NCBI RefSeq assembly: GCF_900109515.1 | Contig: NZ_FOBD01000002.1 | Location: 186,001-250,000 of the forward strand | DNA: 64,000 bases | Direction: 5' to 3' | Source of the DNA: Paenibacillus sp. OK003 | Lineage (GTDB): Bacteria; Bacillota; Bacilli; Paenibacillales; Paenibacillaceae | Part shown: in pieces, positions 1 through 64,000 of the stretch | How the letters are laid out: each line of letters starts with the position of its first letter | Numbering within the stretch: the stretch's first letter is position 1 | Position numbers and translations under genes: made by a program | The notes under the pieces: model-generated | Databases searched by the model: none | Seen by the model: the letters and a program-made list of their open reading frames with translations, nothing else | What the model was told of the DNA's origin: nothing

Positions 1-1239
1 CTTCGGCAAGGTCGTGAACAGGAACATAGTGGAGTGAATTTTCTACAGCATGCTGTAGAGCTTGGTAAGCGGTACCGCGAATCAGGGCGCAAGCTGCACG
101 TGGCTTATGGCAAACCAGCTGAGGTGATTGATTATATCCTCGAGCAGATGCAAGGCCGCATAGATGAAGTCATTGTTCATCGGGATATGACCCCATATGC
201 AATCGAACGTGATCGTGGAATACGCAAGGTAACCGAGGAACGAGAAGTCACATTTACGCAGCTAACGGATCATCTGCTGATGGATCTGAAGGGGTTCGCT
301 GATTTTACGGGCAAGTCGGAGCCATATAAAGTATTTGCTGCCTTCCACCGACGCTGGGTGGAATTCATGAATGAGCATCCCAATCCAGCCTCAACCACTA
401 CGGTTTCAGAGGTGAAGGTCAGTGATCAGCAGATAGAATGGCCGGAGACCTTCCAGGTACCACAACAATTGCTGGCATATGATGGTTCGGATCTGAATGA
501 TCCTCATCTATTGCTAGATGGTTTTTTATCTGACAGAATTGCTGATTACGGAGACCATCGAGATGAATATGAAGCTTATGAACCGAGCCGTCTCAGTTCT
601 TATGTAGCTGTGGGGGCTGTGTCCATCCGCAAGATGTACGATGCTGCAAAACGCACGGAGCATTCGGATGAATGGATCAGACAATTGTGTTTCCGCGACT
701 TCTACCTGTATCGGGCAGTGTATGAGAGTCATTATTTTACATATGAAAAGGTATACGATCTGTCGCTGCTCAGTGAGGTCCATTTTGAACGATGGTGCAA
801 GGCCGAAACAGGCATTCCGATTATCGACGCAGCGATGACGGAACTGAATGAGACCGGACATATGCCGAATCGGCTTCGTATTCTGACCGCAATGTTCCTT
901 ACCAAAAATCTGCAGTGCCCATTCACGCTGGGTGAAGCGTATTTCAGACGTAAGCTTCGTGATTATGACAATATTCAAAACCGGGGCAACTGGCTGTGGT
1001 GTGCATCACTTGGCGAGAATGCAGCTCCATACTTTCGGGTGAACAATCCGGTTACACAGTCAGAAAAGTATGATGCTCAAGGGGATTATATCCGCAAATG
1101 GCTGCCTGACCTGAAGGATTTGCATAGCAAAGAGATTCATCAGCCCCGTCAGAATGCAATCGTTGATCTGAAAACATCAAGACAGTCGGCTATAGAGATC
1201 TATAAACAAATTTTGGCCAGTCGGCAAACTAATGATTAG
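1..1239 (+). CDS. phr: Deoxyribodipyrimidine photolyase (5' end outside window)
   Basis: DNA photolyase/cryptochrome family: FAD-dependent, light-driven repair of cyclobutane pyrimidine dimers in the cytoplasm. The reading frame is open to the first base of the window, and the residues before the first possible GTG (position 34) fit the family, so the gene starts upstream and roughly the first 60 residues are missing. What remains is the end of the antenna-binding alpha/beta domain and the whole helical FAD domain. The FAD domain contains the family blocks GIPIIDAAMTELNETGHMPN, RGNWLWCASLGENAAPYF and NPVTQSEKYDAQGDYIRKWL. The C-terminal tail is complete. A terminator follows at 1349. No partner gene is visible. 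Confidence 0.93.
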   Translation, partial: LRQGREQEHSGVNFLQHAVELGKRYRESGRKLHVAYGKPAEVIDYILEQMQGRIDEVIVHRDMTPYAIERDRGIRKVTEEREVTFTQLTDHLLMDLKGFADFTGKSEPYKVFAAFHRRWVEFMNEHPNPASTTTVSEVKVSDQQIEWPETFQVPQQLLAYDGSDLNDPHLLLDGFLSDRIADYGDHRDEYEAYEPSRLSSYVAVGAVSIRKMYDAAKRTEHSDEWIRQLCFRDFYLYRAVYESHYFTYEKVYDLSLLSEVHFERWCKAETGIPIIDAAMTELNETGHMPNRLRILTAMFLTKNLQCPFTLGEAYFRRKLRDYDNIQNRGNWLWCASLGENAAPYFRVNNPVTQSEKYDAQGDYIRKWLPDLKDLHSKEIHQPRQNAIVDLKTSRQSAIEIYKQILASRQTND

Positions 1240-1348
1240 GAGAATCGCATTAAGTTCATATAGCGTAGTATGTCAGTCAGCATTGAAGTTTACCATTTTT
1301 ATCCCTGTGAACCAGCAATATTTTGGACAGATACGAAACATGCCCGCA

Positions 1349-1373
1349 GGCCGCGTCATAGCGGTCTTTTTTT
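1349..1373 (+). terminator. Intrinsic terminator after photolyase
   Basis: A six-base-pair stem (GGCCGC with GCGGTC, one G-U pair) and a six-base loop, followed by seven T. It lies about 110 bases after the photolyase stop. The rest of 1240-1536 shows no convincing gene. Confidence 0.7.
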
Positions 1374-1536
1374 ACATATATAGACATGAAAAGACTGTGA
1401 AACATGTTGAAAATTTAGGAACTTTTAAGAATTTGGACTACCCATCTTAAGCTTTATGCTTTTTAATAGATAGTGAGCTTATCGTACTAAGTCATATTAG
1501 ACATATCAACGAACATATTAAGGAGAAACGCTAATT

Positions 1537-2712
1537 ATGAGTGAAACAATCAAAAGAGAGCGAATCCCAGAGCTGAATCTCGTACGGGCAATGGCGATCA
1601 TCGGCGTGCTGTGTGTGCATTCCACTTCATATGCGACGGTGGACATGACAGGTTCAGGGTATTACTGGCTGTACAATTTTATTAATATTTTTATGAAATA
1701 TGGTACACCAACGTTTATTTTCATGAGCAGTTTTGTACTGTTCTATAACTATTATTCTCGCCCGCTCGATAAAAAGCTGGTCAGCAACTTCTACAAAAAA
1801 AGATTTGTTTACATTTTACTGCCGTATTTCTTATTTTCATTAATGTATTTTGTTATCCTGCACTTCACGCATTATCAGGGCCGTCCGTTCGGTGAATCAG
1901 CAGTAAGCTTCATAACGAAACTGTTCACGGGCAAGGCGTATACGCATCTGTACTTTGTATTTATCAATATGCAATTCTATCTGTTGTTCCCATTGGTATT
2001 GTGGCTGCTTAAGAAATATCCCTCAGTTGTCAAATGGTCGGTACCGATTGGGCTGCTCATTCAGTGGGCATTTATCGTAAGTAATAAATATGGCTTCCAG
2101 GTGCCAAACAAGGGAAGTTGGGCGTTCTCGTACTTCTCCTATTTCATGCTGGGTGCATTTATCGGGGTATACTTTCCGAAGATTAAACAATGGTTTGTCA
2201 TTAGTCGGGAAAATGCAACCAAAGCTCGTGTAGTTTCATGGATTGTGCTATGGGCGGTTTGGATTTTTGCCGGACTCGGCCATGTATACATTTATTATCT
2301 GTTGCGCCTGAAGATTGCGACGTATAACACGCTGTGGTACGAGTTTTTCTGGAATCTGCATACGTTCGCCTGTGCGCTGGTGCTCATTCAAATTGCGTAC
2401 CTGCTCTATCGTAAAGGACCATCGTTGATCGTCAAGCCGCTTAATCGGCTTGGGGCATTGTCCTTCGGTATTTATCTGATTCATCCATTCTTCCTGTTGA
2501 TTTATCGGAATTATCCACCACAAACCGGGGTATCCTGGCTGATTCACCTGTGGTACGCCGGAGGTTTTGGTGTGGCGTTAATCGCATCGTGGATTGTGGT
2601 TGGACTCACGGCAAGATTTGTTCCGTTTGCATGGGTGATTTTCGGCAATTTGCCAAAACCGAAGCCACGTCTGGTACCCCAACAAAACTCGGGACAACTC
2701 GACGTTCGTTAA
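1537..2712 (+). CDS. Membrane acyltransferase, acyltransferase-3 (OafA/YrhL-like) family
   Basis: Integral membrane O-acyltransferase of the acyltransferase-3 family, which moves acetyl or other acyl groups onto envelope sugars or lipids. The N-terminus ELNLVRAMAIIGVLCVHST carries the conserved R and the catalytic-type H of the first helix. About ten hydrophobic segments follow, ending in a short basic tail. The length (391 aa) is normal. The start is set by AAGGAGA ten bases upstream of the ATG. The gene stands alone, with terminators on both sides. The acceptor cannot be told from the sequence. Confidence 0.85.
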   Translation: MSETIKRERIPELNLVRAMAIIGVLCVHSTSYATVDMTGSGYYWLYNFINIFMKYGTPTFIFMSSFVLFYNYYSRPLDKKLVSNFYKKRFVYILLPYFLFSLMYFVILHFTHYQGRPFGESAVSFITKLFTGKAYTHLYFVFINMQFYLLFPLVLWLLKKYPSVVKWSVPIGLLIQWAFIVSNKYGFQVPNKGSWAFSYFSYFMLGAFIGVYFPKIKQWFVISRENATKARVVSWIVLWAVWIFAGLGHVYIYYLLRLKIATYNTLWYEFFWNLHTFACALVLIQIAYLLYRKGPSLIVKPLNRLGALSFGIYLIHPFFLLIYRNYPPQTGVSWLIHLWYAGGFGVALIASWIVVGLTARFVPFAWVIFGNLPKPKPRLVPQQNSGQLDVR

Positions 2713-2738
2713 AATATTTATGCCAATACAGGAATAAT

Positions 2739-2787
2739 AAACCGTTTCTTGGTCGACCATTAGGGTTGAGCAGGAAACGGTTTTTTT
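2739..2787 (+). terminator. Intrinsic terminator after acyltransferase
   Basis: Ten-base inverted repeat AAACCGTTTC / GAAACGGTTT with a 25-base loop, running into a T tract. Confidence 0.75.
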
Positions 2788-2916
2788 GATTGCGGATTTG
2801 ATCCATATATGGGGAACGGATGTTTCTTTTTTACACGCGAAGGGTAATGAGAAGGCGGAACACATTTTATGCTTTTATAAGCAAAGAACTTTAAGAACAG
2901 GGTTAAGGTGAGAATA

Positions 2917-3066
2917 ATGACAACATGTGAACAATGCGGGAAACCGATGCAAGATATATTGGAATATGTGGAACACATCCTTCACGAATGCGTGGGGCAG
3001 ACGCAGGAGTACAAGACAAAAGAGTATGGGACATCTGGCTATGAGTGTGTTAACGAGCAGATGTGA
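2917..3066 (+). CDS. Small 49-residue protein with an N-terminal CxxC
   Basis: A short ORF, MTTCEQCGKPMQDILEYVEH and 29 more residues, preceded by AAGGTG at a seven-base spacing. It begins with a CxxCG knuckle and has two further cysteines (C25, C44), so it may bind zinc or form a disulfide. It ends 44 bases before the HNH nuclease gene, which has its own CxxC modules, so the two may be co-transcribed. Function unknown. The good ribosome binding site, the metal-knuckle pattern and the position argue for a real gene. Confidence 0.55.
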   Translation: MTTCEQCGKPMQDILEYVEHILHECVGQTQEYKTKEYGTSGYECVNEQM

Positions 3067-3110
3067 TACAATAGAAAGAAACCGGATTCATACGGAACCG
3101 AGGTGACAAC

Positions 3111-4703
3111 ATGGAGACGGGCTTGGCCCCTTTCCGGCAGGAAATGACGGAACATGAAGCGCAACTGACCAAGACATGTATGTATTGCGGGCAAAAGCGA
3201 CCTTTGTCCGAATTTCGACGAAGAACCGGAAAGCGGGCTGGCCCCGGAGCCAGACGTGGCGCTTGTCGCCACTGTCGTCAGCTCGGTGGACAAGCGGATA
3301 ACGATAACACTTCACTCCGGCCTACGGATGAGGTGATAAAGAGTCATCAAGGTGCTGCGGCTGCTAGACCTTCTGCATCTGCGAATCATACAGCTGAACG
3401 GATCGTCGATGCCGCAAATGGTACGCCTTCTATTGCTTCTACTTCAGAAAGACACGGGCTGACTAAGCCGTCCGTAAGTTCATCTTCTTCGATGGAAGGT
3501 GAAACGGCTGACTTCGTTGCTTCTTCAACGGTCTCTTCGCCTTCGGGCAACCGCAAGAAGAGGAGAAGGAGGAGAAAGGCGAAGCGCTCAGATCTGCATA
3601 CCGATAAGGAGTCGCTCTCCGGAACTGAGGTGGAGAGCGAGAGGGTAGATCAGCCGCAGACGAGGGCTGATCTGCAAGACAGGGCTTCGCAGGTGATTAC
3701 AGCGAATGCTGATCCATCTGCGAAGCGTGCCCGCGCGCGTATAGCCGCTGGCACGGATCGGGCCGCCGAGCCGGAGATTGCGGCGGCCAATGCTCTGCTG
3801 CCAGCCAAGCCGCAAGGCCCGGCAGCAGAGCCAGGGGCTGCGGATCAGCCGACCGCAGCCAAGCGCAAACGCAAGCGGCGCCGCAAACGTGCTGCCGCGC
3901 TGCCGTCCGGCGCAGGACAGGCCCGCAGCATAGCTGAGGCCAGTGCGCCGAGCCTGAGCGACCGTGGCGATGCCTCGGTCGCCGGACCCCCAGCGGCGGC
4001 CGCGCAGCCTGCCCCCGGCCAAGCGCCGGGCACGGCCATGGAGGCTGCGCCTCCTGCACCCGTGCGCCAGCAAGGCTCGCCCGGGTCAAAGCCACGCCCG
4101 GCACGCAAGGAGCGTGCGCCTAAGGCGGGCGGCGAAGATACTACAGCCCGTGCCGGATCATCCGGGCAGCGGGCGCCAGTGCATTCCAGCCGCAGCCATG
4201 GGGCTGGAACGGAAAGCCGTCCCCGCCGTCATACGCCGGCGGTGCCTGTAGCGATTGACCCGGAAGATCCGGCATCGCTTCGGACGAACCGGCAGGGCAT
4301 GGTGCGCATGCGCGGCAAGACGGACAAAGGGCGGCGCTGGCATCAGGAAGTGGATATGGAGCTGGCGGTCACGCTGGTCAAGGAAAAAGCCGCTGTTGTG
4401 GTGAATCGGTACACGATCCGCCGATTGTTTAGCAACAAGGATTTCAAGCGGTTTATTTTGACCCGTGATAACTATACCTGTTACTTCTGTGGATCGTATG
4501 GAGACACGATTGACCATCTTCTGCCGCGAGCCAAAGGTGGACATACCACCCCACTCAACTGTGTCTGCGCCTGCAATTTGTGCAACCAGTCCAAAGCAGC
4601 GATGGATGCCGAGGAATTCATGCGTTCCGGTATTCCTGAGTGGAATGCTGCGCATCAGGAAGAGCTGAATGAATTGGCATTGCAGGAAGCTCAGCTAGAA
4701 TAA
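3111..4703 (+). CDS. HNH endonuclease with N-terminal zinc ribbon and long basic Ala/Pro-rich linker
   Basis: A 530-residue protein in three parts. Residues 23-55 hold a zinc-ribbon-like CxxC...CxxC (C23, C26, C52, C55). Residues 60-390 are low complexity and probably disordered, with two strongly basic blocks at about 148-160 and 251-261. Residues 440-505 are a canonical HNH domain: C457xxC460, D468-H469, N483 and C488xxC491, which should give a metal-bound beta-beta-alpha nuclease fold. HNH domains cut DNA or RNA; the target is unknown. The linker gives this gene a much higher GC content than its neighbours. The start is supported by GAGGTG five bases before the ATG. Confidence 0.8.
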   Translation: METGLAPFRQEMTEHEAQLTKTCMYCGQKRPLSEFRRRTGKRAGPGARRGACRHCRQLGGQADNDNTSLRPTDEVIKSHQGAAAARPSASANHTAERIVDAANGTPSIASTSERHGLTKPSVSSSSSMEGETADFVASSTVSSPSGNRKKRRRRRKAKRSDLHTDKESLSGTEVESERVDQPQTRADLQDRASQVITANADPSAKRARARIAAGTDRAAEPEIAAANALLPAKPQGPAAEPGAADQPTAAKRKRKRRRKRAAALPSGAGQARSIAEASAPSLSDRGDASVAGPPAAAAQPAPGQAPGTAMEAAPPAPVRQQGSPGSKPRPARKERAPKAGGEDTTARAGSSGQRAPVHSSRSHGAGTESRPRRHTPAVPVAIDPEDPASLRTNRQGMVRMRGKTDKGRRWHQEVDMELAVTLVKEKAAVVVNRYTIRRLFSNKDFKRFILTRDNYTCYFCGSYGDTIDHLLPRAKGGHTTPLNCVCACNLCNQSKAAMDAEEFMRSGIPEWNAAHQEELNELALQEAQLE

Positions 4704-4776
4704 ACGGTTTATGCGAAATGCAAATACTTCCCCAAGCTTGTTCACCAATGGTTTCAAGCGGGTATCCCATATATAG

Positions 4777-4815
4777 AGCACACCAAGACTGAACAGGTCC
4801 GGGTGTGCTTTTTTT
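4777..4815 (+). terminator. Intrinsic terminator after HNH gene
   Basis: AGCACACC / GGTGTGCT stem with a 17-base loop and a T run. The stretch 4816-4988 holds only the leader of the next gene. Confidence 0.75.
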
Positions 4816-4988
4816 GTTTTTCAGCGTCGCTGGTAAAATTTCTTCAAATTGACAACGGTACAGCGCTCATATGTACGTTATACTGAGGGAAGTGAGTCTT
4901 GAAACTTCACATCGGTTTACCAGATGTATTTTATAAATGGGCACCACCTCTTTAGAAAAATTGAACTGTATAGATTGGAGGGAAGCAG

Positions 4989-5648
4989 ATGAACCCGGCA
5001 TCTTTGGACATCATGTCCTATATTACGGAAGAGAATATTCGTTTTTGGCTGGAGAAGTTTCGCTCCCTGGGCCCTTTACCGGCAATTTTGCTTACCTTTA
5101 TGAAATCCTTCGTGCCCCCGCTGCCTACACTGCTCATTGTTGGGGTTAACGGAGCGGTGTACGGGCTATGGGCAGGGTTTTTATATTCATGGATCGGGAT
5201 GGTACTCGGCTGTACCGTTACGTTCCTGATTGTACGAGAGATTGGGAAATCGGATTTTGTGGAACGTTGGGCCAATAAACCCCGTGTGCAGCGCAGTATG
5301 GTATGGATTCGGCGGAATGCATTCAGTTATGTGTTTTTGTTGAGTATTTTTCCGGTTGGCCCGTTCGTCATTATCAATGTAGCGGCAGGTATTGCACGAA
5401 TGAGATTAATGTCCTTCCTGCTTGCGGTGAGTTTTGGCAAAGCCATTATGATCTTCTGTGTGACGTATATCGGTTCCAATGTAGCTCAGTTTATGGAACA
5501 CCCTGTGCGGTGGGGCGGCGTGTTGCTGTTTATCGCAGTATCCCTGTGGGCAAGTCGGAAGCTGGAGCGGCACTTCACCCGTTCGTCATCCAATCGTGAG
5601 GAAATGAATGATCTGAGTCACTCCTCTGGAAAGTCTATTTCGTCGTAA
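4989..5648 (+). CDS. TVP38/TMEM64 (VTT domain, DedA-like) membrane protein
   Basis: A 219-residue polytopic membrane protein of the VTT/SNARE-associated family, related to DedA proteins now linked to lipid flipping and envelope homeostasis. It has five to six hydrophobic segments. The re-entrant-loop region reads FMKSFVPPLPTLLIVGVNGA and the second conserved block reads LLSIFPVGPFVIINVAAG. The C-terminus is a short charged cytoplasmic tail. GGAGGG lies seven bases before the ATG. The gene is followed 80 bases later by a DUF1835 gene on the same strand. Transported substrate not known. Confidence 0.85.
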   Translation: MNPASLDIMSYITEENIRFWLEKFRSLGPLPAILLTFMKSFVPPLPTLLIVGVNGAVYGLWAGFLYSWIGMVLGCTVTFLIVREIGKSDFVERWANKPRVQRSMVWIRRNAFSYVFLLSIFPVGPFVIINVAAGIARMRLMSFLLAVSFGKAIMIFCVTYIGSNVAQFMEHPVRWGGVLLFIAVSLWASRKLERHFTRSSSNREEMNDLSHSSGKSISS

Positions 5649-5727
5649 ACTTACGATGATACAAATACGTACTGTCGATTTTGAATGGTTAAGTTGGAGA
5701 AGACCGAATGTTTAGAGGGGGATAAGC

Positions 5728-6801
5728 ATGATTGACAATGTCTTTGATTTTGAAAAGGAGCTGCACCTTATGAATGAGGATGAGCTGCGTTCGTTATTGC
5801 GTATGCTTTATCTCATTGCAGAAAGGGAAGTCAGTGTTCAGTCAGCGGAAGAACATTCTGTTCATTTTGCAACGAAAATTCAGTCAATATTTAATACATT
5901 GGACGAGAATCGGAATCGGGAGAAAGCTGAGAAGCAGGCATTAAAGGCACAGATACCACGTGAAATTCATATAGCGATTGGAGAATCGCCGCTAGGTAGC
6001 ATTAAGGTTGCGATGGGCAAGGTTCCAGGGCGCTGGGAGCGGCGGTTCTTCTCTATGAATGACTACTATGCCATCGGTCCATTGGGCGATTTGACGAACA
6101 AAGCGGATCTACACCGCAGGCACCTTTGGCTATTTGAAAAACTTTATTTGAGTGAGCATGGAAGTTATGCTGTCCAAGGCATGGATGAGCTGCTTCAAGT
6201 AAACAGCATGTTGAGTTCAATTGATGAAGATACACGCATCACCATCTGGTATGCGAATAATGCTCATGAGAGAACGGGGCTTTTATATGCGATGCATTTG
6301 CTGCGTAACAGGCTGGGGTCTATTTTTTTGATCGAGACCAGTGCATTATATCAGGAATTATTTAATAATTCTGAAGTTCAGCATGATGTTCTTAGAACAG
6401 GTGAAATTTTTTCTGAGAAGTTGTTAGCGATGTGGCAACACTGTGTGAATGCTGATCCGTTGTCTGTGGAGGAACGAAAACACATGGAGCAGCAGTGGGT
6501 GGATTTGGCTGCACAGCCTGGACTTCTGCGTTTAATGAAGAATGGCGAGATTCAGAGCGTGCCCGAAGACGCGATTGATGAGTACATTATGCAGAAAGCC
6601 AGAGAAGTTACGTTAACCAGACAGCCTGGCGAGTTTATAAAATCAGCCCGCCTCGTAGGTGAGGTGTTGGGCCATCTCGAACAAGCTGTCGGAGACGCAT
6701 TCATTGAATACCGCATTCGACAGTTGATCATACAAGGACGGCTTGAGATGGAAGGGAAACCACATGCCATGCGATTCTACAGCATTCGGCTCCCCCGATA
6801 A
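5728..6801 (+). CDS. DUF1835 domain protein
   Basis: A 357-residue cytoplasmic protein. From about residue 82, the stretch IHIAIGESPLGSIKVAM and the following YAIGPLGDL match the DUF1835 pattern (substrate-like GES.....K, then a short IGP motif). The C-terminal third resembles the DUF3658 partner domain, with a winged-helix-like tail. No biochemical function is established for the family. The first 75 residues are a helical extension. The start is set by AGAGGGGG seven bases upstream. Confidence 0.7.
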   Translation: MIDNVFDFEKELHLMNEDELRSLLRMLYLIAEREVSVQSAEEHSVHFATKIQSIFNTLDENRNREKAEKQALKAQIPREIHIAIGESPLGSIKVAMGKVPGRWERRFFSMNDYYAIGPLGDLTNKADLHRRHLWLFEKLYLSEHGSYAVQGMDELLQVNSMLSSIDEDTRITIWYANNAHERTGLLYAMHLLRNRLGSIFLIETSALYQELFNNSEVQHDVLRTGEIFSEKLLAMWQHCVNADPLSVEERKHMEQQWVDLAAQPGLLRLMKNGEIQSVPEDAIDEYIMQKAREVTLTRQPGEFIKSARLVGEVLGHLEQAVGDAFIEYRIRQLIIQGRLEMEGKPHAMRFYSIRLPR

Positions 6802-6804
6802 CTG

Positions 6805-6852
6805 AAAAAGGGGCTTTCCCATAAGTCATGGCATGATGGGGGGCCCCTTATT
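6805..6852 (+). terminator. Hairpin terminator of the CATAAGTCATG type
   Basis: AAGGGGC / GCCCCTT outer stem with CCCATAAGTCATGGCATGATGGGG folding inside it. The T tract is weak. The same CATAAGTCATG core occurs in the terminator at 55773, so this looks like a member of a reused terminator family. Both copies sit just upstream of a TAACGAA repeat element. Confidence 0.5.
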
Positions 6853-6917
6853 AGTCACATTTTGTTCTAATGAACCTGTTACACGCTGTTCGCTCCCATT
6901 TGCACCGTTCTGAGATG

Positions 6918-7010
6918 TAACGAATCACAGAGAGGTTATTTCGTCGATTGTGGCGATATTTAAGGTCTTAAGACCGTTTTGCACTGAAATAGCATTACTG
7001 AAGTTCGTTA
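6918..7010. repeat. TAACGAA palindromic repeat, copy A
   Basis: Imperfect 26-base terminal inverted repeats: TAACGAATCACAGAGAGG.. at 6918-6943 and, on the other strand, TAACGAACTTCAGTAATG.. at 6985-7010, both ending in TATTTC. The centre holds a perfect palindrome GGTCTTAAGACC (6964-6975). Related half-units occur at 43.4-43.6 kb and 55.9-56.1 kb. It sits between the convergent genes DUF1835 and cupin, and no coding is seen in it. Confidence 0.7.
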
Positions 7011-7038
7011 ACATTTGTATTTCTTGAAAATTTGCAAT

Positions 7039-7569
7039 TTAAGGTGCGGTAGGTTCATTATTCTTATTCCATATCTCCAACAGTGGCCCCTCTGGTCCAT
7101 AGACCGGATCGGTATCCGGGATGGGAACCTCCTGAATTTCACGCAGAACTTTGGGACGCTCTCCCGGTTCACCCGTTCGGGTATTATAGTTCATGCCACC
7201 TGGGTATGCCCCTGCAATGCGAAAATCAAGGCTCGCAATCAGCCGCTTATGTCCGGTTCCCGCAGGTAATACGACGACATCGCCAGCGTGAAGGCGCACT
7301 ACCTTTCCATGTTCCCCACCAAGGATGAGCTCAACCCAACCACTTACCACTGCAAGTACTTCGTGAGCATTGCTGTGATAATGATGATAATCAAATACAC
7401 CGTTAATCCAACTGTTTCCCCATCCGTTTTGGTTCAGTAACGACTCCGCACGAGCGGAATCTGTTGCCCAAATTCCCTTATACAGAAGTACAGGCAGACT
7501 TGGATGATTGGGGATTACACCATCGTCCTGGAATAACATTGTCTGTACATTGTTCATGTCCTCTTTCAT
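7039..7569 (-). CDS. Cupin-domain protein (YjlB-like)
   Basis: A small cytoplasmic single-domain cupin. Cupin motif 1 is seen in HYHSNAHEVLAVVSGWVELILGG (residues about 62-84: H, H, E ligands). Motif 2 is HAGDVVVLPAGTGHKRL, with a final His. Metal-bound beta-barrel enzymes or binding proteins share this fold, but the substrate is unknown. It resembles Bacillus YjlB in size and in the C-terminal PVPDTDPVYG-type segment. I place the start at the ATG at 7569, because the GTG at 7581 overlaps the GGAGGTG ribosome binding site. 176 aa. Confidence 0.8.
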   Translation of the reverse strand: MKEDMNNVQTMLFQDDGVIPNHPSLPVLLYKGIWATDSARAESLLNQNGWGNSWINGVFDYHHYHSNAHEVLAVVSGWVELILGGEHGKVVRLHAGDVVVLPAGTGHKRLIASLDFRIAGAYPGGMNYNTRTGEPGERPKVLREIQEVPIPDTDPVYGPEGPLLEIWNKNNEPTAP

Positions 7570-7724
7570 CGTAAGTATCACCTCCCTATGGCATTACCCA
7601 TTTATTTCTAAAGAAGAACAAAAAACAATTGCGAAATGATACAAAATGTATCATTTTAAGGTTATACTCAGAACATAGACTTTCTTTGTTGAACTTGATG
7701 TATTAATCCCAAGGGGGAATGTGC

Positions 7725-8726
7725 TTGAATATTGTCATTACAGGGGCTTCTGGATTTGTAGGGTTTAACCTTTCACAGTATTTGGTGCAAAAGGGCTATC
7801 GAATCACCCTGGTGGACCAGGATGATTATTGTCAGAGGCTTGTTCACAGCTCTCCACTTCATGAGATGGCCTTTATCTGTTGTGATCTCGCGAAGGACAG
7901 ATTCAGCTTGCCGCACGAAACAGACTATATTATTCATCTGGCAGCGATGCCACACGTAGATTATTCGTATCATCACCCCGGAGAAGTGTTTCGTAACAAC
8001 ACCCTCAGTACACAGGCCATTCTGCAATACGCTTCCGATCACCATATTCCGGTGGTGCTGGCTTCATCCGTTGAAGTATACGGAGGGGAGATGGGCAGAG
8101 TGTATCATGAATCCGATGAATATGCTCCGGTATCCCCATACTCTGCTTCCAAAGTAGCCTGTGAGATGCTCGCACGATCCTACGCTCAATGTTACCAGCT
8201 TCCTGTAAAAATATTTCGTTTAACGAATCTCTATGGACCTTGGCAGTTGCCGGACCGGATTATCCCGCGTAATTTTGGCCGAATGATGGACGGCCTTCCT
8301 CTGGATATTCAGGGATCAGCTGTACGTGATTTTCTGTATGTCGATGATGCGCTGCGAGCGATTGAACAGATCATGCTGAATGGACAAGATCAGCAGATCT
8401 ATAACATTTCGACGGGACAAGGAACCACCATGCAAGAGATCGGAGATCTTTTGCAACAACTACACACTTCTAATGAAATGGCGGAGATTCGGGAGCAGGA
8501 GCCCACCCAGTCCAGAGGTTCAAGTCTGGTTGTTCACTCGGGAAAGTTACGGTCAGAGACGGGATGGTTCCCTCAGACGACGCTGGAGCAGGGGCTGGAG
8601 CAGACCTTTCGATGGTATCAGGAACATCCCGAATGGGTAAGACAATTCAGCCGTGAATACCACACGACAAGAGAAGCACGCAGCTTTATTATCGATATGG
8701 CCAGATATGCAGTTCCAGCTATCTAA
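7725..8726 (+). CDS. NAD-dependent epimerase/dehydratase (extended SDR)
   Basis: Extended short-chain dehydrogenase, of the family of UDP-sugar 4-epimerases and dTDP-glucose 4,6-dehydratases. The NAD-binding motif TGASGFVGFNL is at the N-terminus. ASSVEVYG provides the catalytic Ser, YSASK the Tyr and Lys, and RLTNLYGP the usual post-catalytic block. The likely role is nucleotide-sugar modification for envelope polysaccharide; the exact substrate cannot be read. I favour the TTG at 7725 over the ATG at 7719: AAGGGGG ends one base before that ATG but seven before the TTG, and the TTG start gives the standard MNIVITGASG opening. Confidence 0.8.
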   Translation: MNIVITGASGFVGFNLSQYLVQKGYRITLVDQDDYCQRLVHSSPLHEMAFICCDLAKDRFSLPHETDYIIHLAAMPHVDYSYHHPGEVFRNNTLSTQAILQYASDHHIPVVLASSVEVYGGEMGRVYHESDEYAPVSPYSASKVACEMLARSYAQCYQLPVKIFRLTNLYGPWQLPDRIIPRNFGRMMDGLPLDIQGSAVRDFLYVDDALRAIEQIMLNGQDQQIYNISTGQGTTMQEIGDLLQQLHTSNEMAEIREQEPTQSRGSSLVVHSGKLRSETGWFPQTTLEQGLEQTFRWYQEHPEWVRQFSREYHTTREARSFIIDMARYAVPAI

Positions 8727-8733
8727 ACAGGAC

Positions 8734-8783
8734 AAAAAAAGCCAGGGAAGGGTGTAGGGAATAACACCTTCCTTGGCTTTTTT
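8734..8783 (+). terminator. Bidirectional intrinsic terminator
   Basis: Long stem AAAAGCCAGGGAAGG(G)TGT / ACACCTTCCTTGGCTTTT with A and T tracts on either side. It could serve both the epimerase gene (+) and the CsbD-like gene (-). Confidence 0.8.
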
Positions 8784-8886
8784 GCGCCCCCGTCGAATCC
8801 CGGCTTTCAACCAGTATGGACGGTCGGGCAATGATCCTATATTTACTGCACGAATTGTCGTGCGTGTTCACGTTTAACAAATGGAC

Positions 8887-9060
8887 CTAGTGATGTTTTT
8901 TTACATCAGCAATTTTGTCCTGCACAGCACCTTTGGCTTTGTCTTTCTTGCCCTCAGCCTGAAGGGATCTGTTGTTAGTCGCATTACCGATCTGATCCTT
9001 CACTTCGCCTTTCGCCTTGTTGATGCCTGCTTTGATTTTATCGCTAGTTGAATTACTCAT
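8887..9060 (-). CDS. CsbD-like stress protein
   Basis: A 57-residue, highly charged helical protein of the CsbD family (general stress-response proteins of unknown mechanism). KAGINKAKGEVKDQIG and KKDKAKGAVQDKI are the two family repeats. The start is the ATG at 9060, nine bases after AAGGAG; the ATG at 9069 directly abuts the ribosome binding site and is less likely. In Bacillus this family is controlled by the general stress sigma factor; no such promoter was identified here. Confidence 0.85.
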   Translation of the reverse strand: MSNSTSDKIKAGINKAKGEVKDQIGNATNNRSLQAEGKKDKAKGAVQDKIADVKKHH

Positions 9061-9251
9061 ATCGAACATCTCCTTCGTTTCTGGTGTAGTCCTTATTAAC
9101 CGGGATGTCCGTATTCTAAACGTTGCTATTGTGATACGAGCAGAAATTTCTTCTGGATATTCTGTCAGAAATGATCTGTACGAAGAGTCAGTATAAGTAT
9201 AGGCATTGCCTAATGGCGTGCTTCATTAAAGGAATGAGAGGATGTTATGAT

Positions 9252-10184
9252 ATGAGCAATTATATTGGAAATGGTGCGTATTGCTACGCCAATTCAGCTT
9301 CAATGCTGCTTTCGTCCATTGGAGAAAAGGTAGACCCCGGTCTGCTTGAAACCGTCGGTGGCTTTTCAATAGGGGCCTTTCGAACGCAGGAAGACCTTCT
9401 CTTTTTTGATAACTGTACCTCTAGTCCTGATCTGGCCATCAGCAAGGCAATGAGCATTCTGGGATTTCGTGTACGCGAAAGTGCGCAATCATCGGGTACA
9501 GAGATGCCTGTAGATGAGCTAAGAGGGGCTTTGAAGCAGGGTCCTGTAATGATGGGTCCGCTGGATATGGGCAAACTCGTCTACAATCCTAACTCTCCCA
9601 ACCTGGGTGGTTGCGATCATTATGTAGTGGCGTTGAGCATGGAGGGCGATGAAATATGCCTGCATGACCCGGCTGGATTTCCGAATGTCTTCCTGACACT
9701 GGGTACACTTGAGGAAGCATGGAAGTCTGAATTCCCGTGGAGTAGCGGTGTGTATCGACGATGGTGGAGTCCTGAACGCATTGAACAGCCTGATCTGGAG
9801 GAGATTAACCGCCGCGCTTTTACTTGGTTCAAATCAAGCCTTGCAGCACAGATCCATGATATTGCTGCACAGGAAGGGCGAACAGGAGCTTCAGCGATTC
9901 TTCATAAGGCGGAACAGGTTCGTGCTGGAGCAATCGATGGTAATGAGTGGGCTCATTATGTGTATTTTGCTCTGCCAGTAGGCGCGCGTCGTGCCCATGA
10001 TTATGGTTTATTTTTTAAAACAATCCATCCTGACCTTTCTGCTTTGAAATACGCACAGTCCCGCCAATTTGGGGAATGCCAATCTCGTCTTGTCTCCCGG
10101 AACTGGGAGGCTGCTGCGACAATCATGGTGGCACTCGCGGAGACGGAAGCCATGATCGAGGCTGCTATTTTGAAGATGGAATAA
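9252..10184 (+). CDS. BtrH-N/C39-like papain-fold protein, possible acyltransferase or amidohydrolase
   Basis: A 310-residue soluble protein. The N-terminal half resembles BtrH-type / peptidase C39-like domains: Cys11 in GAYCYANSASMLLSSIG, His123 in CDHYVVAL and Asp139 in CLHDPAG form a plausible Cys-His-Asp triad. The C-terminal half is helical (DUF4872-like in layout). BtrH moves an acyl side chain from a carrier protein onto an aminoglycoside; related proteins are largely uncharacterised. The start is the ATG at 9252, nine bases after GAGAGGA; upstream ATGs have worse spacing. The next gene, 49 bases on, is a sigma factor whose C-terminal domain looks like a divergent copy of this protein. 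Family call is from motif reading only. Confidence 0.55.
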   Translation: MSNYIGNGAYCYANSASMLLSSIGEKVDPGLLETVGGFSIGAFRTQEDLLFFDNCTSSPDLAISKAMSILGFRVRESAQSSGTEMPVDELRGALKQGPVMMGPLDMGKLVYNPNSPNLGGCDHYVVALSMEGDEICLHDPAGFPNVFLTLGTLEEAWKSEFPWSSGVYRRWWSPERIEQPDLEEINRRAFTWFKSSLAAQIHDIAAQEGRTGASAILHKAEQVRAGAIDGNEWAHYVYFALPVGARRAHDYGLFFKTIHPDLSALKYAQSRQFGECQSRLVSRNWEAAATIMVALAETEAMIEAAILKME

Positions 10185-10233
10185 TGTAAATGTAAGTGTA
10201 AGTGAAGCAAGGCTATGAGAAAGGGAGATACAC

Positions 10234-12033
10234 ATGGATGAATTAGCTGACAATCGCCATATCAGGCCAGGGGAAGATGAGACATTCGAGAATCGGCAAA
10301 AGCAGTCGGACATCGGGCTTATCCAACGAGCCCAAACTGGGGATACAGAGGCCTTTGGTGAATTGATTCACCGTTACCGTGGGCAATTGTTCCGTTATGT
10401 GCGAGCACTTACATATGATTCTTATCTCGCAGAAGACATTTTACAGGATGGGCTTATTCGGGCATTCATTCATATGGGGCAGCTTCAGAATGCCGAGCGT
10501 TTTATGGCCTGGATGCAGCGCATTGTGCGTAATCAGGCGTACTCACATATGCAACGCCAAAAACAGCAGCGGGAACAACACTTTTCTTCGTTCTTTGCAT
10601 TTGGATTTGGAGCCGATGATGCCTCATGGAGCGATCAAGACTCGCTCGACATGACGCTGAACCATCTTTTGAATGACACCGAACGGAGATCGCAGGAAAC
10701 AGGCTATGATCCATATCAAGCTGTTGCTCAGCAGGAAATGAGGAATAATCTCCACGAGCTGCTGGGTTGTCTGAATGAGAGAGAGCAGCAGGTCTTCACA
10801 TCGTATTGGATGGAGCAGCTGTCACCGCAAGAAATGGCCTGTAAATTCAATCTGACAAGTGCCAATGTGTATCAACTTCTGTCCCGTTCACGTAAAAAAG
10901 TGTCCCAGCTTCATATTCATTTATCCGTAGAAGAAATGCTGGCAGAGTGGAATTCACTCGGGCAACATCGAGTGATTCTGGAGGAACCCCTTTCGTTTCG
11001 GGCTCCCCAAACCTGGAACTCGGCAGCAGCATCCATTCACGAGATGTTAGGCTATATCGGTCCATCTCCGTCTCTCCCCATGGTTATGGGGATGAGTGGA
11101 TTGGCTTTCCGTCTAACCATCCTGCCTCAGGACCTACATATCGCTGGACCCACCGCCTACAACTTCAAAGAGGTACTTACCAGAGGATTGCACCATATGG
11201 GTTATCGTTCCCATGCGGTTGAGGCTTTGGCGAGCGAAGCGGGGCTCAATGCCAATCTGGTCGATCCTTTGATGCTAGAGGAGAAAGCGAAGGGGAAAAG
11301 GTTGCTAAATCCAAGGCTTGTTCGGGCCCTCTCCCTGATTCGTTACTCCATTCATCGGGGAATTCCGGCCGTCGTATGGGACCTGAATATTCCCGAATTC
11401 GGATTGATTTATGGCTATGATGATGCAGCCCGGACCCTGTACGGTACAGATTTCATTAAATCAGGGACAATTCCCTATGATCATGTAGGCCGTGGTGTGA
11501 ATCAGGAAGTATTTGTACTGGCAGCGGAATCAGATGGCATGATACGAGAAATGAACTTGCGCGCGGCACTGACGGATGTTTTGGCTCATTATCGTGGGGA
11601 GGACCCGTATACCTTGCCGAACACAGTCAGTGGTCTGGCTGCTTATGCGGTCTGGAGAGAAGCCCTAGAAAATAGATGGTTAGAGCCGAACGGTCATGCC
11701 TATAACATTGCGGTTTTGTGGGATGCAAGACGTTATGCAAGTGACTTTTTCAAAGAACTTTCTGTAAAGTGGGCTTCGACTACCCGGTATTTCAGCCTGA
11801 TTCCACTCTGTCTTCAGGCGGAAGAGTTATATCGAAACATGTCCCAAAGGTTAAACATGCTCAAGCAGTGTTTTCCTTTTCCAGATGGAGGACTGCCTAA
11901 TGAGAAGCTTCATGCCGATCAGGCTATCTCGATACTTCTGGAGATAGAGGAATTGGAGCGGGCTGCTGTCGTTGTCGTAAAAGCATTGCTTGAAGGAATG
12001 GCTCAGCATTCCCCAGAAATCGTTATGGTGTGA
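10234..12033 (+). CDS. ECF-like sigma factor fused to an inactive-looking BtrH/C39-like domain
   Basis: A 599-residue fusion. Residues 28-112 are sigma region 2 (AEDILQDGLIRAFIHMGQL, FMAWMQRIVRNQAY) and about 172-225 are region 4 (LNEREQQVFTSYW, then the helix-turn-helix LSPQEMACKFNLTSANVYQL). Region 3 is absent, as in ECF factors, and the linker is unusually long. Residues about 255-595 follow the same order of blocks as the preceding gene product: TWNSAAASIHEMLGYIG, a GMSGLAFR segment, IPAVVWDLNIPEFGLIYGYD, and a helical tail with AVLWDARRYASDFFKELS. The Cys is replaced by Asn262 and the His by Phe389, while an Asp (406) remains, so the domain is probably a ligand sensor rather than an enzyme. 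AAAGGGAGA precedes the ATG. No anti-sigma gene is adjacent. Confidence 0.75.
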   Translation: MDELADNRHIRPGEDETFENRQKQSDIGLIQRAQTGDTEAFGELIHRYRGQLFRYVRALTYDSYLAEDILQDGLIRAFIHMGQLQNAERFMAWMQRIVRNQAYSHMQRQKQQREQHFSSFFAFGFGADDASWSDQDSLDMTLNHLLNDTERRSQETGYDPYQAVAQQEMRNNLHELLGCLNEREQQVFTSYWMEQLSPQEMACKFNLTSANVYQLLSRSRKKVSQLHIHLSVEEMLAEWNSLGQHRVILEEPLSFRAPQTWNSAAASIHEMLGYIGPSPSLPMVMGMSGLAFRLTILPQDLHIAGPTAYNFKEVLTRGLHHMGYRSHAVEALASEAGLNANLVDPLMLEEKAKGKRLLNPRLVRALSLIRYSIHRGIPAVVWDLNIPEFGLIYGYDDAARTLYGTDFIKSGTIPYDHVGRGVNQEVFVLAAESDGMIREMNLRAALTDVLAHYRGEDPYTLPNTVSGLAAYAVWREALENRWLEPNGHAYNIAVLWDARRYASDFFKELSVKWASTTRYFSLIPLCLQAEELYRNMSQRLNMLKQCFPFPDGGLPNEKLHADQAISILLEIEELERAAVVVVKALLEGMAQHSPEIVMV

Positions 12034-12154
12034 CCTAAATGTAACGATCCAATTAAGGCGAACAGTGAAACAAATATCAGGAGGCAGGGCGAGCCGTCAG
12101 GCCTTCTATCTGTCTTTTTTGCTTTCGTGCCAGGATAGGTTCATACTTGAACAA

Positions 12155-12341
12155 GAAATGATGTCATTTCAGGAATAAGGCTGCACCCCTAGCTGCATAA
12201 TAACGACAGTGACCAATTTCGTTGCATGAAATTCATGTTTTTGGAAAACAATTCCTGAAAAATTCAGTTGAAAAAATCCTTCCTTGTGTACCTATCGCAC
12301 ATATGGTCATATGTGATCTTGTCTTCATACCACATGTGGTA
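12155..12341. promoter_or_regulatory. Cluster of four short perfect palindromes
   Basis: In the 685-base gap before yjlC lie GAAATGATGTCATTTC (12155-12170), CATGAAATTCATG (12225-12237), CACATATGGTCATATGTG (12298-12315) and TACCACATGTGGTA (12328-12341). None is followed by a T tract. They look like dimeric-regulator sites rather than terminators. No gene was found in 12034-12718. Confidence 0.4.
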
Positions 12342-12393
12342 GGATGACGGATCTGGGACAGGAGAATAATCGATTTTGACCCGACCGCAATGC

Positions 12394-12429
12394 TTGACAA
12401 AAAAATCGATTTTGTTACAATGTTCACAA
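12394..12429 (+). promoter_or_regulatory. yjlC-ndh promoter with overlapping Rex-like operator
   Basis: TTGACA (12394-12399), a 16-base spacer and TACAAT (12416-12421) form a good sigma-A promoter. TTGTTACAATGTTCACAA (12412-12429) matches the Bacillus Rex consensus TTGTGAANNNNTTCACAA at 12 of 14 defined positions and covers the -10 box. A further TTCACAA is at 12434-12440. Two AATCGATTTTG repeats (12368, 12404) flank the -35. Start of transcription here would give a leader of about 290 bases. Confidence 0.6.
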
Positions 12430-12718
12430 TATCTTCACAAGTGTAAAAAATTTCTTTTTCATGTTCATGTGTAAGAGGTGTAATATAGGGGTATAGAGTT
12501 CGGTTTCGGCCTGCTTGTCGTTTTGCGTCAACACATGTTGTCCGCAATAGACCCAAGATACAATACACGATGTGGGAACGGCCCTTGGGCTATGCTCATT
12601 CTATTGTGTGAAATTTGGTACATTTAGTTGTATTGGATGTATTTGTGGTTCGGCTCTGCTTGACAGGCATCATGAAAGTCGCGGACTTCTATCCCAAAGT
12701 AAAGGAGGACTTTCTCTT

Positions 12719-13165
12719 ATGTCACAATCGCCTACTCAACAAGAGGTGCCGGTTACAGAAGGTGCCGACGTTTCCCAACGCCAGTCCTTGGACGTACTGG
12801 ATCAACTGATGAAGCCTGAGGTACAGGAGTCTCTGACCGTTCTGGTGGAGAACCTGCCTAAACTGGCTGAAATGGTCACTGCTATGACCAAAGCTTATGA
12901 TTTTGCACAAAGCGTAGCTACAGACAAAGTTCTGATCAGCGACACAATGAGCGCAATGGGCGAGTTTGCTAAACCTGTTGTAGACAAAGCTAAAGGTGTA
13001 GCTTCTGCTGCCATCGAAGCGAATGATCGTGCGCAAGCCGAGCAAACTTCGGTTGGTTTGTTCGCTATGCTCAAAATGCTTAAAGATCCAAACGTACAAC
13101 AAACGCTGCGTTTTGCTCAATCATTCTTGAGCATCCTGAACGAGCGTCAACAACAGCAACGTTAA
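12719..13165 (+). CDS. yjlC: DUF1641 protein YjlC
   Basis: A 148-residue helical protein of the DUF1641 family. In Bacillus subtilis the homologous gene yjlC lies directly upstream of ndh in one operon, exactly as here (23-base gap). Recognisable blocks are LDVLDQLMKPEVQESLTVLV and GLFAMLKMLKDPNVQQTLRF. Biochemical role unknown; probably an accessory to the respiratory dehydrogenase. The start is the ATG at 12719 behind AAAGGAGG; a longer in-frame extension back to 12572 has no ribosome binding site. Confidence 0.85.
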   Translation: MSQSPTQQEVPVTEGADVSQRQSLDVLDQLMKPEVQESLTVLVENLPKLAEMVTAMTKAYDFAQSVATDKVLISDTMSAMGEFAKPVVDKAKGVASAAIEANDRAQAEQTSVGLFAMLKMLKDPNVQQTLRFAQSFLSILNERQQQQR

Positions 13166-13188
13166 GATTAGAAGAACGGAGGATGGAT

Positions 13189-14370
13189 ATGTCGAAGCAA
13201 ATTTTGATCTTGGGCGGAGGTTACGGTGGTCTGTTGACTGCGCTGACTGCGCGTCAATACCTGACACCGGAAGAAGCAACTATTACAGTTGTGAACCGTT
13301 ACCCTACGCACCAAATTATTACGGAACTGCACCGTCTTGCAGCAGGAAGCATTGCTGAAAAAGCAGTTGCCCTTCCACTCGAAAAATTGCTGAGTGGTAA
13401 AAATGTGAACTTGAAAATCGATACGGTGGACACAATCAAGCCGGACGAGAAAAAAGTTCTCATGACCAGCGGTTCTACTTACTCTTACGATGCACTCGTT
13501 GTTGCCTTGGGCAGTGAAACGGCATTCTTCGGAATTCCGGGATTGCAGGAGTACAGCTTCACGCTGAAATCCGTTAGCGATGCTAACCGCATTCGTGCAC
13601 ACGTGGAAGCTCGCTTGGATGCTTACAAACAATCCGGCAACAAAGCAGACGCTACGTTTGTTATCGGTGGCGGTGGTTTGACAGGTATCGAGCTTGTTGG
13701 TGAATTCGCTGACCTTCTTCCGGCTGTATGCCAAGAAAAAGGTATCGACTTCAAAGAAGTTTCCCTGTACACGGTTGAAGCAGGTCCTTCCATCCTGGCA
13801 GGATTCCCGCCAGAACTGGTTGAGCGTGCAAAATCAAGTCTTGAGAAACGTGGCGTTAACTTCATCGTTGGCGTAGCGATTACCGAAATGAAAGAAAATG
13901 AAGTTCTGCTGAAAGACGGAAGCTCGATCCCTACGAACACACTCGTATGGACAGGTGGCGTACAAGGCAACGCTGTTGTTGCTAACAGCGGAATTGAAGT
14001 GGATCGCGGCCGTGCGAAAGTTACGGAAGTTCTGCAATCTACTTCTCACAAAGACGTGTTTGTTGCTGGTGACAGCGCAGTGGTCTTCCCTAGCGAAGGC
14101 GCTCGTCCATACCCTCCAACAGCACAATTGGCTTGGCAAATGGGTGAGACTATTGGTCACAACCTGAGCGTAATGTTCAAAGGTGGCGCAATGGAATCCT
14201 TCACGCCAGTATTCTCCGGTACACTGGGAAGTCTGGGTCGTAAGGATGCTGTCGGCATGATCGGTGGCAACCAGACTCGTCTGAAAGGTCTGCCAGCAAC
14301 CATGATGAAAGAAGCAAGTAACATCCGTTACCTTGCTCATATTCACGGTTTGTTTGCACTGGCTTACTAA
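13189..14370 (+). CDS. ndh: Type II NADH dehydrogenase
   Basis: Single-subunit, non-proton-pumping NADH:menaquinone oxidoreductase, peripheral on the inner face of the membrane. The N-terminal FAD motif is ILILGGGYGGLLTALTA, the NADH motif is FVIGGGGLTGIELVGEFAD, and the late FAD block is VFVAGDSAVV. 393 residues is the usual length. The start is the ATG at 13189, six bases after GGAGG, rather than the ATG at 13183 that touches it. Downstream of yjlC; the shared promoter carries a Rex-like site, so the operon should respond to the NADH/NAD ratio as in B. subtilis. Confidence 0.92.
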   Translation: MSKQILILGGGYGGLLTALTARQYLTPEEATITVVNRYPTHQIITELHRLAAGSIAEKAVALPLEKLLSGKNVNLKIDTVDTIKPDEKKVLMTSGSTYSYDALVVALGSETAFFGIPGLQEYSFTLKSVSDANRIRAHVEARLDAYKQSGNKADATFVIGGGGLTGIELVGEFADLLPAVCQEKGIDFKEVSLYTVEAGPSILAGFPPELVERAKSSLEKRGVNFIVGVAITEMKENEVLLKDGSSIPTNTLVWTGGVQGNAVVANSGIEVDRGRAKVTEVLQSTSHKDVFVAGDSAVVFPSEGARPYPPTAQLAWQMGETIGHNLSVMFKGGAMESFTPVFSGTLGSLGRKDAVGMIGGNQTRLKGLPATMMKEASNIRYLAHIHGLFALAY

Positions 14371-14390
14371 TACCTGTACGCCATGCAGCA

Positions 14391-14427
14391 GAAAGGCACC
14401 CCACATGGGGTGCCTTTCTTTATTTTT
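14391..14427 (+). terminator. Intrinsic terminator of yjlC-ndh
   Basis: Perfect 12-base-pair stem GAAAGGCACCCC / GGGGTGCCTTTC with an ACAT loop, then a T-rich tract. Confidence 0.9.
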
Positions 14428-14560
14428 AACCAGCATCCGTAGAGCATAGGGGCTAAGTTCCTTGAAGCGAGATATTGAAATATATTCGTTGTTATCAGAG
14501 ATATTTTGAAGAAAAAAGTGCTCGGTATAAACCGTATAGGGTGTATGGTATATTAAAGGA

Positions 14561-14645
14561 AAGACGTGTTATCCGCATCATCCCAGATGCGCTGAACGGT
14601 AGGATACATAACAGCCGGCGCTTAGAAGCGTCGGCTTTCGTTTAA
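14561..14645 (+). ncRNA. Possible small structured RNA or leader ending in a terminator
   Basis: Inside the 340-base gap between ndh and the next gene. GTTATCC (14568) can pair with GGATA..AAC (14602-14612). Inside it CGCATC/GATGCG (14574-14591) forms a hairpin. A long hairpin AGCCGGCGCTT / AAGCGTCGGCT (14613-14636) with TTTCGTTT follows, resembling an intrinsic terminator. No ORF is present. It could be a short transcript or a 5' leader with attenuator for the gene at 14713. Confidence 0.35.
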
Positions 14646-14712
14646 ATTAAAGACAAGTCTGTTTTATAAAAAGCTGGTTTATAAATTAGGAAAACCGAGA
14701 GGAGAATGACAT

Positions 14713-15357
14713 ATGAACGTATTCGTAATAGGAGCGAACGGACAAATCGGCAAATTTCTGGTGCAGCAACTGGCGCGGGAAGGGAAACATCAGGTCACCG
14801 CGATGATTCGCAAACCAGAGCAGGCAGATGCATTGAAGCAGGTCGGTGCTAATGTCGTGATTGGCGATTTGGAAGGCAGCGTGGATGATCTGGCCGAGGC
14901 GATGAAAGATCACAATGCCATTGTATTTACAGCGGGTTCCGGTGGATCTACGGGCGAAGACCAAACATTGCTCATTGATCTCGATGGTGCAGTGAAAACA
15001 ATGGAGGCGGCACAGCAGCAGGGAATTACCAGATATATTTTGGTCAGTGCGTTTGGGGCAGATCAGCGGGAGAAATGGTCGGATGCCATTAAGCCGTATT
15101 ACGTAGCGAAGCATTATGCCGATCGGGCGTTGTTCGCAAGTGATCTGAATTACACCATTATCCGTCCTGGTGGTTTGAAAAATGAGCCGGGTACCGGCAA
15201 AATCTCTGTAGGAACAGATCTGAAACCGGGAAGTATTGCACGGGAAGATGTCGCTCGTGTCATCGCTGCTTCCCTCCAGGAGGAGAAGACGTATCGAATG
15301 GCTTTTGATCTGATCGCCGGGGATGAAATGGTAGAGGATGCCTTAGGTAAATTGTAA
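14713..15357 (+). CDS. NAD(P)-binding SDR protein (YhfK-like)
   Basis: Atypical short-chain dehydrogenase of the NmrA/YhfK type, 214 residues. The Rossmann motif VIGANGQIGKFLVQQLAREG is at the N-terminus. Further family blocks are VTAMIRKPEQADAL, VFTAGSGGSTGEDQT, RYILVSAFGAD and YTIIRPGGL. These proteins bind NAD(P) and may be reductases or redox sensors; the substrate is unknown. GAGAGGAGAA lies before the ATG. The following OmpR gene begins 54 bases later, but no functional link is evident. Confidence 0.85.
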   Translation: MNVFVIGANGQIGKFLVQQLAREGKHQVTAMIRKPEQADALKQVGANVVIGDLEGSVDDLAEAMKDHNAIVFTAGSGGSTGEDQTLLIDLDGAVKTMEAAQQQGITRYILVSAFGADQREKWSDAIKPYYVAKHYADRALFASDLNYTIIRPGGLKNEPGTGKISVGTDLKPGSIAREDVARVIAASLQEEKTYRMAFDLIAGDEMVEDALGKL

Positions 15358-15411
15358 ATCATATTGTAATATAACGGGAGTATGGAATGACGGAATGAGG
15401 GGGAGCTTTGC

Positions 15412-16161
15412 ATGAATGAAGCCGTGCTGGTGATCGAGGATGAGCCCAAAATTGCACGCCTGCTTGAACTGGAACTACAGTATGAGGGATATCAGGTGGG
15501 CAAGGCTGGCAGCGGAACGGAAGGGCTGGAGATGTATGGGGACGGGCAATGGGATCTGATTCTGCTGGATATTATGCTGCCGGGTCTGAGTGGTATTGAA
15601 GTGCTGCGGCGCATACGTGCCAAAGATGCGACCGTGCCCATTCTGATGCTCACAGCCAAAGACTCTGTGGAAGACAAAGTATCCGGACTCGATCTGGGGG
15701 CCAATGACTATATTACAAAACCGTTCCGAATCGAAGAACTGCTCGCGAGAGTACGTGCTGCACTGCGCCTGAGTGCTGCCTCGGCTGCTGCCCATTCTGC
15801 CACTTCGGTCCCACGGGACACGGCGCAATCATCGGAGCACACGGCGGAAAATGAGACAGGCTGGCTCACCGCAGGTGGATTGAAGCTGAATGAAGGAACC
15901 CGTGAGGTATCCAGGGATGGTCAACCGATTGAGCTTACCCCGCGTGAGTTCGATCTATTGGTGTATCTGCTTCAAAACCAGCGCCAGGTGCTCAGCAGGG
16001 ACCAGATTGTTCAGGCCGTCTGGGGATACGATTATTATGGAGATACCAATGTGGTGGATGTGTATATCCGTTATGTGCGCAAAAAAGTCGATAACGGATT
16101 CACCCCACCCTTAATACATACCGTTCGGGGTGTTGGTTACGTCCTGAAGGAGCAAGTATGA
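15412..16161 (+). CDS. OmpR-family response regulator
   Basis: Two-component response regulator. The receiver domain (1-118) has acidic residues E9, D10, E11, phospho-acceptor D53 in LILLDIMLP, T81 and K103 in YITKPF. An unusually long Ala/Ser-rich linker (about 119-152) joins it to a winged-helix DNA-binding domain (about 155-248) with LTPREFDLLVYLL, VVDVYIRYVRKKVD and HTVRGVGYVL. Its stop overlaps the kinase ATG by four bases, so the two are translationally coupled. The target genes are probably the adjacent PepSY proteins; that is inference from position. Confidence 0.93.
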   Translation: MNEAVLVIEDEPKIARLLELELQYEGYQVGKAGSGTEGLEMYGDGQWDLILLDIMLPGLSGIEVLRRIRAKDATVPILMLTAKDSVEDKVSGLDLGANDYITKPFRIEELLARVRAALRLSAASAAAHSATSVPRDTAQSSEHTAENETGWLTAGGLKLNEGTREVSRDGQPIELTPREFDLLVYLLQNQRQVLSRDQIVQAVWGYDYYGDTNVVDVYIRYVRKKVDNGFTPPLIHTVRGVGYVLKEQV

Positions 16162-17534
16162 GTCTGCGCAGCAAAATCTACGGATACTCGTCCGTATTGT
16201 TCGCCGTGCTGCTGATTGCCGTCAATCTGTCGGTGTATATCGTGTTTGAACGGATGTCGATCGATAACGAGATCAAGCGGGTAGAGGCTGAGGCCGAGTC
16301 TATTGTAAAAGGAGTGCGCCAGTCTGCCGGCTCCATTCCGCCGGACGACTTGCTCCGGGCCTACGCGCCGCTGGACGGCATGCTGCGGATCGTCAATGAA
16401 GACGGCACCAGCTCCCCGCCGGTGACGACATCGGCTGAGGAGCAGCTGAGCAAGCTGTCCTACAAGTACGAAAGTCAGAAGAAGTCCGAGTATATCCAAG
16501 TGGGGCAGATCGGTTATGTCTGGGTGTCTGTGCCCGTGATCTGGCCGGATGGTGAAGTGGTGAATCTACAAGTCACCGAGAGCATAGAGGATACCGAGAA
16601 TCGCCTGTCTGTGCTTCGTACAGTTCTTGTTGCCGTGACCATCATCGCGCTGATTCCGGCCATCATCTCCAGCCGTATTCTGGCGAACCGGATGACACGG
16701 CCGATCCAGCAGATGACACGTACGATGAGTGATATCCAGTCGAGCGGACAGTTCAAGCGCCTTCAACTCGACGAAAAATCGAAGGATGAGCTGAAGACGA
16801 TGGGGCAGACGTTCAACCGCATGATGGATCTGCTCGAATCCAACTTCGAGCGGCAGGAGCGCTTTGTTTCTGATGCTTCTCATGAACTGAAAACACCACT
16901 TACCATCATTGAAAGTTATGCCAGTCTGCTGCAAAGACGAGGTAAGGATCGACCCGAAGTATTCGACGAGGCAGTAGAAGCCATTCTGTCCGAATCTGTG
17001 CGTATGCGGGAGATGACCGAGCAGCTGCTATTGCTGGCAAAGCAGCCAGAGCAGTGGAATGTACAGCTGGAGCGGGTGGATATCACCCAACTTGCGCTGG
17101 ATTCCACACGTGCATTTTGCGAAGCCTATCATCGGGAAGTTCACTGCGGTGACCCAGGCAGGATATGGGCGATTAGCGATGTGAGCAAGTTGAAGCAGCT
17201 GCTTTTTATTTTGCTGGACAATGCTCGTAAGTATAGTGAGGATGCCATTGAGGTGCGGCTGGAGACGAAGGGACAGGAGTGTCGGATACGTATTGTGGAT
17301 AAGGGGATCGGCATGCGGGAAGAGGAGTTGTACAAGGTGTTTGACCGATTCTATCGCGTTGATCAGGCCAGAACACGCAGCGGCGGAGCAAGTGGTTCAG
17401 GCTTGGGACTGTCCCTGGCCAAAGATATTGCAGAAGCCGTGGGCGCACGTATTGAATTGAACAGCACCGAGGGCAGAGGAACCGAGGCTTCGATTATTTT
17501 GCCCACATCCGTACAGAACGGATCACTCTCATGA
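16158..17534 (+). CDS. Sensor histidine kinase (partner of the OmpR regulator)
   Basis: Membrane sensor kinase of 458 residues. TM1 is at about 9-30, an extracytoplasmic sensor region of about 120 residues follows, and TM2 is at about 155-175. A HAMP domain (RPIQQMTRTMSDIQ) leads to a HisKA domain with the phospho-His in VSDASHELKTPL. The HATPase domain carries N box LLDNARKYS, G1 DKGIGM and G2 GSGLGLSLAKDI. Start overlaps the regulator stop (ATGA). The sensor region has no recognisable ligand-binding domain. Followed at a 75-base gap by two PepSY genes. Confidence 0.93.
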   Translation: MSLRSKIYGYSSVLFAVLLIAVNLSVYIVFERMSIDNEIKRVEAEAESIVKGVRQSAGSIPPDDLLRAYAPLDGMLRIVNEDGTSSPPVTTSAEEQLSKLSYKYESQKKSEYIQVGQIGYVWVSVPVIWPDGEVVNLQVTESIEDTENRLSVLRTVLVAVTIIALIPAIISSRILANRMTRPIQQMTRTMSDIQSSGQFKRLQLDEKSKDELKTMGQTFNRMMDLLESNFERQERFVSDASHELKTPLTIIESYASLLQRRGKDRPEVFDEAVEAILSESVRMREMTEQLLLLAKQPEQWNVQLERVDITQLALDSTRAFCEAYHREVHCGDPGRIWAISDVSKLKQLLFILLDNARKYSEDAIEVRLETKGQECRIRIVDKGIGMREEELYKVFDRFYRVDQARTRSGGASGSGLGLSLAKDIAEAVGARIELNSTEGRGTEASIILPTSVQNGSLS

Positions 17535-17609
17535 AAATCTCATTCTTCTCTTATATACTGGTAACACAGTACGATTAGGGATCACAAGAGAGTGCGTAAG
17601 GGAGGGAAC

Positions 17610-18410
17610 ATGATGGAAGAGCATGAGGGGCGTCCGGAAATGAAACGGGAAGAACAACAGCGCAAAGGATGGGCGAAGCCAAGACGTTCATTTTGGTGGG
17701 GTGCGGGATTCCTGGCTCTTCTTGTCGTTATAGCGATCATGTGGTGGAGGCCGTGGCAATCAGACCGCGTGATGTTAACAGCAGATGCAGCGGCCCAATC
17801 GGTCTTGAATCAATATCCTGGAGAAATCCTAAATTCCACGTTGAAGGACGGAACCTACATCATGCAGCTCCGCTCCGAAACCGGACTGTATGACGTACAA
17901 GTTGATGCGGTTACGGCGACCGTGAATTCCATTAAACGGCTGGAGTCCAACCCACAAGCCGAGGAGAAGACGTTATGGAGTCGGGAACAGATCAAGACGG
18001 AATTGCTGAAACAAACGGATGCCGAACTGGTGTCGCTTGAACTCGTCGAGCAGCAGGGAAGTCCGGTGTATTTGGCATTATTCAAGATGAAGGACAATAC
18101 TCGGGAGCAATGGACCATTGATCCGTATACCGGAGAGAAACTGTCTTCAAAGACGCTGGAAACCTCTTCACCCGACCCGACGACAGGGGAAGGCACCAAG
18201 ACTTCATTTCTGAGCGAGAAAGAAGCAGAGCAGAAGGCACTGGCTAAGGTTCCTGGTGAAGTGGATGATATCGAACTGCGTGGAACGAATAGTGGCAATC
18301 CGTATTATCTGGTTGAAATTGACCTGGATGACGGTCGTGAGGCCATTGTACAGGTAAATGCCATTTCGGGCGCGATTCGTTCGGTCACTTGGGATGAAGA
18401 CGAAGATTAA
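17610..18410 (+). CDS. Membrane-anchored PepSY-domain protein
   Basis: A 266-residue protein with a basic N-terminus, one transmembrane helix (about residues 28-45) and an extracytoplasmic part with two PepSY-like repeats: AAAQSVLNQYPGEILNSTLKDG... and EKEAEQKALAKVPGEVDDIELRG...AIVQVNAISGAIRSVTWD. PepSY domains are small modules, some of which inhibit peptidases. Placement behind a two-component pair is common in Bacillales and suggests envelope sensing. GGGAGGG is followed by tandem ATGs at 17610 and 17613; spacing slightly favours the second, and the GTG at 17592 has no proper site. Confidence 0.8.
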   Translation: MMEEHEGRPEMKREEQQRKGWAKPRRSFWWGAGFLALLVVIAIMWWRPWQSDRVMLTADAAAQSVLNQYPGEILNSTLKDGTYIMQLRSETGLYDVQVDAVTATVNSIKRLESNPQAEEKTLWSREQIKTELLKQTDAELVSLELVEQQGSPVYLALFKMKDNTREQWTIDPYTGEKLSSKTLETSSPDPTTGEGTKTSFLSEKEAEQKALAKVPGEVDDIELRGTNSGNPYYLVEIDLDDGREAIVQVNAISGAIRSVTWDEDED

Positions 18411-18542
18411 AGGTATGGAAGCCATTCTGTGAGGTTCTCACTCATTTTCTCATCAAATTCTAATCTAACTCTCGCTGAACTCTCATCCGTACAGGTTAAT
18501 CTATAACTGTAGACGAGAACGAGAACAACAACGAGGAGATGA

Positions 18543-19181
18543 ATGATGATGATGAACAAACATAAACTATGGATTGGCAGCTTGTCGGCAGCGGTGTTGC
18601 TCGGAGGATCAGCCGCTCTGGCTAGTGGGAGTGTAAATGGACAATCGGTACAGCCTGCGCAGACGTCCACTACACAGTCAGTAACACAGACCCAGAGTAA
18701 TACAGGTACATTGCTGACGGTCGCACAGGCCAAAGAAGCAGCCTTGAAAGCAACGGATGGCAAAGTGGATGATGTGGATCTGGAGCGCAGAAACGGCCAA
18801 ACGTTCTATGAAGTTGAAATCGACAAAAAAGGAAGCAACGACGTTGTCGTTCGTTTGGATGCCTACACAGGTAAAATCCTTGCAGTAGTCGATGATGAAG
18901 ATTACGATGACGACGATGATTATAATGGGACTGTGGCAGGTACTACTTCTTCCAATCAAGCTGCTTCAAAACAGGTTAAACTGACAGAGGCACAAGCTTC
19001 AAACATTGCCCTGAAACAGGTGACAGGCGGAAAAGTAACCGAAATCGAACTGGATCATGATAACGGTCGTTATGTTTATGAAGTGGAACTGAGAACAGCA
19101 AATGGCGAAGCCGATGTAGACGTCGATGCCAATACAGGCAAAGTGCTTTCGTTTGACCAGGATTTTGACCACGAAGACTAA
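18543..19181 (+). CDS. Secreted PepSY-domain protein with acidic linker
   Basis: A 212-residue exported protein: signal peptide MMMMNKHKLWIGSLSAAVLL, cleavage probably after ALA (about residue 27), a Thr/Gln-rich stretch, PepSY repeat 1 (LTVAQAKEAALKATDGKVDD..), an Asp-rich linker DDEDYDDDDDY, and PepSY repeat 2 (LTEAQASNIALKQVTGGKVTE..). The acidic run may bind calcium. Four tandem ATG codons start the gene behind GAGGAG. Likely in the same regulon as the OmpR/kinase pair; a 132-base gap from the previous gene could hold its own promoter. Confidence 0.8.
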   Translation: MMMMNKHKLWIGSLSAAVLLGGSAALASGSVNGQSVQPAQTSTTQSVTQTQSNTGTLLTVAQAKEAALKATDGKVDDVDLERRNGQTFYEVEIDKKGSNDVVVRLDAYTGKILAVVDDEDYDDDDDYNGTVAGTTSSNQAASKQVKLTEAQASNIALKQVTGGKVTEIELDHDNGRYVYEVELRTANGEADVDVDANTGKVLSFDQDFDHED

Positions 19182-19224
19182 GAAATAACGTATATTATAG
19201 GGATTTAGCTTGTGTATAACAGAG

Positions 19225-19249
19225 GACGCTTCGGAGGAAGCGTCTTTTT
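19225..19249 (+). terminator. Intrinsic terminator after PepSY gene
   Basis: Perfect eight-base-pair stem GACGCTTC / GAAGCGTC with a GGAG loop and five T. Confidence 0.85.
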
Positions 19250-19428
19250 GCTGTTCACTCCATAAGTTCAGTGTGTAATCGTACATGTTCCGCCGTATTG
19301 TTCACTATTCGAGCAGGGGGATGGCGGATACAATCGTAATCAGGAGGTGAGTGCCGAGCCAGTCTGAGAAACAGGTAATCCTATGAAATGCATCATCGAT
19401 CGGAGGAAGAAGAGACGTATCGATTTTA

Positions 19429-19445
19429 TTGTAAGCGCTTTATAA
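19429..19445 (+). promoter_or_regulatory. Candidate CcpA operator (cre)
   Basis: TTGTAAGCGCTTTATAA fits the cre consensus TGWAARCGYTWWCW closely, with an AAGCGCTT core. It lies 25-40 bases before the GH43 start, where CcpA would block expression in glucose. Typical for secreted polysaccharide hydrolases. Confidence 0.6.
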
Positions 19446-19470
19446 ATGAATTACGGAGGTGTGTTTTTCT

Positions 19471-20973
19471 ATGAATGAGGGTTGGTTCAAAAAGAAAACA
19501 AATTCACATCGTTTCACTCGTCGTCTATGTTATCTACTTGCTCTAATCTTGGCGCTACAATCGCTAGGCATGCTGGTCGCTCCAGGACAACAGGCTTCCG
19601 CTGCTCCACTCAGTGTAACCAACGGGGTACAGTTCAAGGATACGAACGGCAATGTCATTCATGCCCATGGGGGCGGGATGATTAAGGCTAACGGATACTA
19701 TTACTGGTTTGGGGAGAATCGCAACCCTAATGGAACGTTCAAGGCGGTTTCCGTATATCGTTCAGCAGATTTGAAAAACTGGGAGTATCGCAATGATGTG
19801 CTCACCAGCAGCTCGGCTGCCGAGCTGAACATTTCCAACATCGAACGCCCGAAGGTCATCTATAACAGTGCAACAGGCAAGTATGTTCTTTGGATGCATA
19901 AGGAAAACGGGGTTGACTACGGTGAAGCCAGAGTGGCGGTAGCGACCTCAAGTACAGTGGATGGCAATTATACGTATGTAGGCAGCTATCGGCCGCTTGG
20001 CTATGATTCGAGAGACATGACAGTTTACAACGACAACGGAACAGCTTATCTCATCTCAGCGACCAAAGTGAATGCCGACCTGAATATCTACAAGCTGACT
20101 CCAGATTTTCTCGGTGTGGAATCGCTCGTAACGACGCTGTGGCCGGGTCAATATCGTGAGGCACCTGCCATGTTCAAAAAGGGTGGCGTCTACTTCCTGA
20201 TCACATCCGGGGCTACGGGATGGAATCCGAATCAGGCCAAATATGCGACCGCTACCAGCATAACTGGCACATGGAGCGGCCTGAGCAACTTTGGAGATAG
20301 TACAACCTATGGTTCCCAATCGACCTACGTGCTTCCGGTGGAAGGCTCACAGACAACATCCTATCTTTACATGGGTGATCGCTGGGCTGGCGCCTGGAGC
20401 GGACCAGTGCAGGATTCTAAGTATGTGTGGCTGCCGTTGTCTTTCCCAAGTGCAACCAGTCTGGCGATGAACTGGGCAAGCACGGTTACCATTGATGCAG
20501 CCACGGGTTCCGTAACCGGAGTGGATACACCCGATGTATGGGACCCGAATGCTTCGTATCAGTTGATTAGTCGCAAAAGCAATAAATTGCTTCATGTCAT
20601 CGGTGGTTCTGCGGATAACGGTGCCGATCTGGAGCAGCGGGCAGACGGCGGAACGACCAGCCAGCAGTGGCAGATCACGGATGCGGGTGGCGGTTATGTC
20701 AAAATCATCAATCGTTCCAGCGGCAAGCTAATCGGTGTAGAGAATGGCTCTACAGCAGATGGAGCTGTTATTGAACAATGGAGCGATGGCGGCTGGGCCA
20801 GTCAGCAATGGCAGTTGATTAGTGTCGGCGGTGGTTATTATAAATTGAAAAACCGCAGCACAGGCAAGGTGCTTGATATTTCGGGACAATCCCTGGCAGA
20901 CGGGGCTGCTGCAATTCAGTGGACCGATAATGGCGGTACGAATCAACACTTCCAGATTGTTAAGGTGCAATAA
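19471..20973 (+). CDS. Secreted GH43 (exo-beta-1,3-galactanase-like) with ricin-type CBM13
   Basis: A 500-residue secreted glycosidase. The signal peptide runs to about ASA (residue 45). The GH43 five-bladed propeller (about 50-350) begins IHAHGGGMIKANGYYYWFGE, the pattern of the GH43 subfamily that contains exo-beta-1,3-galactanases (arabinogalactan side-chain release). YDSRDMTVYNDNG and PGQYREAPAMFKKGG are further GH43 blocks, the latter carrying the catalytic-type Glu. The C-terminus (about 360-500) is a beta-trefoil with three QW repeats (TSQQWQI, ASQQWQL, TNQHFQI). Substrate is an inference from subfamily motifs. The start is the ATG at 19471 rather than the GTG inside the GGAGGTG. A cre site lies upstream. 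Confidence 0.82.
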   Translation: MNEGWFKKKTNSHRFTRRLCYLLALILALQSLGMLVAPGQQASAAPLSVTNGVQFKDTNGNVIHAHGGGMIKANGYYYWFGENRNPNGTFKAVSVYRSADLKNWEYRNDVLTSSSAAELNISNIERPKVIYNSATGKYVLWMHKENGVDYGEARVAVATSSTVDGNYTYVGSYRPLGYDSRDMTVYNDNGTAYLISATKVNADLNIYKLTPDFLGVESLVTTLWPGQYREAPAMFKKGGVYFLITSGATGWNPNQAKYATATSITGTWSGLSNFGDSTTYGSQSTYVLPVEGSQTTSYLYMGDRWAGAWSGPVQDSKYVWLPLSFPSATSLAMNWASTVTIDAATGSVTGVDTPDVWDPNASYQLISRKSNKLLHVIGGSADNGADLEQRADGGTTSQQWQITDAGGGYVKIINRSSGKLIGVENGSTADGAVIEQWSDGGWASQQWQLISVGGGYYKLKNRSTGKVLDISGQSLADGAAAIQWTDNGGTNQHFQIVKVQ

Positions 20974-21017
20974 GGATTTATTTTAAGGTGAGAGGTGATT
21001 AATCGAGAAGATCATGC

Positions 21018-21057
21018 AAAACCCTTGTCCCGCACCTATAGGTGGGACAAGGGTTTT
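21018..21057 (+). terminator. Intrinsic terminator after GH43
   Basis: Nearly perfect inverted repeat AAAACCCTTGTCCC / GGGACAAGGGTTTT around CACCTATAGGTG. Symmetrical, so it could work in both directions. Confidence 0.75.
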
Positions 21058-21209
21058 GTGATGTTTTCACTCCTGCTACGTGAATATTAGTGCTGAGATG
21101 ATGTTCAGAGGATTTATCATGTTGCGATGTATTTCCGATCATTACTATCCCAATCTGTGGTAAACTAGTAGAATTGTAGAAATAGTAGAGACAGGAGCTG
21201 GATAACGAA

Positions 21210-21995
21210 GTGAGTGAAAAACAAGTACTGTCAATTGAAGGCTTGCGTATGCGGTATAACGGTCGTTATGTGCTCAATGGGATTGATCTGGAAGTAAATC
21301 GGGGCGAGATGATCGGATATATTGGTCCGAACGGTGCGGGTAAAAGCACGACGGTCAAGATTTTGCTTGGGCTAGTTGAGGGATATGTGGGTACGGTCCG
21401 CATCTTTGGCAAGGATATCGCGGATGGTGACGCGGAATATAAGCGAAGAATCGGTTATGTACCGGAAGTCGCGGAGCTATACGAGCAATTAACCCCGGCA
21501 GAGTATCTGACCTTTATAGGAGAATTGTACGGGTTGTCCTATGAAGATGCCGATTATAAGGCGAAGCAGTTGATGGATTGTTTTGGACTGGTAAAATCAT
21601 ATCATTCCCGCATTGCTTCCTTCTCCAAAGGCATGCGTCAGAAAGTGCTGCTGATCTCCGCGCTGCTGCATGACCCGGATCTGTTGTTCCTGGATGAACC
21701 GCTAAGCGGTCTGGACGCCAACAGTGTAATGGTGGTAAAGGAGATTTTGACACAGCTGTCGGTCAAGGGTACAACGATATTCTATTCGTCACACATCATG
21801 GATGTGGTGGAGAAGATCAGCAGCCGAATCGTTCTGATTGCCGAAGGACGTGTGATGGCGGATGGTACGTTCAGGCAGCTTCAGCAGCAATCCATGGAAG
21901 GCTCACTGGAGGAAGTGTTCAATCAACTGACGGGCTTCAATGAGCATCGGGCCATTGCAGAACGTTTTGTGTCCATCGTGCAGGAGGTGTACTGA
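21210..21995 (+). CDS. ABC transporter ATP-binding protein (ABC-2 type)
   Basis: ATPase of 261 residues. Walker A GPNGAGKSTT at about 37-46, Q-loop replaced by PEVAELYEQLT, signature FSKGMRQK (in place of LSGGQ, as in EcsA/Ytr-like exporters), Walker B LLFLDEPLSGLD and the switch His in YSSHIMD. Pairs with the membrane protein that starts one base after its stop. GTG start behind AGGAG at a long spacing. The class moves substrates outward; the cargo is unknown. Confidence 0.9.
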   Translation: MSEKQVLSIEGLRMRYNGRYVLNGIDLEVNRGEMIGYIGPNGAGKSTTVKILLGLVEGYVGTVRIFGKDIADGDAEYKRRIGYVPEVAELYEQLTPAEYLTFIGELYGLSYEDADYKAKQLMDCFGLVKSYHSRIASFSKGMRQKVLLISALLHDPDLLFLDEPLSGLDANSVMVVKEILTQLSVKGTTIFYSSHIMDVVEKISSRIVLIAEGRVMADGTFRQLQQQSMEGSLEEVFNQLTGFNEHRAIAERFVSIVQEVY

Positions 21996-21996
21996 T

Positions 21997-23658
21997 ATGG
22001 CGGAATCCTCCGACTTCCGCACGCTGAAGATTCTGGATCGTTTTCGGCCGATCATCGCCAGAACAGGAGCGGATTATGACGTACTGCGTTTGATTCTACG
22101 GGTGAAGTTCCAGATGGATCAGCGGAGGGTACCAACGGTATTGTCAGCACGCAATGGCAATAAGGAGCAGAAAGAAGGTAATCTGTATCTGCGTTCCCTC
22201 TGGTTATACGCACTGATGGGGCTGATTATGGTTCCGTTTGTTGTCTGGGATACGGGACACTTTATGCTCCAGATGGGTCTAGTGACCGCCATGCTGATGT
22301 TTATGATCATGACCTCCATGATCTCCGACTTTTCATCGGTACTGCTCGATATTCGGGATCGTAATATCATCATGACCAAGCCGATAAATGGACGCACTGT
22401 TGGCTTGGCTCGTGCCATTCATGCAGGGGTTTATTTGCTGCTCCTGACAGGCTCTCTGACGGCTGCGCCGCTGGTAGCGGGATTGATTACCCACGGAATT
22501 GGCTTTTTCCTGCTTTTTCTGGTGGAACTGGTTCTGATTAATATGTTAATTCTGGTGACCACGTCCCTGATCTATCTATTCATGATGAAGTTTCTGGATG
22601 GGGAGAAGCTGAAGGACATGATCAATATGGTGCAAATCCTGCTTTCCATCGGCATTGCCGTAGGTTACCAGCTGGTGATACGTTCGTTCAGCATCATCGA
22701 CTTTAATATGGTGTTCACACCTGCCTGGTGGCAGTTACTGCTGCCTCCGGTATGGTATGCAGCGGTTTTTGAGCTGCTGTTCGGCGGCGGGGGAGATGCC
22801 TGGCTGTATACTTTCTCGGCGCTTGCTGTGATCGTTCCAATGGTCAGTCTGTTGGTGTACGTGAAGCTGATGCCTTCCTTCGAATTGTATTTGGAGAAAA
22901 TGGCACACGCAGGTCAAGCCTCTGGACGAAGACGTGGGGGTTGGGATCGCATCATGGCGAAGGTATTCTCCCGTTCCAGAGAGGAGCAAGCGTGCTTTCG
23001 TTTATCTGCCAGTATGATGCGAAGTGAAAGGGAGTTTAAGCTGAAGGTATACCCTTCAGTTGGTTTAGCTTTTGTATTGCCCTATGTATTCTGGTTCACC
23101 CAATTGCAGAGTTCTTCGTGGGCAGAATTTAGGGAAAGCTCCTTCTTTTACACGCTATATATTGTGCTCTTGCTGATTGTGTCTGTTGTGACCATGCTGA
23201 AATATTCCGGACAATACAAAGCGTTTTGGACTTTCCGGGCAGCCCCTCTGGACAACGAGAATGTGCTATATAGTGGAGCGCTGAAAGCTTTCTTATGCAA
23301 TATGTTTCTGCCTGTATTTATATTGAACGCCATCGTATTTGTGTGGACCTTCGGGTTCAGAATTCTTCCTGATCTGGTCGTTATATTTTTGGTGGCAACT
23401 GCACTTATCCCGCTGTCTGGAAAGCTGTTGATGCGAAAACCGCCGTTCTCCCAATCCTTTAGTGTGGCCGGGCAGAGTGACGGCTGGCTCGTCTTTGCCT
23501 TCTTTCCGCTCATGGCACTGTTATGGGGACTACATGTATTTATCCGCACCATACCAGCAGGCATCTGGATCTATGTAGCGCTACTGGTCGTGATCAATGT
23601 GCTGTTCTGGAAGATGCTGCATCGGGTGAAGCGAGGCGTTGTAACGGTTGAAGGTTAA
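21997..23658 (+). CDS. ABC-2-type membrane permease subunit
   Basis: A 553-residue membrane protein with about twelve hydrophobic segments and a large cytoplasmic N-terminal part. It is the permease partner of the ATPase directly upstream. A conserved-looking block DIRDRNIIMTKPINGRTVGLARA precedes the first permease helices; a second such half begins near YKAFWTFRAAPLDNENVLYSG, suggesting an internal duplication. The start is the ATG at 21997, seven bases after CAGGAGGTG, which lies inside the upstream gene. Substrate unknown. Confidence 0.8.
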   Translation: MAESSDFRTLKILDRFRPIIARTGADYDVLRLILRVKFQMDQRRVPTVLSARNGNKEQKEGNLYLRSLWLYALMGLIMVPFVVWDTGHFMLQMGLVTAMLMFMIMTSMISDFSSVLLDIRDRNIIMTKPINGRTVGLARAIHAGVYLLLLTGSLTAAPLVAGLITHGIGFFLLFLVELVLINMLILVTTSLIYLFMMKFLDGEKLKDMINMVQILLSIGIAVGYQLVIRSFSIIDFNMVFTPAWWQLLLPPVWYAAVFELLFGGGGDAWLYTFSALAVIVPMVSLLVYVKLMPSFELYLEKMAHAGQASGRRRGGWDRIMAKVFSRSREEQACFRLSASMMRSEREFKLKVYPSVGLAFVLPYVFWFTQLQSSSWAEFRESSFFYTLYIVLLLIVSVVTMLKYSGQYKAFWTFRAAPLDNENVLYSGALKAFLCNMFLPVFILNAIVFVWTFGFRILPDLVVIFLVATALIPLSGKLLMRKPPFSQSFSVAGQSDGWLVFAFFPLMALLWGLHVFIRTIPAGIWIYVALLVVINVLFWKMLHRVKRGVVTVEG

Positions 23659-23725
23659 GGCGGACGGTAGCTGGTTGAGGTTGAATGTGAAGTGTAGAAG
23701 ATGTATATGTGAAGAAAAGTGGATT

Positions 23726-23764
23726 AAAGCCAATCCGATGTTGATGAATCGGATTGGCTTTTTT
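23726..23764 (+). terminator. Intrinsic terminator between convergent genes
   Basis: AAAGCCAATCCGAT / ATCGGATTGGCTTT with a short loop and T tract. The remaining bases to 23909 show no gene. Confidence 0.85.
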
Positions 23765-23909
23765 ACGTTTTTTCTAATTCTTTACGTGATGCGATGTACT
23801 TTAAAGATGGAGAAAATAAATGATATGGCGAGCTGTAACAGTGATCTGGATTCTGTAGCACTTAAACGACTGGGAGATTGAATTAGTGTGTTAAATCGGT
23901 ATCGGTATG

Positions 23910-25130
23910 CTAAGCATGGGGTTTTCCGCTTTGCAGGACAGCCTCTGCCAGCTGATCGGCTGCATCCGCCGTGGAGAGGACAGACTGCTCTGCTATCGCA
24001 TAGACCTTGGACAGCGTGCCCGCAATCCCCGCCACCTTTTGGCGGATCAGGTCGGGCCCTGCGCCCTCCAGCTCGTAGGCGGTGCTGATGATTCCGCCTG
24101 CGTTGAGCACATAGTCAGGCGCGTACAGGATGCCGCGCGCCTGCAAGCGGCGAACAACCAGCTCCCGGTGGCTGAGCTGGTTGTTCGCCGCCCCGGCAAC
24201 GGTGGAGCAGCGCAGCTCCTCCACCGTTGCCGGGGTCAATACGCCCCCTAGGGCACAGGGGGCGAACACCTTGCAGTCAGCGGCGTGAATATGGGCCGGA
24301 TCGGCCGAGGTGGCGCCGCTGAACTGCAGAAGGGCACGTTGTACACGCTCCGGTACAACGTCTGCCACAATCAGCCGTGCCCCGGCTGCATGCAGGTAAC
24401 GGCACAGGGCATACCCGACCTTGCCCAGTCCCTGGACGGCAACGGAAATGCCCTGCAAGGCATCGATGCCTTGGTGACGCAGAGATGTCACAATGCCAGT
24501 ATATACACCGTAGGCGGTCATCTCGGCTGTGAAATCATCCTGTGCACCAAGTGATCCAGTCGTGTCCGTCACATGTACCGTCTCCTGCCCGATCTGGTCC
24601 ATATCTGCCGCCGTAGTGCCCAGATCCAGGCCCGTCACATATCGTCCGTTCATTCGTTCCAGATAGCGTCCCAGAGAACGGAACGTTTCGGCACGCCGGG
24701 AAGCTGATGAGTTGTTTTTAAATGCCGCTTTATCTAATCCCTTATCTAATTTGCCCGATGTATCCATACCTTTAATGATGTTCGTATGGGTTCCAACGTC
24801 CTGTTTGCCTTTTCTGGGATTCAGTTTGTTGTTTGGGCTGGCCTCACCCGGTTGGATGACCAGTTCTGCGGGCACATCCCACACCACGGCTTTGCCCCCG
24901 CCATAAGGCAGGCCGGAGACTGCGGATTTGTAGGTCATGCCCTTCGCGAGTTTGATGGCATCCCGAACCGCTTCTTCCTCCGATGCATATGTCCAGCAGC
25001 GGCATCCCCCGAGTGCGGGACCCAGCACTGTACTATGGATGGCGATGACGGCTTTAAGCCCGCTGCGTGGATCATGGCAAAATATGAGTTCTTCCATACC
25101 TTCCCGCTGCATCTCGTGCCACAATTGCAT
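23910..25130 (-). CDS. Leucine-dehydrogenase-like amino acid dehydrogenase with a ~47-residue insertion
   Basis: NAD-dependent Glu/Leu/Phe/Val dehydrogenase family: oxidative deamination of branched-chain amino acids. Key residues are in register with Bacillus LeuDH: Lys68 in LAKGMTYK and Lys80 in LPYGGGK, with GPALGG ahead. The NAD motif is VAVQGLGKVGYALCRYLH; APCALGG, ANNQL and YAPDYVLNAGG follow. Between AVVWDVP and FRSLGRYLERMNGRYVT there are about 60 residues where LeuDH has about a dozen, a Lys/Asn/Gly-rich segment (residues 87-146) of unknown purpose. The reading frame is intact, so this is an insertion and not a frameshift. ATG at 25130 behind AAGGGGGAA. Confidence 0.82.
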   Translation of the reverse strand: MQLWHEMQREGMEELIFCHDPRSGLKAVIAIHSTVLGPALGGCRCWTYASEEEAVRDAIKLAKGMTYKSAVSGLPYGGGKAVVWDVPAELVIQPGEASPNNKLNPRKGKQDVGTHTNIIKGMDTSGKLDKGLDKAAFKNNSSASRRAETFRSLGRYLERMNGRYVTGLDLGTTAADMDQIGQETVHVTDTTGSLGAQDDFTAEMTAYGVYTGIVTSLRHQGIDALQGISVAVQGLGKVGYALCRYLHAAGARLIVADVVPERVQRALLQFSGATSADPAHIHAADCKVFAPCALGGVLTPATVEELRCSTVAGAANNQLSHRELVVRRLQARGILYAPDYVLNAGGIISTAYELEGAGPDLIRQKVAGIAGTLSKVYAIAEQSVLSTADAADQLAEAVLQSGKPHA

Positions 25131-25480
25131 GACAGTTCCCCCTTTTGGTAGCCGTCGTTTCCCGAACCTGTTTGGCTGTACGCCTCAATCCAATTGCTGT
25201 TGGTTCAGCATATTCAGTCACGCCGATTTTCGCCCCTGGATCTCACGCCGGGTTGATAATGCGCAGAAAGGGATCTATAATGGCAGTTCCGGCTTGCCAG
25301 TGGGCAGAGTATAGGAAATGCAGTCCAATTTACGTTGAACCGTTTAAAATGACCGCATAACGTCCAATGATGGAGATAGAGTAAACGTACAGAAGCGTTA
25401 ATGACATGCAGAGGAAGCGGAAAGAAGGCGCGCAACAAACGGCCCATTCCGTTGTGAAAGTCAGGAAAGAGGGATTGCGA

Positions 25481-25996
25481 TTGTTTAAAATATTGGTATT
25501 TATCTTTTTGATCCAGATTGTGTATGTATCCGCGTATACACTTCGGATGATTCTGACGCTCAAAGGACAGAAATATATTGCTGCGCTCATCAGTATGGGC
25601 GAAATTGTGATCTACGTACTCGGCCTGAATCTGGTGCTCAAATATCTGACCCAGCCGTCTGCGTTAATTGTATATGCTGTTGGTTACGGGCTAGGGGTAT
25701 TGCTGGGTGCCTGGATTGAAGAGAAGATTGCACTCGGTTACGTTACCGTCAAGGTTATTTGTAACCAGATGGGCGGGGATGTAGCGAATGCCTTGCGGGA
25801 TAAAGGATATGGCGTGACCGCCTGGGTTGGTAGTGGACGTGACGGAGATCGGCTGGTTATGGAGATTTTGGCGAAACGCAAAAACCAGAAACTGCTGTAT
25901 CAGACGATTCTGGAGCTTGATCCCAAAGCATTTGTCATCACCGTTGAGCCCAAACAGTTCCATGGTGGGTTCTGGACACGTTCCATCAAAAGATAA
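25481..25996 (+). CDS. UPF0316/DUF2179 membrane protein (YebE-like)
   Basis: A membrane protein with three hydrophobic helices (FKILVFIFLIQIVYVSAYTL; YIAALISMGEIVIYVLGLNL; ALIVYAVGYGLGVLLGAWIE), followed by a cytoplasmic DUF2179 domain with GYGVTAWVGSGRDGDRLVMEIL and KAFVITVEPKQFHGGFW. The family is uncharacterised; the C-terminal fold is often found regulating transporters. I set the start at the TTG at 25481, eight bases behind AAAGAGGG, which puts the first helix at the N-terminus; an in-frame ATG at 25406 lacks a ribosome binding site. Confidence 0.75.
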   Translation: MFKILVFIFLIQIVYVSAYTLRMILTLKGQKYIAALISMGEIVIYVLGLNLVLKYLTQPSALIVYAVGYGLGVLLGAWIEEKIALGYVTVKVICNQMGGDVANALRDKGYGVTAWVGSGRDGDRLVMEILAKRKNQKLLYQTILELDPKAFVITVEPKQFHGGFWTRSIKR

Positions 25997-26002
25997 ATTA
26001 TG

Positions 26003-26034
26003 GCAGGTCTGCAGCAGGTGCAGGCCTGCTTTTC
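26003..26034 (+). terminator. Intrinsic terminator after DUF2179 gene
   Basis: Eleven-base-pair stem GCAGGTCTGCA / TGCAGGCCTGC (one G-U), five-base loop, TTTT. Confidence 0.75.
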
Positions 26035-26075
26035 AGTTGTAAATATAACATTTGTTAAATTTTCAGATAAAGTTA

Positions 26076-27296
26076 TCATTCAAAGTATTTTCGACTAATT
26101 GAATAATACGCTGGTTTCTCACCGTTTTTATCAATAAGAGATACTTGTAGCAATTCTTTGATTGTTTTGCGGATTGTCATTTCGGATTTATTTAAAATTT
26201 CAGCCAATTCTTTGATGGTCAGTCCGTTTTCTGTAACAAAGAAATGGTTTTGGGCTAAGATAAACATGATATGGCGATATATGGCATCTTTATCTTTAAG
26301 TCTGTAATCTTTAGACAGTTTGTTCTCAGTAATTTTAAGTAATTCAATTTTTTCTTTTAACTCTCCACTCATTTTGCTAAGCGTTTCAAGAATAATTTCA
26401 AGGAAAGATTCAATAAAATAATTCATTTCGCCCCGACTCTTAATACTATTTATAATCTCGAAAGTCTCCAGGTACTTGTTCCTATACGTATTGCACCCTC
26501 TAGATAGTGACAGTGTACCGATCTCACCAAGTACCTCTATCAAATATAAGCTACTAATGAAGCGAGAACTTCTGCCATTACCGTCATAGAATGGGTGGAT
26601 ATAACCAAAGAAATAATGGCCAACGGCCACTCTAATCATCAGCGGAATCTCGTCATGGGTATTCATAAAGTTTAATAACTGTTCTATTGCACGATAAACT
26701 TCTTTTTCTGGTGTCATTCCCTGGTGAATAATCTTTCCGCTGCCCGATTTTTTATAAATATAGGTTGCTTCTTCTCTGAAAATTTCGCCATCGGGTAATT
26801 CGCTCGAGTCAATCTCGCCATTTGTAATCTCATCATAGATTTGTCTTATATCTTGGGGTGAACCGGGGTACTTCATTTCATTGTTTAATAGAGCCAAATA
26901 AGATTTAATCATACTGTCAAACCTGTTTTTAGATTTTCTTTTTAATTGAATCTCTTTCGTGCTTCTTGCGATCTCTTCGCGTGAACTCCTTACTCCTTCC
27001 AAATCATTGGTATTGTATAGTTCTTCTACCAAGCACTCATTAATAAATTGCTGTTGAGCTACCGTAGGGAGCTGTTCAAACGTTTTCTGAAACTCTCGAG
27101 ATATGAGATGGATATTGTTGACGAGGGTTAACAAGTGGTTAGTGGGAACATAGTAAAGCTCATATTCATTTGGCTGGTTCATTGGTTTTATTTTTAGCCC
27201 CATACGAACTGTTGACTCATAATTGAATCTCTGTTGATATGTAGTGTTAAATTCACTGGCACTTTTCTCATGATAAATTTTATGAATATACCTCAT
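26076..27296 (-). CDS. Fic-domain AMP transferase, class II self-inhibited
   Basis: Fic protein of 406 residues that would transfer AMP (or another nucleotide part) to hydroxyl side chains of target proteins. The catalytic loop is canonical: HPFYDGNGRSSR with His234. The inhibitory helix motif [S/T]xxxE[G/N] is present before the Fic core as T96-NDL-E100-G101, marking a class II, N-terminally inhibited enzyme. The C-terminal 80 residues form a winged helix (LTIKELAEILNKSEMTIRKTIKELL). The gene is clearly more AT-rich than its neighbours, a sign of recent transfer. No separate antitoxin is adjacent, as expected for a self-inhibited form. Confidence 0.88.
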   Translation of the reverse strand: MRYIHKIYHEKSASEFNTTYQQRFNYESTVRMGLKIKPMNQPNEYELYYVPTNHLLTLVNNIHLISREFQKTFEQLPTVAQQQFINECLVEELYNTNDLEGVRSSREEIARSTKEIQLKRKSKNRFDSMIKSYLALLNNEMKYPGSPQDIRQIYDEITNGEIDSSELPDGEIFREEATYIYKKSGSGKIIHQGMTPEKEVYRAIEQLLNFMNTHDEIPLMIRVAVGHYFFGYIHPFYDGNGRSSRFISSLYLIEVLGEIGTLSLSRGCNTYRNKYLETFEIINSIKSRGEMNYFIESFLEIILETLSKMSGELKEKIELLKITENKLSKDYRLKDKDAIYRHIMFILAQNHFFVTENGLTIKELAEILNKSEMTIRKTIKELLQVSLIDKNGEKPAYYSISRKYFE

Positions 27297-27357
27297 TCCA
27301 TCACCTCTTATCTATAATTAAAGAGATTTTTACATATAAAAAGCGAAATGTACATAT

Positions 27358-27391
27358 CTATTTATAAAAATGAGCTTATTTTTATAAATAG
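27358..27391. repeat. Perfect 14-base inverted repeat upstream of fic
   Basis: CTATTTATAAAAAT and ATTTTTATAAATAG separated by GAGCTT, between the fic gene and the small zinc-ribbon gene, both on the minus strand. It could be the terminator of the small gene or an operator for fic. Confidence 0.6.
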
Positions 27392-27409
27392 AATGAAGTG
27401 ATGGAGTGG

Positions 27410-27514
27410 TTATTTATCATTTATAACCTTTATGTGGGCACCACAAGTACATCTGCCGTGGCCATTTTTTTTAATTTTGACTTCTTTACTACAGGAAGGG
27501 CAAGTGACATACAT
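27410..27514 (-). CDS. 34-residue zinc-ribbon protein
   Basis: MYVTCPSCSKEVKIKKNGHG and 14 more residues, with CPSC and CTCG knuckles spaced like a zinc ribbon. GGAGGTG lies eight bases before the ATG at 27514, which is better than the longer reading back to 27595. It is AT-rich like the Fic gene that follows on the same strand, so they probably arrived together. Function unknown; a regulator or partner of Fic is possible. Confidence 0.55.
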   Translation of the reverse strand: MYVTCPSCSKEVKIKKNGHGRCTCGAHIKVINDK

Positions 27515-27810
27515 TGAATGAACACCTCCAGGATATTCATAGTTTAGACTTGAATAATAGATAATATTCTCAAACAATCTTAAGTAATCGTTCAATTATG
27601 GTAGAAGAGCCCTACACATAAGTTAAGTGCGAACGATGCCAGGTTGCATACGGTACAATCCCTGAAGATAAGATCACATATACATAGAATCTGAGATAAG
27701 GATTATTGTTGTAATTCCTCCCAACATTTACATTGAGGACAAGTCCTTCGTGACATGCGAATGGCAGAGATGGACGGTCGTAATCATTATAATCAGGGAG
27801 GAATGGTTTC

Positions 27811-29238
27811 ATGAAAAGCAAAATTCGGACATGGTGCAGTGCCGCGCTGGCTCTGACGTTGGGCTTCACCCTACTGTCTGGACCGACAAGTGTACAGGCA
27901 GCAGGCAATGCAGATTACAATCTCACAGGTTTCTCCCAAGGGAATACGGGTGGAGGTACCATCAGCGAATCGGATACGTCCAAGTATAAGAAGGTATACA
28001 ATGCAACGGATCTCGCTGCGGCGCTGAAAAAGAACTCCGGTGTCAAAGTCGTCGAGATTATGAACGACCTGAATCTGGGATGGAACGAAATTCCGAGCGC
28101 TGCACAGACATCGCCTTTTGCCAAGCATAATGATGCACTGACTCATCCTGTGCTGAAACAAACAGGTGTCAGCAAGCTGACCATCGATAGCTTCAATGGC
28201 CTGACCATTTTCTCAGCCAACGGGGCCAAGATCAAGCATGGTGCCATCAGCGTCAAACGCAGTTCCAACGTCATTATCCGCAACCTCGAATTCGATGAGT
28301 TATGGGAATGGGATGAAGCGACCAAAGGCGACTACGACAAAAACGACTGGGATTACATCACCCTTGAAGAGAACAGTAACGTGTGGATTGATCACTGCAC
28401 ATTCAATAAAGCCTATGACGGGCTTGTCGATTCAAAAAAAGGAACCAGCGGCGTGACCATTTCCTGGTCCCTCTTCAAAGGGGATGACGGCAGCTCAAAC
28501 AGCTGGGTTACCCAGCAGATTAACGAGTTGGAAGCGAACAAGGCTTCCTATCCGATGTACAACTACCTGCGCAGCAGCGAGGTTGGGCTCAGCAAAGCCG
28601 ATATCATTGCCATTTCATCTCCTCAGAAAAAAGGTCATCTGGTGGGCTCAACCAGCTTCGAATCGGCCAATGCCAATCTGTCCATGACCCTGCACCATAA
28701 CCTGTACAAAGATATCCAGGATCGCATGCCTCGCCTGCGCGGAGGCAATGCACACGCCTACAATATTGTGATGGATGCAACGGGGGCACGTGCGGCCAAA
28801 TCCAGAATCACTTCGGCAATGGCAACGGCGATATCGTCCAAAGGGTATCATTTTGATATCATCGGCAACGGAGCGATTTCCACTGAAGATGGTGCAGTAC
28901 TGGTCGAAAAATCGGTGATCAAAGACGTACTGTTCCCGGTCCGCAATAACCAGACGGACCCTGCCGACGCAACATATACAGGTAAAATTAAGGTGACTGA
29001 CACGATGTATTCTCTGGATGGAAGCTCATTCCGTGGAAACAGTGATACATCCGGCAGTCCGCTCAGCCCGGTTCCGGCCGCAGTGAAAGCTTTCTCCTGG
29101 AACGGATTCTCGGCACTTCCTTACAGCTACACTACCGATGATCCAGCGACGCTGAATGCACGACTTACTGGAACTAGTGGCGCTGGTGCTGGCAAATTAA
29201 CCTGGTCCAAAGACAACTGGCTGAAGACGAGTTACTAG
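27811..29238 (+). CDS. Secreted pectate lyase, PL1 family
   Basis: Extracellular pectate lyase (beta-elimination of polygalacturonate, calcium-dependent). The signal peptide ends VQA-AG at about residue 31. The parallel beta-helix carries the hallmark VWIDHCTF block, preceded by NVIIRNLEF and DWDYITLEENS (Ca-binding Asp region) and followed by MTLHHNLYKDIQDRMPRLRG, where the catalytic Arg of RxPxxR lies. 475 residues. AGGGAGG sits before the ATG. The 296 bases upstream (27515-27810) hold no gene. Confidence 0.92.
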   Translation: MKSKIRTWCSAALALTLGFTLLSGPTSVQAAGNADYNLTGFSQGNTGGGTISESDTSKYKKVYNATDLAAALKKNSGVKVVEIMNDLNLGWNEIPSAAQTSPFAKHNDALTHPVLKQTGVSKLTIDSFNGLTIFSANGAKIKHGAISVKRSSNVIIRNLEFDELWEWDEATKGDYDKNDWDYITLEENSNVWIDHCTFNKAYDGLVDSKKGTSGVTISWSLFKGDDGSSNSWVTQQINELEANKASYPMYNYLRSSEVGLSKADIIAISSPQKKGHLVGSTSFESANANLSMTLHHNLYKDIQDRMPRLRGGNAHAYNIVMDATGARAAKSRITSAMATAISSKGYHFDIIGNGAISTEDGAVLVEKSVIKDVLFPVRNNQTDPADATYTGKIKVTDTMYSLDGSSFRGNSDTSGSPLSPVPAAVKAFSWNGFSALPYSYTTDDPATLNARLTGTSGAGAGKLTWSKDNWLKTSY

Positions 29239-29317
29239 GCAGCAACACAAATCCGGTGTTGAAACGAGTGGCTGTAACTACAAGGATTTCAAGCCGCTTT
29301 ATCGTTTTTTCATAAGC

Positions 29318-29360
29318 AAAGAGTGCTCCTGCAGCCGTAATGGCCGGGAGCACTCTTTTT
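29318..29360. terminator. Bidirectional terminator, pectate lyase / LacI gene
   Basis: AAAGAGTGCTCC / GGAGCACTCTTT with A and T tracts on the outside; lies between convergent genes. Confidence 0.85.
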
Positions 29361-29386
29361 GTGGAACGGGGAATCTTCGTTCCTTT

Positions 29387-30418
29387 TTAGTTAGATACGT
29401 CATCCGAAAGGGCAGGTGCAGCAGTTACCGAATCACGATAAATGATATTACCCTTCACATGTACGCGGCCGAAGCTGCGACTCGGGTTATCAATCTTTTT
29501 GAGCATGGAATGAACCGCAGTACGCGCCATCTGTTCCACATCGACCTCAACCGTAGTTAATTTGGGCTCGGAGAGTGTGGCATAAATATCATTATCGAAC
29601 CCAACCACGGAGCATTGTGCAGGCACCTCAATACCCAGGGAAGTTAGCTTCTGAACGAGCAGATGGGCCACCTGATCACAGTTACATACAAATGCCGTAG
29701 GCAGCTGCGCTGGCAGATCAATTTCAATAAACGTACCTCGCTCATCGCGGTCATTAAGCACAAGATCCGGATTCATCGGCAACCGATGCTCCAGCAATGA
29801 TTTGTAATAACCGAGGAACCGGTCCTGAATGCTGCTAGTAGAATAGAGATTCCCCACATAAGCGATGCGGCGGTGTCCCTGCTGTACCAGAACGTTGGTC
29901 AGCTCATAAGCAGCGTAAAAGTTATCGGTAACGACAGAATCAATATCAGAATGCTCATCGTAGAAATCGAGAAACATTTTGGGTACCTCCATCGACTGGA
30001 CCAGCTCGATATATTCCTTGCTGACTTGTCCAAGCACAATGAAACCATCCACTTTGTTGTCACTATAGAGCTTCGGTAGTATTAATTCCTCTTCGTCCTC
30101 CACATTCAGAATATGCAGAATACCGTAGTATCCCTGATCCTCCAGATGTTTGGTGATGCGCTGGAATACACGTACATAGAACGATTGTGTAGGTCCGGTA
30201 AAACGCTCCGGGATAATCACACCAATATTATGAGTCAAGCCTTCCTTCATCGAACGAGCCGCGGCGTTATACCGATAGCCCATCTGAACGGCAAGCACTT
30301 TAATTTTTTCCTTCAATTCGTCACTGACGCCATCTTTATCATTTAATGCTTTCGAGACCGTCACACTGCTAACTCCGAGCTTGTCGGCGATATCCCGCAT
30401 GGTGATATTGTTCTTCAG
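29387..30418 (-). CDS. LacI-family regulator, probable CTG start
   Basis: LacI/GalR repressor for the neighbouring mannan genes, by position. The helix-turn-helix is MRDIADKLGVSSVTVSKALND, the hinge helix is MGYRYNAAARSMKEG, and a periplasmic-binding-protein-like effector domain follows (IGVIIPERFTG.., VVGFDNDIYATLSEPKLTTV). The ATG at 30400 would remove the residues that normally precede helix 1 and has no ribosome binding site. A CTG at 30418 lies nine bases after GAAGGAGG and yields KNNITMRDIADKLG, the usual family opening. Between the upstream in-frame TGA and this CTG there is no ATG, GTG or TTG, so a CTG start is the best reading. Confidence 0.88.
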   Translation of the reverse strand: MKNNITMRDIADKLGVSSVTVSKALNDKDGVSDELKEKIKVLAVQMGYRYNAAARSMKEGLTHNIGVIIPERFTGPTQSFYVRVFQRITKHLEDQGYYGILHILNVEDEEELILPKLYSDNKVDGFIVLGQVSKEYIELVQSMEVPKMFLDFYDEHSDIDSVVTDNFYAAYELTNVLVQQGHRRIAYVGNLYSTSSIQDRFLGYYKSLLEHRLPMNPDLVLNDRDERGTFIEIDLPAQLPTAFVCNCDQVAHLLVQKLTSLGIEVPAQCSVVGFDNDIYATLSEPKLTTVEVDVEQMARTAVHSMLKKIDNPSRSFGRVHVKGNIIYRDSVTAAPALSDDVSN

Positions 30419-30469
30419 CTTTGGTCGCCTCCTTCAAGCCGGTTTACGTACAATGTGCTGTCATTATGG

Positions 30470-30559
30470 TTAGCGCTTCCTTCAAACATAACAACAATCC
30501 ATATTAGTATACATCGTTACCCACATGGAATAAAGAAATTCTGGTTAGCGCTGCGCTAA
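30470..30559. promoter_or_regulatory. LacI-type operator candidates before the LacI gene
   Basis: TTAGCGCTGCGCTAA (30545-30559) is a perfect palindrome, and GGTTAGCGCTTCC (30468-30480) shares GGTTAGCGCT with it. Both lie in the 186-base gap between the GH130 gene and the LacI gene, where self-regulation is usual. Confidence 0.5.
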
Positions 30560-30604
30560 TTTTTCAGCATGCCGCATTTTCCGCCTGAAGGCTGATCTTC
30601 GGTT

Positions 30605-31789
30605 TTAAACCAATTGCTTTTGGAGAAGCTTCTCATTCCGCTCAATCAGGTCACCGCGCTGGCTGGCACAATCCAGGGAACGGTACGGATCAGCCGGAGT
30701 ATTGAAGGTGTAATCGACCAGTTTATCCAGCGTCGTTGTGGCTACATGACAGCGGGTATCGCTGGATGCGTAATAAATGAAGACCTTACCCTGTTCGTTG
30801 ACCACCGCTCCGTTGCAAAAAATAACATTGGATACATCGCCTACGCGCTCGTCGTCATAAGGAGCAATGAAATGTCCGCCCGGCTTGGAGATGATGCGTG
30901 CCGGATCATTCAGATCCGTGGCAAACGTGTACAGCACATAGCGAAGACCTGCTGCCGTATTGCGCACCCCGTGGGCAATGTGAATCCAGCCACGATCCGT
31001 TTTGAGCGGAGCAGGACCCTGGCCGTTTTTCACTTCGTATACCGTATGATATTTCCGTTCATCGATGATGGTCTCTTCCTCAATCACAGGATTCAGAATA
31101 TCATCGCACAGACCAAAGGCAATCCCGCCGCCGCTGCCTGTGGAGATGAATCCGTCTTGAGGCCGTGTATAGAACGCATATTTACCCTCTACAAATTCGG
31201 GGTGCAATACAACATTTCGCTGTTGAGGGGAGTTGGTCGTGATGTTGGGCAGACGCTCCCAGCTGAGCAGATCGCGTGTCCGCACAAGTCCGGCCTGGGC
31301 TACTGCACTGGATGTATCAAATGCCGGAGCTTCCGGGTCTTTGCGCTCCGAGCAGTAGATACCATAGATCCAGCCATCTTCATGCTGAACCAATCGCATA
31401 TCATACTGGTTGGTTTCGTCGGCATCGATATCTTCCCACACTAAGGGTTTGCCCGTGAAGCGAAATCCGTCGATGCCGTTATCACTTTCAGCTAGGGCAA
31501 AGATGGATTTGCGGTCCAATCCTTCGGTACGGATGACCATTACGTATTTGCCATTGAAATAGATGGCCCCCGGATTAAGCGTAGCGTTAATGCCCAGACG
31601 CTCCATGAAGTGGGGGTTCGTCGTTTCGTCCAGATCAAATCTCCAGTGCAGCGGTACATGATGGCGTGTGATTACCGGATAACGGTACCGATCATATACG
31701 CCATTGTAGAAGGAAGAGTCAATTTCATTTTGCCGCGTAAGCAGCTGCTCCTGTTGCTCCAATAATTCATTGTATTTGGGGTGTATCAT
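30605..31789 (-). CDS. GH130 4-O-beta-D-mannosyl-D-glucose phosphorylase-like enzyme
   Basis: Glycoside phosphorylase of GH130 (subfamily 1 type, 394 residues): cleaves Man-beta-1,4-Glc with phosphate to mannose-1-phosphate and glucose, in the cytoplasm. The N-terminal [19 protein letters not shown] and [18 protein letters not shown] blocks and YVMVIRTEG are typical of mannosylglucose phosphorylases; the general-acid region NQYDMRLVQ is present. Two bases separate it from the epimerase gene upstream, so they form an operon that takes mannobiose through Man-Glc to Man-1-P. Confidence 0.85.
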
Positions 31790-31791
31790 CG

Positions 31792-32973
31792 TTATCCCAT
31801 CCTCTCCATTAGTTCAATGCAGAATCGGCTATTGTGATAAGGGCATTTCCACGGTCCGGCGATTTCGCTTTGATCCGATGTGCCGTTTCCGTCTACCGAC
31901 CAGTGCCATTCCCCGCCAGCACGGTGATCAATAATATGTTCCTTCGTATACGTCCACAAGCGTTCCACTCTCTCCAAAAACAAAGGATCACCTGTACGTT
32001 CATAGGCATTATAGAATCCGACCATCGCCTCGGCCTGAACCCACCATATCCGTTTCTCATCCACATGATCGCCCTCTTGTTCATTCATTAGGGAGCCATC
32101 GGCCTCTACAGCCACATTGGAAATGTTATAGGCAATATCCGTAACCATCGCAGAATACTCCGGGTGTTGATCCAGACCAAGCACTTTCAACGTTTCGTCG
32201 ATCAGCCAGCTGGCTTCAATGTCATGCCCGAATGAACGCAGATCGATGATGGAGTCCCAATCCTTGTTGAAAAATACCCTGAGAAACTTCGTGTCCTTGT
32301 CATACACCCGTTCATATAAGATACCGAGCAGGCGTTCCAGCGCCGTCTTCACCTGCTGATCTGGCCACACTCGGTAGAGTGTGGTGTAGGCCTCCAACAC
32401 GTGAATATGTGTATTCATCGTGTAATCCGCAATCACACCATTCTCGCTCAGCATCTCATTGGGCTGTTCATTCCAGAAGCGGTCAAATTGTTCCTTGTAT
32501 GCAGGGAGTTCTGCATTCAGTCCTTGATCCTCAATCAGAGAGAAAAGCGTTTTCGCAAGTTCCAAAGCAGATGTATCCCCGGTGGCACGATAGTACTCAC
32601 TCAGTGAGTAGACGCCGAAGGATTGCGTATACACATGTTTGCTTGTGTCCATTGGTTCTCCTTTGGCATCCACCATCCAGTACATGCCGCCATACTCCGT
32701 ATCCATCACATGGTCCACAAGAAAACGGTAAGCATGTTCAGCGTGATCACGCCAGAGTTCATTTCCGGTTACCCGGTAGGCTGCTGCAAAGGACCATAAT
32801 TGTCGTGCCGTGGCGATTCCACCCTTGGGAGCGAGTGGATCGACCTGAAGGTCATTACCGACCCAGCCGTAGAATCCGCCGTTGTTATGATCCTTGAGGG
32901 CAGACCAGAATGGCAGAATATGACCTTCCCAGTGTTCTTTTATTTCAGTTCTAAGGTCATTGGTGTGAGTCAT
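31792..32973 (-). CDS. Cellobiose 2-epimerase-like (AGE family)
   Basis: (Alpha/alpha)6-barrel epimerase, 393 residues. It inverts C2 at the reducing end of beta-1,4 disaccharides, here most likely mannobiose to mannosylglucose. Family blocks: [55 protein letters not shown] and [12 protein letters not shown], which carry the catalytic-type His residues and the substrate-stacking Trp. The start is the ATG at 32973, nine bases after AAGGAG; the TTG at 32991 lies inside that site. First gene of the minus-strand operon, divergent from the ABC importer. Confidence 0.85.
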
Positions 32974-33004
32974 AAGTGAGCGCTCCTTCAAAGTACAGGA
33001 TTCA

Positions 33005-33029
33005 ATTATATTTAAGTTAACGTTAACTT
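33005..33029 (-). promoter_or_regulatory. Divergent promoter/operator for the epimerase-GH130 operon
   Basis: On the minus strand TATAAT (33010-33005) is a perfect -10 box. The perfect palindrome AAGTTAACGTTAACTT (33014-33029) lies just upstream of it where the spacer would be. A -35 is not clear. A LacI-type protein bound here would block the promoter. Confidence 0.6.
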
Positions 33030-33111
33030 TATTGATTAATATTAGTGTCGGGAAAATACGTTGTCAACGAGTCCCGCAAGAAAAAGTATGATTAAGTAAT
33101 AAATAATTTAA

Positions 33112-33166
33112 TTGACAGGTAAACGTTACCATAATAAAATTTATTTTGTAACCTTAACGATAACTT
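33112..33166 (+). promoter_or_regulatory. Promoter of the mannan ABC importer with LacI-type operators
   Basis: TTGACA (33112-33117), a 17-base spacer and TAAAAT (33135-33140). The spacer begins with GGTAAACGTTACC (33118-33130), a CG-containing LacI-type site. A third similar site, CCTTAACGATAACTT (33152-33166), follows the -10. Confidence 0.7.
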
Positions 33167-33195
33167 AAATTAACTTAGAAAAGGGGTAGAACCAA

Positions 33196-34509
33196 TTGCG
33201 AAAAAACAAAGGCTGGATGCTTCTGCTTACCATGCTGCTCATCACTTCTCTGCTCGCCGCTTGCTCTTCCGGGGGTGGATCTCCACAGGCAGGAGAGGAA
33301 ATCAGTACAGATCCTGCGGATATTAAGGGTGAAATCACCGTTCTCACGCAGCGTACAGATATTGTTGATAGCGTATTCAAAGATTACGCCGCGGAGTTCA
33401 ATAAGGAATACCCGGATGTCAAAGTAAACTTCCAGGCACTGGCCGATTATGAGGGACAAGTGAAGATTCGTATGAGTACCAAAGATTATGGTGACGTGCT
33501 GATGATTCCCACCAGCGTACCGATTGCCGACATTCCGGACTTTTTTGAACCGCTGGGCACGTACGATGAGTTGAAGGAGAAGTACACAGGCATCGAAGAA
33601 CGTATGGTGGACGGCCAGATATACGGAATTCCAACCGTTATCACGTTCTCTGGCATCATCTATAACAAGCAGGTGTTCAAGGACGCTGGCATTGCGGAAG
33701 TTCCCAAAACGCCTGAGCAATTCCAGGCTGCACTGCAACTGGTGAAAGACAATACGGACGCGATTCCACTGTACACCAACTATGCCTCCGGCTGGGCTTT
33801 GACACAATGGGAAGCAGATCTGCCGACGGTTGCAGGCAGTGTGGACTACGTAAACATTGACCAACCGAACACGGATGAAAATTTTGTGGCTGGCAAGCCG
33901 CACTATGAATTGTACAAAGTGCTTTATGATGCAGCCAAGAATGGGCTGATTGAGAAAGATCCGACCACAACCGACTGGGAAAGCTCCAAGGCTGATCTGG
34001 CAAACGGGAAAATTGCAACGATGGCGCTTGGATCTTGGGCGATTACCCAAATTCAAGGCTTGACGGATACACCGGATAATATCGGATTCTTGCCATTTCC
34101 TACGAATGCAAGTGATGTTGTCGTTCCACTCGCAGCAGACTATAACATCGGCATGAACGTGAATAGCGAGAACAAACCTGCTGCGAAAGCCTGGATTGAC
34201 TGGTTCCTCGCGAAATCAAACTATGCGGTTGAGCAAGGCGGAGGCATGAGCGCAGACAAAAATGCGGAATTGCCACCGATTTTGGATCAATACAAAGACG
34301 TTACATTCTCCACACTGACTCCTGCCAAAGAAGGACAGGAAGGTCTGGTTGACAAAATCGACAACGAAGGCGAGATTGGCCTCTGGCAGCCTGACTTCAA
34401 GAAACGCATTATCGAAGCTGCCATCGGTAATCGCAGCGAATCGTACGATGACATCATGAAGGATCTGAATGATAAATGGGTTAAAGCGCGGACAGAACTG
34501 GCGAAATAA
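33196..34509 (+). CDS. Sugar ABC transporter substrate-binding lipoprotein (mannooligosaccharide)
   Basis: Family 1 extracellular solute-binding protein, 437 residues. The lipoprotein signal ends LLAACSSGGG (lipobox LAAC), so it is anchored outside the membrane. Blocks such as VDGQIYGIPTVITFSGIIYNKQVF and TMALGSWAITQI are typical of oligosaccharide binders. The TTG start is 11 bases after AAAGGGG. It opens the operon SBP-permease-permease-GH130, so beta-1,4-mannooligosaccharides are the likely ligand. No ATPase gene is nearby; a shared MsmK-type ATPase elsewhere would be needed. Confidence 0.88.
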   Translation: MRKNKGWMLLLTMLLITSLLAACSSGGGSPQAGEEISTDPADIKGEITVLTQRTDIVDSVFKDYAAEFNKEYPDVKVNFQALADYEGQVKIRMSTKDYGDVLMIPTSVPIADIPDFFEPLGTYDELKEKYTGIEERMVDGQIYGIPTVITFSGIIYNKQVFKDAGIAEVPKTPEQFQAALQLVKDNTDAIPLYTNYASGWALTQWEADLPTVAGSVDYVNIDQPNTDENFVAGKPHYELYKVLYDAAKNGLIEKDPTTTDWESSKADLANGKIATMALGSWAITQIQGLTDTPDNIGFLPFPTNASDVVVPLAADYNIGMNVNSENKPAAKAWIDWFLAKSNYAVEQGGGMSADKNAELPPILDQYKDVTFSTLTPAKEGQEGLVDKIDNEGEIGLWQPDFKKRIIEAAIGNRSESYDDIMKDLNDKWVKARTELAK

Positions 34510-34597
34510 GCAGATTGCGGGGATTCATCGATCTGTAAAGGCGCTACCTGTTGGCCGACCACCGCTGAAATACAGCGAGGCACCACGCCTTGGCTGA

Positions 34598-34618
34598 GGG
34601 GAGAGGGTCTCCCCTTTT
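34598..34618 (+). terminator. Internal hairpin between SBP and permease genes
   Basis: GGGGAGA / TCTCCCC stem with a GGG loop and TTTT. A smaller hairpin CGCTG-AAATA-CAGCG precedes it (34563-34577). Such partial terminators usually keep the binding protein more abundant than the permeases. Confidence 0.65.
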
Positions 34619-34757
34619 CCTACGGCATTTTGCATCTGGAAGCAGCATATCGGATGTGAAATGTCACCTTCGGTGGTTGATTATCCAGCCGGATTTGTTC
34701 ATTGGACGGGAGTCTTTCGATATAAAAGCGGCAGAACCGCTTGGAGGTGTGGAGAGC

Positions 34758-35645
34758 ATGAAATACTTGAAGATTTCGAATTGGGGCTATTCAGCGCAAC
34801 GCATATTTATCATCTGTGCCTTCTCGATCATTCCGCTGGCACTGCTGTTCACGTTTGCTTATTTGCCTGTCATTAATATGTTCAAATACAGCTTCACCGA
34901 TTGGAACGGATACAGCAAAAGGTTCGACTATGTGGGGTTTGAGAACTACACGCGGATATTCAGTGACCCTGAGTATTTTAAAGTGTTTATTGTCAGTTTG
35001 TATTATTTTGTGGCTACCTTCGTACAAATGGGTCTGGCCCTCTACTTTGCAACGATTCTAAGCTTCAAAATCCGCGGCAAAAACTTTTTCAAAGGCATAT
35101 TGTTCTTCCCCTATCTGCTGAATGGCGTAGCCATAGGATTTATCTTCCTCTTTTTCTTCAAACCGGACGGGACCCTCGATACACTTATGCAGGCTGTCGG
35201 TCTTGGGCAGTACACCCAGCTCTGGCTTGGGAATCCGAACATTATTAACGTGTCGCTCGCAGGCGCATCGGTATGGAGATACATGGGTTTTAACTTCATT
35301 ATCTTCCTGGGTGCGATCTCTTCCATTCAAAAGGATGTCTATGAAGCGTCGGATATTGACGGAGCCAATCGCTGGCAGCAGTTCCGCCATATCATCCTGC
35401 CGAGCATTACGCGTATCCTGCAGCTCAACCTGATTTTGGCGATTAGCGGCGCAATCAGTGCGTTCGATATTCCATACATTATGACAGACGGTTCCAATGG
35501 CAGTGAGACATTTGTGATTCAGACCGTTCACTTGGCATTTAAGTACGGCAAGCTGGGCTTGGCATCGGCAATGGCTGTTGTGCTGTTGTTTATTGTCATT
35601 CTTGTTACGCTGGTTCAGCGTGTCACCATGAAAGGGGAGGAATGA
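34758..35645 (+). CDS. Sugar ABC transporter permease (MalF-like)
   Basis: A 295-residue permease with six transmembrane helices. The conserved EAA loop reads YEASDIDGANRWQQFRHIILPSI and faces the ATPase. MalF-type position in the operon: directly after the binding protein. The start is the ATG at 34758, eight bases after GGAGGTG; the open frame continues upstream to 34590 but without a translation signal. Overlaps the next gene by four bases. Confidence 0.9.
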   Translation: MKYLKISNWGYSAQRIFIICAFSIIPLALLFTFAYLPVINMFKYSFTDWNGYSKRFDYVGFENYTRIFSDPEYFKVFIVSLYYFVATFVQMGLALYFATILSFKIRGKNFFKGILFFPYLLNGVAIGFIFLFFFKPDGTLDTLMQAVGLGQYTQLWLGNPNIINVSLAGASVWRYMGFNFIIFLGAISSIQKDVYEASDIDGANRWQQFRHIILPSITRILQLNLILAISGAISAFDIPYIMTDGSNGSETFVIQTVHLAFKYGKLGLASAMAVVLLFIVILVTLVQRVTMKGEE

Positions 35646-36481
35646 ACGTGCAACCATTCAAATATACCCTTGCAAGCATATTTAAATATGCTTCACTCAT
35701 TCTCGCAGCGTTCATTGCGCTTGTACCCATCGTTGTGGTGCTGTTTGCATCGCTCAAAACCAATGCAGAATATGCGACAAGCAGTCCGCTAGCCCCACCA
35801 GCCAACTGGCTGAACTTTGCGAACTATACCAAGGCTTTTGTGGACGGCAACATGCTGGTCGGTTTCAAAAATACGATTATCATCCTGATCATCTCCATCG
35901 TGGGTGCCACGTTAACAGGTTCCATGATCGCGTATGTGCTGGATCGTTTTAAATTCAAAGGTAAAAAGATTATGGTCGCCGCGTTTCTGCTCGCCACGTT
36001 AATCCCAAGTGTAACGACACAGGTCGCCACATTCCAGATCATCAATGCGCTCGACCTGTTCAATACCCGATGGGCAGCCATTGTGATGTACCTTGGTACA
36101 GATATCATCGCGGTATATATCTTCCTGCAATTCCTGGGTTCCATCTCGAATGCATTGGATGAATCCGCCATGCTGGACGGCGCTTCCTACTTCACAATCT
36201 ATTGGAAGATCATTTTGCCACTCCTGAAACCTGCGATTGTAACGGTCATTATCGTGAAGGGTGTCAACATCTACAACGATTTTTACACACCGTTCCTGTA
36301 CATGCCCAAGACAGACTTGGAGGTCATATCCACGGCTTTGTTCAAATTCAAGGGGCCATTCGGATCACAGTGGGAGGTTATAAGCGCAGGCATCATGATC
36401 GCCATCATTCCAACGATGATCATCTTCCTGCTGCTACAGAAGTACATCTACAACGGCTTCGCACAAGGCTCTGTTAAATAA
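35642..36481 (+). CDS. Sugar ABC transporter permease (MalG-like)
   Basis: A 279-residue permease with six helices; EAA loop ALDESAMLDGASYFTIYWKIILPLL; ends in the typical GFAQGSVK tail. The ATGA overlap with the upstream permease indicates translational coupling. Partner of the MalF-like protein in the same importer. Confidence 0.9.
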   Translation: MNVQPFKYTLASIFKYASLILAAFIALVPIVVVLFASLKTNAEYATSSPLAPPANWLNFANYTKAFVDGNMLVGFKNTIIILIISIVGATLTGSMIAYVLDRFKFKGKKIMVAAFLLATLIPSVTTQVATFQIINALDLFNTRWAAIVMYLGTDIIAVYIFLQFLGSISNALDESAMLDGASYFTIYWKIILPLLKPAIVTVIIVKGVNIYNDFYTPFLYMPKTDLEVISTALFKFKGPFGSQWEVISAGIMIAIIPTMIIFLLLQKYIYNGFAQGSVK

Positions 36482-36504
36482 AAAACAAGGGGAGAAATGA
36501 AACG

Positions 36505-37542
36505 ATGACAGTTGTCGATACGAAAAATGTACACATTGTTGGCGAGGAATTGCCAAATATGCCATGGGAGGATAAACCGGAGGGAACGGAAGGTCCGGTA
36601 TGGAGACACTCCGCCAACCCGATTGTGCCGCGTAACCCGGTCAAGGGAGTTGCCCGTATTTTCAACAGTGCGGTGATTCCTTATGAGGGGAAATTCATCG
36701 GAGTATTCCGCGCAGAAACCATTAATGGACGTCCACACCTGCACATGGGATCCAGTGAGGATGGCCTGAAGTGGAATATTGAAGAGAAACGTATTGCCTT
36801 TGTGGATGAGAAGGGCGATCCCTTTATGCCGAACTATGCATATGACCCACGTCTGGTGAAAGTGGAAGATACGTATTACATCATCTGGTGTACCAATTTC
36901 TACGGTGCAGCGCTGGGCTTGGCGAAGACGGAAGATTTCAAAACGTTTGTCCGTCTCGAAAATCCGATGCTGCCGTTCAATCGTAATGGCGTGTTGTTTC
37001 CGCGCAAAATCAATGATAACTATGTGATGTTGTCCAGACCAAGCGACAGCGGACATACGCCGTTCGGAGACATTTTTCTGAGCGAAAGCCCGGATCTCGT
37101 GTACTGGGGCAAGCACCGTCATGTCATGAGCAAAGGTGGTCAAGGCTGGTGGCAATCGGTCAAAATTGGCGGCGGTCCCGCACCGATTGAAACGTCTGCA
37201 GGCTGGCTGATGTTCTACCACGGCGTAACCGGGACTTGTAATGGTTTTGTCTACAGCATGGGTGCGGTCATTCTGGATCTGGATGAGCCATCGAAAGTAA
37301 AATATCGTTCCTCCAACTTTGTACTGACACCGGAAAAATGGTATGAGGAGCAAGGTTTTGTAGACAATGTCGTCTTCCCGTGCGCCACATTGCATGATGC
37401 GCAGACAGGACGGATCGCCATCTATTATGGTGCAGCCGACACATACGTTGGAGTGGCTTATACCACTGTCGAAGAGATCGTGAAGTACGTTATCGAGACT
37501 GATGAAGTCATTGCCGGAGACCGTGAGGAAGGCAAGCTGTAA
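36505..37542 (+). CDS. GH130 beta-1,4-mannooligosaccharide phosphorylase-like enzyme
   Basis: A 345-residue GH130 protein of the second subfamily type, which shortens beta-1,4-mannooligosaccharides by phosphorolysis, releasing mannose-1-phosphate. Family blocks: PVWRHSANPIVPRN, IFNSAVIPYEGKFIGVFRAE, NYAYDPRLVKVEDTYYIIWC (catalytic Asp), KIGGGPAPIETSAGWLMFYHG and YYGAADTYVGVA. It differs from the GH130 enzyme at 30605, which suits the disaccharide. Lies 23 bases after the permease, behind AAGGGGAG. Confidence 0.85.
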   Translation: MTVVDTKNVHIVGEELPNMPWEDKPEGTEGPVWRHSANPIVPRNPVKGVARIFNSAVIPYEGKFIGVFRAETINGRPHLHMGSSEDGLKWNIEEKRIAFVDEKGDPFMPNYAYDPRLVKVEDTYYIIWCTNFYGAALGLAKTEDFKTFVRLENPMLPFNRNGVLFPRKINDNYVMLSRPSDSGHTPFGDIFLSESPDLVYWGKHRHVMSKGGQGWWQSVKIGGGPAPIETSAGWLMFYHGVTGTCNGFVYSMGAVILDLDEPSKVKYRSSNFVLTPEKWYEEQGFVDNVVFPCATLHDAQTGRIAIYYGAADTYVGVAYTTVEEIVKYVIETDEVIAGDREEGKL

Positions 37543-37547
37543 TGCAT

Positions 37548-37696
37548 ATGGAGTACATCAAGGAATTTACATTTGACTGGATGAGTGGAAGGGGAGACTG
37601 TGAGATGTTCATTGCAGGGACGGATACGGAGTTTACGGTAACCCTGCTGAGCAGGTGATTCGCCGGTTCTATGAGAGCATCGCTGTAGAAGTTTAA
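37548..37696 (+). pseudogene. Remnant of a glycoside hydrolase gene (internal deletion)
   Basis: Right after the GH130 stop, MEYIKEFTFDWMSGRGDCEM is encoded, similar to the start of GH113/GH5-like mannanase-type proteins. In another frame, DGYGVYGNPAEQVIRRFYES and six more residues run to a TAA at 37696, similar to the extreme C-terminus of the same kind of enzyme. Only about 20 N-terminal and 30 C-terminal residues remain, joined out of frame, as if almost the whole gene had been deleted. The family name is from memory of the motifs and needs checking. Confidence 0.4.
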
Positions 37697-37840
37697 ACGA
37701 GAAATAAGAAGGCGTATGTGAAGATGGATTTCAGTAATATATCTGCATATGTACTATCGTGATTTCCATGCTGTGAACAAGGAATAGCAGATTATTGTGG
37801 AACTTATTTTTGCAGTTGTGATTCATATTCAGGTCGAGAG

Positions 37841-37869
37841 GCTCTTCCTCCTACAGGAAGGGCTTTTTT
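37841..37869 (+). terminator. Intrinsic terminator of the mannan operon
   Basis: GCTCTTCCT / AGGAAGGGC stem with a five-base loop and six T. Confidence 0.8.
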
Positions 37870-37907
37870 GGCATATTTAGTAGTGATACATACAATGTCG
37901 AATTATG

Positions 37908-37964
37908 TTGACAAAAGGAGGTCTCCTGCCTATTCTTAATGGATGAATATGATAATCATTATCA
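37908..37964 (+). promoter_or_regulatory. nik-type operon promoter and perfect Fur box
   Basis: TTGACA (37908-37913), a 17-base spacer and TATTCT (37931-37936). TGATAATCATTATCA (37950-37964) is a perfect 7-1-7 Fur box just downstream of the expected start site. Iron-bound Fur should repress the operon. Confidence 0.85.
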
Positions 37965-37992
37965 TAAAATAGAGAAAAGGGGTTCTACATCC

Positions 37993-39627
37993 ATGTCTGT
38001 ACAACATCGAAAATCTTCGGCCCTGACGCTGGCAACCATGCTCTTGTTGCTATTGGTTATCGTGGGCTGCAGCAATACAGGAAGTGGAGATGAATCCTCA
38101 TCTGCTGCTTCGGATCAAACGTCTACGAAGTCGATTACGATGTCATGGCCACGTGATATCGGTACAATGAATCCGCACACGTACAATCCTTCGCAATTAT
38201 TTGCCCAATCGATGCTCTATGAGCCGCTGATCAGTTACCAGAAGGACGGAAAACTGGAACCTGCGCTGGCAGAATCATGGACCATCTCCGATGACGGCAA
38301 GGTATATACATTCAAGCTTCGCCAAGGTGTGAAATTCTCAGATGGTACGCCATTTAATGCTGAGATTGTGAAAAAGAATTTTGATGCTGTAATGAAAAAT
38401 AAAGATACACATAGCTGGCTGGGCATTGTAGGTGTGCTCGACAAGACGGAGGTTGTGGACGACCATACTTTCCGGTTGACACTCACAGAGCCGTATTATC
38501 CTGTGCTTCAGGACTTGTCTGTAGTCCGTCCTTTCCGCTTCCTGGGCGAAGCCGGATTCCCGGATGACGGGGATACATCTCAAGGCATCAAAGAGCCGGT
38601 GGGTACTGGCCCGTGGATGCTGGCTGATTACAAACAGGACGAATATGCTGTTTTCAAACGTAACCCGAATTATTGGGGAACAGCACCGAAGGTGGATCAG
38701 ATTACGGTCAAAATTATCCCTGACGGTGAAACCCGTGTACTTGCTTTTGAAAAAGGCGATCTCGACCTGATCTATGGTGAAGGTATGATCAGTCTGGATG
38801 CGTTCCAGGAGCTGCGTGACAATGATAAATATGTGACCCAATTGTCTGATCCGGTGGGCACACGCAGTCTGCTGCTGAACTCTTCCAATCCAAAGCTGTC
38901 CGATGTCAGAGTACGGATGGCGCTCCAGCAAGGATTCAACAAAAAAGCGATGGTGGAAGGCGTGACTTCCGGATTGGAAGAACCAGCCGATACTGTGTTG
39001 TCCAAAAACTATCCATACACCAATGTAGACCTGGAACCGATCACGTATGACGTGGAGAAATCCAAAGCTTTACTGGATGAAGCGGGTTGGAAGCTTCCGG
39101 CTGGTGGGACGGTTCGTGAGAAAGACGGCCAGCAGCTTGATTTCGAGATGATTTTTGACAAGACGGACCCGATTCAGAAAGCGATGGCTGAGACCATTCA
39201 GGCAGAATGGAGCGAACTGGGGGTTAAAGTGAACCTCACTGGATTGGAACTGACGGTACAGATCAAACGTTTAAAAGCCAATGATTTTGACCTGTATTTC
39301 TGGTATAACTATGGCGCGCCGTATGATCCACATTCCTTCATTAACGTTGTAGCGAGCCCTGGATTCGGGATTTCCGAGACCCTGAGTGCGTTGCCGATGA
39401 AAAAGGAACTGGACGATCAGGTGCATGCAGCACTATCATCTACAGACGAGACGAAACGCCAGGAGTTATATGGCTCTATCCTGAAAACACTTCAGGAGCA
39501 ATCGGCCATCGTACCAATCTCTTATATTAAGAAAACAGCTGTATATCAGAAGAAAATCTCCAACTTTATTTTCCCGGCGAACCGTGATGAAAATCCGTTT
39601 GTGGGTATTGAATTAGGCAATCAATAA
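37993..39627 (+). CDS. nikA: Nickel/metallophore-type substrate-binding lipoprotein (NikA/CntA-like)
   Basis: Family 5 (peptide/nickel) binding protein, 544 residues. Lipobox VIVGCSNTG. It has NikA-like signatures: SWPRDIGTMNPHTYNPSQLF near the N-terminus, VRPFRFLGEAGF (the Arg region that contacts the metal chelate in NikA) and YNYGAPYDPHSFINVV. The start is the ATG at 37993, about nine bases after AAAAGGGG; a longer frame from 37939 would run through the Fur box and is rejected. Fur control suggests the natural ligand is a metal complex (nickel-chelate, or an opine metallophore as for CntA) rather than a peptide. Confidence 0.82.
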   Translation: MSVQHRKSSALTLATMLLLLLVIVGCSNTGSGDESSSAASDQTSTKSITMSWPRDIGTMNPHTYNPSQLFAQSMLYEPLISYQKDGKLEPALAESWTISDDGKVYTFKLRQGVKFSDGTPFNAEIVKKNFDAVMKNKDTHSWLGIVGVLDKTEVVDDHTFRLTLTEPYYPVLQDLSVVRPFRFLGEAGFPDDGDTSQGIKEPVGTGPWMLADYKQDEYAVFKRNPNYWGTAPKVDQITVKIIPDGETRVLAFEKGDLDLIYGEGMISLDAFQELRDNDKYVTQLSDPVGTRSLLLNSSNPKLSDVRVRMALQQGFNKKAMVEGVTSGLEEPADTVLSKNYPYTNVDLEPITYDVEKSKALLDEAGWKLPAGGTVREKDGQQLDFEMIFDKTDPIQKAMAETIQAEWSELGVKVNLTGLELTVQIKRLKANDFDLYFWYNYGAPYDPHSFINVVASPGFGISETLSALPMKKELDDQVHAALSSTDETKRQELYGSILKTLQEQSAIVPISYIKKTAVYQKKISNFIFPANRDENPFVGIELGNQ

Positions 39628-39702
39628 GTAGCAATTATTTTAATTTTGGAATGGTAAGGCCTTGGTAAGGTCATGTAGCTTGATAAAAGGGAGGAACGTT
39701 TG

Positions 39703-40647
39703 GTGATCGGGTATATTGGTAAACGAATGATCGCGATCATTCCTATCGTTTTTATCGCTACACTCGTTACCTTTGCGCTTATTCATATCTCACCGGTTGA
39801 TCCGGCCGAGGCGTATCTGACAGCCGCTCATATCTATCCAACACCGGAGCTGCTTGCGCAAAAGCGGCATGAGTTCGGTCTGGATCAGCCTTTATTGACC
39901 CAATATGCGCATACGCTTCAGAAGATTGCACGGCTCGACTTTGGCACCTCATATCTCACCAATAAACCCGTATGGGATGAAGTGAAATTAAGGCTTCCAG
40001 CTACAGCTGAATTGGCTTTCTGGAGTATGTTGTTATCGGCTTTGGTGAGTATTCCTTTGGGAATACTGGCCGCGGTGTACAAGAATAGCTGGATTGACAT
40101 GGTCAGCCGTGCGATTTCCTATTTTGGAGCATCTATTCCGCAATTCTGGCTCGGTTATCTGCTGATCTTCTTTTTCTCGGTGAAATTGGACTGGCTGCCT
40201 GTGGAGGGGCGTGGATCGTGGGAGAATCTGGTTCTGCCTACGATTACACTCTCCTTGATTCTTATTGCGATCTACACCCGATTATTGCGTTCAAGTGTAC
40301 TGGAGCAATTGCAGGAGACCTATGTACAGTATGCGAGAACACGCGGGATTCGCGAACGAGTCATCATGCTGAAACATGTCCTGAAAATCGCCATATCACC
40401 CCTCATTACGGGGATGGGGATGAGTATGGGCAAGCTGCTCACGGGCACCATTATTGTGGAGCAGGTATTTTCCTGGCCGGGGTTTGGGCGTTATTTTGTC
40501 GATGCGATATTTAACCGGGATATCCCCGTAATCCAATGTTATGTCTTCCTGGCGGCATGCCTGTTCATCGGGTGCAATCTGCTCGTTGATCTGGTGCAGC
40601 TCGTTATGGACCCACGGATTTCAGCGAAAGGACGGGCAGAACATTGA
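39703..40647 (+). CDS. nikB: ABC transporter permease NikB-like
   Basis: Six-helix permease of the Dpp/Opp/Nik class, about 314 residues. MIGYIGKRMIAIIPIVFIATL opens the protein; YVQYARTRGIRERVIMLKHVLKIAISPLIT is the EAA loop; VEQVFSWPGFGRYFVDAIFNRD is the conserved C-terminal block. The GTG at 39703 is eight bases after AAGGGAGG; the TTG one codon earlier is also possible. Coupled to the next gene by a four-base overlap. Confidence 0.87.
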   Translation: MIGYIGKRMIAIIPIVFIATLVTFALIHISPVDPAEAYLTAAHIYPTPELLAQKRHEFGLDQPLLTQYAHTLQKIARLDFGTSYLTNKPVWDEVKLRLPATAELAFWSMLLSALVSIPLGILAAVYKNSWIDMVSRAISYFGASIPQFWLGYLLIFFFSVKLDWLPVEGRGSWENLVLPTITLSLILIAIYTRLLRSSVLEQLQETYVQYARTRGIRERVIMLKHVLKIAISPLITGMGMSMGKLLTGTIIVEQVFSWPGFGRYFVDAIFNRDIPVIQCYVFLAACLFIGCNLLVDLVQLVMDPRISAKGRAEH

Positions 40648-41474
40648 TAAATAAATGGCGTGCGGTATTTAAAGGACAGAGAGCCATCCAGATCTGCTCG
40701 GTGATCCTATTGCTTTTTTTCGTGATGGCGATACTTGCCCCATGGATTGCTCCTCATGACCCTGTGAAGGTGAATCTGTTACAGAAGCTGGCGAGTCCAT
40801 CGCTTGAGCATTGGCTGGGAACGGATCATCTGGGACGCGACAATCTTACTAGACTGATGTATGGAGCGCGGGTGTCGCTTGGATTTGCTACTCTGATCTT
40901 TCTGTCGTCTTTGCTCATTGGTGTCATTGTAGGTTCGATCTCTGGTTACCTTGGTGGCTGGGTGGACAGTCTGCTGATGCGCTTGTGTGAAGGCATTATG
41001 GCGTTTCCGAATCTGGTGCTGGTGCTGGGCATTGTGGGGATCTTTGGTCCTGGTCTAATGCAGGTGCTTCTAGCCCTCATGATGGTGCAGTGGGTGTATT
41101 ATGCACGAATCTGCCGGAATATGGTCGTTAGTCTGAAGGAACGGAACTTCATCGCAGCGGCACGGATTAGCGGCTCCTCTTCGTGGACAATTATCCGCAG
41201 ACATATCATCCCCAACGTGCAGCGTCCGATCGTTGTAATGGGTACGCTGGAGATGGGTTGGGCGATTATGGATATATCTGCACTGTCCTTCCTGGGACTT
41301 GGTATTCAACCCCCGAATGCAGAATGGGGCGCCATGATTCATGAAGGAACAGGTTATATTCGCAGTCATCCGGAGTTGATGATCTACCCGGGTGCATTGA
41401 TTCTGCTGGTCGTCATTACGTTCAACATCTTGGGAGAAGCGTTATCCGAGCGTTATGGCATTGCAAAAAGGTAG
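40644..41474 (+). CDS. nikC: ABC transporter permease NikC-like
   Basis: Second permease, 276 residues. HWLGTDHLGRDNLTRLMYGARVSLG is the conserved N-terminal block of the DppC/NikC class, and FIAAARISGSSSWTIIRRHIIPN the EAA loop. Starts with TTG overlapping the NikB stop (TTGA). Confidence 0.87.
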   Translation: MINKWRAVFKGQRAIQICSVILLLFFVMAILAPWIAPHDPVKVNLLQKLASPSLEHWLGTDHLGRDNLTRLMYGARVSLGFATLIFLSSLLIGVIVGSISGYLGGWVDSLLMRLCEGIMAFPNLVLVLGIVGIFGPGLMQVLLALMMVQWVYYARICRNMVVSLKERNFIAAARISGSSSWTIIRRHIIPNVQRPIVVMGTLEMGWAIMDISALSFLGLGIQPPNAEWGAMIHEGTGYIRSHPELMIYPGALILLVVITFNILGEALSERYGIAKR

Positions 41475-41514
41475 TTGGTTCGGAATCGAAGGCAAATGAG
41501 GGGTGAAGGTAACG

Positions 41515-42321
41515 GTGGATGATGCAGCGAAGGTACTCGAAGTTCGTGGTCTGCAGGTGAATCTTAGAACAGTGGAGGGTTCAGTCCCGTTACTGGAGCC
41601 CCTTGATTTCGAATTGCAAAAAGGCCGTGTCTTCGGTCTGGTCGGCGAGAGCGGCAGCGGCAAGACCGTTACATGTAACGCGTTGCTCCATCTGCTTGAT
41701 CCGCGCAGGATGGAGGTATCGGGCAGCATCCGTCTGAATGGACGGGAGCTGGGCTCGTTGTCAGGTGAGGAGATGCGACGCATTCGAGGCAAGGACATCG
41801 GATTTATTATGCAGAATCCGATGAATGCTTTTACACCTGTATATACGATTGGATCTCAATTCATTGAAACCTTGCGTACACACTCGGGAATGTCGAAAGT
41901 AGCGGCCCGAGAGCAGGCTATTACTGCCTTGGCAGATATGAACCTGCCCGAGCCAGCCAAGCTGATGAAGCGATATCCCTTTCAACTTAGTGGTGGCATG
42001 TTGCAGCGGGTGATGATCGCCATGTCGATGTGCCTGCGGCCGGCCCTGGTTATTGCTGATGAACCAACGACGGCACTGGATGTCGTGAATCAGTTGAAGG
42101 TGCTTCAGGAATTGGATCGGCTACGTACGGAATACGGCACATCCATCTTGCTCATCTCTCACGATCTGGGTGTGATCTCGCAAATGGCGGATGAAGTCGC
42201 GGTTATGCAGAAGGGTCGAATTGTGGAGCAGGCGGATGTGTACCGACTGTTCGATCACCCGCAGCATGAGTATACACGGATGTTGTTAAATGCGAGGCCT
42301 AGTATGTCTTTGGGAAGATAG
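41515..42321 (+). CDS. nikD: ABC transporter ATPase NikD-like
   Basis: ATPase of about 268 residues: Walker A VGESGSGKTVT, Q-loop IMQNPMNAF, signature LSGGMLQRVMIA, Walker B LVIADEPTTALD and switch HDLG. The short C-terminus lacks the oligopeptide-type OPY extension with its cysteines, as in NikD. The start is probably the GTG at 41515 because the GTG at 41503 overlaps the ribosome binding site. Confidence 0.88.
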   Translation: MDDAAKVLEVRGLQVNLRTVEGSVPLLEPLDFELQKGRVFGLVGESGSGKTVTCNALLHLLDPRRMEVSGSIRLNGRELGSLSGEEMRRIRGKDIGFIMQNPMNAFTPVYTIGSQFIETLRTHSGMSKVAAREQAITALADMNLPEPAKLMKRYPFQLSGGMLQRVMIAMSMCLRPALVIADEPTTALDVVNQLKVLQELDRLRTEYGTSILLISHDLGVISQMADEVAVMQKGRIVEQADVYRLFDHPQHEYTRMLLNARPSMSLGR

Positions 42322-42488
42322 CGATTACAGATGAGTTGAATCGTTCAGTGAGTGTATGTGTGGAGCGAGCGGGTATGAACTGTATTTTGAGTGGGCAGGC
42401 GTAGGAGTGGAATGGACATGGTGATGATGTGTAATTTCGTGTTCTTCGGAGATTGCTTCTGCCAAGTACAAGAGAGGAGGATGACCTG

Positions 42489-43289
42489 ATGCTACAGGTA
42501 CGTGATGTAAGCCATAGCTATGGCAGACGCAATTGGCTGGATCGTTCGGGAGCACGTCCTCCTGTGCTGGCAGACATTTCACTTACGATTGAAAAGGGTG
42601 TTTGTCTGGGACTGTTGGGTACGAGCGGGGCAGGTAAAAGTACGCTGGGAAAAATCATACTGGGGCTGGAAAAACCGAGCAAAGGGCAGGTTTTGTTTCA
42701 GAGTCAGGATATATACCGGGCCGGCAAACCCGTGCTCAAGGAATTACGGCGTGATCTGCAAGTCGTGTTCCAGGACTGTTATTCGGCTGTGAATCCGCTT
42801 ATGACTGCCGCGCAGATTATCGGTGAGCCGCTGGATAATTACGAGCGCCTGTCGGCAAAAGAACAACTTCGTGTGGTTGGACAACTGCTTGAGCAGGTTG
42901 GACTTACACCTGAGGATGCGGGCAAGTTTCCGCACCAGTTCAGCGGTGGGCAATTACAGCGAGTCAACATCGCACGAGCTATCGCGCTCAAGCCGAAGTT
43001 AATCGTACTGGACGAATCAATCAGCAGCCTGGATATGGTGCACCAGACACAAATTCTGTCCTTATTGGCAGGCTTAAGAGCATCATACGGACTGTCTTAC
43101 CTTTTTATCACGCATGACATTCGGGCCGCCATGACGATCTGCGACCGTATTGCCGTAATGGATCAGGGAAAGCTGGTCTATAGCGGAGATGCAGGTGATT
43201 CAGTGCTGCAGTCGGATCATCCGGCAGTCCAGCAACTGGTTACAGCTATTTTGCCTGAGCATCCATCAGGTCGTATTTCGTTTGGGTAA
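42489..43289 (+). CDS. nikE: ABC transporter ATPase NikE-like
   Basis: Second ATPase, 266 residues: Walker A LGTSGAGKSTLG, Q-loop VFQDCYSAVNPLM, signature FSGGQLQRVNIA, Walker B LIVLDESISSLDM (the usual Pro of DEP is Ser) and THDIR. Begins at the ATG at 42489 after GAGGAGG. The 167 bases between nikD and nikE are longer than usual within such operons and hold no gene. Confidence 0.88.
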   Translation: MLQVRDVSHSYGRRNWLDRSGARPPVLADISLTIEKGVCLGLLGTSGAGKSTLGKIILGLEKPSKGQVLFQSQDIYRAGKPVLKELRRDLQVVFQDCYSAVNPLMTAAQIIGEPLDNYERLSAKEQLRVVGQLLEQVGLTPEDAGKFPHQFSGGQLQRVNIARAIALKPKLIVLDESISSLDMVHQTQILSLLAGLRASYGLSYLFITHDIRAAMTICDRIAVMDQGKLVYSGDAGDSVLQSDHPAVQQLVTAILPEHPSGRISFG

Positions 43290-43446
43290 TGCGTTGCTTG
43301 TATAGTTGTAGATGGCTGTTCGTTGGGGTTGCTTACCATGGTTGTTTCCATTGCATTACTGATGCGAAGTCGACTTTCCAGAGGCGGGGGATTGGCGTAT
43401 CACGCTGACCTGTCGTGCGGTTTTTGTCTCTCTAAGTGCAAGTCGC

Positions 43447-43589
43447 TAACGAATCGAGAGAGCGTTAAGTGGCGATATAGTGCGGAATGCAAAATGTAAC
43501 GAACCTCAGCGAAGTTATCCTGGTAAAAACCAGGGAAAAACTGTTAAATGACTTACAGACCGAGGTAATAATGCGTCTACGATTCGTTA
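43447..43589. repeat. TAACGAA palindromic repeat, copy C (three half-units)
   Basis: Half-units: TAACGAATCGAGAGAGCG (43447), TAACGAACCTCAGCGAAG (43497) and, on the minus strand, TAACGAATCGTAGACGCA (ending 43589). The latter two face each other around a CCTGGT-AAAA-ACCAGG hairpin (43519-43534). Lies in the 596-base gap 43290-43885, which otherwise holds only a terminator. Confidence 0.65.
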
Positions 43590-43656
43590 AATTGAGAATA
43601 TGTCCCGATTTAGGGCTAATAGCGTGTGTACGGTTGGTCAGAGCAGCATGAATGCT

Positions 43657-43703
43657 AAAAGGGGTGTCCCGTCTTGAACATGACGTGAGGACATCCCTTT
43701 TTT
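43657..43703 (+). terminator. Intrinsic terminator
   Basis: AAAGGGGTGTCC / GGACATCCCTTT stem with an inner CGTC/GACG pair and a T run. About 370 bases after nikE. Confidence 0.75.
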
Positions 43704-43885
43704 GTATCTAGAATAGGCAATATTCTGCTTTCATATATACGTTGGAAAACTAAGAATACACTCGCCACGACGGATTAAATATACCTTCCGATTGCGGTTA
43801 TCCCCCAATTTTTGATTTACTTTACAAAGGTGAAAATCTGGAGAGAAGCATATACTTCCGATGAAGTTTTCTTGCAGAAAAGTGT

Positions 43886-44470
43886 TTACCCCATCTTCCG
43901 CCCAAGCTGCTCGATCTTATCCAACCAATTCTTTCTCTGTTCATCTGACTTCTTACCAACTTGATCTACAGTTGTTATCCGCACTGGTTTGATGCCTGTC
44001 AGCGCAAAGGTGGAGTTCTTCATCATTTTGTGTGCAGGTTCACCCTGGAACCATTTGTAGTACCAGCTCGGACCATCCATGGTGGTGATCATGCGTGCGG
44101 TGCGACCTTTGAGCAGTTGATCGGGGAACGGTTTTCCTTTGTGATATTTGAAGGCATAGCCTGGCATGAAGATCCGGTCAATGAAGCCCTTCAACAGGGC
44201 AGGAGGTCCTCCCCACCAAATCGGAAATACCCATACGAGATGCTCTGCCCATTTAATCGCCTCTTGGGCTTCCAGCAAGTCGGGTTCGAGTGGAAGTTTA
44301 TTTCGGTATCCACCGGCTAAATTCATGTTAAATTCCAACTCATTGAGAGTGATCATGCGAACCTCGGCACCTGCCTGCACAGCGCCTTTACGATAAGCTT
44401 CGGCGATTGCGCCATTGTAACTTGGGGAGACGGGGTTGCCTTGGATAATTAATATTTTCTTCACAATCAT
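43886..44470 (-). CDS. NAD(P)H quinone oxidoreductase, flavodoxin-like fold
   Basis: A 194-residue FMN/FAD protein of the NQO/MdaB type. KKILIIQGNPVSPSYNGAIAEAY is the flavin-phosphate loop; HLVWVFPIWWGGPPALLKGFIDRIFMPGYAF is the hallmark central block; RMITTMDGPSWYYKWF follows. Two-electron reduction of quinones protects against electrophiles. A TetR-family gene lies just upstream on the same strand and probably controls it, with an operator-like TTAGT-N8-ACTAA in the promoter gap. Confidence 0.88.
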   Translation of the reverse strand: MIVKKILIIQGNPVSPSYNGAIAEAYRKGAVQAGAEVRMITLNELEFNMNLAGGYRNKLPLEPDLLEAQEAIKWAEHLVWVFPIWWGGPPALLKGFIDRIFMPGYAFKYHKGKPFPDQLLKGRTARMITTMDGPSWYYKWFQGEPAHKMMKNSTFALTGIKPVRITTVDQVGKKSDEQRKNWLDKIEQLGRKMG

Positions 44471-44487
44471 GACACGTCCTGACTGTT

Positions 44488-44505
44488 TTAGTTAATGAAC
44501 ACTAA
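44488..44505 (-). promoter_or_regulatory. Candidate TetR operator before the quinone reductase
   Basis: TTAGTTAATGAACACTAA: inverted TTAGT/ACTAA half-sites, 18 bases before the gene start. A similar site (TAGTAA-GTGA-TTACTA, 45300-45315) lies just upstream of the TetR gene. Confidence 0.5.
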
Positions 44506-44515
44506 CCTCATGTGC

Positions 44516-44578
44516 GAAAAGAAAAGGTCACGAATGACCTTTGACCTTGCTAACGTTCAGGAACCTCCTGAACGTTAG
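44516..44578 (-). terminator. Two hairpins after the TetR gene
   Basis: On the minus strand a perfect 13-base inverted repeat CTAACGTTCAGGA / TCCTGAACGTTAG (44550-44578) is followed by AAAGGTCA-TTCG-TGACCTTT and TCTTTT (44516-44542), which is a good terminator. The first hairpin has no T tract and may be regulatory. Confidence 0.65.
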
Positions 44579-44680
44579 TTGAAGCCGGAGCTTCTATTTT
44601 AAAAGAATGATTTTACACTGGAGCACTGCGCAATTAGATGCATCTCTTGATCCCGATAGACCGGAACAACCTTCGCAAAG

Positions 44681-45292
44681 CTATTCCGCCCGCTTCTGCC
44701 CCACATTAGTTGCCCCCTGTCCCAACATCGATGCGAGTCGGTGAACGGTTTCTCCGGTGTAGGGAACAAGCAGTTCCGGCAGTTCACCTTGCATACTGGA
44801 GACGGCCATGCGCGTAAAGGCACCAATGACCAGAACAGCCGTGAGCCGTGAGTCCTGAGCTGGTAGTTCACCTCGCATAATCCCCTGATCGATGAGATCA
44901 ATCAACGCATCCAGCGGCTGGCGGTAATCATCACTGCTTCCAGCTTCAATGAAAATCTCGTGATTTTGTGAAATCAGCAGCAGTCCGTAGGGATCTTCAT
45001 CATGCAGGTGGAGAACTTCGGTAATCAGTTGCCGGAAGCGTTCGAGCACCGGGCCCTTCTGGCGAACATACCCGTCAATCAGGGCGGTATAATCCGCGCA
45101 ATATTGGGTGAAAGCCTCAAGGGCGACGGCATCTTTGTTTTTAAAATGTTTGTAAATCGCCGCATCCGTTACTCCGGCGGCGTCACCGATCTCTTTGACG
45201 GAAATGCCGTCAACGCCTTTGGTTGCAAACAAGCGCATCGCCGCTTGTAGGATGTCTTTCTTTTTGCTGTCAACATGAGGTTTGTTCTTCAT
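44681..45292 (-). CDS. TetR-family transcriptional regulator
   Basis: A 203-residue repressor. The N-terminal helix-turn-helix is ILQAAMRLFATKGVDGISVKEIG...VTDAAIYKHFKNKDAV. The ligand-binding helices that follow are not assignable to a known effector. Likely target: the quinone reductase downstream, and its own promoter through TAGTAAGTGATTACTA. A quinone or electrophile inducer would fit. Confidence 0.88.
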   Translation of the reverse strand: MKNKPHVDSKKKDILQAAMRLFATKGVDGISVKEIGDAAGVTDAAIYKHFKNKDAVALEAFTQYCADYTALIDGYVRQKGPVLERFRQLITEVLHLHDEDPYGLLLISQNHEIFIEAGSSDDYRQPLDALIDLIDQGIMRGELPAQDSRLTAVLVIGAFTRMAVSSMQGELPELLVPYTGETVHRLASMLGQGATNVGQKRAE

Positions 45293-45299
45293 GATTGTA

Positions 45300-45315
45300 T
45301 AGTAAGTGATTACTA
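45300..45315. promoter_or_regulatory. Candidate TetR self-operator
   Basis: Perfect palindrome TAGTAA-GTGA-TTACTA eight bases upstream of the TetR start codon, sharing its TTAGT-type half-site with 44488-44505. Confidence 0.5.
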
Positions 45316-45524
45316 ACTAAATTGCAACTACCATTTCGGAATGCCCCGTTTTATGCTACCAAAGTGCTTTCGCTCAAAGCTTGCAGGCTTGTGAACGGCA
45401 ACGTATGATGGATAGAAATAATAACGGATTGGTAGGTACGGAGCGTGTGCAGAAGTAGGACTGCAAAGGCAAACATGAATAGCACCAGCTCCAAGCCTGG
45501 GAAACGAAATGGAAGGTGAATGGC

Positions 45525-46496
45525 GTGAAGAAAGACGTGCAGGCGCATCGCTGGGTGACTCCCGAAGGGACGTTGAATGAACAACATATAACAAGCAGGG
45601 AACGGCTCTACAAAGGGATGAATGGTAAATATGTGGAGCGTTTCACTGTTCGTATCGGGGAAAGTTATATTTTCAAACCGCTGACCAATCCTGCACAACA
45701 TGGGCGTGAACAATGGATGTCGAGGCATGTGCTCTCAGTATTACCCCCTATATATCCAGCGCTAGTTGCTGCATCAGACCGTGAAATTAATGCGGAACAG
45801 AGCTGGATCATCTATGAGGATCTGGGCGAACTGGTGCATGATTCGCGGGAAGAGACGATGCTGGCTGCTGCTGTACATATGGCGGAGTGGCACACGTTAT
45901 CGGTTGCTGATTGGGGCGAACTGCCCCGAGTGGGTCACAAACCGCCAATCCGGGACATACTGGATGATCTGCTTGGGCAAAAGGAATCCACTGCTGATTT
46001 GTTGTCCAAGCTGGAGATCACGCTGTCACCATCGGATTGGCACAACATCGCCGCGCTAATCCATACGGCAGAGGAGGAGTTACCTCGTGTTTTGTGTCAC
46101 GGAGATCTGCATCCCGGCAACATGGCGGATGTGAATGGCAGGCTGGTAATTATCGATTGGGAGCATGCGCATCTGAATACGGCTCTCTGGGACGTATATC
46201 ATCTGGTAGATCTATCGCATCCGCTGTTCCCGAGAACCGTTACGCCTGAACTGCGGGAGCGGATTATGGATGTTTATCTGGACGGGCTGGAGCACCATAG
46301 CGTCCAGGTTGACCGGGTTTCTTTTAAAAGGTGGTACAGTGCATATGCCATTGTATTCTCGCTCTGGATGCTGCGTCTGATTGATGGAGATCTGAGAAGT
46401 GCAGACTGTGTATGGCCGGAGGAACAGCTGCGGAACCAGTGGCACGAGACGGCAATGACGCTGGAACAGTGCATGAAGCAGTGTAGTAGGGAATAG
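45525..46496 (+). CDS. APH/choline-kinase-fold phosphotransferase
   Basis: A 323-residue kinase-like protein. The catalytic loop is VLCHGDLHPGNMAD (Brenner-type HGDxxxxN) and the metal site is VIIDWEHAHLN. Upstream, FTVRIGESYIFKPLTN looks like the N-lobe with its Lys. This fold covers aminoglycoside, choline, homoserine and sugar kinases; the substrate is not evident. I set the start at the GTG at 45525, eight bases after GGAAGG. The glycosyltransferase gene follows after 18 bases, suggesting a shared role in making a glycosylated product. Confidence 0.75.
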   Translation: MKKDVQAHRWVTPEGTLNEQHITSRERLYKGMNGKYVERFTVRIGESYIFKPLTNPAQHGREQWMSRHVLSVLPPIYPALVAASDREINAEQSWIIYEDLGELVHDSREETMLAAAVHMAEWHTLSVADWGELPRVGHKPPIRDILDDLLGQKESTADLLSKLEITLSPSDWHNIAALIHTAEEELPRVLCHGDLHPGNMADVNGRLVIIDWEHAHLNTALWDVYHLVDLSHPLFPRTVTPELRERIMDVYLDGLEHHSVQVDRVSFKRWYSAYAIVFSLWMLRLIDGDLRSADCVWPEEQLRNQWHETAMTLEQCMKQCSRE

Positions 46497-46514
46497 AAAT
46501 GAGGGGTGCAGAAC

Positions 46515-47513
46515 ATGCGTAAAGTAGGACTCGTAATGCGTAAAATTCAATTCACGGAGGCCCAGGGCCCGCGCGTATTTGCGGATCGGTTGAAGCAGAT
46601 CGGGCTGGAGCTGGGCGTGGAGATTGTGTTCATCTCGCCGGAACGCCATGTCAGCGGGTATGACTGGTTGCCGGGTTATGAGCATGAGAAAGGTGACCTG
46701 GTGAACTATGATATCGTATTAGACCAGATCTATAGCCAAAATATAGAGCATGTCATCTACACCGTATCCGGGTTTACGTTTTTGAAGATGTTTTTACCGA
46801 AGAGTGTGTTGTTCCCACACAGCTTTCCCGACCCGGCGCTGACGGGGTACGAGATGATGAAGCCATTTTATACGATGGTGGATAAAGCAATTGTGCAGAC
46901 GGAGTTTTTGAAAACAGAACTGGGCCGGAATTTCGGTGTACATGACGTGAACGTCATCCCGATCGGCTTCAACGAAGAACTGGCGCATCGCCACTACGAC
47001 CCGACTCAGGTTGTGCATAATCGTGTGCTCTGGATCGGTCGGGATGAAGCGAATCGTCGCCCGGATCTGGTGCTGGAATACGCCCGGCAGAACCCGGACA
47101 AGGAAGTATACATGGTATTCGGCGGTCGCCGCTATGAGGAAAGCATGAAGAAATACAACATTCCAGACAACGTAAAATTGCAATTCGCGCTGACACAGGA
47201 TGATGTATTTACCCTGATGAACTCGTCCAAGGTGTATTGGAGCTGTTCCGCCTTTGATACGTTTGCAATGCCGCTGACTGAAGCCATGGCGATGGGCAAA
47301 ATGGTCGTGAAACCGGAGCATGCCTGCTATGGTCACATTCGATCAACGCATGCCTTTGCAGGCAACGAGGATAACTGGTTTGAACTGGTGAACATGGCTG
47401 CTGCTGCGCCGCGCAGTGTGTCGGAAGACAACCGTGAGTATGCCTTTGGTGCTTTTTCGCGCACGATCATGAAAGAAGGATATCGGGAGTTCTTTGCCAA
47501 CTGGTTGAAGTAA
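46515..47513 (+). CDS. Glycosyltransferase, GT-B fold (GT4-like)
   Basis: A 332-residue cytoplasmic glycosyltransferase. RVLWIGRDEANRRPDLVLEYAR is a GT4-type start of the donor domain, and SCSAFDTFAMPLTEAMAMGKMVVKPE matches the E(x7)E-like nucleotide-sugar-binding motif of the family, although the first Glu is replaced (SAFDTFAMPLTEAMA). Acceptor and donor unknown. The start is the ATG at 46515, eight bases after GAGGGG. In an operon with the kinase-like gene upstream. Confidence 0.75.
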   Translation: MRKVGLVMRKIQFTEAQGPRVFADRLKQIGLELGVEIVFISPERHVSGYDWLPGYEHEKGDLVNYDIVLDQIYSQNIEHVIYTVSGFTFLKMFLPKSVLFPHSFPDPALTGYEMMKPFYTMVDKAIVQTEFLKTELGRNFGVHDVNVIPIGFNEELAHRHYDPTQVVHNRVLWIGRDEANRRPDLVLEYARQNPDKEVYMVFGGRRYEESMKKYNIPDNVKLQFALTQDDVFTLMNSSKVYWSCSAFDTFAMPLTEAMAMGKMVVKPEHACYGHIRSTHAFAGNEDNWFELVNMAAAAPRSVSEDNREYAFGAFSRTIMKEGYREFFANWLK

Positions 47514-47655
47514 AACTTGCAGATGCAGGCTCTAACGACGTCGGGTTCTATTGGAGCAACAATAGCAACAGTAGCAACGAAGGCAACAGGGCCAGAAGGA
47601 CAAGTGCAGGATGAGCATCCAGTGGTGAATAGAAAACGGAGACAAAAAGGCATCT

Positions 47656-47702
47656 AAAAAGGCTTCTAATTGGGCAGGAAACCCGATCAGGAGCCTTTTT
47701 GT
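47656..47702 (+). terminator. Intrinsic terminator after glycosyltransferase
   Basis: AAAAAGGCTTC / GGAGCCTTTTT stem with a GC-rich loop. A 44-codon ORF at 47523-47657 lacks a ribosome binding site and is not called. The rest of the 329-base gap is the promoter region of the PTS operon, with no clear boxes. Confidence 0.7.
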
Positions 47703-47842
47703 TGTGCCGAAATCAACAGGTGTTCCGATAGCGCTGAACAGGAGCTGTATTAATTTGACCCGAATGAAATGGACATATTTTAGTATTTATCAAAAAAAGG
47801 CCGGGTGTTATGCTTTGGGCGTAAGGAAGGAGTGATTTCCTA

Positions 47843-49894
47843 ATGAAAGCGCTATCTGCGAGAGAATATCAGATTCTGCATTTTCTGTTGGAGCGTCGGG
47901 ATTTCGTTCCGGTCAAAGAAATGGCCAGTCAGATGAACTGGTCTGAAAAAACGATTTACAGGGAACTGAATGCCTTGGAGCAAAGCTTGAATCGTCGCGG
48001 GATTCACCTTGAACGAAAGCCGGGAACGGGAATTGCGCTGGCGTTAACGCAGGAGCAGACGATGGAGCTGAGAAGCACGCAGTTGATGCCTGGAAAAAAG
48101 ATGGTGCCCAGCCTTTCAGTCGAGGCCAGGAGAATCAAAATATTGACGAATCTGCTATACGATTCTCCTGAGGAAACCTCCATCAACAAGCTGTCGGAGC
48201 AATATTTTATTGGTAAGGCATCGATTGTGAATGATCTCAAGGCGATTGAAGAACGAATTGCACCTTTTCAACTGCGGCTGGAGAAAAGTCAGCTTGGGAC
48301 CCGTCTTATCGGATCAGAGATCGATATCCGCAAAGCGATGGCCTCTCTGATTCACGAGCTTGTCAATGAGGACCAGAAGCAGGAAGAGGAGCATGCACAG
48401 GAACATGAAGCCCGGATCGATGGCAATACGCTAGGGGAGCTGGTCAGGCATTTTGGCTCCGATGCGGTAGAAGGTATACGGTGCATTCTGGAAGAAACCG
48501 AGCAGCAATTAGGGTACACCATTGGTGATCCATATTACATCAACCTGCTGACTCACCTGCTGATTTGCATCCGCAGATTGAAGAATGGCAAAGCCCTTCG
48601 CCTGGCCGACAGTGTTTCTGAGCATCCGGTAACCGATCCCAGTGTGTATGCCATTGCCAAAAATATGGCCGCAAAGATCAGTGAGCAATGCGAGCTGGAG
48701 CTGCCGGGAGAAGAAATTTATTTTATCTATCAGTATCTGATCTCTTCAGGCATGAGCTTGCCTTCCCTGAACCTGGAGCTGTCGGGTCTGATGGACAAGG
48801 CGTGTGCGCAGTCCCAAGCGATGGTCCGGGAATTGATTCAGACTGTGTCCGTAATGATTCATCGTGACCTCACAACAGACGAGCAGTTGTATAAGGGACT
48901 GATCATTCATTTCAAACCAATGCTGAACCGTCTTAAATACAACATCGCCATTCATAATCCTCTGCTGGAGGATATTCGCAGGGAGTATGCCGAGATTTTT
49001 ACCTTGGTTAGCCTGGGAATGCTGCCCATTGCGGAGGCCTCCCGTTTAAACTCGTTCAGTGATGATGAGATCAGTTACCTGGTTCTTTATTTTCAGGCGT
49101 CCATTGAGAAAAACAGTAAAAAGAAAAAAGTCGTTCTGGTCTGCTCTACAGGAATAGGCACCTCCCATTTGCTGAAAAGCCGGATCAATCGTTCATTCCC
49201 TGAATGGGAGGTCGTGGACGTCATTTCAGCAAGCTGGTTCAAGCAAATGGAGGATTGGGCGGATATCGATCTGATCATATCGACCGTGAAACTGGAGCAT
49301 CATAATCTGCCGGTTGTGTATGTGTCAGCACTCCTGAATGACACGGATGTCAGTCTGATCAAGGCCAAGCTTGATGAGGAAAGGGTCAGTCCCGATCCCA
49401 ACAAGATGCCGTCGTTTTCACTGCTCGAAGCGTACTTCCAGTCCTCTTGTTTCCATATGGAAACAAATACAAAAGAGCAGGCGGCAGAAGAGATAACATC
49501 CCGTAGGAAGCTGTTTGCATCCGTACTCGCAGCCGCAGGTGCGGACGGTAACCTGCATAACCGAACGTTTGCCGAGGCCAGGCTGAACAAGCATTTGTCC
49601 ATTTTCCTGCTGCGCAGTGAGCTGACCGCCAATCCGGTCGTCGGTTTTAATGTAACGACGGGCGAAACGGGAAAAGGCAAACTTGAAATTGTAATCGCTT
49701 TCTCTAACGACGGACCATTCATTGAATTGTTGATGGAGATAAACAGCTTGTTCAAGTGCAAGTGGATATATGACCAGATTATGAGGGTGAACACACCTCT
49801 GGAGCTTGCAGAGATTTTACAATCCCGTCAGTCCGGCAAGTCCGGGCATACCCAGAAGGAGGAGACGTATGGATATCACCAAAATTATCAATGA
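47843..49894 (+). CDS. PRD-containing PTS-controlled transcription activator (MtlR/LicR-like)
   Basis: A 683-residue modular regulator: HTH (about 1-65), second HTH-like region (about 90-150), PRD1 (about 195-300, conserved H238 in LLTHLLICIRRL), PRD2 (about 315-420, H356 in IIHFKPMLNRLKYNI), an EIIB-like domain with Cys434 in VLVCSTGIGTSHLL, and an EIIA-like tail (about 530-670). The second His of PRD2 is Tyr (YLVLYFQASIEK), and the EIIA-like domain has no AIPH-type phospho-His, so control probably works through the PRDs and Cys434. It opens the PTS operon and overlaps the EIIA gene by 26 bases. ATG behind AAGGAG. Confidence 0.87.
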   Translation: MKALSAREYQILHFLLERRDFVPVKEMASQMNWSEKTIYRELNALEQSLNRRGIHLERKPGTGIALALTQEQTMELRSTQLMPGKKMVPSLSVEARRIKILTNLLYDSPEETSINKLSEQYFIGKASIVNDLKAIEERIAPFQLRLEKSQLGTRLIGSEIDIRKAMASLIHELVNEDQKQEEEHAQEHEARIDGNTLGELVRHFGSDAVEGIRCILEETEQQLGYTIGDPYYINLLTHLLICIRRLKNGKALRLADSVSEHPVTDPSVYAIAKNMAAKISEQCELELPGEEIYFIYQYLISSGMSLPSLNLELSGLMDKACAQSQAMVRELIQTVSVMIHRDLTTDEQLYKGLIIHFKPMLNRLKYNIAIHNPLLEDIRREYAEIFTLVSLGMLPIAEASRLNSFSDDEISYLVLYFQASIEKNSKKKKVVLVCSTGIGTSHLLKSRINRSFPEWEVVDVISASWFKQMEDWADIDLIISTVKLEHHNLPVVYVSALLNDTDVSLIKAKLDEERVSPDPNKMPSFSLLEAYFQSSCFHMETNTKEQAAEEITSRRKLFASVLAAAGADGNLHNRTFAEARLNKHLSIFLLRSELTANPVVGFNVTTGETGKGKLEIVIAFSNDGPFIELLMEINSLFKCKWIYDQIMRVNTPLELAEILQSRQSGKSGHTQKEETYGYHQNYQ

Positions 49895-50333
49895 ACGGTT
49901 GATCAAGCTGGATCTCCAGGCGCGAACCAAGGATGAAGCCATTGAGGAGCTGGCAGATTTGCTGGAAAAGGACGGCGCCCTGTCCTCCAAGGAGGCTTTT
50001 ATCAAGGACGTGTATTTAAGAGAGGACGAAGGCCAGACGGGTCTGGAGAACCATGTCGCTATTCCTCACGGCAAATCAGCCGCTGTACTCAAAACCTCGC
50101 TCGCCATCGGGCGGACAGCGCATGCGCTTGAATGGGAAACGCTGGATGGCAAACCGGTGCATGTCATTATTATGTTTGCCGTACGGCTGGTGGATCGAAA
50201 TACAACCCACATGAAGCTGCTGGTCCAGGTTGCAGAGATGCTTGCCGATGAGGAGGTGTTGGAGCGTTTGCTGCACGAGCCTGATCCGGCCATGATTATG
50301 GATCTGTTTGCGCGCAGGGAGAGTGTGTCGTAG
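49869..50333 (+). CDS. PTS EIIA, fructose/mannitol family
   Basis: A 154-residue phosphocarrier; phospho-His67 in NHVAIPHGKSAAV. It accepts phosphate from HPr and passes it to the EIIB encoded next. The start is the ATG at 49869 behind AAGGAGG, inside the 3' end of the regulator gene. A longer frame back to 49806 has no signal. Confidence 0.9.
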   Translation: MDITKIINERLIKLDLQARTKDEAIEELADLLEKDGALSSKEAFIKDVYLREDEGQTGLENHVAIPHGKSAAVLKTSLAIGRTAHALEWETLDGKPVHVIIMFAVRLVDRNTTHMKLLVQVAEMLADEEVLERLLHEPDPAMIMDLFARRESVS

Positions 50334-50396
50334 AGCAGAGGGCATTACGATGTTGATTAAAATGGAACGCACGACATCATATTTGGAGGGATACGG

Positions 50397-50714
50397 ATGA
50401 ACATTGTCGCTGTAGCCGCTTGTACTGCAGGTATTGCCCACACGTATATTGCCAAGGAAAAATTGATCAAAGGTGCAAAGGCCCGCGGACATGAGATTAA
50501 AGTGGAGACCCAAGGCACCATTGGCACAGAAAACGAGCTTAGCCGCGAAGAGATTCGAGATGCTGATGTGATCATTGTGGCCGCTGATATCAAGATTGGC
50601 GGAGAAGAACGTTTCAAGGGAAAACGGATCATTCGCGTGAAAACCGAAACGGTCATTAAAGCCCCGATTAAATTTATTGAAAAAGTGGAGCAGACTTTAG
50701 GCATATCCTCATAA
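50397..50714 (+). CDS. PTS EIIB, fructose family
   Basis: A 105-residue domain; phospho-Cys9 in VAACTAGIAHTYIAKEKL. VETQGTIGTENELS is the usual second block. Works between the EIIA and EIIC proteins encoded on either side. Behind GGAGGG. Confidence 0.92.
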   Translation: MNIVAVAACTAGIAHTYIAKEKLIKGAKARGHEIKVETQGTIGTENELSREEIRDADVIIVAADIKIGGEERFKGKRIIRVKTETVIKAPIKFIEKVEQTLGISS

Positions 50715-50729
50715 AAGGGAGGCAGGACG

Positions 50730-51821
50730 ATGAGCGCAAAATCCAATCACGCAGGTTCAGTCATCAAGGGCCATCTGTTAACAGGCATTTCCTATATGAT
50801 TCCTCTGATCGTTGCATCAGGTCTGTGTATTGCGCTGGGTCAGGTTTTGGGCGGGGCGGATGTGGGCAAGGCGGAAGGAACGATTCCGTATATGATCAAC
50901 CAGATCGGCGGTTGGGGCATGGGGCTTGTTGTACCTTTAATCTGCGCAGCGATTGCGTATTCGATCTCTGACCGCCCAGGCATTGCTCCGGGATTGATTG
51001 TTGGTTTTATATGCAGTCAGATTCAGGCGGGGTTTATTGGTGGCATGCTGGGAGGTTTTCTGGTGGGTTACGTCGTGGTTGCCATCCGAAAATATGTGAA
51101 GCTGCCCAAGTCCATGCAGGGATTAATGCCTGTGCTTGTGATTCCGTTTCTAGCTACACTCATATCCGGTTTGGGTATCTTCCTCGTCATCGGTCAGCCG
51201 ATTGTCTGGCTGCAAGACAGCCTTACCCATGTGCTTGAATCGATGCAGGGCGGTTCCAAATTTGTATTGGGGGCCATTCTGGGCCTGATGGCGACCTTTG
51301 ATTTTGGAGGACCTGTCAATAAAACGATGTCGCTGTTTGCGGATGGCATGCTGGTCCAAGGCATCTACGGGCCGGAGGCGGTCAAGTTTGTCGGCTCGAT
51401 CATTCCACCACTCGGCATTACCCTGTCGTATTTCCTGACGAGAAACAAATATACGGCCGCAGAAAAGGAATCATTAAAGGCAGCATTTCCAATGGGCATC
51501 TGTATGGTGACGGAGGGCGTCATTCCGATTGCCGCAAGAGATCTGATTCGGGTGGTGACTTCCTGTGTCATCGGCTCAGCGATAGCGGGCGGTATGATTA
51601 TGATCTGGGGTGTTGAAGCTCCGGTACCGCATGGCGGGCTGTTTGTTGTCCCTCTTTTCACGCATCCGTGGCTGTTTATGTTGTCGCTGCTCATTGGAAC
51701 CAGCATCTGTGGCGTAACCTTATCGCTGTTAAAGAAGCCGGTTACAGCGGTGGATGAAGAATTCGACGATACCGAAGACGAAAGCGTAAGCTTCGACGAC
51801 ATTGTGTTCAAGGTGGAGTAA
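50730..51821 (+). CDS. PTS EIIC, fructose family permease
   Basis: A 363-residue membrane subunit with about nine helices that takes up and phosphorylates a hexose or related sugar. FDFGGPVNKTMSLFADG and MVTEGVIPIAARDLIRV are typical fructose-type EIIC signatures. The acidic C-terminus is a plain cytoplasmic tail. With separate EIIA, EIIB and EIIC, this resembles the Frv/Fru-like systems; the sugar cannot be fixed from the sequence. Confidence 0.9.
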   Translation: MSAKSNHAGSVIKGHLLTGISYMIPLIVASGLCIALGQVLGGADVGKAEGTIPYMINQIGGWGMGLVVPLICAAIAYSISDRPGIAPGLIVGFICSQIQAGFIGGMLGGFLVGYVVVAIRKYVKLPKSMQGLMPVLVIPFLATLISGLGIFLVIGQPIVWLQDSLTHVLESMQGGSKFVLGAILGLMATFDFGGPVNKTMSLFADGMLVQGIYGPEAVKFVGSIIPPLGITLSYFLTRNKYTAAEKESLKAAFPMGICMVTEGVIPIAARDLIRVVTSCVIGSAIAGGMIMIWGVEAPVPHGGLFVVPLFTHPWLFMLSLLIGTSICGVTLSLLKKPVTAVDEEFDDTEDESVSFDDIVFKVE

Positions 51822-51913
51822 GGTTTGTTGATGATGGGTCGGGCGCGAGCACACGCTGGTCATGTTTCATGACGAATTTTAATTTGAATACCATCCAAGG
51901 GAGATGTGAGCTT

Positions 51914-52822
51914 ATGTTGATTACGATGAAGGAATTGCTTAAAGCAGCCAAAGAACACAAATTTGCAGTAGGCGCGTTTAACGTAGCGGACAGCACCTTT
52001 TTAAGGGCAGTCATTGAGGAGGCGGAGCATTCCAATTCCCCGGCAATTATCGCCATTCACCCCACGGAGCTTGAATTTCTGACGGATGAATTTCTGGCTT
52101 ATGCCAGACAGCGTGCACTCGCCAGCCATGTTCCGCTGGTGATCCATCTCGATCATGGCGGATCCATTGCTGATATCATCCGGGCGATCAAGTGTGGATT
52201 TACGTCTGTCATGATTGACGGCTCTCTGCTCCCTTATGAAGAAAATGTGGCGTTGACCAAACAGGCGGTGGAGATTGCGCACGCTGCTTCCGTATCGGTT
52301 GAAGGGGAATTGGGCACGATCGGTCAGACCGGCAACTCGATTGAAGGCGGCGTATCGGTGGTCACTTACACAGACCCGGCGCAGGCGCAGGATTTTGTGG
52401 CTCGTACGGGGATTGATACACTCGCGGTCGCTATCGGTACAGCCCATGGCATATATCCAAAGCACATCAAACCGGAGCTGCAAATGGATATTCTGAAAGA
52501 AATCAGCCAATTGGTCGATATTCCTCTCGTCCTTCACGGCGGCTCTGCCAACCCGGATCAGGAGGTATCGGACTCCGTTCAGCTGGGCATTTGCAAAATC
52601 AATATATCCAGCGATATGAAGCACGCATATTTCAAAAAAGCTCGCGAAATTTTAAGCACAACCGAGTTATGGGACCCTAACGCGATTTACCCGGAATGCA
52701 TTGCTGAGGCCCGAAACGTCATTCGTTATAAAATGGAGCTGTTCCATTCGGTCGGCAAAGCCGATTTGTACAAAGGATTGCGTTATGAACAGCGCCAGGC
52801 TGAAAGTGTCAGCCTTTACTGA
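51914..52822 (+). CDS. Class II ketose-bisphosphate aldolase (GatY/KbaY/Fba-like)
   Basis: Zinc-dependent aldolase, 302 residues, splitting a ketose-1,6-bisphosphate to dihydroxyacetone phosphate and an aldehyde phosphate. Zinc ligands: His in VIHLDHGG (with the catalytic Asp), His in GTAHGIYP and His in LVLHGGSA. VEGELGTIGQ and KINISSDMK are further family blocks. It closes the PTS operon, so the PTS product probably becomes its substrate after a second phosphorylation by a kinase that is not in the window. The start is the ATG at 51914, nine bases after AAGGGAG. Confidence 0.87.
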   Translation: MLITMKELLKAAKEHKFAVGAFNVADSTFLRAVIEEAEHSNSPAIIAIHPTELEFLTDEFLAYARQRALASHVPLVIHLDHGGSIADIIRAIKCGFTSVMIDGSLLPYEENVALTKQAVEIAHAASVSVEGELGTIGQTGNSIEGGVSVVTYTDPAQAQDFVARTGIDTLAVAIGTAHGIYPKHIKPELQMDILKEISQLVDIPLVLHGGSANPDQEVSDSVQLGICKINISSDMKHAYFKKAREILSTTELWDPNAIYPECIAEARNVIRYKMELFHSVGKADLYKGLRYEQRQAESVSLY

Positions 52823-53042
52823 CGCTTGCTGGTGACCAGACGTAAGGAACCCTGAGTAATTGGCCAATCTCATCATCGCATAAAAATCAGGAAGCCCTCG
52901 TTCACGAACTCAAATGTTTGTGGAATGCAGGGCTTTATGATGTGATACAATCCTGTCATATTGCATATCTCAATTCAACGGATATCAGCTTCAGTTTGGA
53001 TTCGTGAGAAACGAGCTGAGCTTAGGAGAAGGGGGCGTTTCA

Positions 53043-53327
53043 ATGACAGGGCTAGTTCTATGGATACTCCTTGTTTGGGTTGTACTGCTGTTGATCGAAT
53101 GGGTGATCTATCGATTGCAGGGACGTCGAATGACCGGGGTCCAATATATACTGCCATGTGTGGCCTTGCTCGGTGGAGCCGTTGTGATCATGATTAGCAT
53201 CGATATTGGCGGGTGGAACGGCATTGGTTATGCCTTGCTTGGCGTATCGCTGGGTACAGCGGGGATGTTGACACTCATTACGGTGGCGATCATGGATGTG
53301 GTGTTTCGGCGTCGGAGAAAGAATTAA
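53043..53327 (+). CDS. Small three-helix membrane protein
   Basis: A 94-residue protein with three hydrophobic segments (about 2-22, 34-54 and 58-84) and basic ends (RRRRKN). No recognised family. ATG at 53043 behind AAGGGGG; the longer frame to 53004 has no signal. Stands alone between the PTS operon and the ABC-F locus. Confidence 0.55.
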   Translation: MTGLVLWILLVWVVLLLIEWVIYRLQGRRMTGVQYILPCVALLGGAVVIMISIDIGGWNGIGYALLGVSLGTAGMLTLITVAIMDVVFRRRRKN

Positions 53328-53378
53328 TCGGAGGGTTAAACTGCGGTACAGTTAGAGTGATTTGGGCGGATGGGATGG

Positions 53379-53408
53379 TTGCAGGAATACATTCGTCTGT
53401 GATATATT
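53379..53408 (+). promoter_or_regulatory. Candidate promoter of the uORF/ABC-F transcript
   Basis: TTGCAG (53379-53384), an 18-base spacer and TATATT (53403-53408) with an extended TG two bases before the -10 box. The start site would be near 53415, 25 bases before the upstream ORF. Confidence 0.5.
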
Positions 53409-53440
53409 GACATTAATTATGACAAGGGAGGTGAAGACAG

Positions 53441-53602
53441 GTGAATCACGAGATGCTTAACAACCGTATTAGCCAGCTGCCGATTGCTATGGCTGGCATT
53501 GTTCATACTTTTCTGACCAACGGGAGAAGTCTGTCCAATTTTGAATATACGGAAGTTAACATTTGCGAGAAGATGCCTGCCTTGACCTCATTCGGACGAT
53601 AA
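53441..53602 (+). CDS. 53-codon upstream ORF (leader peptide) of the ABC-F gene
   Basis: GTG start seven bases after GGGAGGTG; encodes MNHEMLNNRISQLPIAMAGI and 33 more residues, ending FGR-stop. It lies 22 bases before a strong terminator hairpin, which is itself 43 bases before the ABC-F start. This is the layout of ribosome-mediated attenuation of antibiotic-resistance ABC-F genes (as for vmlR in Bacillus): a stalled ribosome on the leader would prevent terminator formation. The peptide itself matches nothing I recognise. Confidence 0.65.
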   Translation: MNHEMLNNRISQLPIAMAGIVHTFLTNGRSLSNFEYTEVNICEKMPALTSFGR

Positions 53603-53623
53603 GCAATTTTGCTTGAATTCTGA

Positions 53624-53657
53624 AGGGCCGCGGAGCTAACCTCCTGCGGCTCTTTTT
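53624..53657 (+). terminator. Attenuator hairpin before the ABC-F gene
   Basis: AGGGCCGCGGAG pairs with CTCC-T-GCGGCTCT (one bulged T), followed by five T. A smaller hairpin AAGCAA-TT-TTGCTT (53601-53614) sits at the uORF stop and could be part of a switch. Confidence 0.8.
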
Positions 53658-53700
53658 GTGTTGCGGTCAGGATCTTCCAATCCATAGGAGGAACCTTATT

Positions 53701-55692
53701 ATGATGATAATTAGCGCACAACAACTGACCCAATACCACGGAGCACATCTGGTGCTGGATGGCATTACGTTTGAAATTATGGAAGGCGACAAGGTCGCCT
53801 TGATCGGCCGCAACGGAAGCGGCAAAACGACATTGATGCGTCTGATGGCACGATTGAACCAGCCAGATGAAGGACAATTGATGATCAAGAAGGATACACG
53901 AATCGGTTACGTGGCTCAGGTGCCGGAAGGGATGGATGATTACACGGTGCTTGATGTGCTGAGCCTTGGATTCAGGGAGCTTATGGCGTGCCAGAGTCAA
54001 ATGAAGGATATGGAGCAGCAGATGTCCGATCCGGACTGTGCATCCGATCCAAACCAATTGGAGCGACTGTTGAAGCGGTATGCGGCATTGCAGGACCAGT
54101 TCGAGCGCGAGGGTGGATATGAAATGGATGCCCGGATCGATCAGGTGGCGGAAGGTCTGGATATTGCGAAGGAGCATTACGGATGGCGGTTTGGTTCGTT
54201 GTCTGGTGGTGAACAGACCCGGATTGTGCTGGCTTCACAGCTAATTGTAAGGCCTGATTTGTTATTGCTGGATGAGCCGACCAACCATCTTGATCTGGAG
54301 CGGGTGGAATGGCTGGAAGGATTTTTGCGCGAGTACACAGGTACGATAATCCTGATCTCACATGATCGTTACTTTTTGGACCGCGTGGCATCCCGGACGT
54401 TAGAGCTGGAGGATGGAGAAGCAGAAACGTCAGCTGGCGGTTATACGGAATATATGAAATTGAAGGAACAACGGCTGCTACAGCAATTCGAGGAGTTCAA
54501 GGAGCAGCAGAAGGTGATCAAAAAAATGAAAGAAACGATCCGCCAACTGGAAGAATGGGGCCGAGTCGGGGGCAATGAAAAGTTCTTTCGGCGCGCTGCT
54601 TCGATGCGTAAAGCAATCGAACGGATGGAACAGGTGAAGCGCCCGATACTGGAGCGGCGTAACGCCGACTTCGATGTACGTCCTACAGACCGTACGGGAA
54701 AACGGGTGGCTGTGATAGAACAAGTTGAAAAGGCTTATGGAGAACGCCCGATTCTGCGCGGGGTATCGGGATTACTCGAATATGGCGACAAAATTGCCCT
54801 CATTGGACGTAATGGTTCAGGCAAAACAACGTTGTTCAAGCTGTTGCTTGGAGAGGAACAACCCAGTGCAGGCAACCTGGAGTGGGGTGCACGTGTAGAT
54901 GTTGGTTATCTGGCCCAGCAGGAGGAGCCTTCCAATCCGAAGCTGAATGTGCTGGAGTACTTCCGTCTGGAAGCGGGCGTGGAAGAAGGAGAAGCACGCG
55001 GCATTTTGGCCCGATATCTATTCTATGGAGCAGATGTATTTCGCTCGGTAGGACAGTTATCTGGTGGGGAATGGACGCGGCTAAGGCTGGCTCTGCTGGT
55101 TCAGCGCAAGCCGAATGTGCTTTTGCTGGATGAACCAACCAACCATCTGGATATCGCTTCAAGGGAGGCACTCGAAGAGTCGCTGGTTGATTTCGAAGGC
55201 ACGGTGCTTGCCATCTCGCATGACCGCTACTTCGTCAATCGACTCGCTTCCCGTGTGTGGGAACTGGAGAATGGGCGGATGACCGCTTATCTGGGAGACT
55301 ATGAAGCCTATCGGGAGAAGAAGCTTGATCTGCAAGCTCGTGCAGCGGCGGGAAATCAGCATATAGCAGGAGCGGAGGCGTCACCCCAGGGTACTGCCTC
55401 TGGGGCAGGATCAGGAGGTTCTTCTCACGGGATTGCGGCTGCGGCGGGATCAGGCAAGCTGAACAATCCATCCTTCTTCCAGGCTGGGGACACTGAAAAG
55501 AGCCGTGACAGCGAGCGTACTGCGGAGAAGCTGGAGCAGGTCATGGCACACCTGGAGACACGGCTCCGGGAACTGGATCAACAGCTCGAAACGGTGGCGC
55601 ATGATCCGCTTGCTTTGGAACAGATGTGGAACGAGCGAGAGCAGTTGTCGGCGGAATACAATGAACTGTTCGCACAGTGGGCCGAATTATAA
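53701..55692 (+). CDS. ABC-F ATPase, probable ribosomal-protection resistance factor
   Basis: A 663-residue soluble protein with two ABC cassettes and no membrane segments. Both Walker A motifs read LIGRNGSGKTTL, both signatures are LSGGE, and both Walker B regions are LLLLDEPTNHLD. Between them lies a charged helical linker (about 255-320, KEQQKVIKKMKETIRQLEEWG) that in resistance-type ABC-F proteins reaches into the ribosome exit-site region. A Gly/Ser/Ala-rich segment and a C-terminal coiled coil (about 600-660) end the protein. The attenuator and uORF upstream suggest drug-inducible expression. Drug spectrum unknown. Start at the ATG at 53701 behind TAGGAGGAA. Confidence 0.85.
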   Translation: MMIISAQQLTQYHGAHLVLDGITFEIMEGDKVALIGRNGSGKTTLMRLMARLNQPDEGQLMIKKDTRIGYVAQVPEGMDDYTVLDVLSLGFRELMACQSQMKDMEQQMSDPDCASDPNQLERLLKRYAALQDQFEREGGYEMDARIDQVAEGLDIAKEHYGWRFGSLSGGEQTRIVLASQLIVRPDLLLLDEPTNHLDLERVEWLEGFLREYTGTIILISHDRYFLDRVASRTLELEDGEAETSAGGYTEYMKLKEQRLLQQFEEFKEQQKVIKKMKETIRQLEEWGRVGGNEKFFRRAASMRKAIERMEQVKRPILERRNADFDVRPTDRTGKRVAVIEQVEKAYGERPILRGVSGLLEYGDKIALIGRNGSGKTTLFKLLLGEEQPSAGNLEWGARVDVGYLAQQEEPSNPKLNVLEYFRLEAGVEEGEARGILARYLFYGADVFRSVGQLSGGEWTRLRLALLVQRKPNVLLLDEPTNHLDIASREALEESLVDFEGTVLAISHDRYFVNRLASRVWELENGRMTAYLGDYEAYREKKLDLQARAAAGNQHIAGAEASPQGTASGAGSGGSSHGIAAAAGSGKLNNPSFFQAGDTEKSRDSERTAEKLEQVMAHLETRLRELDQQLETVAHDPLALEQMWNEREQLSAEYNELFAQWAEL

Positions 55693-55772
55693 GCCATACG
55701 TGTCAGCTGGAAGGGCATTGGCAACAGCAACAGCAATAGAATAGGAGTTAGCAACAGCTTGAGCAAGCAAGG

Positions 55773-55817
55773 AGGCTGTCTCATAAGTCATGCATTGGCT
55801 TTGGGACAGTTTTTTTG
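55773..55817 (+). terminator. Terminator of the CATAAGTCATG type
   Basis: CTGTCTC / GGGACAG stem (one G-U) enclosing CATAAGTCATGCAT, followed by seven T. Similar core to the hairpin at 6805. Confidence 0.7.
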
Positions 55818-55868
55818 CGTTTCAGGGACTACTCCCCATGATTCGACAGATTCAAATATCCGACATTC

Positions 55869-56061
55869 TAACGAACCGAGGAGATCTTATTGGCTTCAAA
55901 ATCCACACAACGAATATCTAACGAACCACAGAGATGTTATTCCTCATGAAGTGGATGTTTATCGTTGTTTTAGGCTGTTCTTTTCCGAAATAGCATCTCT
56001 CAGGTTTGTTAAAATCTGTATTTCACATGTAATCACCATATAAGGCTTCTGAGATTCGTTA
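55869..56061. repeat. TAACGAA palindromic repeat, copy B (nested pair)
   Basis: Outer half-units TAACGAACCGAGGAGATC (55869) and, on the minus strand, TAACGAATCTCAGAAGCC (ending 56061). Inner half-units TAACGAACCACAGAGATG (55919) and, on the minus strand, TAACAAACCTGAGAGATG (ending 56011). The inner unit has the longest match, including GTTATT/GCTATTTC after the core. Fills most of the 537-base gap before the next gene; nothing else is seen there. Confidence 0.7.
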
Positions 56062-56229
56062 ACGCTTGAACCCCATGCTTGGGGCACGAGATCGATAACC
56101 TATTCTTTTTTACATGTCATCGGGAATAGTGTAACTTTTTTCCTTCTCATGCGTTAAATACGTTTGTGTGTATGGAAACGGCTCCTCTTAGAGCTCACAG
56201 AAAGGCAGGTTATCGTTATTTATTATTCA

Positions 56230-56697
56230 ATGACTTATCGGAACTGGTCGGATGACCGGCAGGTGGAGACGGGGGTACTGGAGCAGGTGTCGGTTACTCG
56301 CGATGAGCTGTTCATGCGCAAGCTGGTCGATGCGACCCTGATGGAAAATAAGCTCTGGGCGCATCTATCCAATGAATGCGAGGATCGTCGGGAGCATGCA
56401 ATTTACGTGACCGAGTATGACAATCAAAAACCTGCGGGATACGGTACAGCGATTGCGGACGCTGCACTGGCAATGTGTAAAATGTCCTCCATGTACAGTG
56501 CGGAATATATGCTGTGGAATGGGAGTGCATTTCAGGAATTGGATTTGGCAGAATCCTCATCGTACACGATGGAGCTTGCCGAGCAACTGCTGGACCATTA
56601 CATGGTGCGGGGCGGTACGACCTATGAATTTGTGTATTCCGTGCTGGATGCGGATCGCAAGAAAGTGTTGTTTTTGTTGAAGGAGGTGGATCTGTGA
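56230..56697 (+). CDS. Hypothetical protein, first gene of the amidoligase operon
   Basis: About 155 residues, acidic, soluble, with no signal peptide and no family I recognise. Seen: MTYRNWSDDRQVETGVLEQV, a central ENKLWAHLSNECEDRREHAIYV, and the end YEFVYSVLDADRKKVLFLLK. The start is uncertain: AAAGGCAGG lies at 56201-56209, about 20 bases before the ATG at 56230 but eight bases before an in-frame ATT (56218). The frame is open back to a GTG at 56164. Its stop overlaps the lipoprotein gene start (TGATG), so it belongs to the same operon and may be a dedicated cytoplasmic partner. Confidence 0.6.
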   Translation: MTYRNWSDDRQVETGVLEQVSVTRDELFMRKLVDATLMENKLWAHLSNECEDRREHAIYVTEYDNQKPAGYGTAIADAALAMCKMSSMYSAEYMLWNGSAFQELDLAESSSYTMELAEQLLDHYMVRGGTTYEFVYSVLDADRKKVLFLLKEVDL

Positions 56698-56972
56698 TGG
56701 ACGAAAATTCCAAATCCAAACCTGGATCACGCGCCAAGCTGGTTGCCTTCTCGCTAATGCTTGCGGTTCCAGCCGTATTATCCGGTTGTAGCAGCAATAG
56801 CGATGAGTGTGACCCGGAATACGATACCGGATGTGAATATGACTCCAGCAGTGGGCACTATTACTACGGTGGCGGATCGTCCTATCGGAGCAACAAGGAT
56901 AGCAGCTCCTACAGCAAATCCAGTTCAAAATCGAGCGGCTTTGGCAGCTTCTTCCGCAGTTCGGGAGGTTAG
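56697..56972 (+). CDS. Small Ser/Tyr/Gly-rich lipoprotein (YjfM/DUF1190-like by context)
   Basis: A 91-residue lipoprotein: signal helix KLVAFSLMLAVPAVLSGCSS with lipobox LSGC. Then ECDPEYDTGCEYDSSSGHYY, which has two cysteines, and a tail YYGGGSSYRSNKDSSSYSKS rich in Gly, Ser and Tyr. This resembles the YjfM/DUF1190 lipoproteins that accompany yjfC and yjfL in enterobacteria. AAGGAGGTG lies eight bases before the ATG. The exposed tail could be a substrate for the neighbouring ligase; that is speculation. Confidence 0.65.
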   Translation: MDENSKSKPGSRAKLVAFSLMLAVPAVLSGCSSNSDECDPEYDTGCEYDSSSGHYYYGGGSSYRSNKDSSSYSKSSSKSSGFGSFFRSSGG

Positions 56973-56978
56973 AACCTG

Positions 56979-58376
56979 ATGAGGCATATATACCAACTGC
57001 CATTCAGTCATGATGAAGTATTCAGGGGCGAAGCAGGGCAGCAGGTTCCCTACCATCGGATGTATGGCAAGCAATATTGTGTGCCTGCATTGACGGTCTA
57101 TTCCCCTGAGGAGATGCAGGAATTACGTACGGCAGTTGAGGCTGTAGACGGGATCTATTGCAAGGTGATGCGTTTTATTCAGCAATACATGCCCGACTCA
57201 TTTCTGGAGCAGCAGTTGGGCATTCATCCCGGCCTTATTCCGGCGGCTCGTATGGAGATGGTGACAGGCGGGATTACTCGGCAGGACTGGATTATCGGGG
57301 AAGCGGGACCTAAGTGTATTGAAAATAACACGGATACTCCAACGGGCATACCTGAAGCAGCTGCATTGGAAGGGTTTTTGGTGGGGATGGCTGAAAAAAC
57401 ATCGCTCCATGCTCCGTCCAAAGGAATGGATGAATGTATCCGGGAATGCTTTCGCCGCTGGCTGGATGCTTACGCACAGCAGGGTTTGCTGGGCCCGGTG
57501 ACCTTTACTTCATTTGGAGAGCATGTGGAGGATCGGACCAATACGGAGTATCTGATGAAGCTGTGCCAGAAGGCGGGGTATGAAACGTTCTACGCTCCAC
57601 TGGAGGAGTTGGAGATTGTTCCAGGGGAGGCGCTCTACCATCATGGACGCGAGATCAACCTGCTGTACCGGCTCTATCCCCTGGAATATCTAATCGATGA
57701 TCGAGATGAAACGACCGGCGTGGACATCGGCGCAGCACTGCTTGAATTGGTTCAGGATGGACGCCTGGGCCTGATGAATCCTGTACAGCATGTGCTGATG
57801 CAGAGCAAGGGCTTCATGGCTGCGATCTGGTCACTCTATGAACGCAATGAACAAACCATGGAATATTGCGGGTTTCGGCTGTTTGATGATGCAGAGTTAG
57901 CGGCGATTTCGCGTTATCTGCTACCTACTTATTTCGAAACTGGACCTTTCGAATGGAGCGCAATGCCTTATGTAGCCAAAAGCTACTGGGGGCGTGAGGG
58001 TCGAGGCACATCGCTGCTGGGTGAGGAATCAGATCATCATGCGGGCCAAACGGCTGCTTCTCATCAGCTGCACGCCCCTACGAACTCCAACACAATAGCC
58101 GAACTGCAAGAAGAAGATGAGATCGCAGCCTATTATAATAATCAGCCTAAAATATATCAGCAGCTGGTACCGATGGAACAGGCCGTGATTCAGACAGAGG
58201 ATGGCGAATACAGCGGTTATTTGCTTACAGGGGTGTTTGTCATCGGTGGACGTTTTGCTGGTGTGCTGCCCCGGATCGGTGAGAAGGTAACCGGAGATAT
58301 GGCCTTTTATTGTGCGGCTGTAGTCAATGAACGGATAGATGATGAGGAGGAGAAGGAATGGACAATTTGGGATTGA
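56979..58376 (+). CDS. Glutathionylspermidine-synthase-like ATP-grasp amidoligase (YjfC/YgiC-like)
   Basis: A 465-residue ATP-grasp enzyme of the GSP-synthase C-terminal family, without the amidase half found in E. coli Gsp. Conserved blocks: RMEMVTGGITRQDWIIGEAG, CIENNTDTPTGIPEA, EHVEDRTNTEYLMKLCQKAG, KGFMAAIWSLYERN, VAKSYWGREG and NNQPKIYQQLVP. It would join an amine to a carboxylate at the cost of ATP. The family in this setting (with DUF350 and DUF1190-type genes) is uncharacterised. A low-complexity insertion of about 30 residues (His/Ala/Thr-rich) lies before the NNQPKIYQQ block. Overlaps the DUF350 gene by 19 bases. Confidence 0.85.
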   Translation: MRHIYQLPFSHDEVFRGEAGQQVPYHRMYGKQYCVPALTVYSPEEMQELRTAVEAVDGIYCKVMRFIQQYMPDSFLEQQLGIHPGLIPAARMEMVTGGITRQDWIIGEAGPKCIENNTDTPTGIPEAAALEGFLVGMAEKTSLHAPSKGMDECIRECFRRWLDAYAQQGLLGPVTFTSFGEHVEDRTNTEYLMKLCQKAGYETFYAPLEELEIVPGEALYHHGREINLLYRLYPLEYLIDDRDETTGVDIGAALLELVQDGRLGLMNPVQHVLMQSKGFMAAIWSLYERNEQTMEYCGFRLFDDAELAAISRYLLPTYFETGPFEWSAMPYVAKSYWGREGRGTSLLGEESDHHAGQTAASHQLHAPTNSNTIAELQEEDEIAAYYNNQPKIYQQLVPMEQAVIQTEDGEYSGYLLTGVFVIGGRFAGVLPRIGEKVTGDMAFYCAAVVNERIDDEEEKEWTIWD

Positions 58377-58762
58377 ACCTGCTGAATGTAGCGGTAGGTA
58401 TAGGTATTTTACTGGTTGTATTGGTATGCGGGTATTTCGCTTTTAGCCAATTGACCCGGTATAACGATAGCGAGGAAATCGCGAAAGGCAACGAGGCGGC
58501 AGGCATGTATATGGGCAGCAAATTGCTGGGCCTGTGTATCATTGTGGGCATGGTGTCCTTTTCTACGCATTCGTGGCTGGATATGCTGCTCTGGTCGGCG
58601 CTTGGAATCATTATTTTGTGTCTGGTCTATATTATATTTGACTTCCTTACCCCCAAGATGCGGGTATGTGACGAAATCGCACGAGGCAATATGGCGGTAG
58701 CTCAGCTGCTGCGTTCCATTATCATCGGCGTTTCCATCGTCATCGGTACGTTTTTGATGTAA
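58358..58762 (+). CDS. DUF350 membrane protein (YjfL-like)
   Basis: A 134-residue membrane protein with four hydrophobic helices arranged as two repeats, each with a charged turn: YNDSEEIAKGNEAAGMYMGS in the first and MRVCDEIARGNMAVAQLLRS in the second. This EI(A)xGN(x)A pattern is the DUF350 signature. Starts inside the amidoligase gene behind GAGGAGGAGAAGG, so it is translated together with it. Function unknown; consistently linked to YjfC-type ligases. Confidence 0.88.
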   Translation: MDNLGLNLLNVAVGIGILLVVLVCGYFAFSQLTRYNDSEEIAKGNEAAGMYMGSKLLGLCIIVGMVSFSTHSWLDMLLWSALGIIILCLVYIIFDFLTPKMRVCDEIARGNMAVAQLLRSIIIGVSIVIGTFLM

Positions 58763-58783
58763 AATAAACCCTAGTGTTTATTT
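58762..58783 (+). terminator. Weak hairpin after the DUF350 gene
   Basis: AAATAAAC / GTTTATTT directly after the stop codon; the U tract is part of the stem. Could end the amidoligase operon. Confidence 0.35.
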
Positions 58784-58822
58784 GGAATGAATATCAATTC
58801 AACGAAGAAGGAGCGCGGCATC

Positions 58823-59770
58823 ATGAGAAAAGTCATCATCGATACAGATACAGCAGGAGACGATACGATTGCGATCCTGACGGCACTGCACCATTTCCAG
58901 GTGGAGGGCATTACAATTACAGGCGGGAACGTACAGTTTGACCAGGAGGTTGAAAATGCCCTGTACACGGTACAGGTTGCGGGACATGGCGGAAGGGTGC
59001 CTGTGTACAAAGGGTGCGAACGCCCGTTGATGGCCTATGGCAAGGCGCAGCACCGCACGGTGGAAGACGTACATGGAGATGACGGCATGGGCGGAGCCCA
59101 TTTCCCGAAGGCAGACCAGCGTCCAGAGGCAGGGCATGCGGTTGATTTTATCATTGAAAAGGTACACGCACATCCGGGCGAAATCTCGCTTCTGGCCATT
59201 GCACCCCTGACTAACATTGCGATGGCAATCCAGAAGGACCCAACCATTATTCCGGAGATTGCTCACCTCTACATCATGGGTGGAACGAATAATGCACTGG
59301 GTAATATCACACCAGCCGCGGAGTATAACTTCTATGTCGATCCGGAAGCAGCCAAAATTGTATTGCACGCAGGCATTCCGATCACCATGGTTGGCTGGGA
59401 GATGTGTACGCAGTATTCTGTTATGGATGATGATGATCACGCGGAAATTGCAGCACTGGGTACATCTGGTGCCGATTTCTTCACAGCCATCAACAAAGTG
59501 GTTATGCAGTTTAACAAATCGGTACATAAACTGAATGGCACCACTCACCCGGATACGTTGCTGATGGCTGTTGCCGCAGATGAGTCATTGATGATCAAAT
59601 CCGGTCAGTATTATGTGGATGTAGAAGCAGCAGGAGAGTTAACACGCGGATATAGCGTTGTGGATATCAATGGACGTTTCGGTAAAGAGCCGAATGTACG
59701 TGTCTGTGAGGCCATTGACCGTCCGAAATTCAAATCCATGCTGCTGGATGTGCTCTCCGCTATTCAATAA
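58823..59770 (+). CDS. Nucleoside hydrolase (IunH/RihA-like)
   Basis: A 315-residue inosine/uridine-preferring nucleoside hydrolase fold enzyme: splits ribonucleosides to base and ribose with bound calcium. The hallmark cluster is IIDTDTAGDDTIAIL (D7, D9, D13 and D14; the usual DTDPG reads DTDTA). Other calcium and substrate blocks are LLAIAPLTNIAMA, LYIMGGT, PAAEYNFYVDPEAAKIV and the late NGTTHPDTLLMAVAAD. The start is the ATG at 58823, about nine bases after AAGGAG. Stands alone with a terminator behind it. Confidence 0.88.
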   Translation: MRKVIIDTDTAGDDTIAILTALHHFQVEGITITGGNVQFDQEVENALYTVQVAGHGGRVPVYKGCERPLMAYGKAQHRTVEDVHGDDGMGGAHFPKADQRPEAGHAVDFIIEKVHAHPGEISLLAIAPLTNIAMAIQKDPTIIPEIAHLYIMGGTNNALGNITPAAEYNFYVDPEAAKIVLHAGIPITMVGWEMCTQYSVMDDDDHAEIAALGTSGADFFTAINKVVMQFNKSVHKLNGTTHPDTLLMAVAADESLMIKSGQYYVDVEAAGELTRGYSVVDINGRFGKEPNVRVCEAIDRPKFKSMLLDVLSAIQ

Positions 59771-59805
59771 AATTGGTGATTTTAACTCCAATAAAAGTAT
59801 TTATC

Positions 59806-59836
59806 ATCCGTGCCTATTCCAGGTACGGATTTTTTT
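59806..59836 (+). terminator. Intrinsic terminator after nucleoside hydrolase
   Basis: ATCCGTGCCT / AGGTACGGAT stem with one mismatch-like G-U and seven T. Confidence 0.85.
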
Positions 59837-59979
59837 GCCCATTCCATTCCTATGAGTGTGTGCAATGCGCGTTCTCTATCCAGTTGGTGACAACGCTTCG
59901 GGTGTGTTAAAGTGAAGGAAATGTTACAGCAGAGACTCTTTAGTTTAACTTTGGAGCGTCCGGCAGGAGGAGTGGCACG

Positions 59980-60474
59980 ATGTTATTTTATTTTGTAGCA
60001 CTGCTGGTTACCTTGGTTGATCAGGGAACCAAGATGGCGGTGAGGATGTATATGGAAGTTGGCGACACGATGAGGCTTGGCGACTCAGGAATGCAATTGC
60101 AGCATTATGAGAATAGCGGCATGGCAGGCAGCCTGTTTCAAGGGAATGCGCGTCTGTTCGGTGTGGTCGCTATTCTGTTCGTGGCGGGAATAATGTATTA
60201 TCGGAGAAAAGGTGAGATTCGCGGTTTCTGGATGCAGGCAGGTGCCGGTTTCATGGTTGGTGGTGCTTTGGGTAATGCAATCGATCGGTTTATCTACGCA
60301 CGCGTAACGGATTTTCTCGTATTTCCGTCGGGACGTGGTATTCTCAATTTGGCGGATGTAGCCATTAATGTTGGTGTGGTTATGCTGGTCATCGGCATGT
60401 TAATCCGTGCATTTCAGAGTTACCGAGCCAAGCGTTTACGCAATGCTTTGCCGAAAATAGAGCGTTCATCATGA
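59980..60474 (+). CDS. lspA: Signal peptidase II (LspA-like)
   Basis: Prolipoprotein signal peptidase, a 164-residue aspartic membrane protease with four helices. TLVDQGTK (D14) opens the family pattern; Asp102 in GGALGNAIDRF and Asp126 in ILNLADVAINVG are the catalytic pair. The usual LxxxxNTGAAF block is diverged (LQHYENSGMAGS) and it stands apart from any ileS/rluD context, so it may be a second, specialised copy rather than the housekeeping enzyme. CAGGAGGAG precedes the ATG. Confidence 0.82.
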   Translation: MLFYFVALLVTLVDQGTKMAVRMYMEVGDTMRLGDSGMQLQHYENSGMAGSLFQGNARLFGVVAILFVAGIMYYRRKGEIRGFWMQAGAGFMVGGALGNAIDRFIYARVTDFLVFPSGRGILNLADVAINVGVVMLVIGMLIRAFQSYRAKRLRNALPKIERSS

Positions 60475-60516
60475 GTTAACAACCGCTTTGATGTAAGCAG
60501 CGTAACTGAATACATG

Positions 60517-60549
60517 AGGGACATTGGATATATTCCGATGTCCCTTTTT
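60517..60549 (+). terminator. Intrinsic terminator after lspA-like gene
   Basis: AGGGACAT.GG / CCGATGTCCCT stem, TATA-containing loop and five T. Confidence 0.85.
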
Positions 60550-60602
60550 GTTATGTCGATGACCGGGTTCGCGGTCAGTGGGCCTGATTCAATTTGATCG
60601 AA

Positions 60603-60657
60603 ACCGTTTTAGGAATATTAGGACACATTATAGTCAACGCTCTAAGTATAAAACGGT
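60603..60657. promoter_or_regulatory. Inverted ACCGTTTTA pair before the second sugar ABC operon
   Basis: ACCGTTTTA (60603-60611) and TAAAACGGT (60649-60657) face each other across 37 bases that contain TATAGT and TATAAAA, possible -10 elements. It looks like a two-site operator for a LacI or AraC-type regulator not present in the window. Confidence 0.4.
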
Positions 60658-60733
60658 GGAAGGATTAACCATATGGTTACTTCACTAATTTAATGGGTAA
60701 ATCTTTACGTATATAAGCTGAGGGAGGTACAAC

Positions 60734-61972
60734 ATGAGAACATCGCTTACCAAGGCACTCGGGTTAATGCTGCTTTGTGGAATAACGGCTGTACTTCTGT
60801 CTTCCTGCACGAGCGGGAATCATGCCAATGGCAAAGTGCAGGTTGAATTTTTTCAGAACAAACCCGAAGCCAAAGGAACCTTTGACGAATTAATCAAAAC
60901 GTTCAACGCCGAACACTCCGATATTCAGGTCACTCAGGTGAATCCACCCGACGCGGAGACGGTGCTGAAGACACGTGTGGTGAAGAACGATGTGCCAGAC
61001 ATTATGGCAATGGGGGCAACCGATACCTATTCCATTCTTGCCCAGAGTGATATTTTCGCCAATCTGACAGACAGTCCACTGTTAAAAACGATCGATCCCA
61101 ACTACATAAAGATGCTTAAGGATGTCACGGGCATGGATGAAGTAACAGGTGTTCCTTACGCAACAAATGCAAACGGCATCATGTACAACAAAACGTTGTT
61201 TAAAGAAATGGGTCTGGACGTACCCAAGACCTGGGACGAGCTGATTGCTACTGCCCAAAAAATTAAGGATGCGGGTAAAATTCCGTTTTACTTCACATAC
61301 AAGGATGACTGGCAGACCAATCTGCCGTTCAATGCACTCGGACCTAACTTGGTTGGTATTGATTTCTATCTGGAGCGTCGCGAGAACAAGGTGACCTTCA
61401 AGGAGAAGTACCGCGAGGTTGCCGAGAAGCAGCTGGAGCTGATGAATTACGGTCACGGTGACAACTTCGGTAAAGCGTACTCGGATGGCAACCGTGCCTT
61501 TGCCAATGGCGAAGCATATATGTACATCCAGGGTACCTGGGCGATCTCCGAGATTCGCAAAGCGAACCCGAATGTGGACATTGGTTTCTTCCCATTCCCG
61601 ACAGGCAACGATCCGAGCCAGATCAAGCTGGTGAACGGAATTGACTCCCTTTTTACCATTTCAGCGAATACACCAAACAAGGAGCAGGCCGAGCAGTTCA
61701 TCGCGTTTCTGCTGGAGCCTGAAAATATAGGCAAGTACATTAAGGAACAGACGCTGTTCTCTGCGGTGGAAGGTGTAAAACAAGATGATCCTGCTGTGCA
61801 GGAACTGACACCTTACATTGAGCAGGGCAAGGTTATCGACTTCGCCGATCACTACATTCCGGCTGCGGTGCAGCTGAATTCCATCGTACAGTCCTTTCTG
61901 CAGAACAAGAACATCGACAACTATCTGGATACACTCGACAAAGAATGGGACAAGGTAGCGAATCGGCGATAA
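60734..61972 (+). CDS. Sugar ABC transporter substrate-binding lipoprotein
   Basis: Family 1 solute-binding protein, 412 residues, lipobox LLSSCTSG. VTGVPYATNANGIMYNKTLFKEMG and MYIQGTWAISEIRKANP are typical oligosaccharide-binder blocks. First gene of an SBP-permease-permease operon without ATPase. The ligand is not evident and no enzyme gene follows inside the window. GAGGGAGG precedes the ATG. Confidence 0.88.
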   Translation: MRTSLTKALGLMLLCGITAVLLSSCTSGNHANGKVQVEFFQNKPEAKGTFDELIKTFNAEHSDIQVTQVNPPDAETVLKTRVVKNDVPDIMAMGATDTYSILAQSDIFANLTDSPLLKTIDPNYIKMLKDVTGMDEVTGVPYATNANGIMYNKTLFKEMGLDVPKTWDELIATAQKIKDAGKIPFYFTYKDDWQTNLPFNALGPNLVGIDFYLERRENKVTFKEKYREVAEKQLELMNYGHGDNFGKAYSDGNRAFANGEAYMYIQGTWAISEIRKANPNVDIGFFPFPTGNDPSQIKLVNGIDSLFTISANTPNKEQAEQFIAFLLEPENIGKYIKEQTLFSAVEGVKQDDPAVQELTPYIEQGKVIDFADHYIPAAVQLNSIVQSFLQNKNIDNYLDTLDKEWDKVANRR

Positions 61973-61997
61973 CGCCTTGTCCGAAGGAGGATGGAGT

Positions 61998-62864
61998 ATG
62001 AACAAGCGCATCGCGCCTTATTACTGGATGACGGTTCCGGCGGTAGTATTGTTCTTCGTGTTTATGACGCTGCCGGCCCTCCAGGGGATCTACTATTCAT
62101 TTACGAACTACAACGGATTCGGTAAAGGTTATGATTTTGTTGGATTCAAAAACTATTTCAATCTCTTTCAGGATGATAATGTAGGCAATGCCTACTGGTT
62201 TACCTTCAAGTTTGCGATCGTTGTAACGATCCTGACGAATATTCTAAGCCTACTCATTGCACTCGGGCTGAATGCCAAGATCAAGTTCCGTAACTTTTTC
62301 CGTGGCATCTACTTCTTGCCGAATATCCTGAGTGTATTGATCGTAGGTTACATATTTAACTACCTGTTCTCCAACGTATTCCCGATCTGGGGACAAAACC
62401 TGGGCATTAACGCCTTATCCACCAACATTCTGGGCAGCGAAAGCCTGGCATGGATTGGGATCGTGATTGTAGCGGTATGGCAATCCGTTGCGTTGAATAC
62501 GATTCTGTATTTGGCGGGATTGCAAACGATCCCTACGACATTGTATGAAGCATCAAATCTGGACGGCGCCGGCAAATGGCGTGAATTCTGGAGCATTACA
62601 TTTCCGCTTATTGCCCCGTTCTTCACAATTAATATGGTGCTGGCGATGAAAAACTCACTGATGGTCTTTGACCAAATCGTGGCTTTGACCAATGGTGGAC
62701 CGGGACGGGCAACACAGTCCATCTCCCATCTGATCTACACGGGTGGATTTGAAGGCGGCGAATATGCATATCAATCTGCGAACTCGGTTATCTATTTCAT
62801 CGTTATTGCGGTGATTTCGATTCTGCAAATCCGGTTCCTGCAAAGAAGGGAGACGGATCTGTAA
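61998..62864 (+). CDS. Sugar ABC transporter permease (MalF-like)
   Basis: A 288-residue six-helix permease; EAA loop LYEASNLDGAGKWREFWSITFPLI. Start at the ATG at 61998 behind GAAGGAGG; its stop shares one base with the next start (TAATG). Confidence 0.9.
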   Translation: MNKRIAPYYWMTVPAVVLFFVFMTLPALQGIYYSFTNYNGFGKGYDFVGFKNYFNLFQDDNVGNAYWFTFKFAIVVTILTNILSLLIALGLNAKIKFRNFFRGIYFLPNILSVLIVGYIFNYLFSNVFPIWGQNLGINALSTNILGSESLAWIGIVIVAVWQSVALNTILYLAGLQTIPTTLYEASNLDGAGKWREFWSITFPLIAPFFTINMVLAMKNSLMVFDQIVALTNGGPGRATQSISHLIYTGGFEGGEYAYQSANSVIYFIVIAVISILQIRFLQRRETDL

Positions 62865-63691
62865 TGAGAAGTCGTTTACGTACCAACTGGCCCGTTATGT
62901 TGTTGATTGTTCTGGGTACCTTGTTCATTCTGTTCCCTTTATATATGACGGTTACGATCGCATTGAAGAATCCGGAGCAAATGGCCCAATCCGTCTTTGC
63001 TATTCCGACGACGCTTCACTGGGAGAACTTTGCAAGTGCAATAGATATGACAAACTTCTTCCAATCGTTCCGTAACAGTGCCATTGTTACTGCGTCAACA
63101 GTCATTCTGACCTTGCTCAGTAACTCCATGGTTGCTTATGCGATTGCACGGAATATGGAGAAACGGAAATTTTTCAAAGGGCTGTACTATTACTTCGTCA
63201 GCGCGATGTTCATTCCGTTTCCAATCATTATGCTGCCGATTGTTAAGCTGACTGCATCACTGGAAATGACCAATCTGCTGGGTCTTATCTTGCTGCATAC
63301 GGTGTATGGTCTCGCCTTTAACGTATTTGTGTATGTAGGTTATATTCGGTCCATTCCGGTAGCGCTGGAGGAGGCAGCCTTTGTAGATGGAGCGACAACT
63401 TGGGGTACGTTCTGGAAAATCATTTTCCCATTGATGGCGCCGATCAGTGCCACGGTTGGTATCCTAACTTGTCTGTCTACTTACAATGACTTCCTGCTGC
63501 CACTCATTATTATTAGTGACCCGGCACAATACACACTACCACTGGTACAATATGTGTTTCAAGGTCAATTTAATACCGACTTCAACTTGGCGTTTGCATC
63601 GTACCTGCTGGCGTTGCTGCCGATGATCATCATTTATCTTTTTGCACAGAAGTGGATCATCAACGGTGTAACGCAAGGCTCAGTGAAATAA
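62864..63691 (+). CDS. Sugar ABC transporter permease (MalG-like)
   Basis: A 275-residue six-helix permease; EAA loop LEEAAFVDGATTWGTFWKIIFPLM; ends with the typical NGVTQGSVK. Translationally coupled to the upstream permease. Confidence 0.9.
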   Translation: MRSRLRTNWPVMLLIVLGTLFILFPLYMTVTIALKNPEQMAQSVFAIPTTLHWENFASAIDMTNFFQSFRNSAIVTASTVILTLLSNSMVAYAIARNMEKRKFFKGLYYYFVSAMFIPFPIIMLPIVKLTASLEMTNLLGLILLHTVYGLAFNVFVYVGYIRSIPVALEEAAFVDGATTWGTFWKIIFPLMAPISATVGILTCLSTYNDFLLPLIIISDPAQYTLPLVQYVFQGQFNTDFNLAFASYLLALLPMIIIYLFAQKWIINGVTQGSVK

Positions 63692-63700
63692 TGAAGAATA

Positions 63701-63733
63701 GGGGCGGACTCATGGAGTTCGTTCCTTTTTTTT
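63701..63733 (+). terminator. Intrinsic terminator of the second sugar ABC operon
   Basis: Eleven-base-pair stem GGGGCGGACTC / GAGTTCGTTCC (with G-U pairs), ATG loop and eight T. Confidence 0.85.
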
Positions 63734-63849
63734 CATGAGCTTCTGGTTTGTGGAGCTATCCTGTATTTAAGTGATTGATTAAGATAGGGAATTGTGCTAT
63801 TTTTTAGTCGTTAGTTTAATCACTAAACAAAGATCGGTGAAGGAGATCA

Positions 63850-63984
63850 ATGAGCCAAGATGTAAACGCTCCAATACTTGGCGATGATGGAATTCCGGCA
63901 TAATTGTACTCAATCGTCACCCAACATGAGAAGCGGGTGGCGATTTCTTTTACATGCGGGGAGGAGAATGGGGTTTGCGAGTGA
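63850..63984 (+). pseudogene. Possible broken gene start at the right end
   Basis: AAGGAG lies before an ATG that encodes MSQDVNAPILGDDGIPA and then TAA (63901). The same frame continues after the stop as LYSIVTQHEKRVAISFTCGE and a few residues to TGA (63982). The second part looks like the beginning of a polysaccharide-deacetylase-type domain (YSV.T.EKRVA.SFD), so this may be a stop-interrupted remnant. Very short, so the call is weak; nothing else is seen up to the window end. Confidence 0.2.
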
Positions 63985-64000
63985 ATTGGGGCAGATGGAA

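Follow-up and report, generated by a model that had tools for sequence, protein, structure and literature searches.

A Paenibacillus ECF Sigma Factor with a Predicted BtrH-like Extension That Lacks the Catalytic Cysteine and Histidine, and Its Neighboring Enzyme Candidate

The gene pair and the fold of its products

The window, the whole stretch of 64,000 nucleotides of Paenibacillus sp. OK003 that was analyzed (contig NZ_FOBD01000002.1, positions 186,001 to 250,000), contains two genes, P0001 and P0002, which lie on a common strand with a gap of 49 bp between them and are preceded by a promoter-like site that is predicted to drive them as a single unit (Table 1). Downstream of the pair (window positions 12572-14370) there is a gene for a protein of 197 residues and then one for a protein of 395 residues, the latter presumably NADH-dehydrogenase-like; relatives of both genes are found at an equal distance from the pair in other loci of the same clade.

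Table 1. Positions of the genes, protein regions, and promoter-like site in the window
Feature	Position	Strand	Basis or remark
Promoter-like site, TGTCAGAA-N14-GAGTC	9163..9189	+	Predicted binding site of the P0002 sigma factor
P0001, BtrH/CtaG-like, Cys11-His123-Asp139 intact; predicted cysteine acyltransferase or hydrolase	9252..10184	+	310 aa
P0002, ECF sigma factor with a BtrH-like domain lacking the catalytic Cys and His	10234..12033	+	599 aa
P0002 sigma region 2, residues 44-110	10363..10563	+	PF04542, E 2.1e-11
P0002 sigma region 4, residues 171-222	10744..10899	+	PF08281, E 8.6e-10
P0002 pseudo-catalytic papain-like half, about residues 259-432	11008..11529	+	Model, structure matches, residue census, profile comparison
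P0002 helical-bundle half, about residues 433-595	11530..12018	+	Model; matches to AziU3, CtaG, and CcbD extend through it

Sigma regions 2 and 4 of P0002 both score above the Pfam cut-offs, and the sigma70-ECF superfamily model matches the protein at 87.5 bits, compared with a cut-off of 42.9, which identifies it as an ECF sigma factor. An earlier, sequence-only reading had described a protein of this length with the two sigma regions followed by a C-terminal domain (the C-domain), and its coordinates, lengths, and domain order are correct. No Pfam family matches the last 355 residues at E values up to 1. The SnoaL-like, TPR, and Cys-rich extensions of ECF41, ECF42, and ECF238 are among the families for which no match was found at this level, and the model of the domain is BtrH/AziU3-like, so that P0002 does not have the mark of any of these groups. 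The largest mean hydrophobicity over 19 residues in P0001 and P0002 is 1.47, too low for a membrane segment, and because neither protein has a hydrophobic stretch of membrane grade, the control of P0002 is likely to be cytoplasmic.

The model of the C-domain (pLDDT 91) has the two-domain fold of the BtrH-type acyltransferases AziU3, CtaG, and CcbD, and the predicted fold of P0001 is the same; the two models are confident and match common solved structures across most of their length. It should be noted that, in a Foldseek search with the C-domain, AziU3 was the sole match at an E value of 0.001 or better, that the TM-scores were 0.47-0.51, and that the matches to CtaG and CcbD were seen only in a VIA second look. 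AziU3 is an enzyme of the azinomycin biosynthesis pathway that is 13% identical to the C-domain, and we know of no instance in which it is joined to a sigma factor. Sequence searches of PDB chains returned no relative of the C-domain and none of P0001, for which the best match (E 0.28) was an unrelated kinase. P0001 and the C-domain have no visible similarity to each other in BLASTP, and their direct profile-profile score of 21 is not significant when compared with 17-18 for reversed controls. A profile of ten BtrH_N proteins from Paenibacillus and Brevibacillus genomes nevertheless gives matches of 95.3% with the C-domain and 94.2% with P0001. The kinship of the two, which had been proposed from the order of sequence blocks, is supported by this bridge together with the structural models, so that by fold and profile both appear to belong to the BtrH-like superfamily. 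Members of this family (PF14399; butirosin BtrH, PMC10318531) have a papain-like half and a helical bundle, which P0001 and the C-domain are predicted to share, but the C-domain differs in having neither the Cys nor the His and no Pfam match.

P0001 itself scores 14.8 bits with BtrH_N (PF14399), under the cut-off of 29.7, whereas the C-domain has no match, and NCBIfam contains no match for P0001. Cys11, His123, and Asp139 of P0001, noted as an intact set in the sequence-only reading, show the same conservation, each being present in 84 of the 85 rows of the family, as would be expected of a BtrH-like cysteine acyltransferase. The best structure match of P0001 is CtaG, whose mutant structures are titled C11A, H128A, and D144N, and the numbering of Cys11, His123, and Asp139 runs parallel to that of these three residues; P0001 is predicted to be a cysteine acyltransferase or hydrolase. 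CtaG functions in closthioamide biosynthesis and is called a peptidyl transferase (PMC6772006), but P0001 has no detectable sequence similarity to it and no biosynthetic cluster was noticed around P0001. Two P0001 relatives with 39% identity, P0112 and P0141, lie a long way outside the Bacilli, in metagenome bins that carry the names Dojkabacteria and "bacterium." Separately, a conserved BtrH_N protein of about 335 residues (L160-L169; E about 1e-42 to 1e-44) was found in 9 of 46 genomes searched.

The residues of the C-domain were counted in 155 aligned rows, near-copies included. Position 262 is never Cys (0 of 155) and is Thr, Asn, or Ser in 140 rows, and position 389 is Phe in 154 rows and never His, so that the Cys-His-Asp set of a BtrH-like cysteine acyltransferase is broken in every row. 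The loss of Cys and His at positions 262 and 389, as first read from the single sequence, thus extends to all of the aligned relatives. The equivalents of the lost residues are precise to one residue and depend on the alignment, being Asn262 or Ser263 for the Cys, since the start of the helix allows position 263, and Glu388 or Phe389 for the His, since the profile alignment allows position 388; by sequence, the Cys-His dyad is missing from the C-domain under either alignment. Near-invariant residues include Arg293 (154 of 155 rows), Gly305 (152), Pro387 (155), Gly394 and Tyr395 (155), Arg499 (153), and Glu575 (153). In 13 chosen P0002-type fusions, the mean identity is 54% in the papain-like half and 40% in the helical half, and 64 and 61% in sigma regions 2 and 4, respectively. 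The C-domain appears to be under selection for something besides BtrH-type catalysis.

A caveat to the view of the C-domain as a dead enzyme is that position 264 is Cys in 14 of the 155 rows, of which 11 are named loci, all from Brevibacillus. It is conceivable, though improbable, that the domain is still an enzyme coupled to the regulator and that it uses another nucleophile, Ser or Thr at position 263 or, in part of the rows, Cys264. Position 263 is Ser in 110 rows and Thr in 43 (153 of 155), an acid is kept at position 406 in 143 of 155 rows, and there is a ligand complex of AziU3, which acts on a small molecule; these observations are in keeping with residual catalysis, but it has to be set against them that no row has His at position 389, where Phe is preceded by Glu in 154 of 155 rows, and that the domain is joined to or adjoins a sigma factor in 79 of the best 80 loci, the remaining one being truncated at the edge of its contig.

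Fused and split forms of the sigma factor and the C-domain

A scan for the C-domain in one genome per species gave 193 relatives, and the best 80 of the 193 loci were read. In 54 of these 80 loci, a sigma factor and the C-domain form one protein, with the domain C-terminal to region 4 and the linker kept, and in 26 the domain is encoded by a separate gene. A sigma factor gene lies directly upstream of the separate gene in 25 of the 26, with a spacing in most split loci that ranges from a slight overlap to about 30 bp; the 26th (L117) begins at a contig end, and in another locus (L127) the sigma gene is broken. The C-terminal tail of the split sigma factors resembles the linker of the fusions. 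In a tree of 86 C-domains, the fused state needs 3 changes, compared with 25.5 when the labels are shuffled, and one of the 3 is the locus cut by the contig end, which was scored as split; the main fused group is a single clade (97/100), with L128 outside it. The occurrence of fused and split forms within one family is the usual sign that two proteins act together, in this case the sigma factor and the C-domain. The proposal that a dead domain of the same predicted fold as P0001 serves as a built-in partner of the sigma factor is supported by this distribution, the domain being fused in 54 loci and adjoining in 25 of the 26 others. The weak rows obtained with a profile that included the sigma part were ordinary sigma factors, so that single rows were used and no C-domain tally was made from it. 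A plasmid search gave one match only, with 34% identity.

In Evansella halocellulosilytica, a split pair (L118; 6001 +988 to +5581) has behind it, in the same orientation, a series of small genes for ligand handling, which encode several VOC-like (glyoxalase-type) proteins, an acetyltransferase-like protein, and a GyrI-like domain; a second split pair is present in this organism at L112.

The promoter-like site and the genes behind it

Counts of two-part words upstream of the sigma genes, made with no prior motif, yielded TGTCA-N17/18-(G)AGTC(T). Outside the clade of the window, 42 of 44 fused loci have the derived site, TGTCAGAA-N14-RAGTC, ahead of the sigma gene with up to 2 mismatches. For 41 of these loci, the site is present in 39 at this stringency, compared with 0.48 in shuffled sequences (highest 3), and is exact in 31, mostly 59-66 bp before the start codon as guessed by a script; the three loci that complete the 44 (L075, L077, and L083), which a coordinate filter had excluded from the 41, have it with zero mismatches. 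The fused loci outside the clade that lack it are L080 and L128, and the locus cut by a contig end (L117) was left out of the count. Because the loci that supplied the consensus are also those in which it was counted, these counts show the presence of the site rather than its reader. The site in front of P0001 is the only exact one in the window, where 100 shuffles gave 0, and the only exact one in the 6.7-Mb genome. Split loci have a related site, TGATAGAT-N13-GGCATC, in 15 of 25 cases with up to 2 mismatches, compared with 0.03 from shuffles, and in a looser scan all of the 17 sites in split loci are at the 5' end of the sigma gene and on the same strand, the control pattern giving 2 matches. 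A site that shifts with the fused or split form of the protein fits one that is read by this sigma factor. No sigma-A-type promoter was found in positions 9050-12250, where shuffles give 4.3, and Rfam has no match in 8700-12800. The motif search recommended with the sequence-only reading has given the system a promoter-like site of its own.

P0001 and P0002 adjoin each other in all 23 genomes that carry P0002 among 75 genomes of the genus searched, and in each of the 23 the site is found 86-89 bp before P0001 (21 exact; L019 and L022 with one mismatch). With up to 2 mismatches, none of 10 loci has a site between P0001 and the sigma gene. One distant locus also links the two: in Paenibacillus sp. 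DMB20 (L098), which is placed far from the window in the tree, a P0001-like gene (28% identity) that by eye keeps the Cys, His, and Asp starts 67 bp after a fused sigma gene, in the reverse order to that of the window, and the sigma gene has the site with zero mismatches. Linked P0001 relatives were seen only in the clade of the window and at this locus; no P0001 relative lies within the flanking sequence covered, up to 6 kb on each side, in 43 of the 54 fused loci, and relatives were found in 28 of 295 genomes of the family. With a linked P0001 absent from 43 of 54 fused loci, the enzyme is best regarded as one output of the system, which can be dispensed with, rather than as a partner that it always needs. 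As regards the sequence-only reading, its expectation that the two genes stay together holds for the clade, and outside it they are mostly apart; its pairing of the fusion with the intact enzyme stands insofar as the enzyme gene is behind the site in cis in the 23 clade genomes and in trans in three others, but does not extend to most of the fused loci.

The three trans cases come from P0001 relatives that are unlinked to a sigma gene, of which there were 13 matches; 12 were read (L026 and L139-L149), the other (G210) being a fragment of 37 residues. A site precedes 3 of the 12, with zero mismatches in G205 and two in G178 and G212, and sites as good were found in 0, 4, and 6 of 1000 shuffles, respectively. 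In these three genomes a fused sigma gene also carries the site, with 0, 0, and 1 mismatch (in G205 at one of three sigma genes checked). Among the genomes in which the P0001 relative has no site, G147, G201, and G245 have the fused form and no exact site genome-wide (in G147 and G245 the region upstream of the fused gene was read as well), G103 has a split pair only, and G014, G102, G137, G163, and G280 have no match at E 1e-25; the relative in G014 is 41% identical to P0001. The association (3 of 3 compared with 0 of 9) has a one-sided p of 0.005, uncorrected for kinship, and since G178 and G212 are sister species in the C-domain tree, the trans sites represent about two independent events. 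These sites constitute a sequence-based test that is independent both of the derivation of the consensus and of linkage. As controls, eight BtrH_N genes of genomes with a fused sigma factor (L160-L167) have no site at up to 2 mismatches, and a genome with the split form contributes two BtrH_N genes, one of them with a site at 2 mismatches that is on the opposite strand. In G178 (L140), the P0001 relative has an internal stop, and the 2-mismatch site is kept even so.

That P0001 might stand beside the sigma gene by chance, as a passenger specific to one clade, with the sigma factor controlling something else, seems very improbable. The restriction of linked relatives to one clade and a single distant locus and the lack of a site at 9 of the 12 unlinked relatives are what a passenger would leave, but the site is placed upstream of P0001 and not between it and the sigma gene, the sole exact site of the window genome precedes it, and unlinked relatives have the site where the fused sigma gene has it. 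Somewhat more weight, although still little, can be given to the suggestion that the C-domain serves for protein docking, a role proposed for the TPR extension of ECF42, and responds to a partner protein, perhaps P0001, and not to a small molecule. P0001 is in a predicted operon with P0002, AziU3 has been solved as a complex with AziU2, and dead enzymes often partner live ones; however, P0001 cannot be a general partner because of its absence from the flanks of most fused loci and the scarcity of its relatives in the family, and the more conserved half of the C-domain is the pseudo-catalytic one.

A search for further targets in the window genome gave 8 sites with one mismatch that, with the exact one, make 9, compared with 8 for a control pattern, and there is thus no sign of others; most of the 8 are inside long open frames. 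One of them (G000:C33:265342-265368; L137) lies 40 bp before a gene that we take to be alcohol dehydrogenase-like and is a possible further target. A further 22 genomes, of which 17 have an unbroken fused frame and 5 have stops within the matched frame, contain 10 exact sites, compared with 1 for the control. Of these, 4 precede the sigma gene and 3 are located at P0001 relatives; for the other 3 (L152, L153, and L154), no plausible target gene was found on the right strand. The exact sites at L153 and L154 (G288 and G265) are common to two genomes, beside a divergent gene that is presumably D-Ala-D-Ala carboxypeptidase-like, and may reflect a small RNA or chance. There are 4 extra sites in the 54 fused loci, compared with 2 for the control, and in 10 genomes with P0001 relatives, there are 3 exact sites, compared with 3 for the control, none of them at the P0001 relative.

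No gene beside the sigma factor is conserved throughout the fused group, and for most fused loci neither a linked P0001 nor any other recurrent target was found. EamA transporters occur in the flanks of 18 fused loci, adjoining the sigma gene in few, VOC proteins are near 8 split loci, and GyrI-like and aldo-keto reductase genes are by some split loci. These mixed neighbors suggest, as a lead only, a response to foreign or reactive small molecules.

Relation to known regulators and proposed mechanism

ECF sigma factors with extensions make up at least 26 groups, including those with SnoaL, TPR, and Cys-rich extensions, and a review of ECF sigma factors describes such extensions as responsive to ligands or partners (PMC8999054). 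Like P0002, they carry, behind regions 2 and 4, a conserved soluble domain that replaces an anti-sigma factor, but the extension of P0002 is a BtrH-like pseudoenzyme of 355 residues that also exists as a separate neighboring gene, and no BtrH-like extension is named in the tables of this review or in the first part of its section on extensions (PMC8999054). A literature search, to which most subscription journals were out of reach, found no report of a sigma factor with a BtrH-like domain. An ECF group number for the P0002 type may already exist; the group might be ECF264, from Saccharibacillus, whose extension is tabulated there without a stated mechanism (PMC8999054).

The explanation that is favored, and considered rather probable, is that P0002 is an autoregulated ECF sigma factor in which the pseudoenzyme domain takes the place of an anti-sigma factor, as a soluble control unit that responds to a ligand, and that it drives P0001. 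The sigma factor would recognize the promoter-like site and activate its own operon. A small molecule, in all probability suited to the former acyltransferase pocket, would bind between the halves of the C-domain, which most likely holds regions 2 and 4 inactive or active according to the ligand, and binding would free or shape these regions. P0001, produced from the same promoter, would then act on the ligand or a close relative of it, closing a feedback loop. It should be recognized that a protein partner in place of the small molecule would leave identical sequence evidence. More tentatively, with chances slightly short of even, the dead copy of an acyltransferase fold may be a ligand gauge inside the promoter-selecting subunit and the intact enzyme, where one is present in cis or in trans, its output, so that the whole would be a two-gene circuit with a single promoter in the genome.

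If true, this would represent a new class of sensor for sigma factors and a clear example of how a pseudoenzyme can come to serve an enzyme with the same fold as its gauge. The split and fused forms, the strict consensus, and a regulon of possibly one operon make the proposal testable in B. subtilis and would provide a compact orthogonal switch, and an orphan family of BtrH/CtaG-like enzymes would gain a regulatory context and, with it, a route to its substrate.
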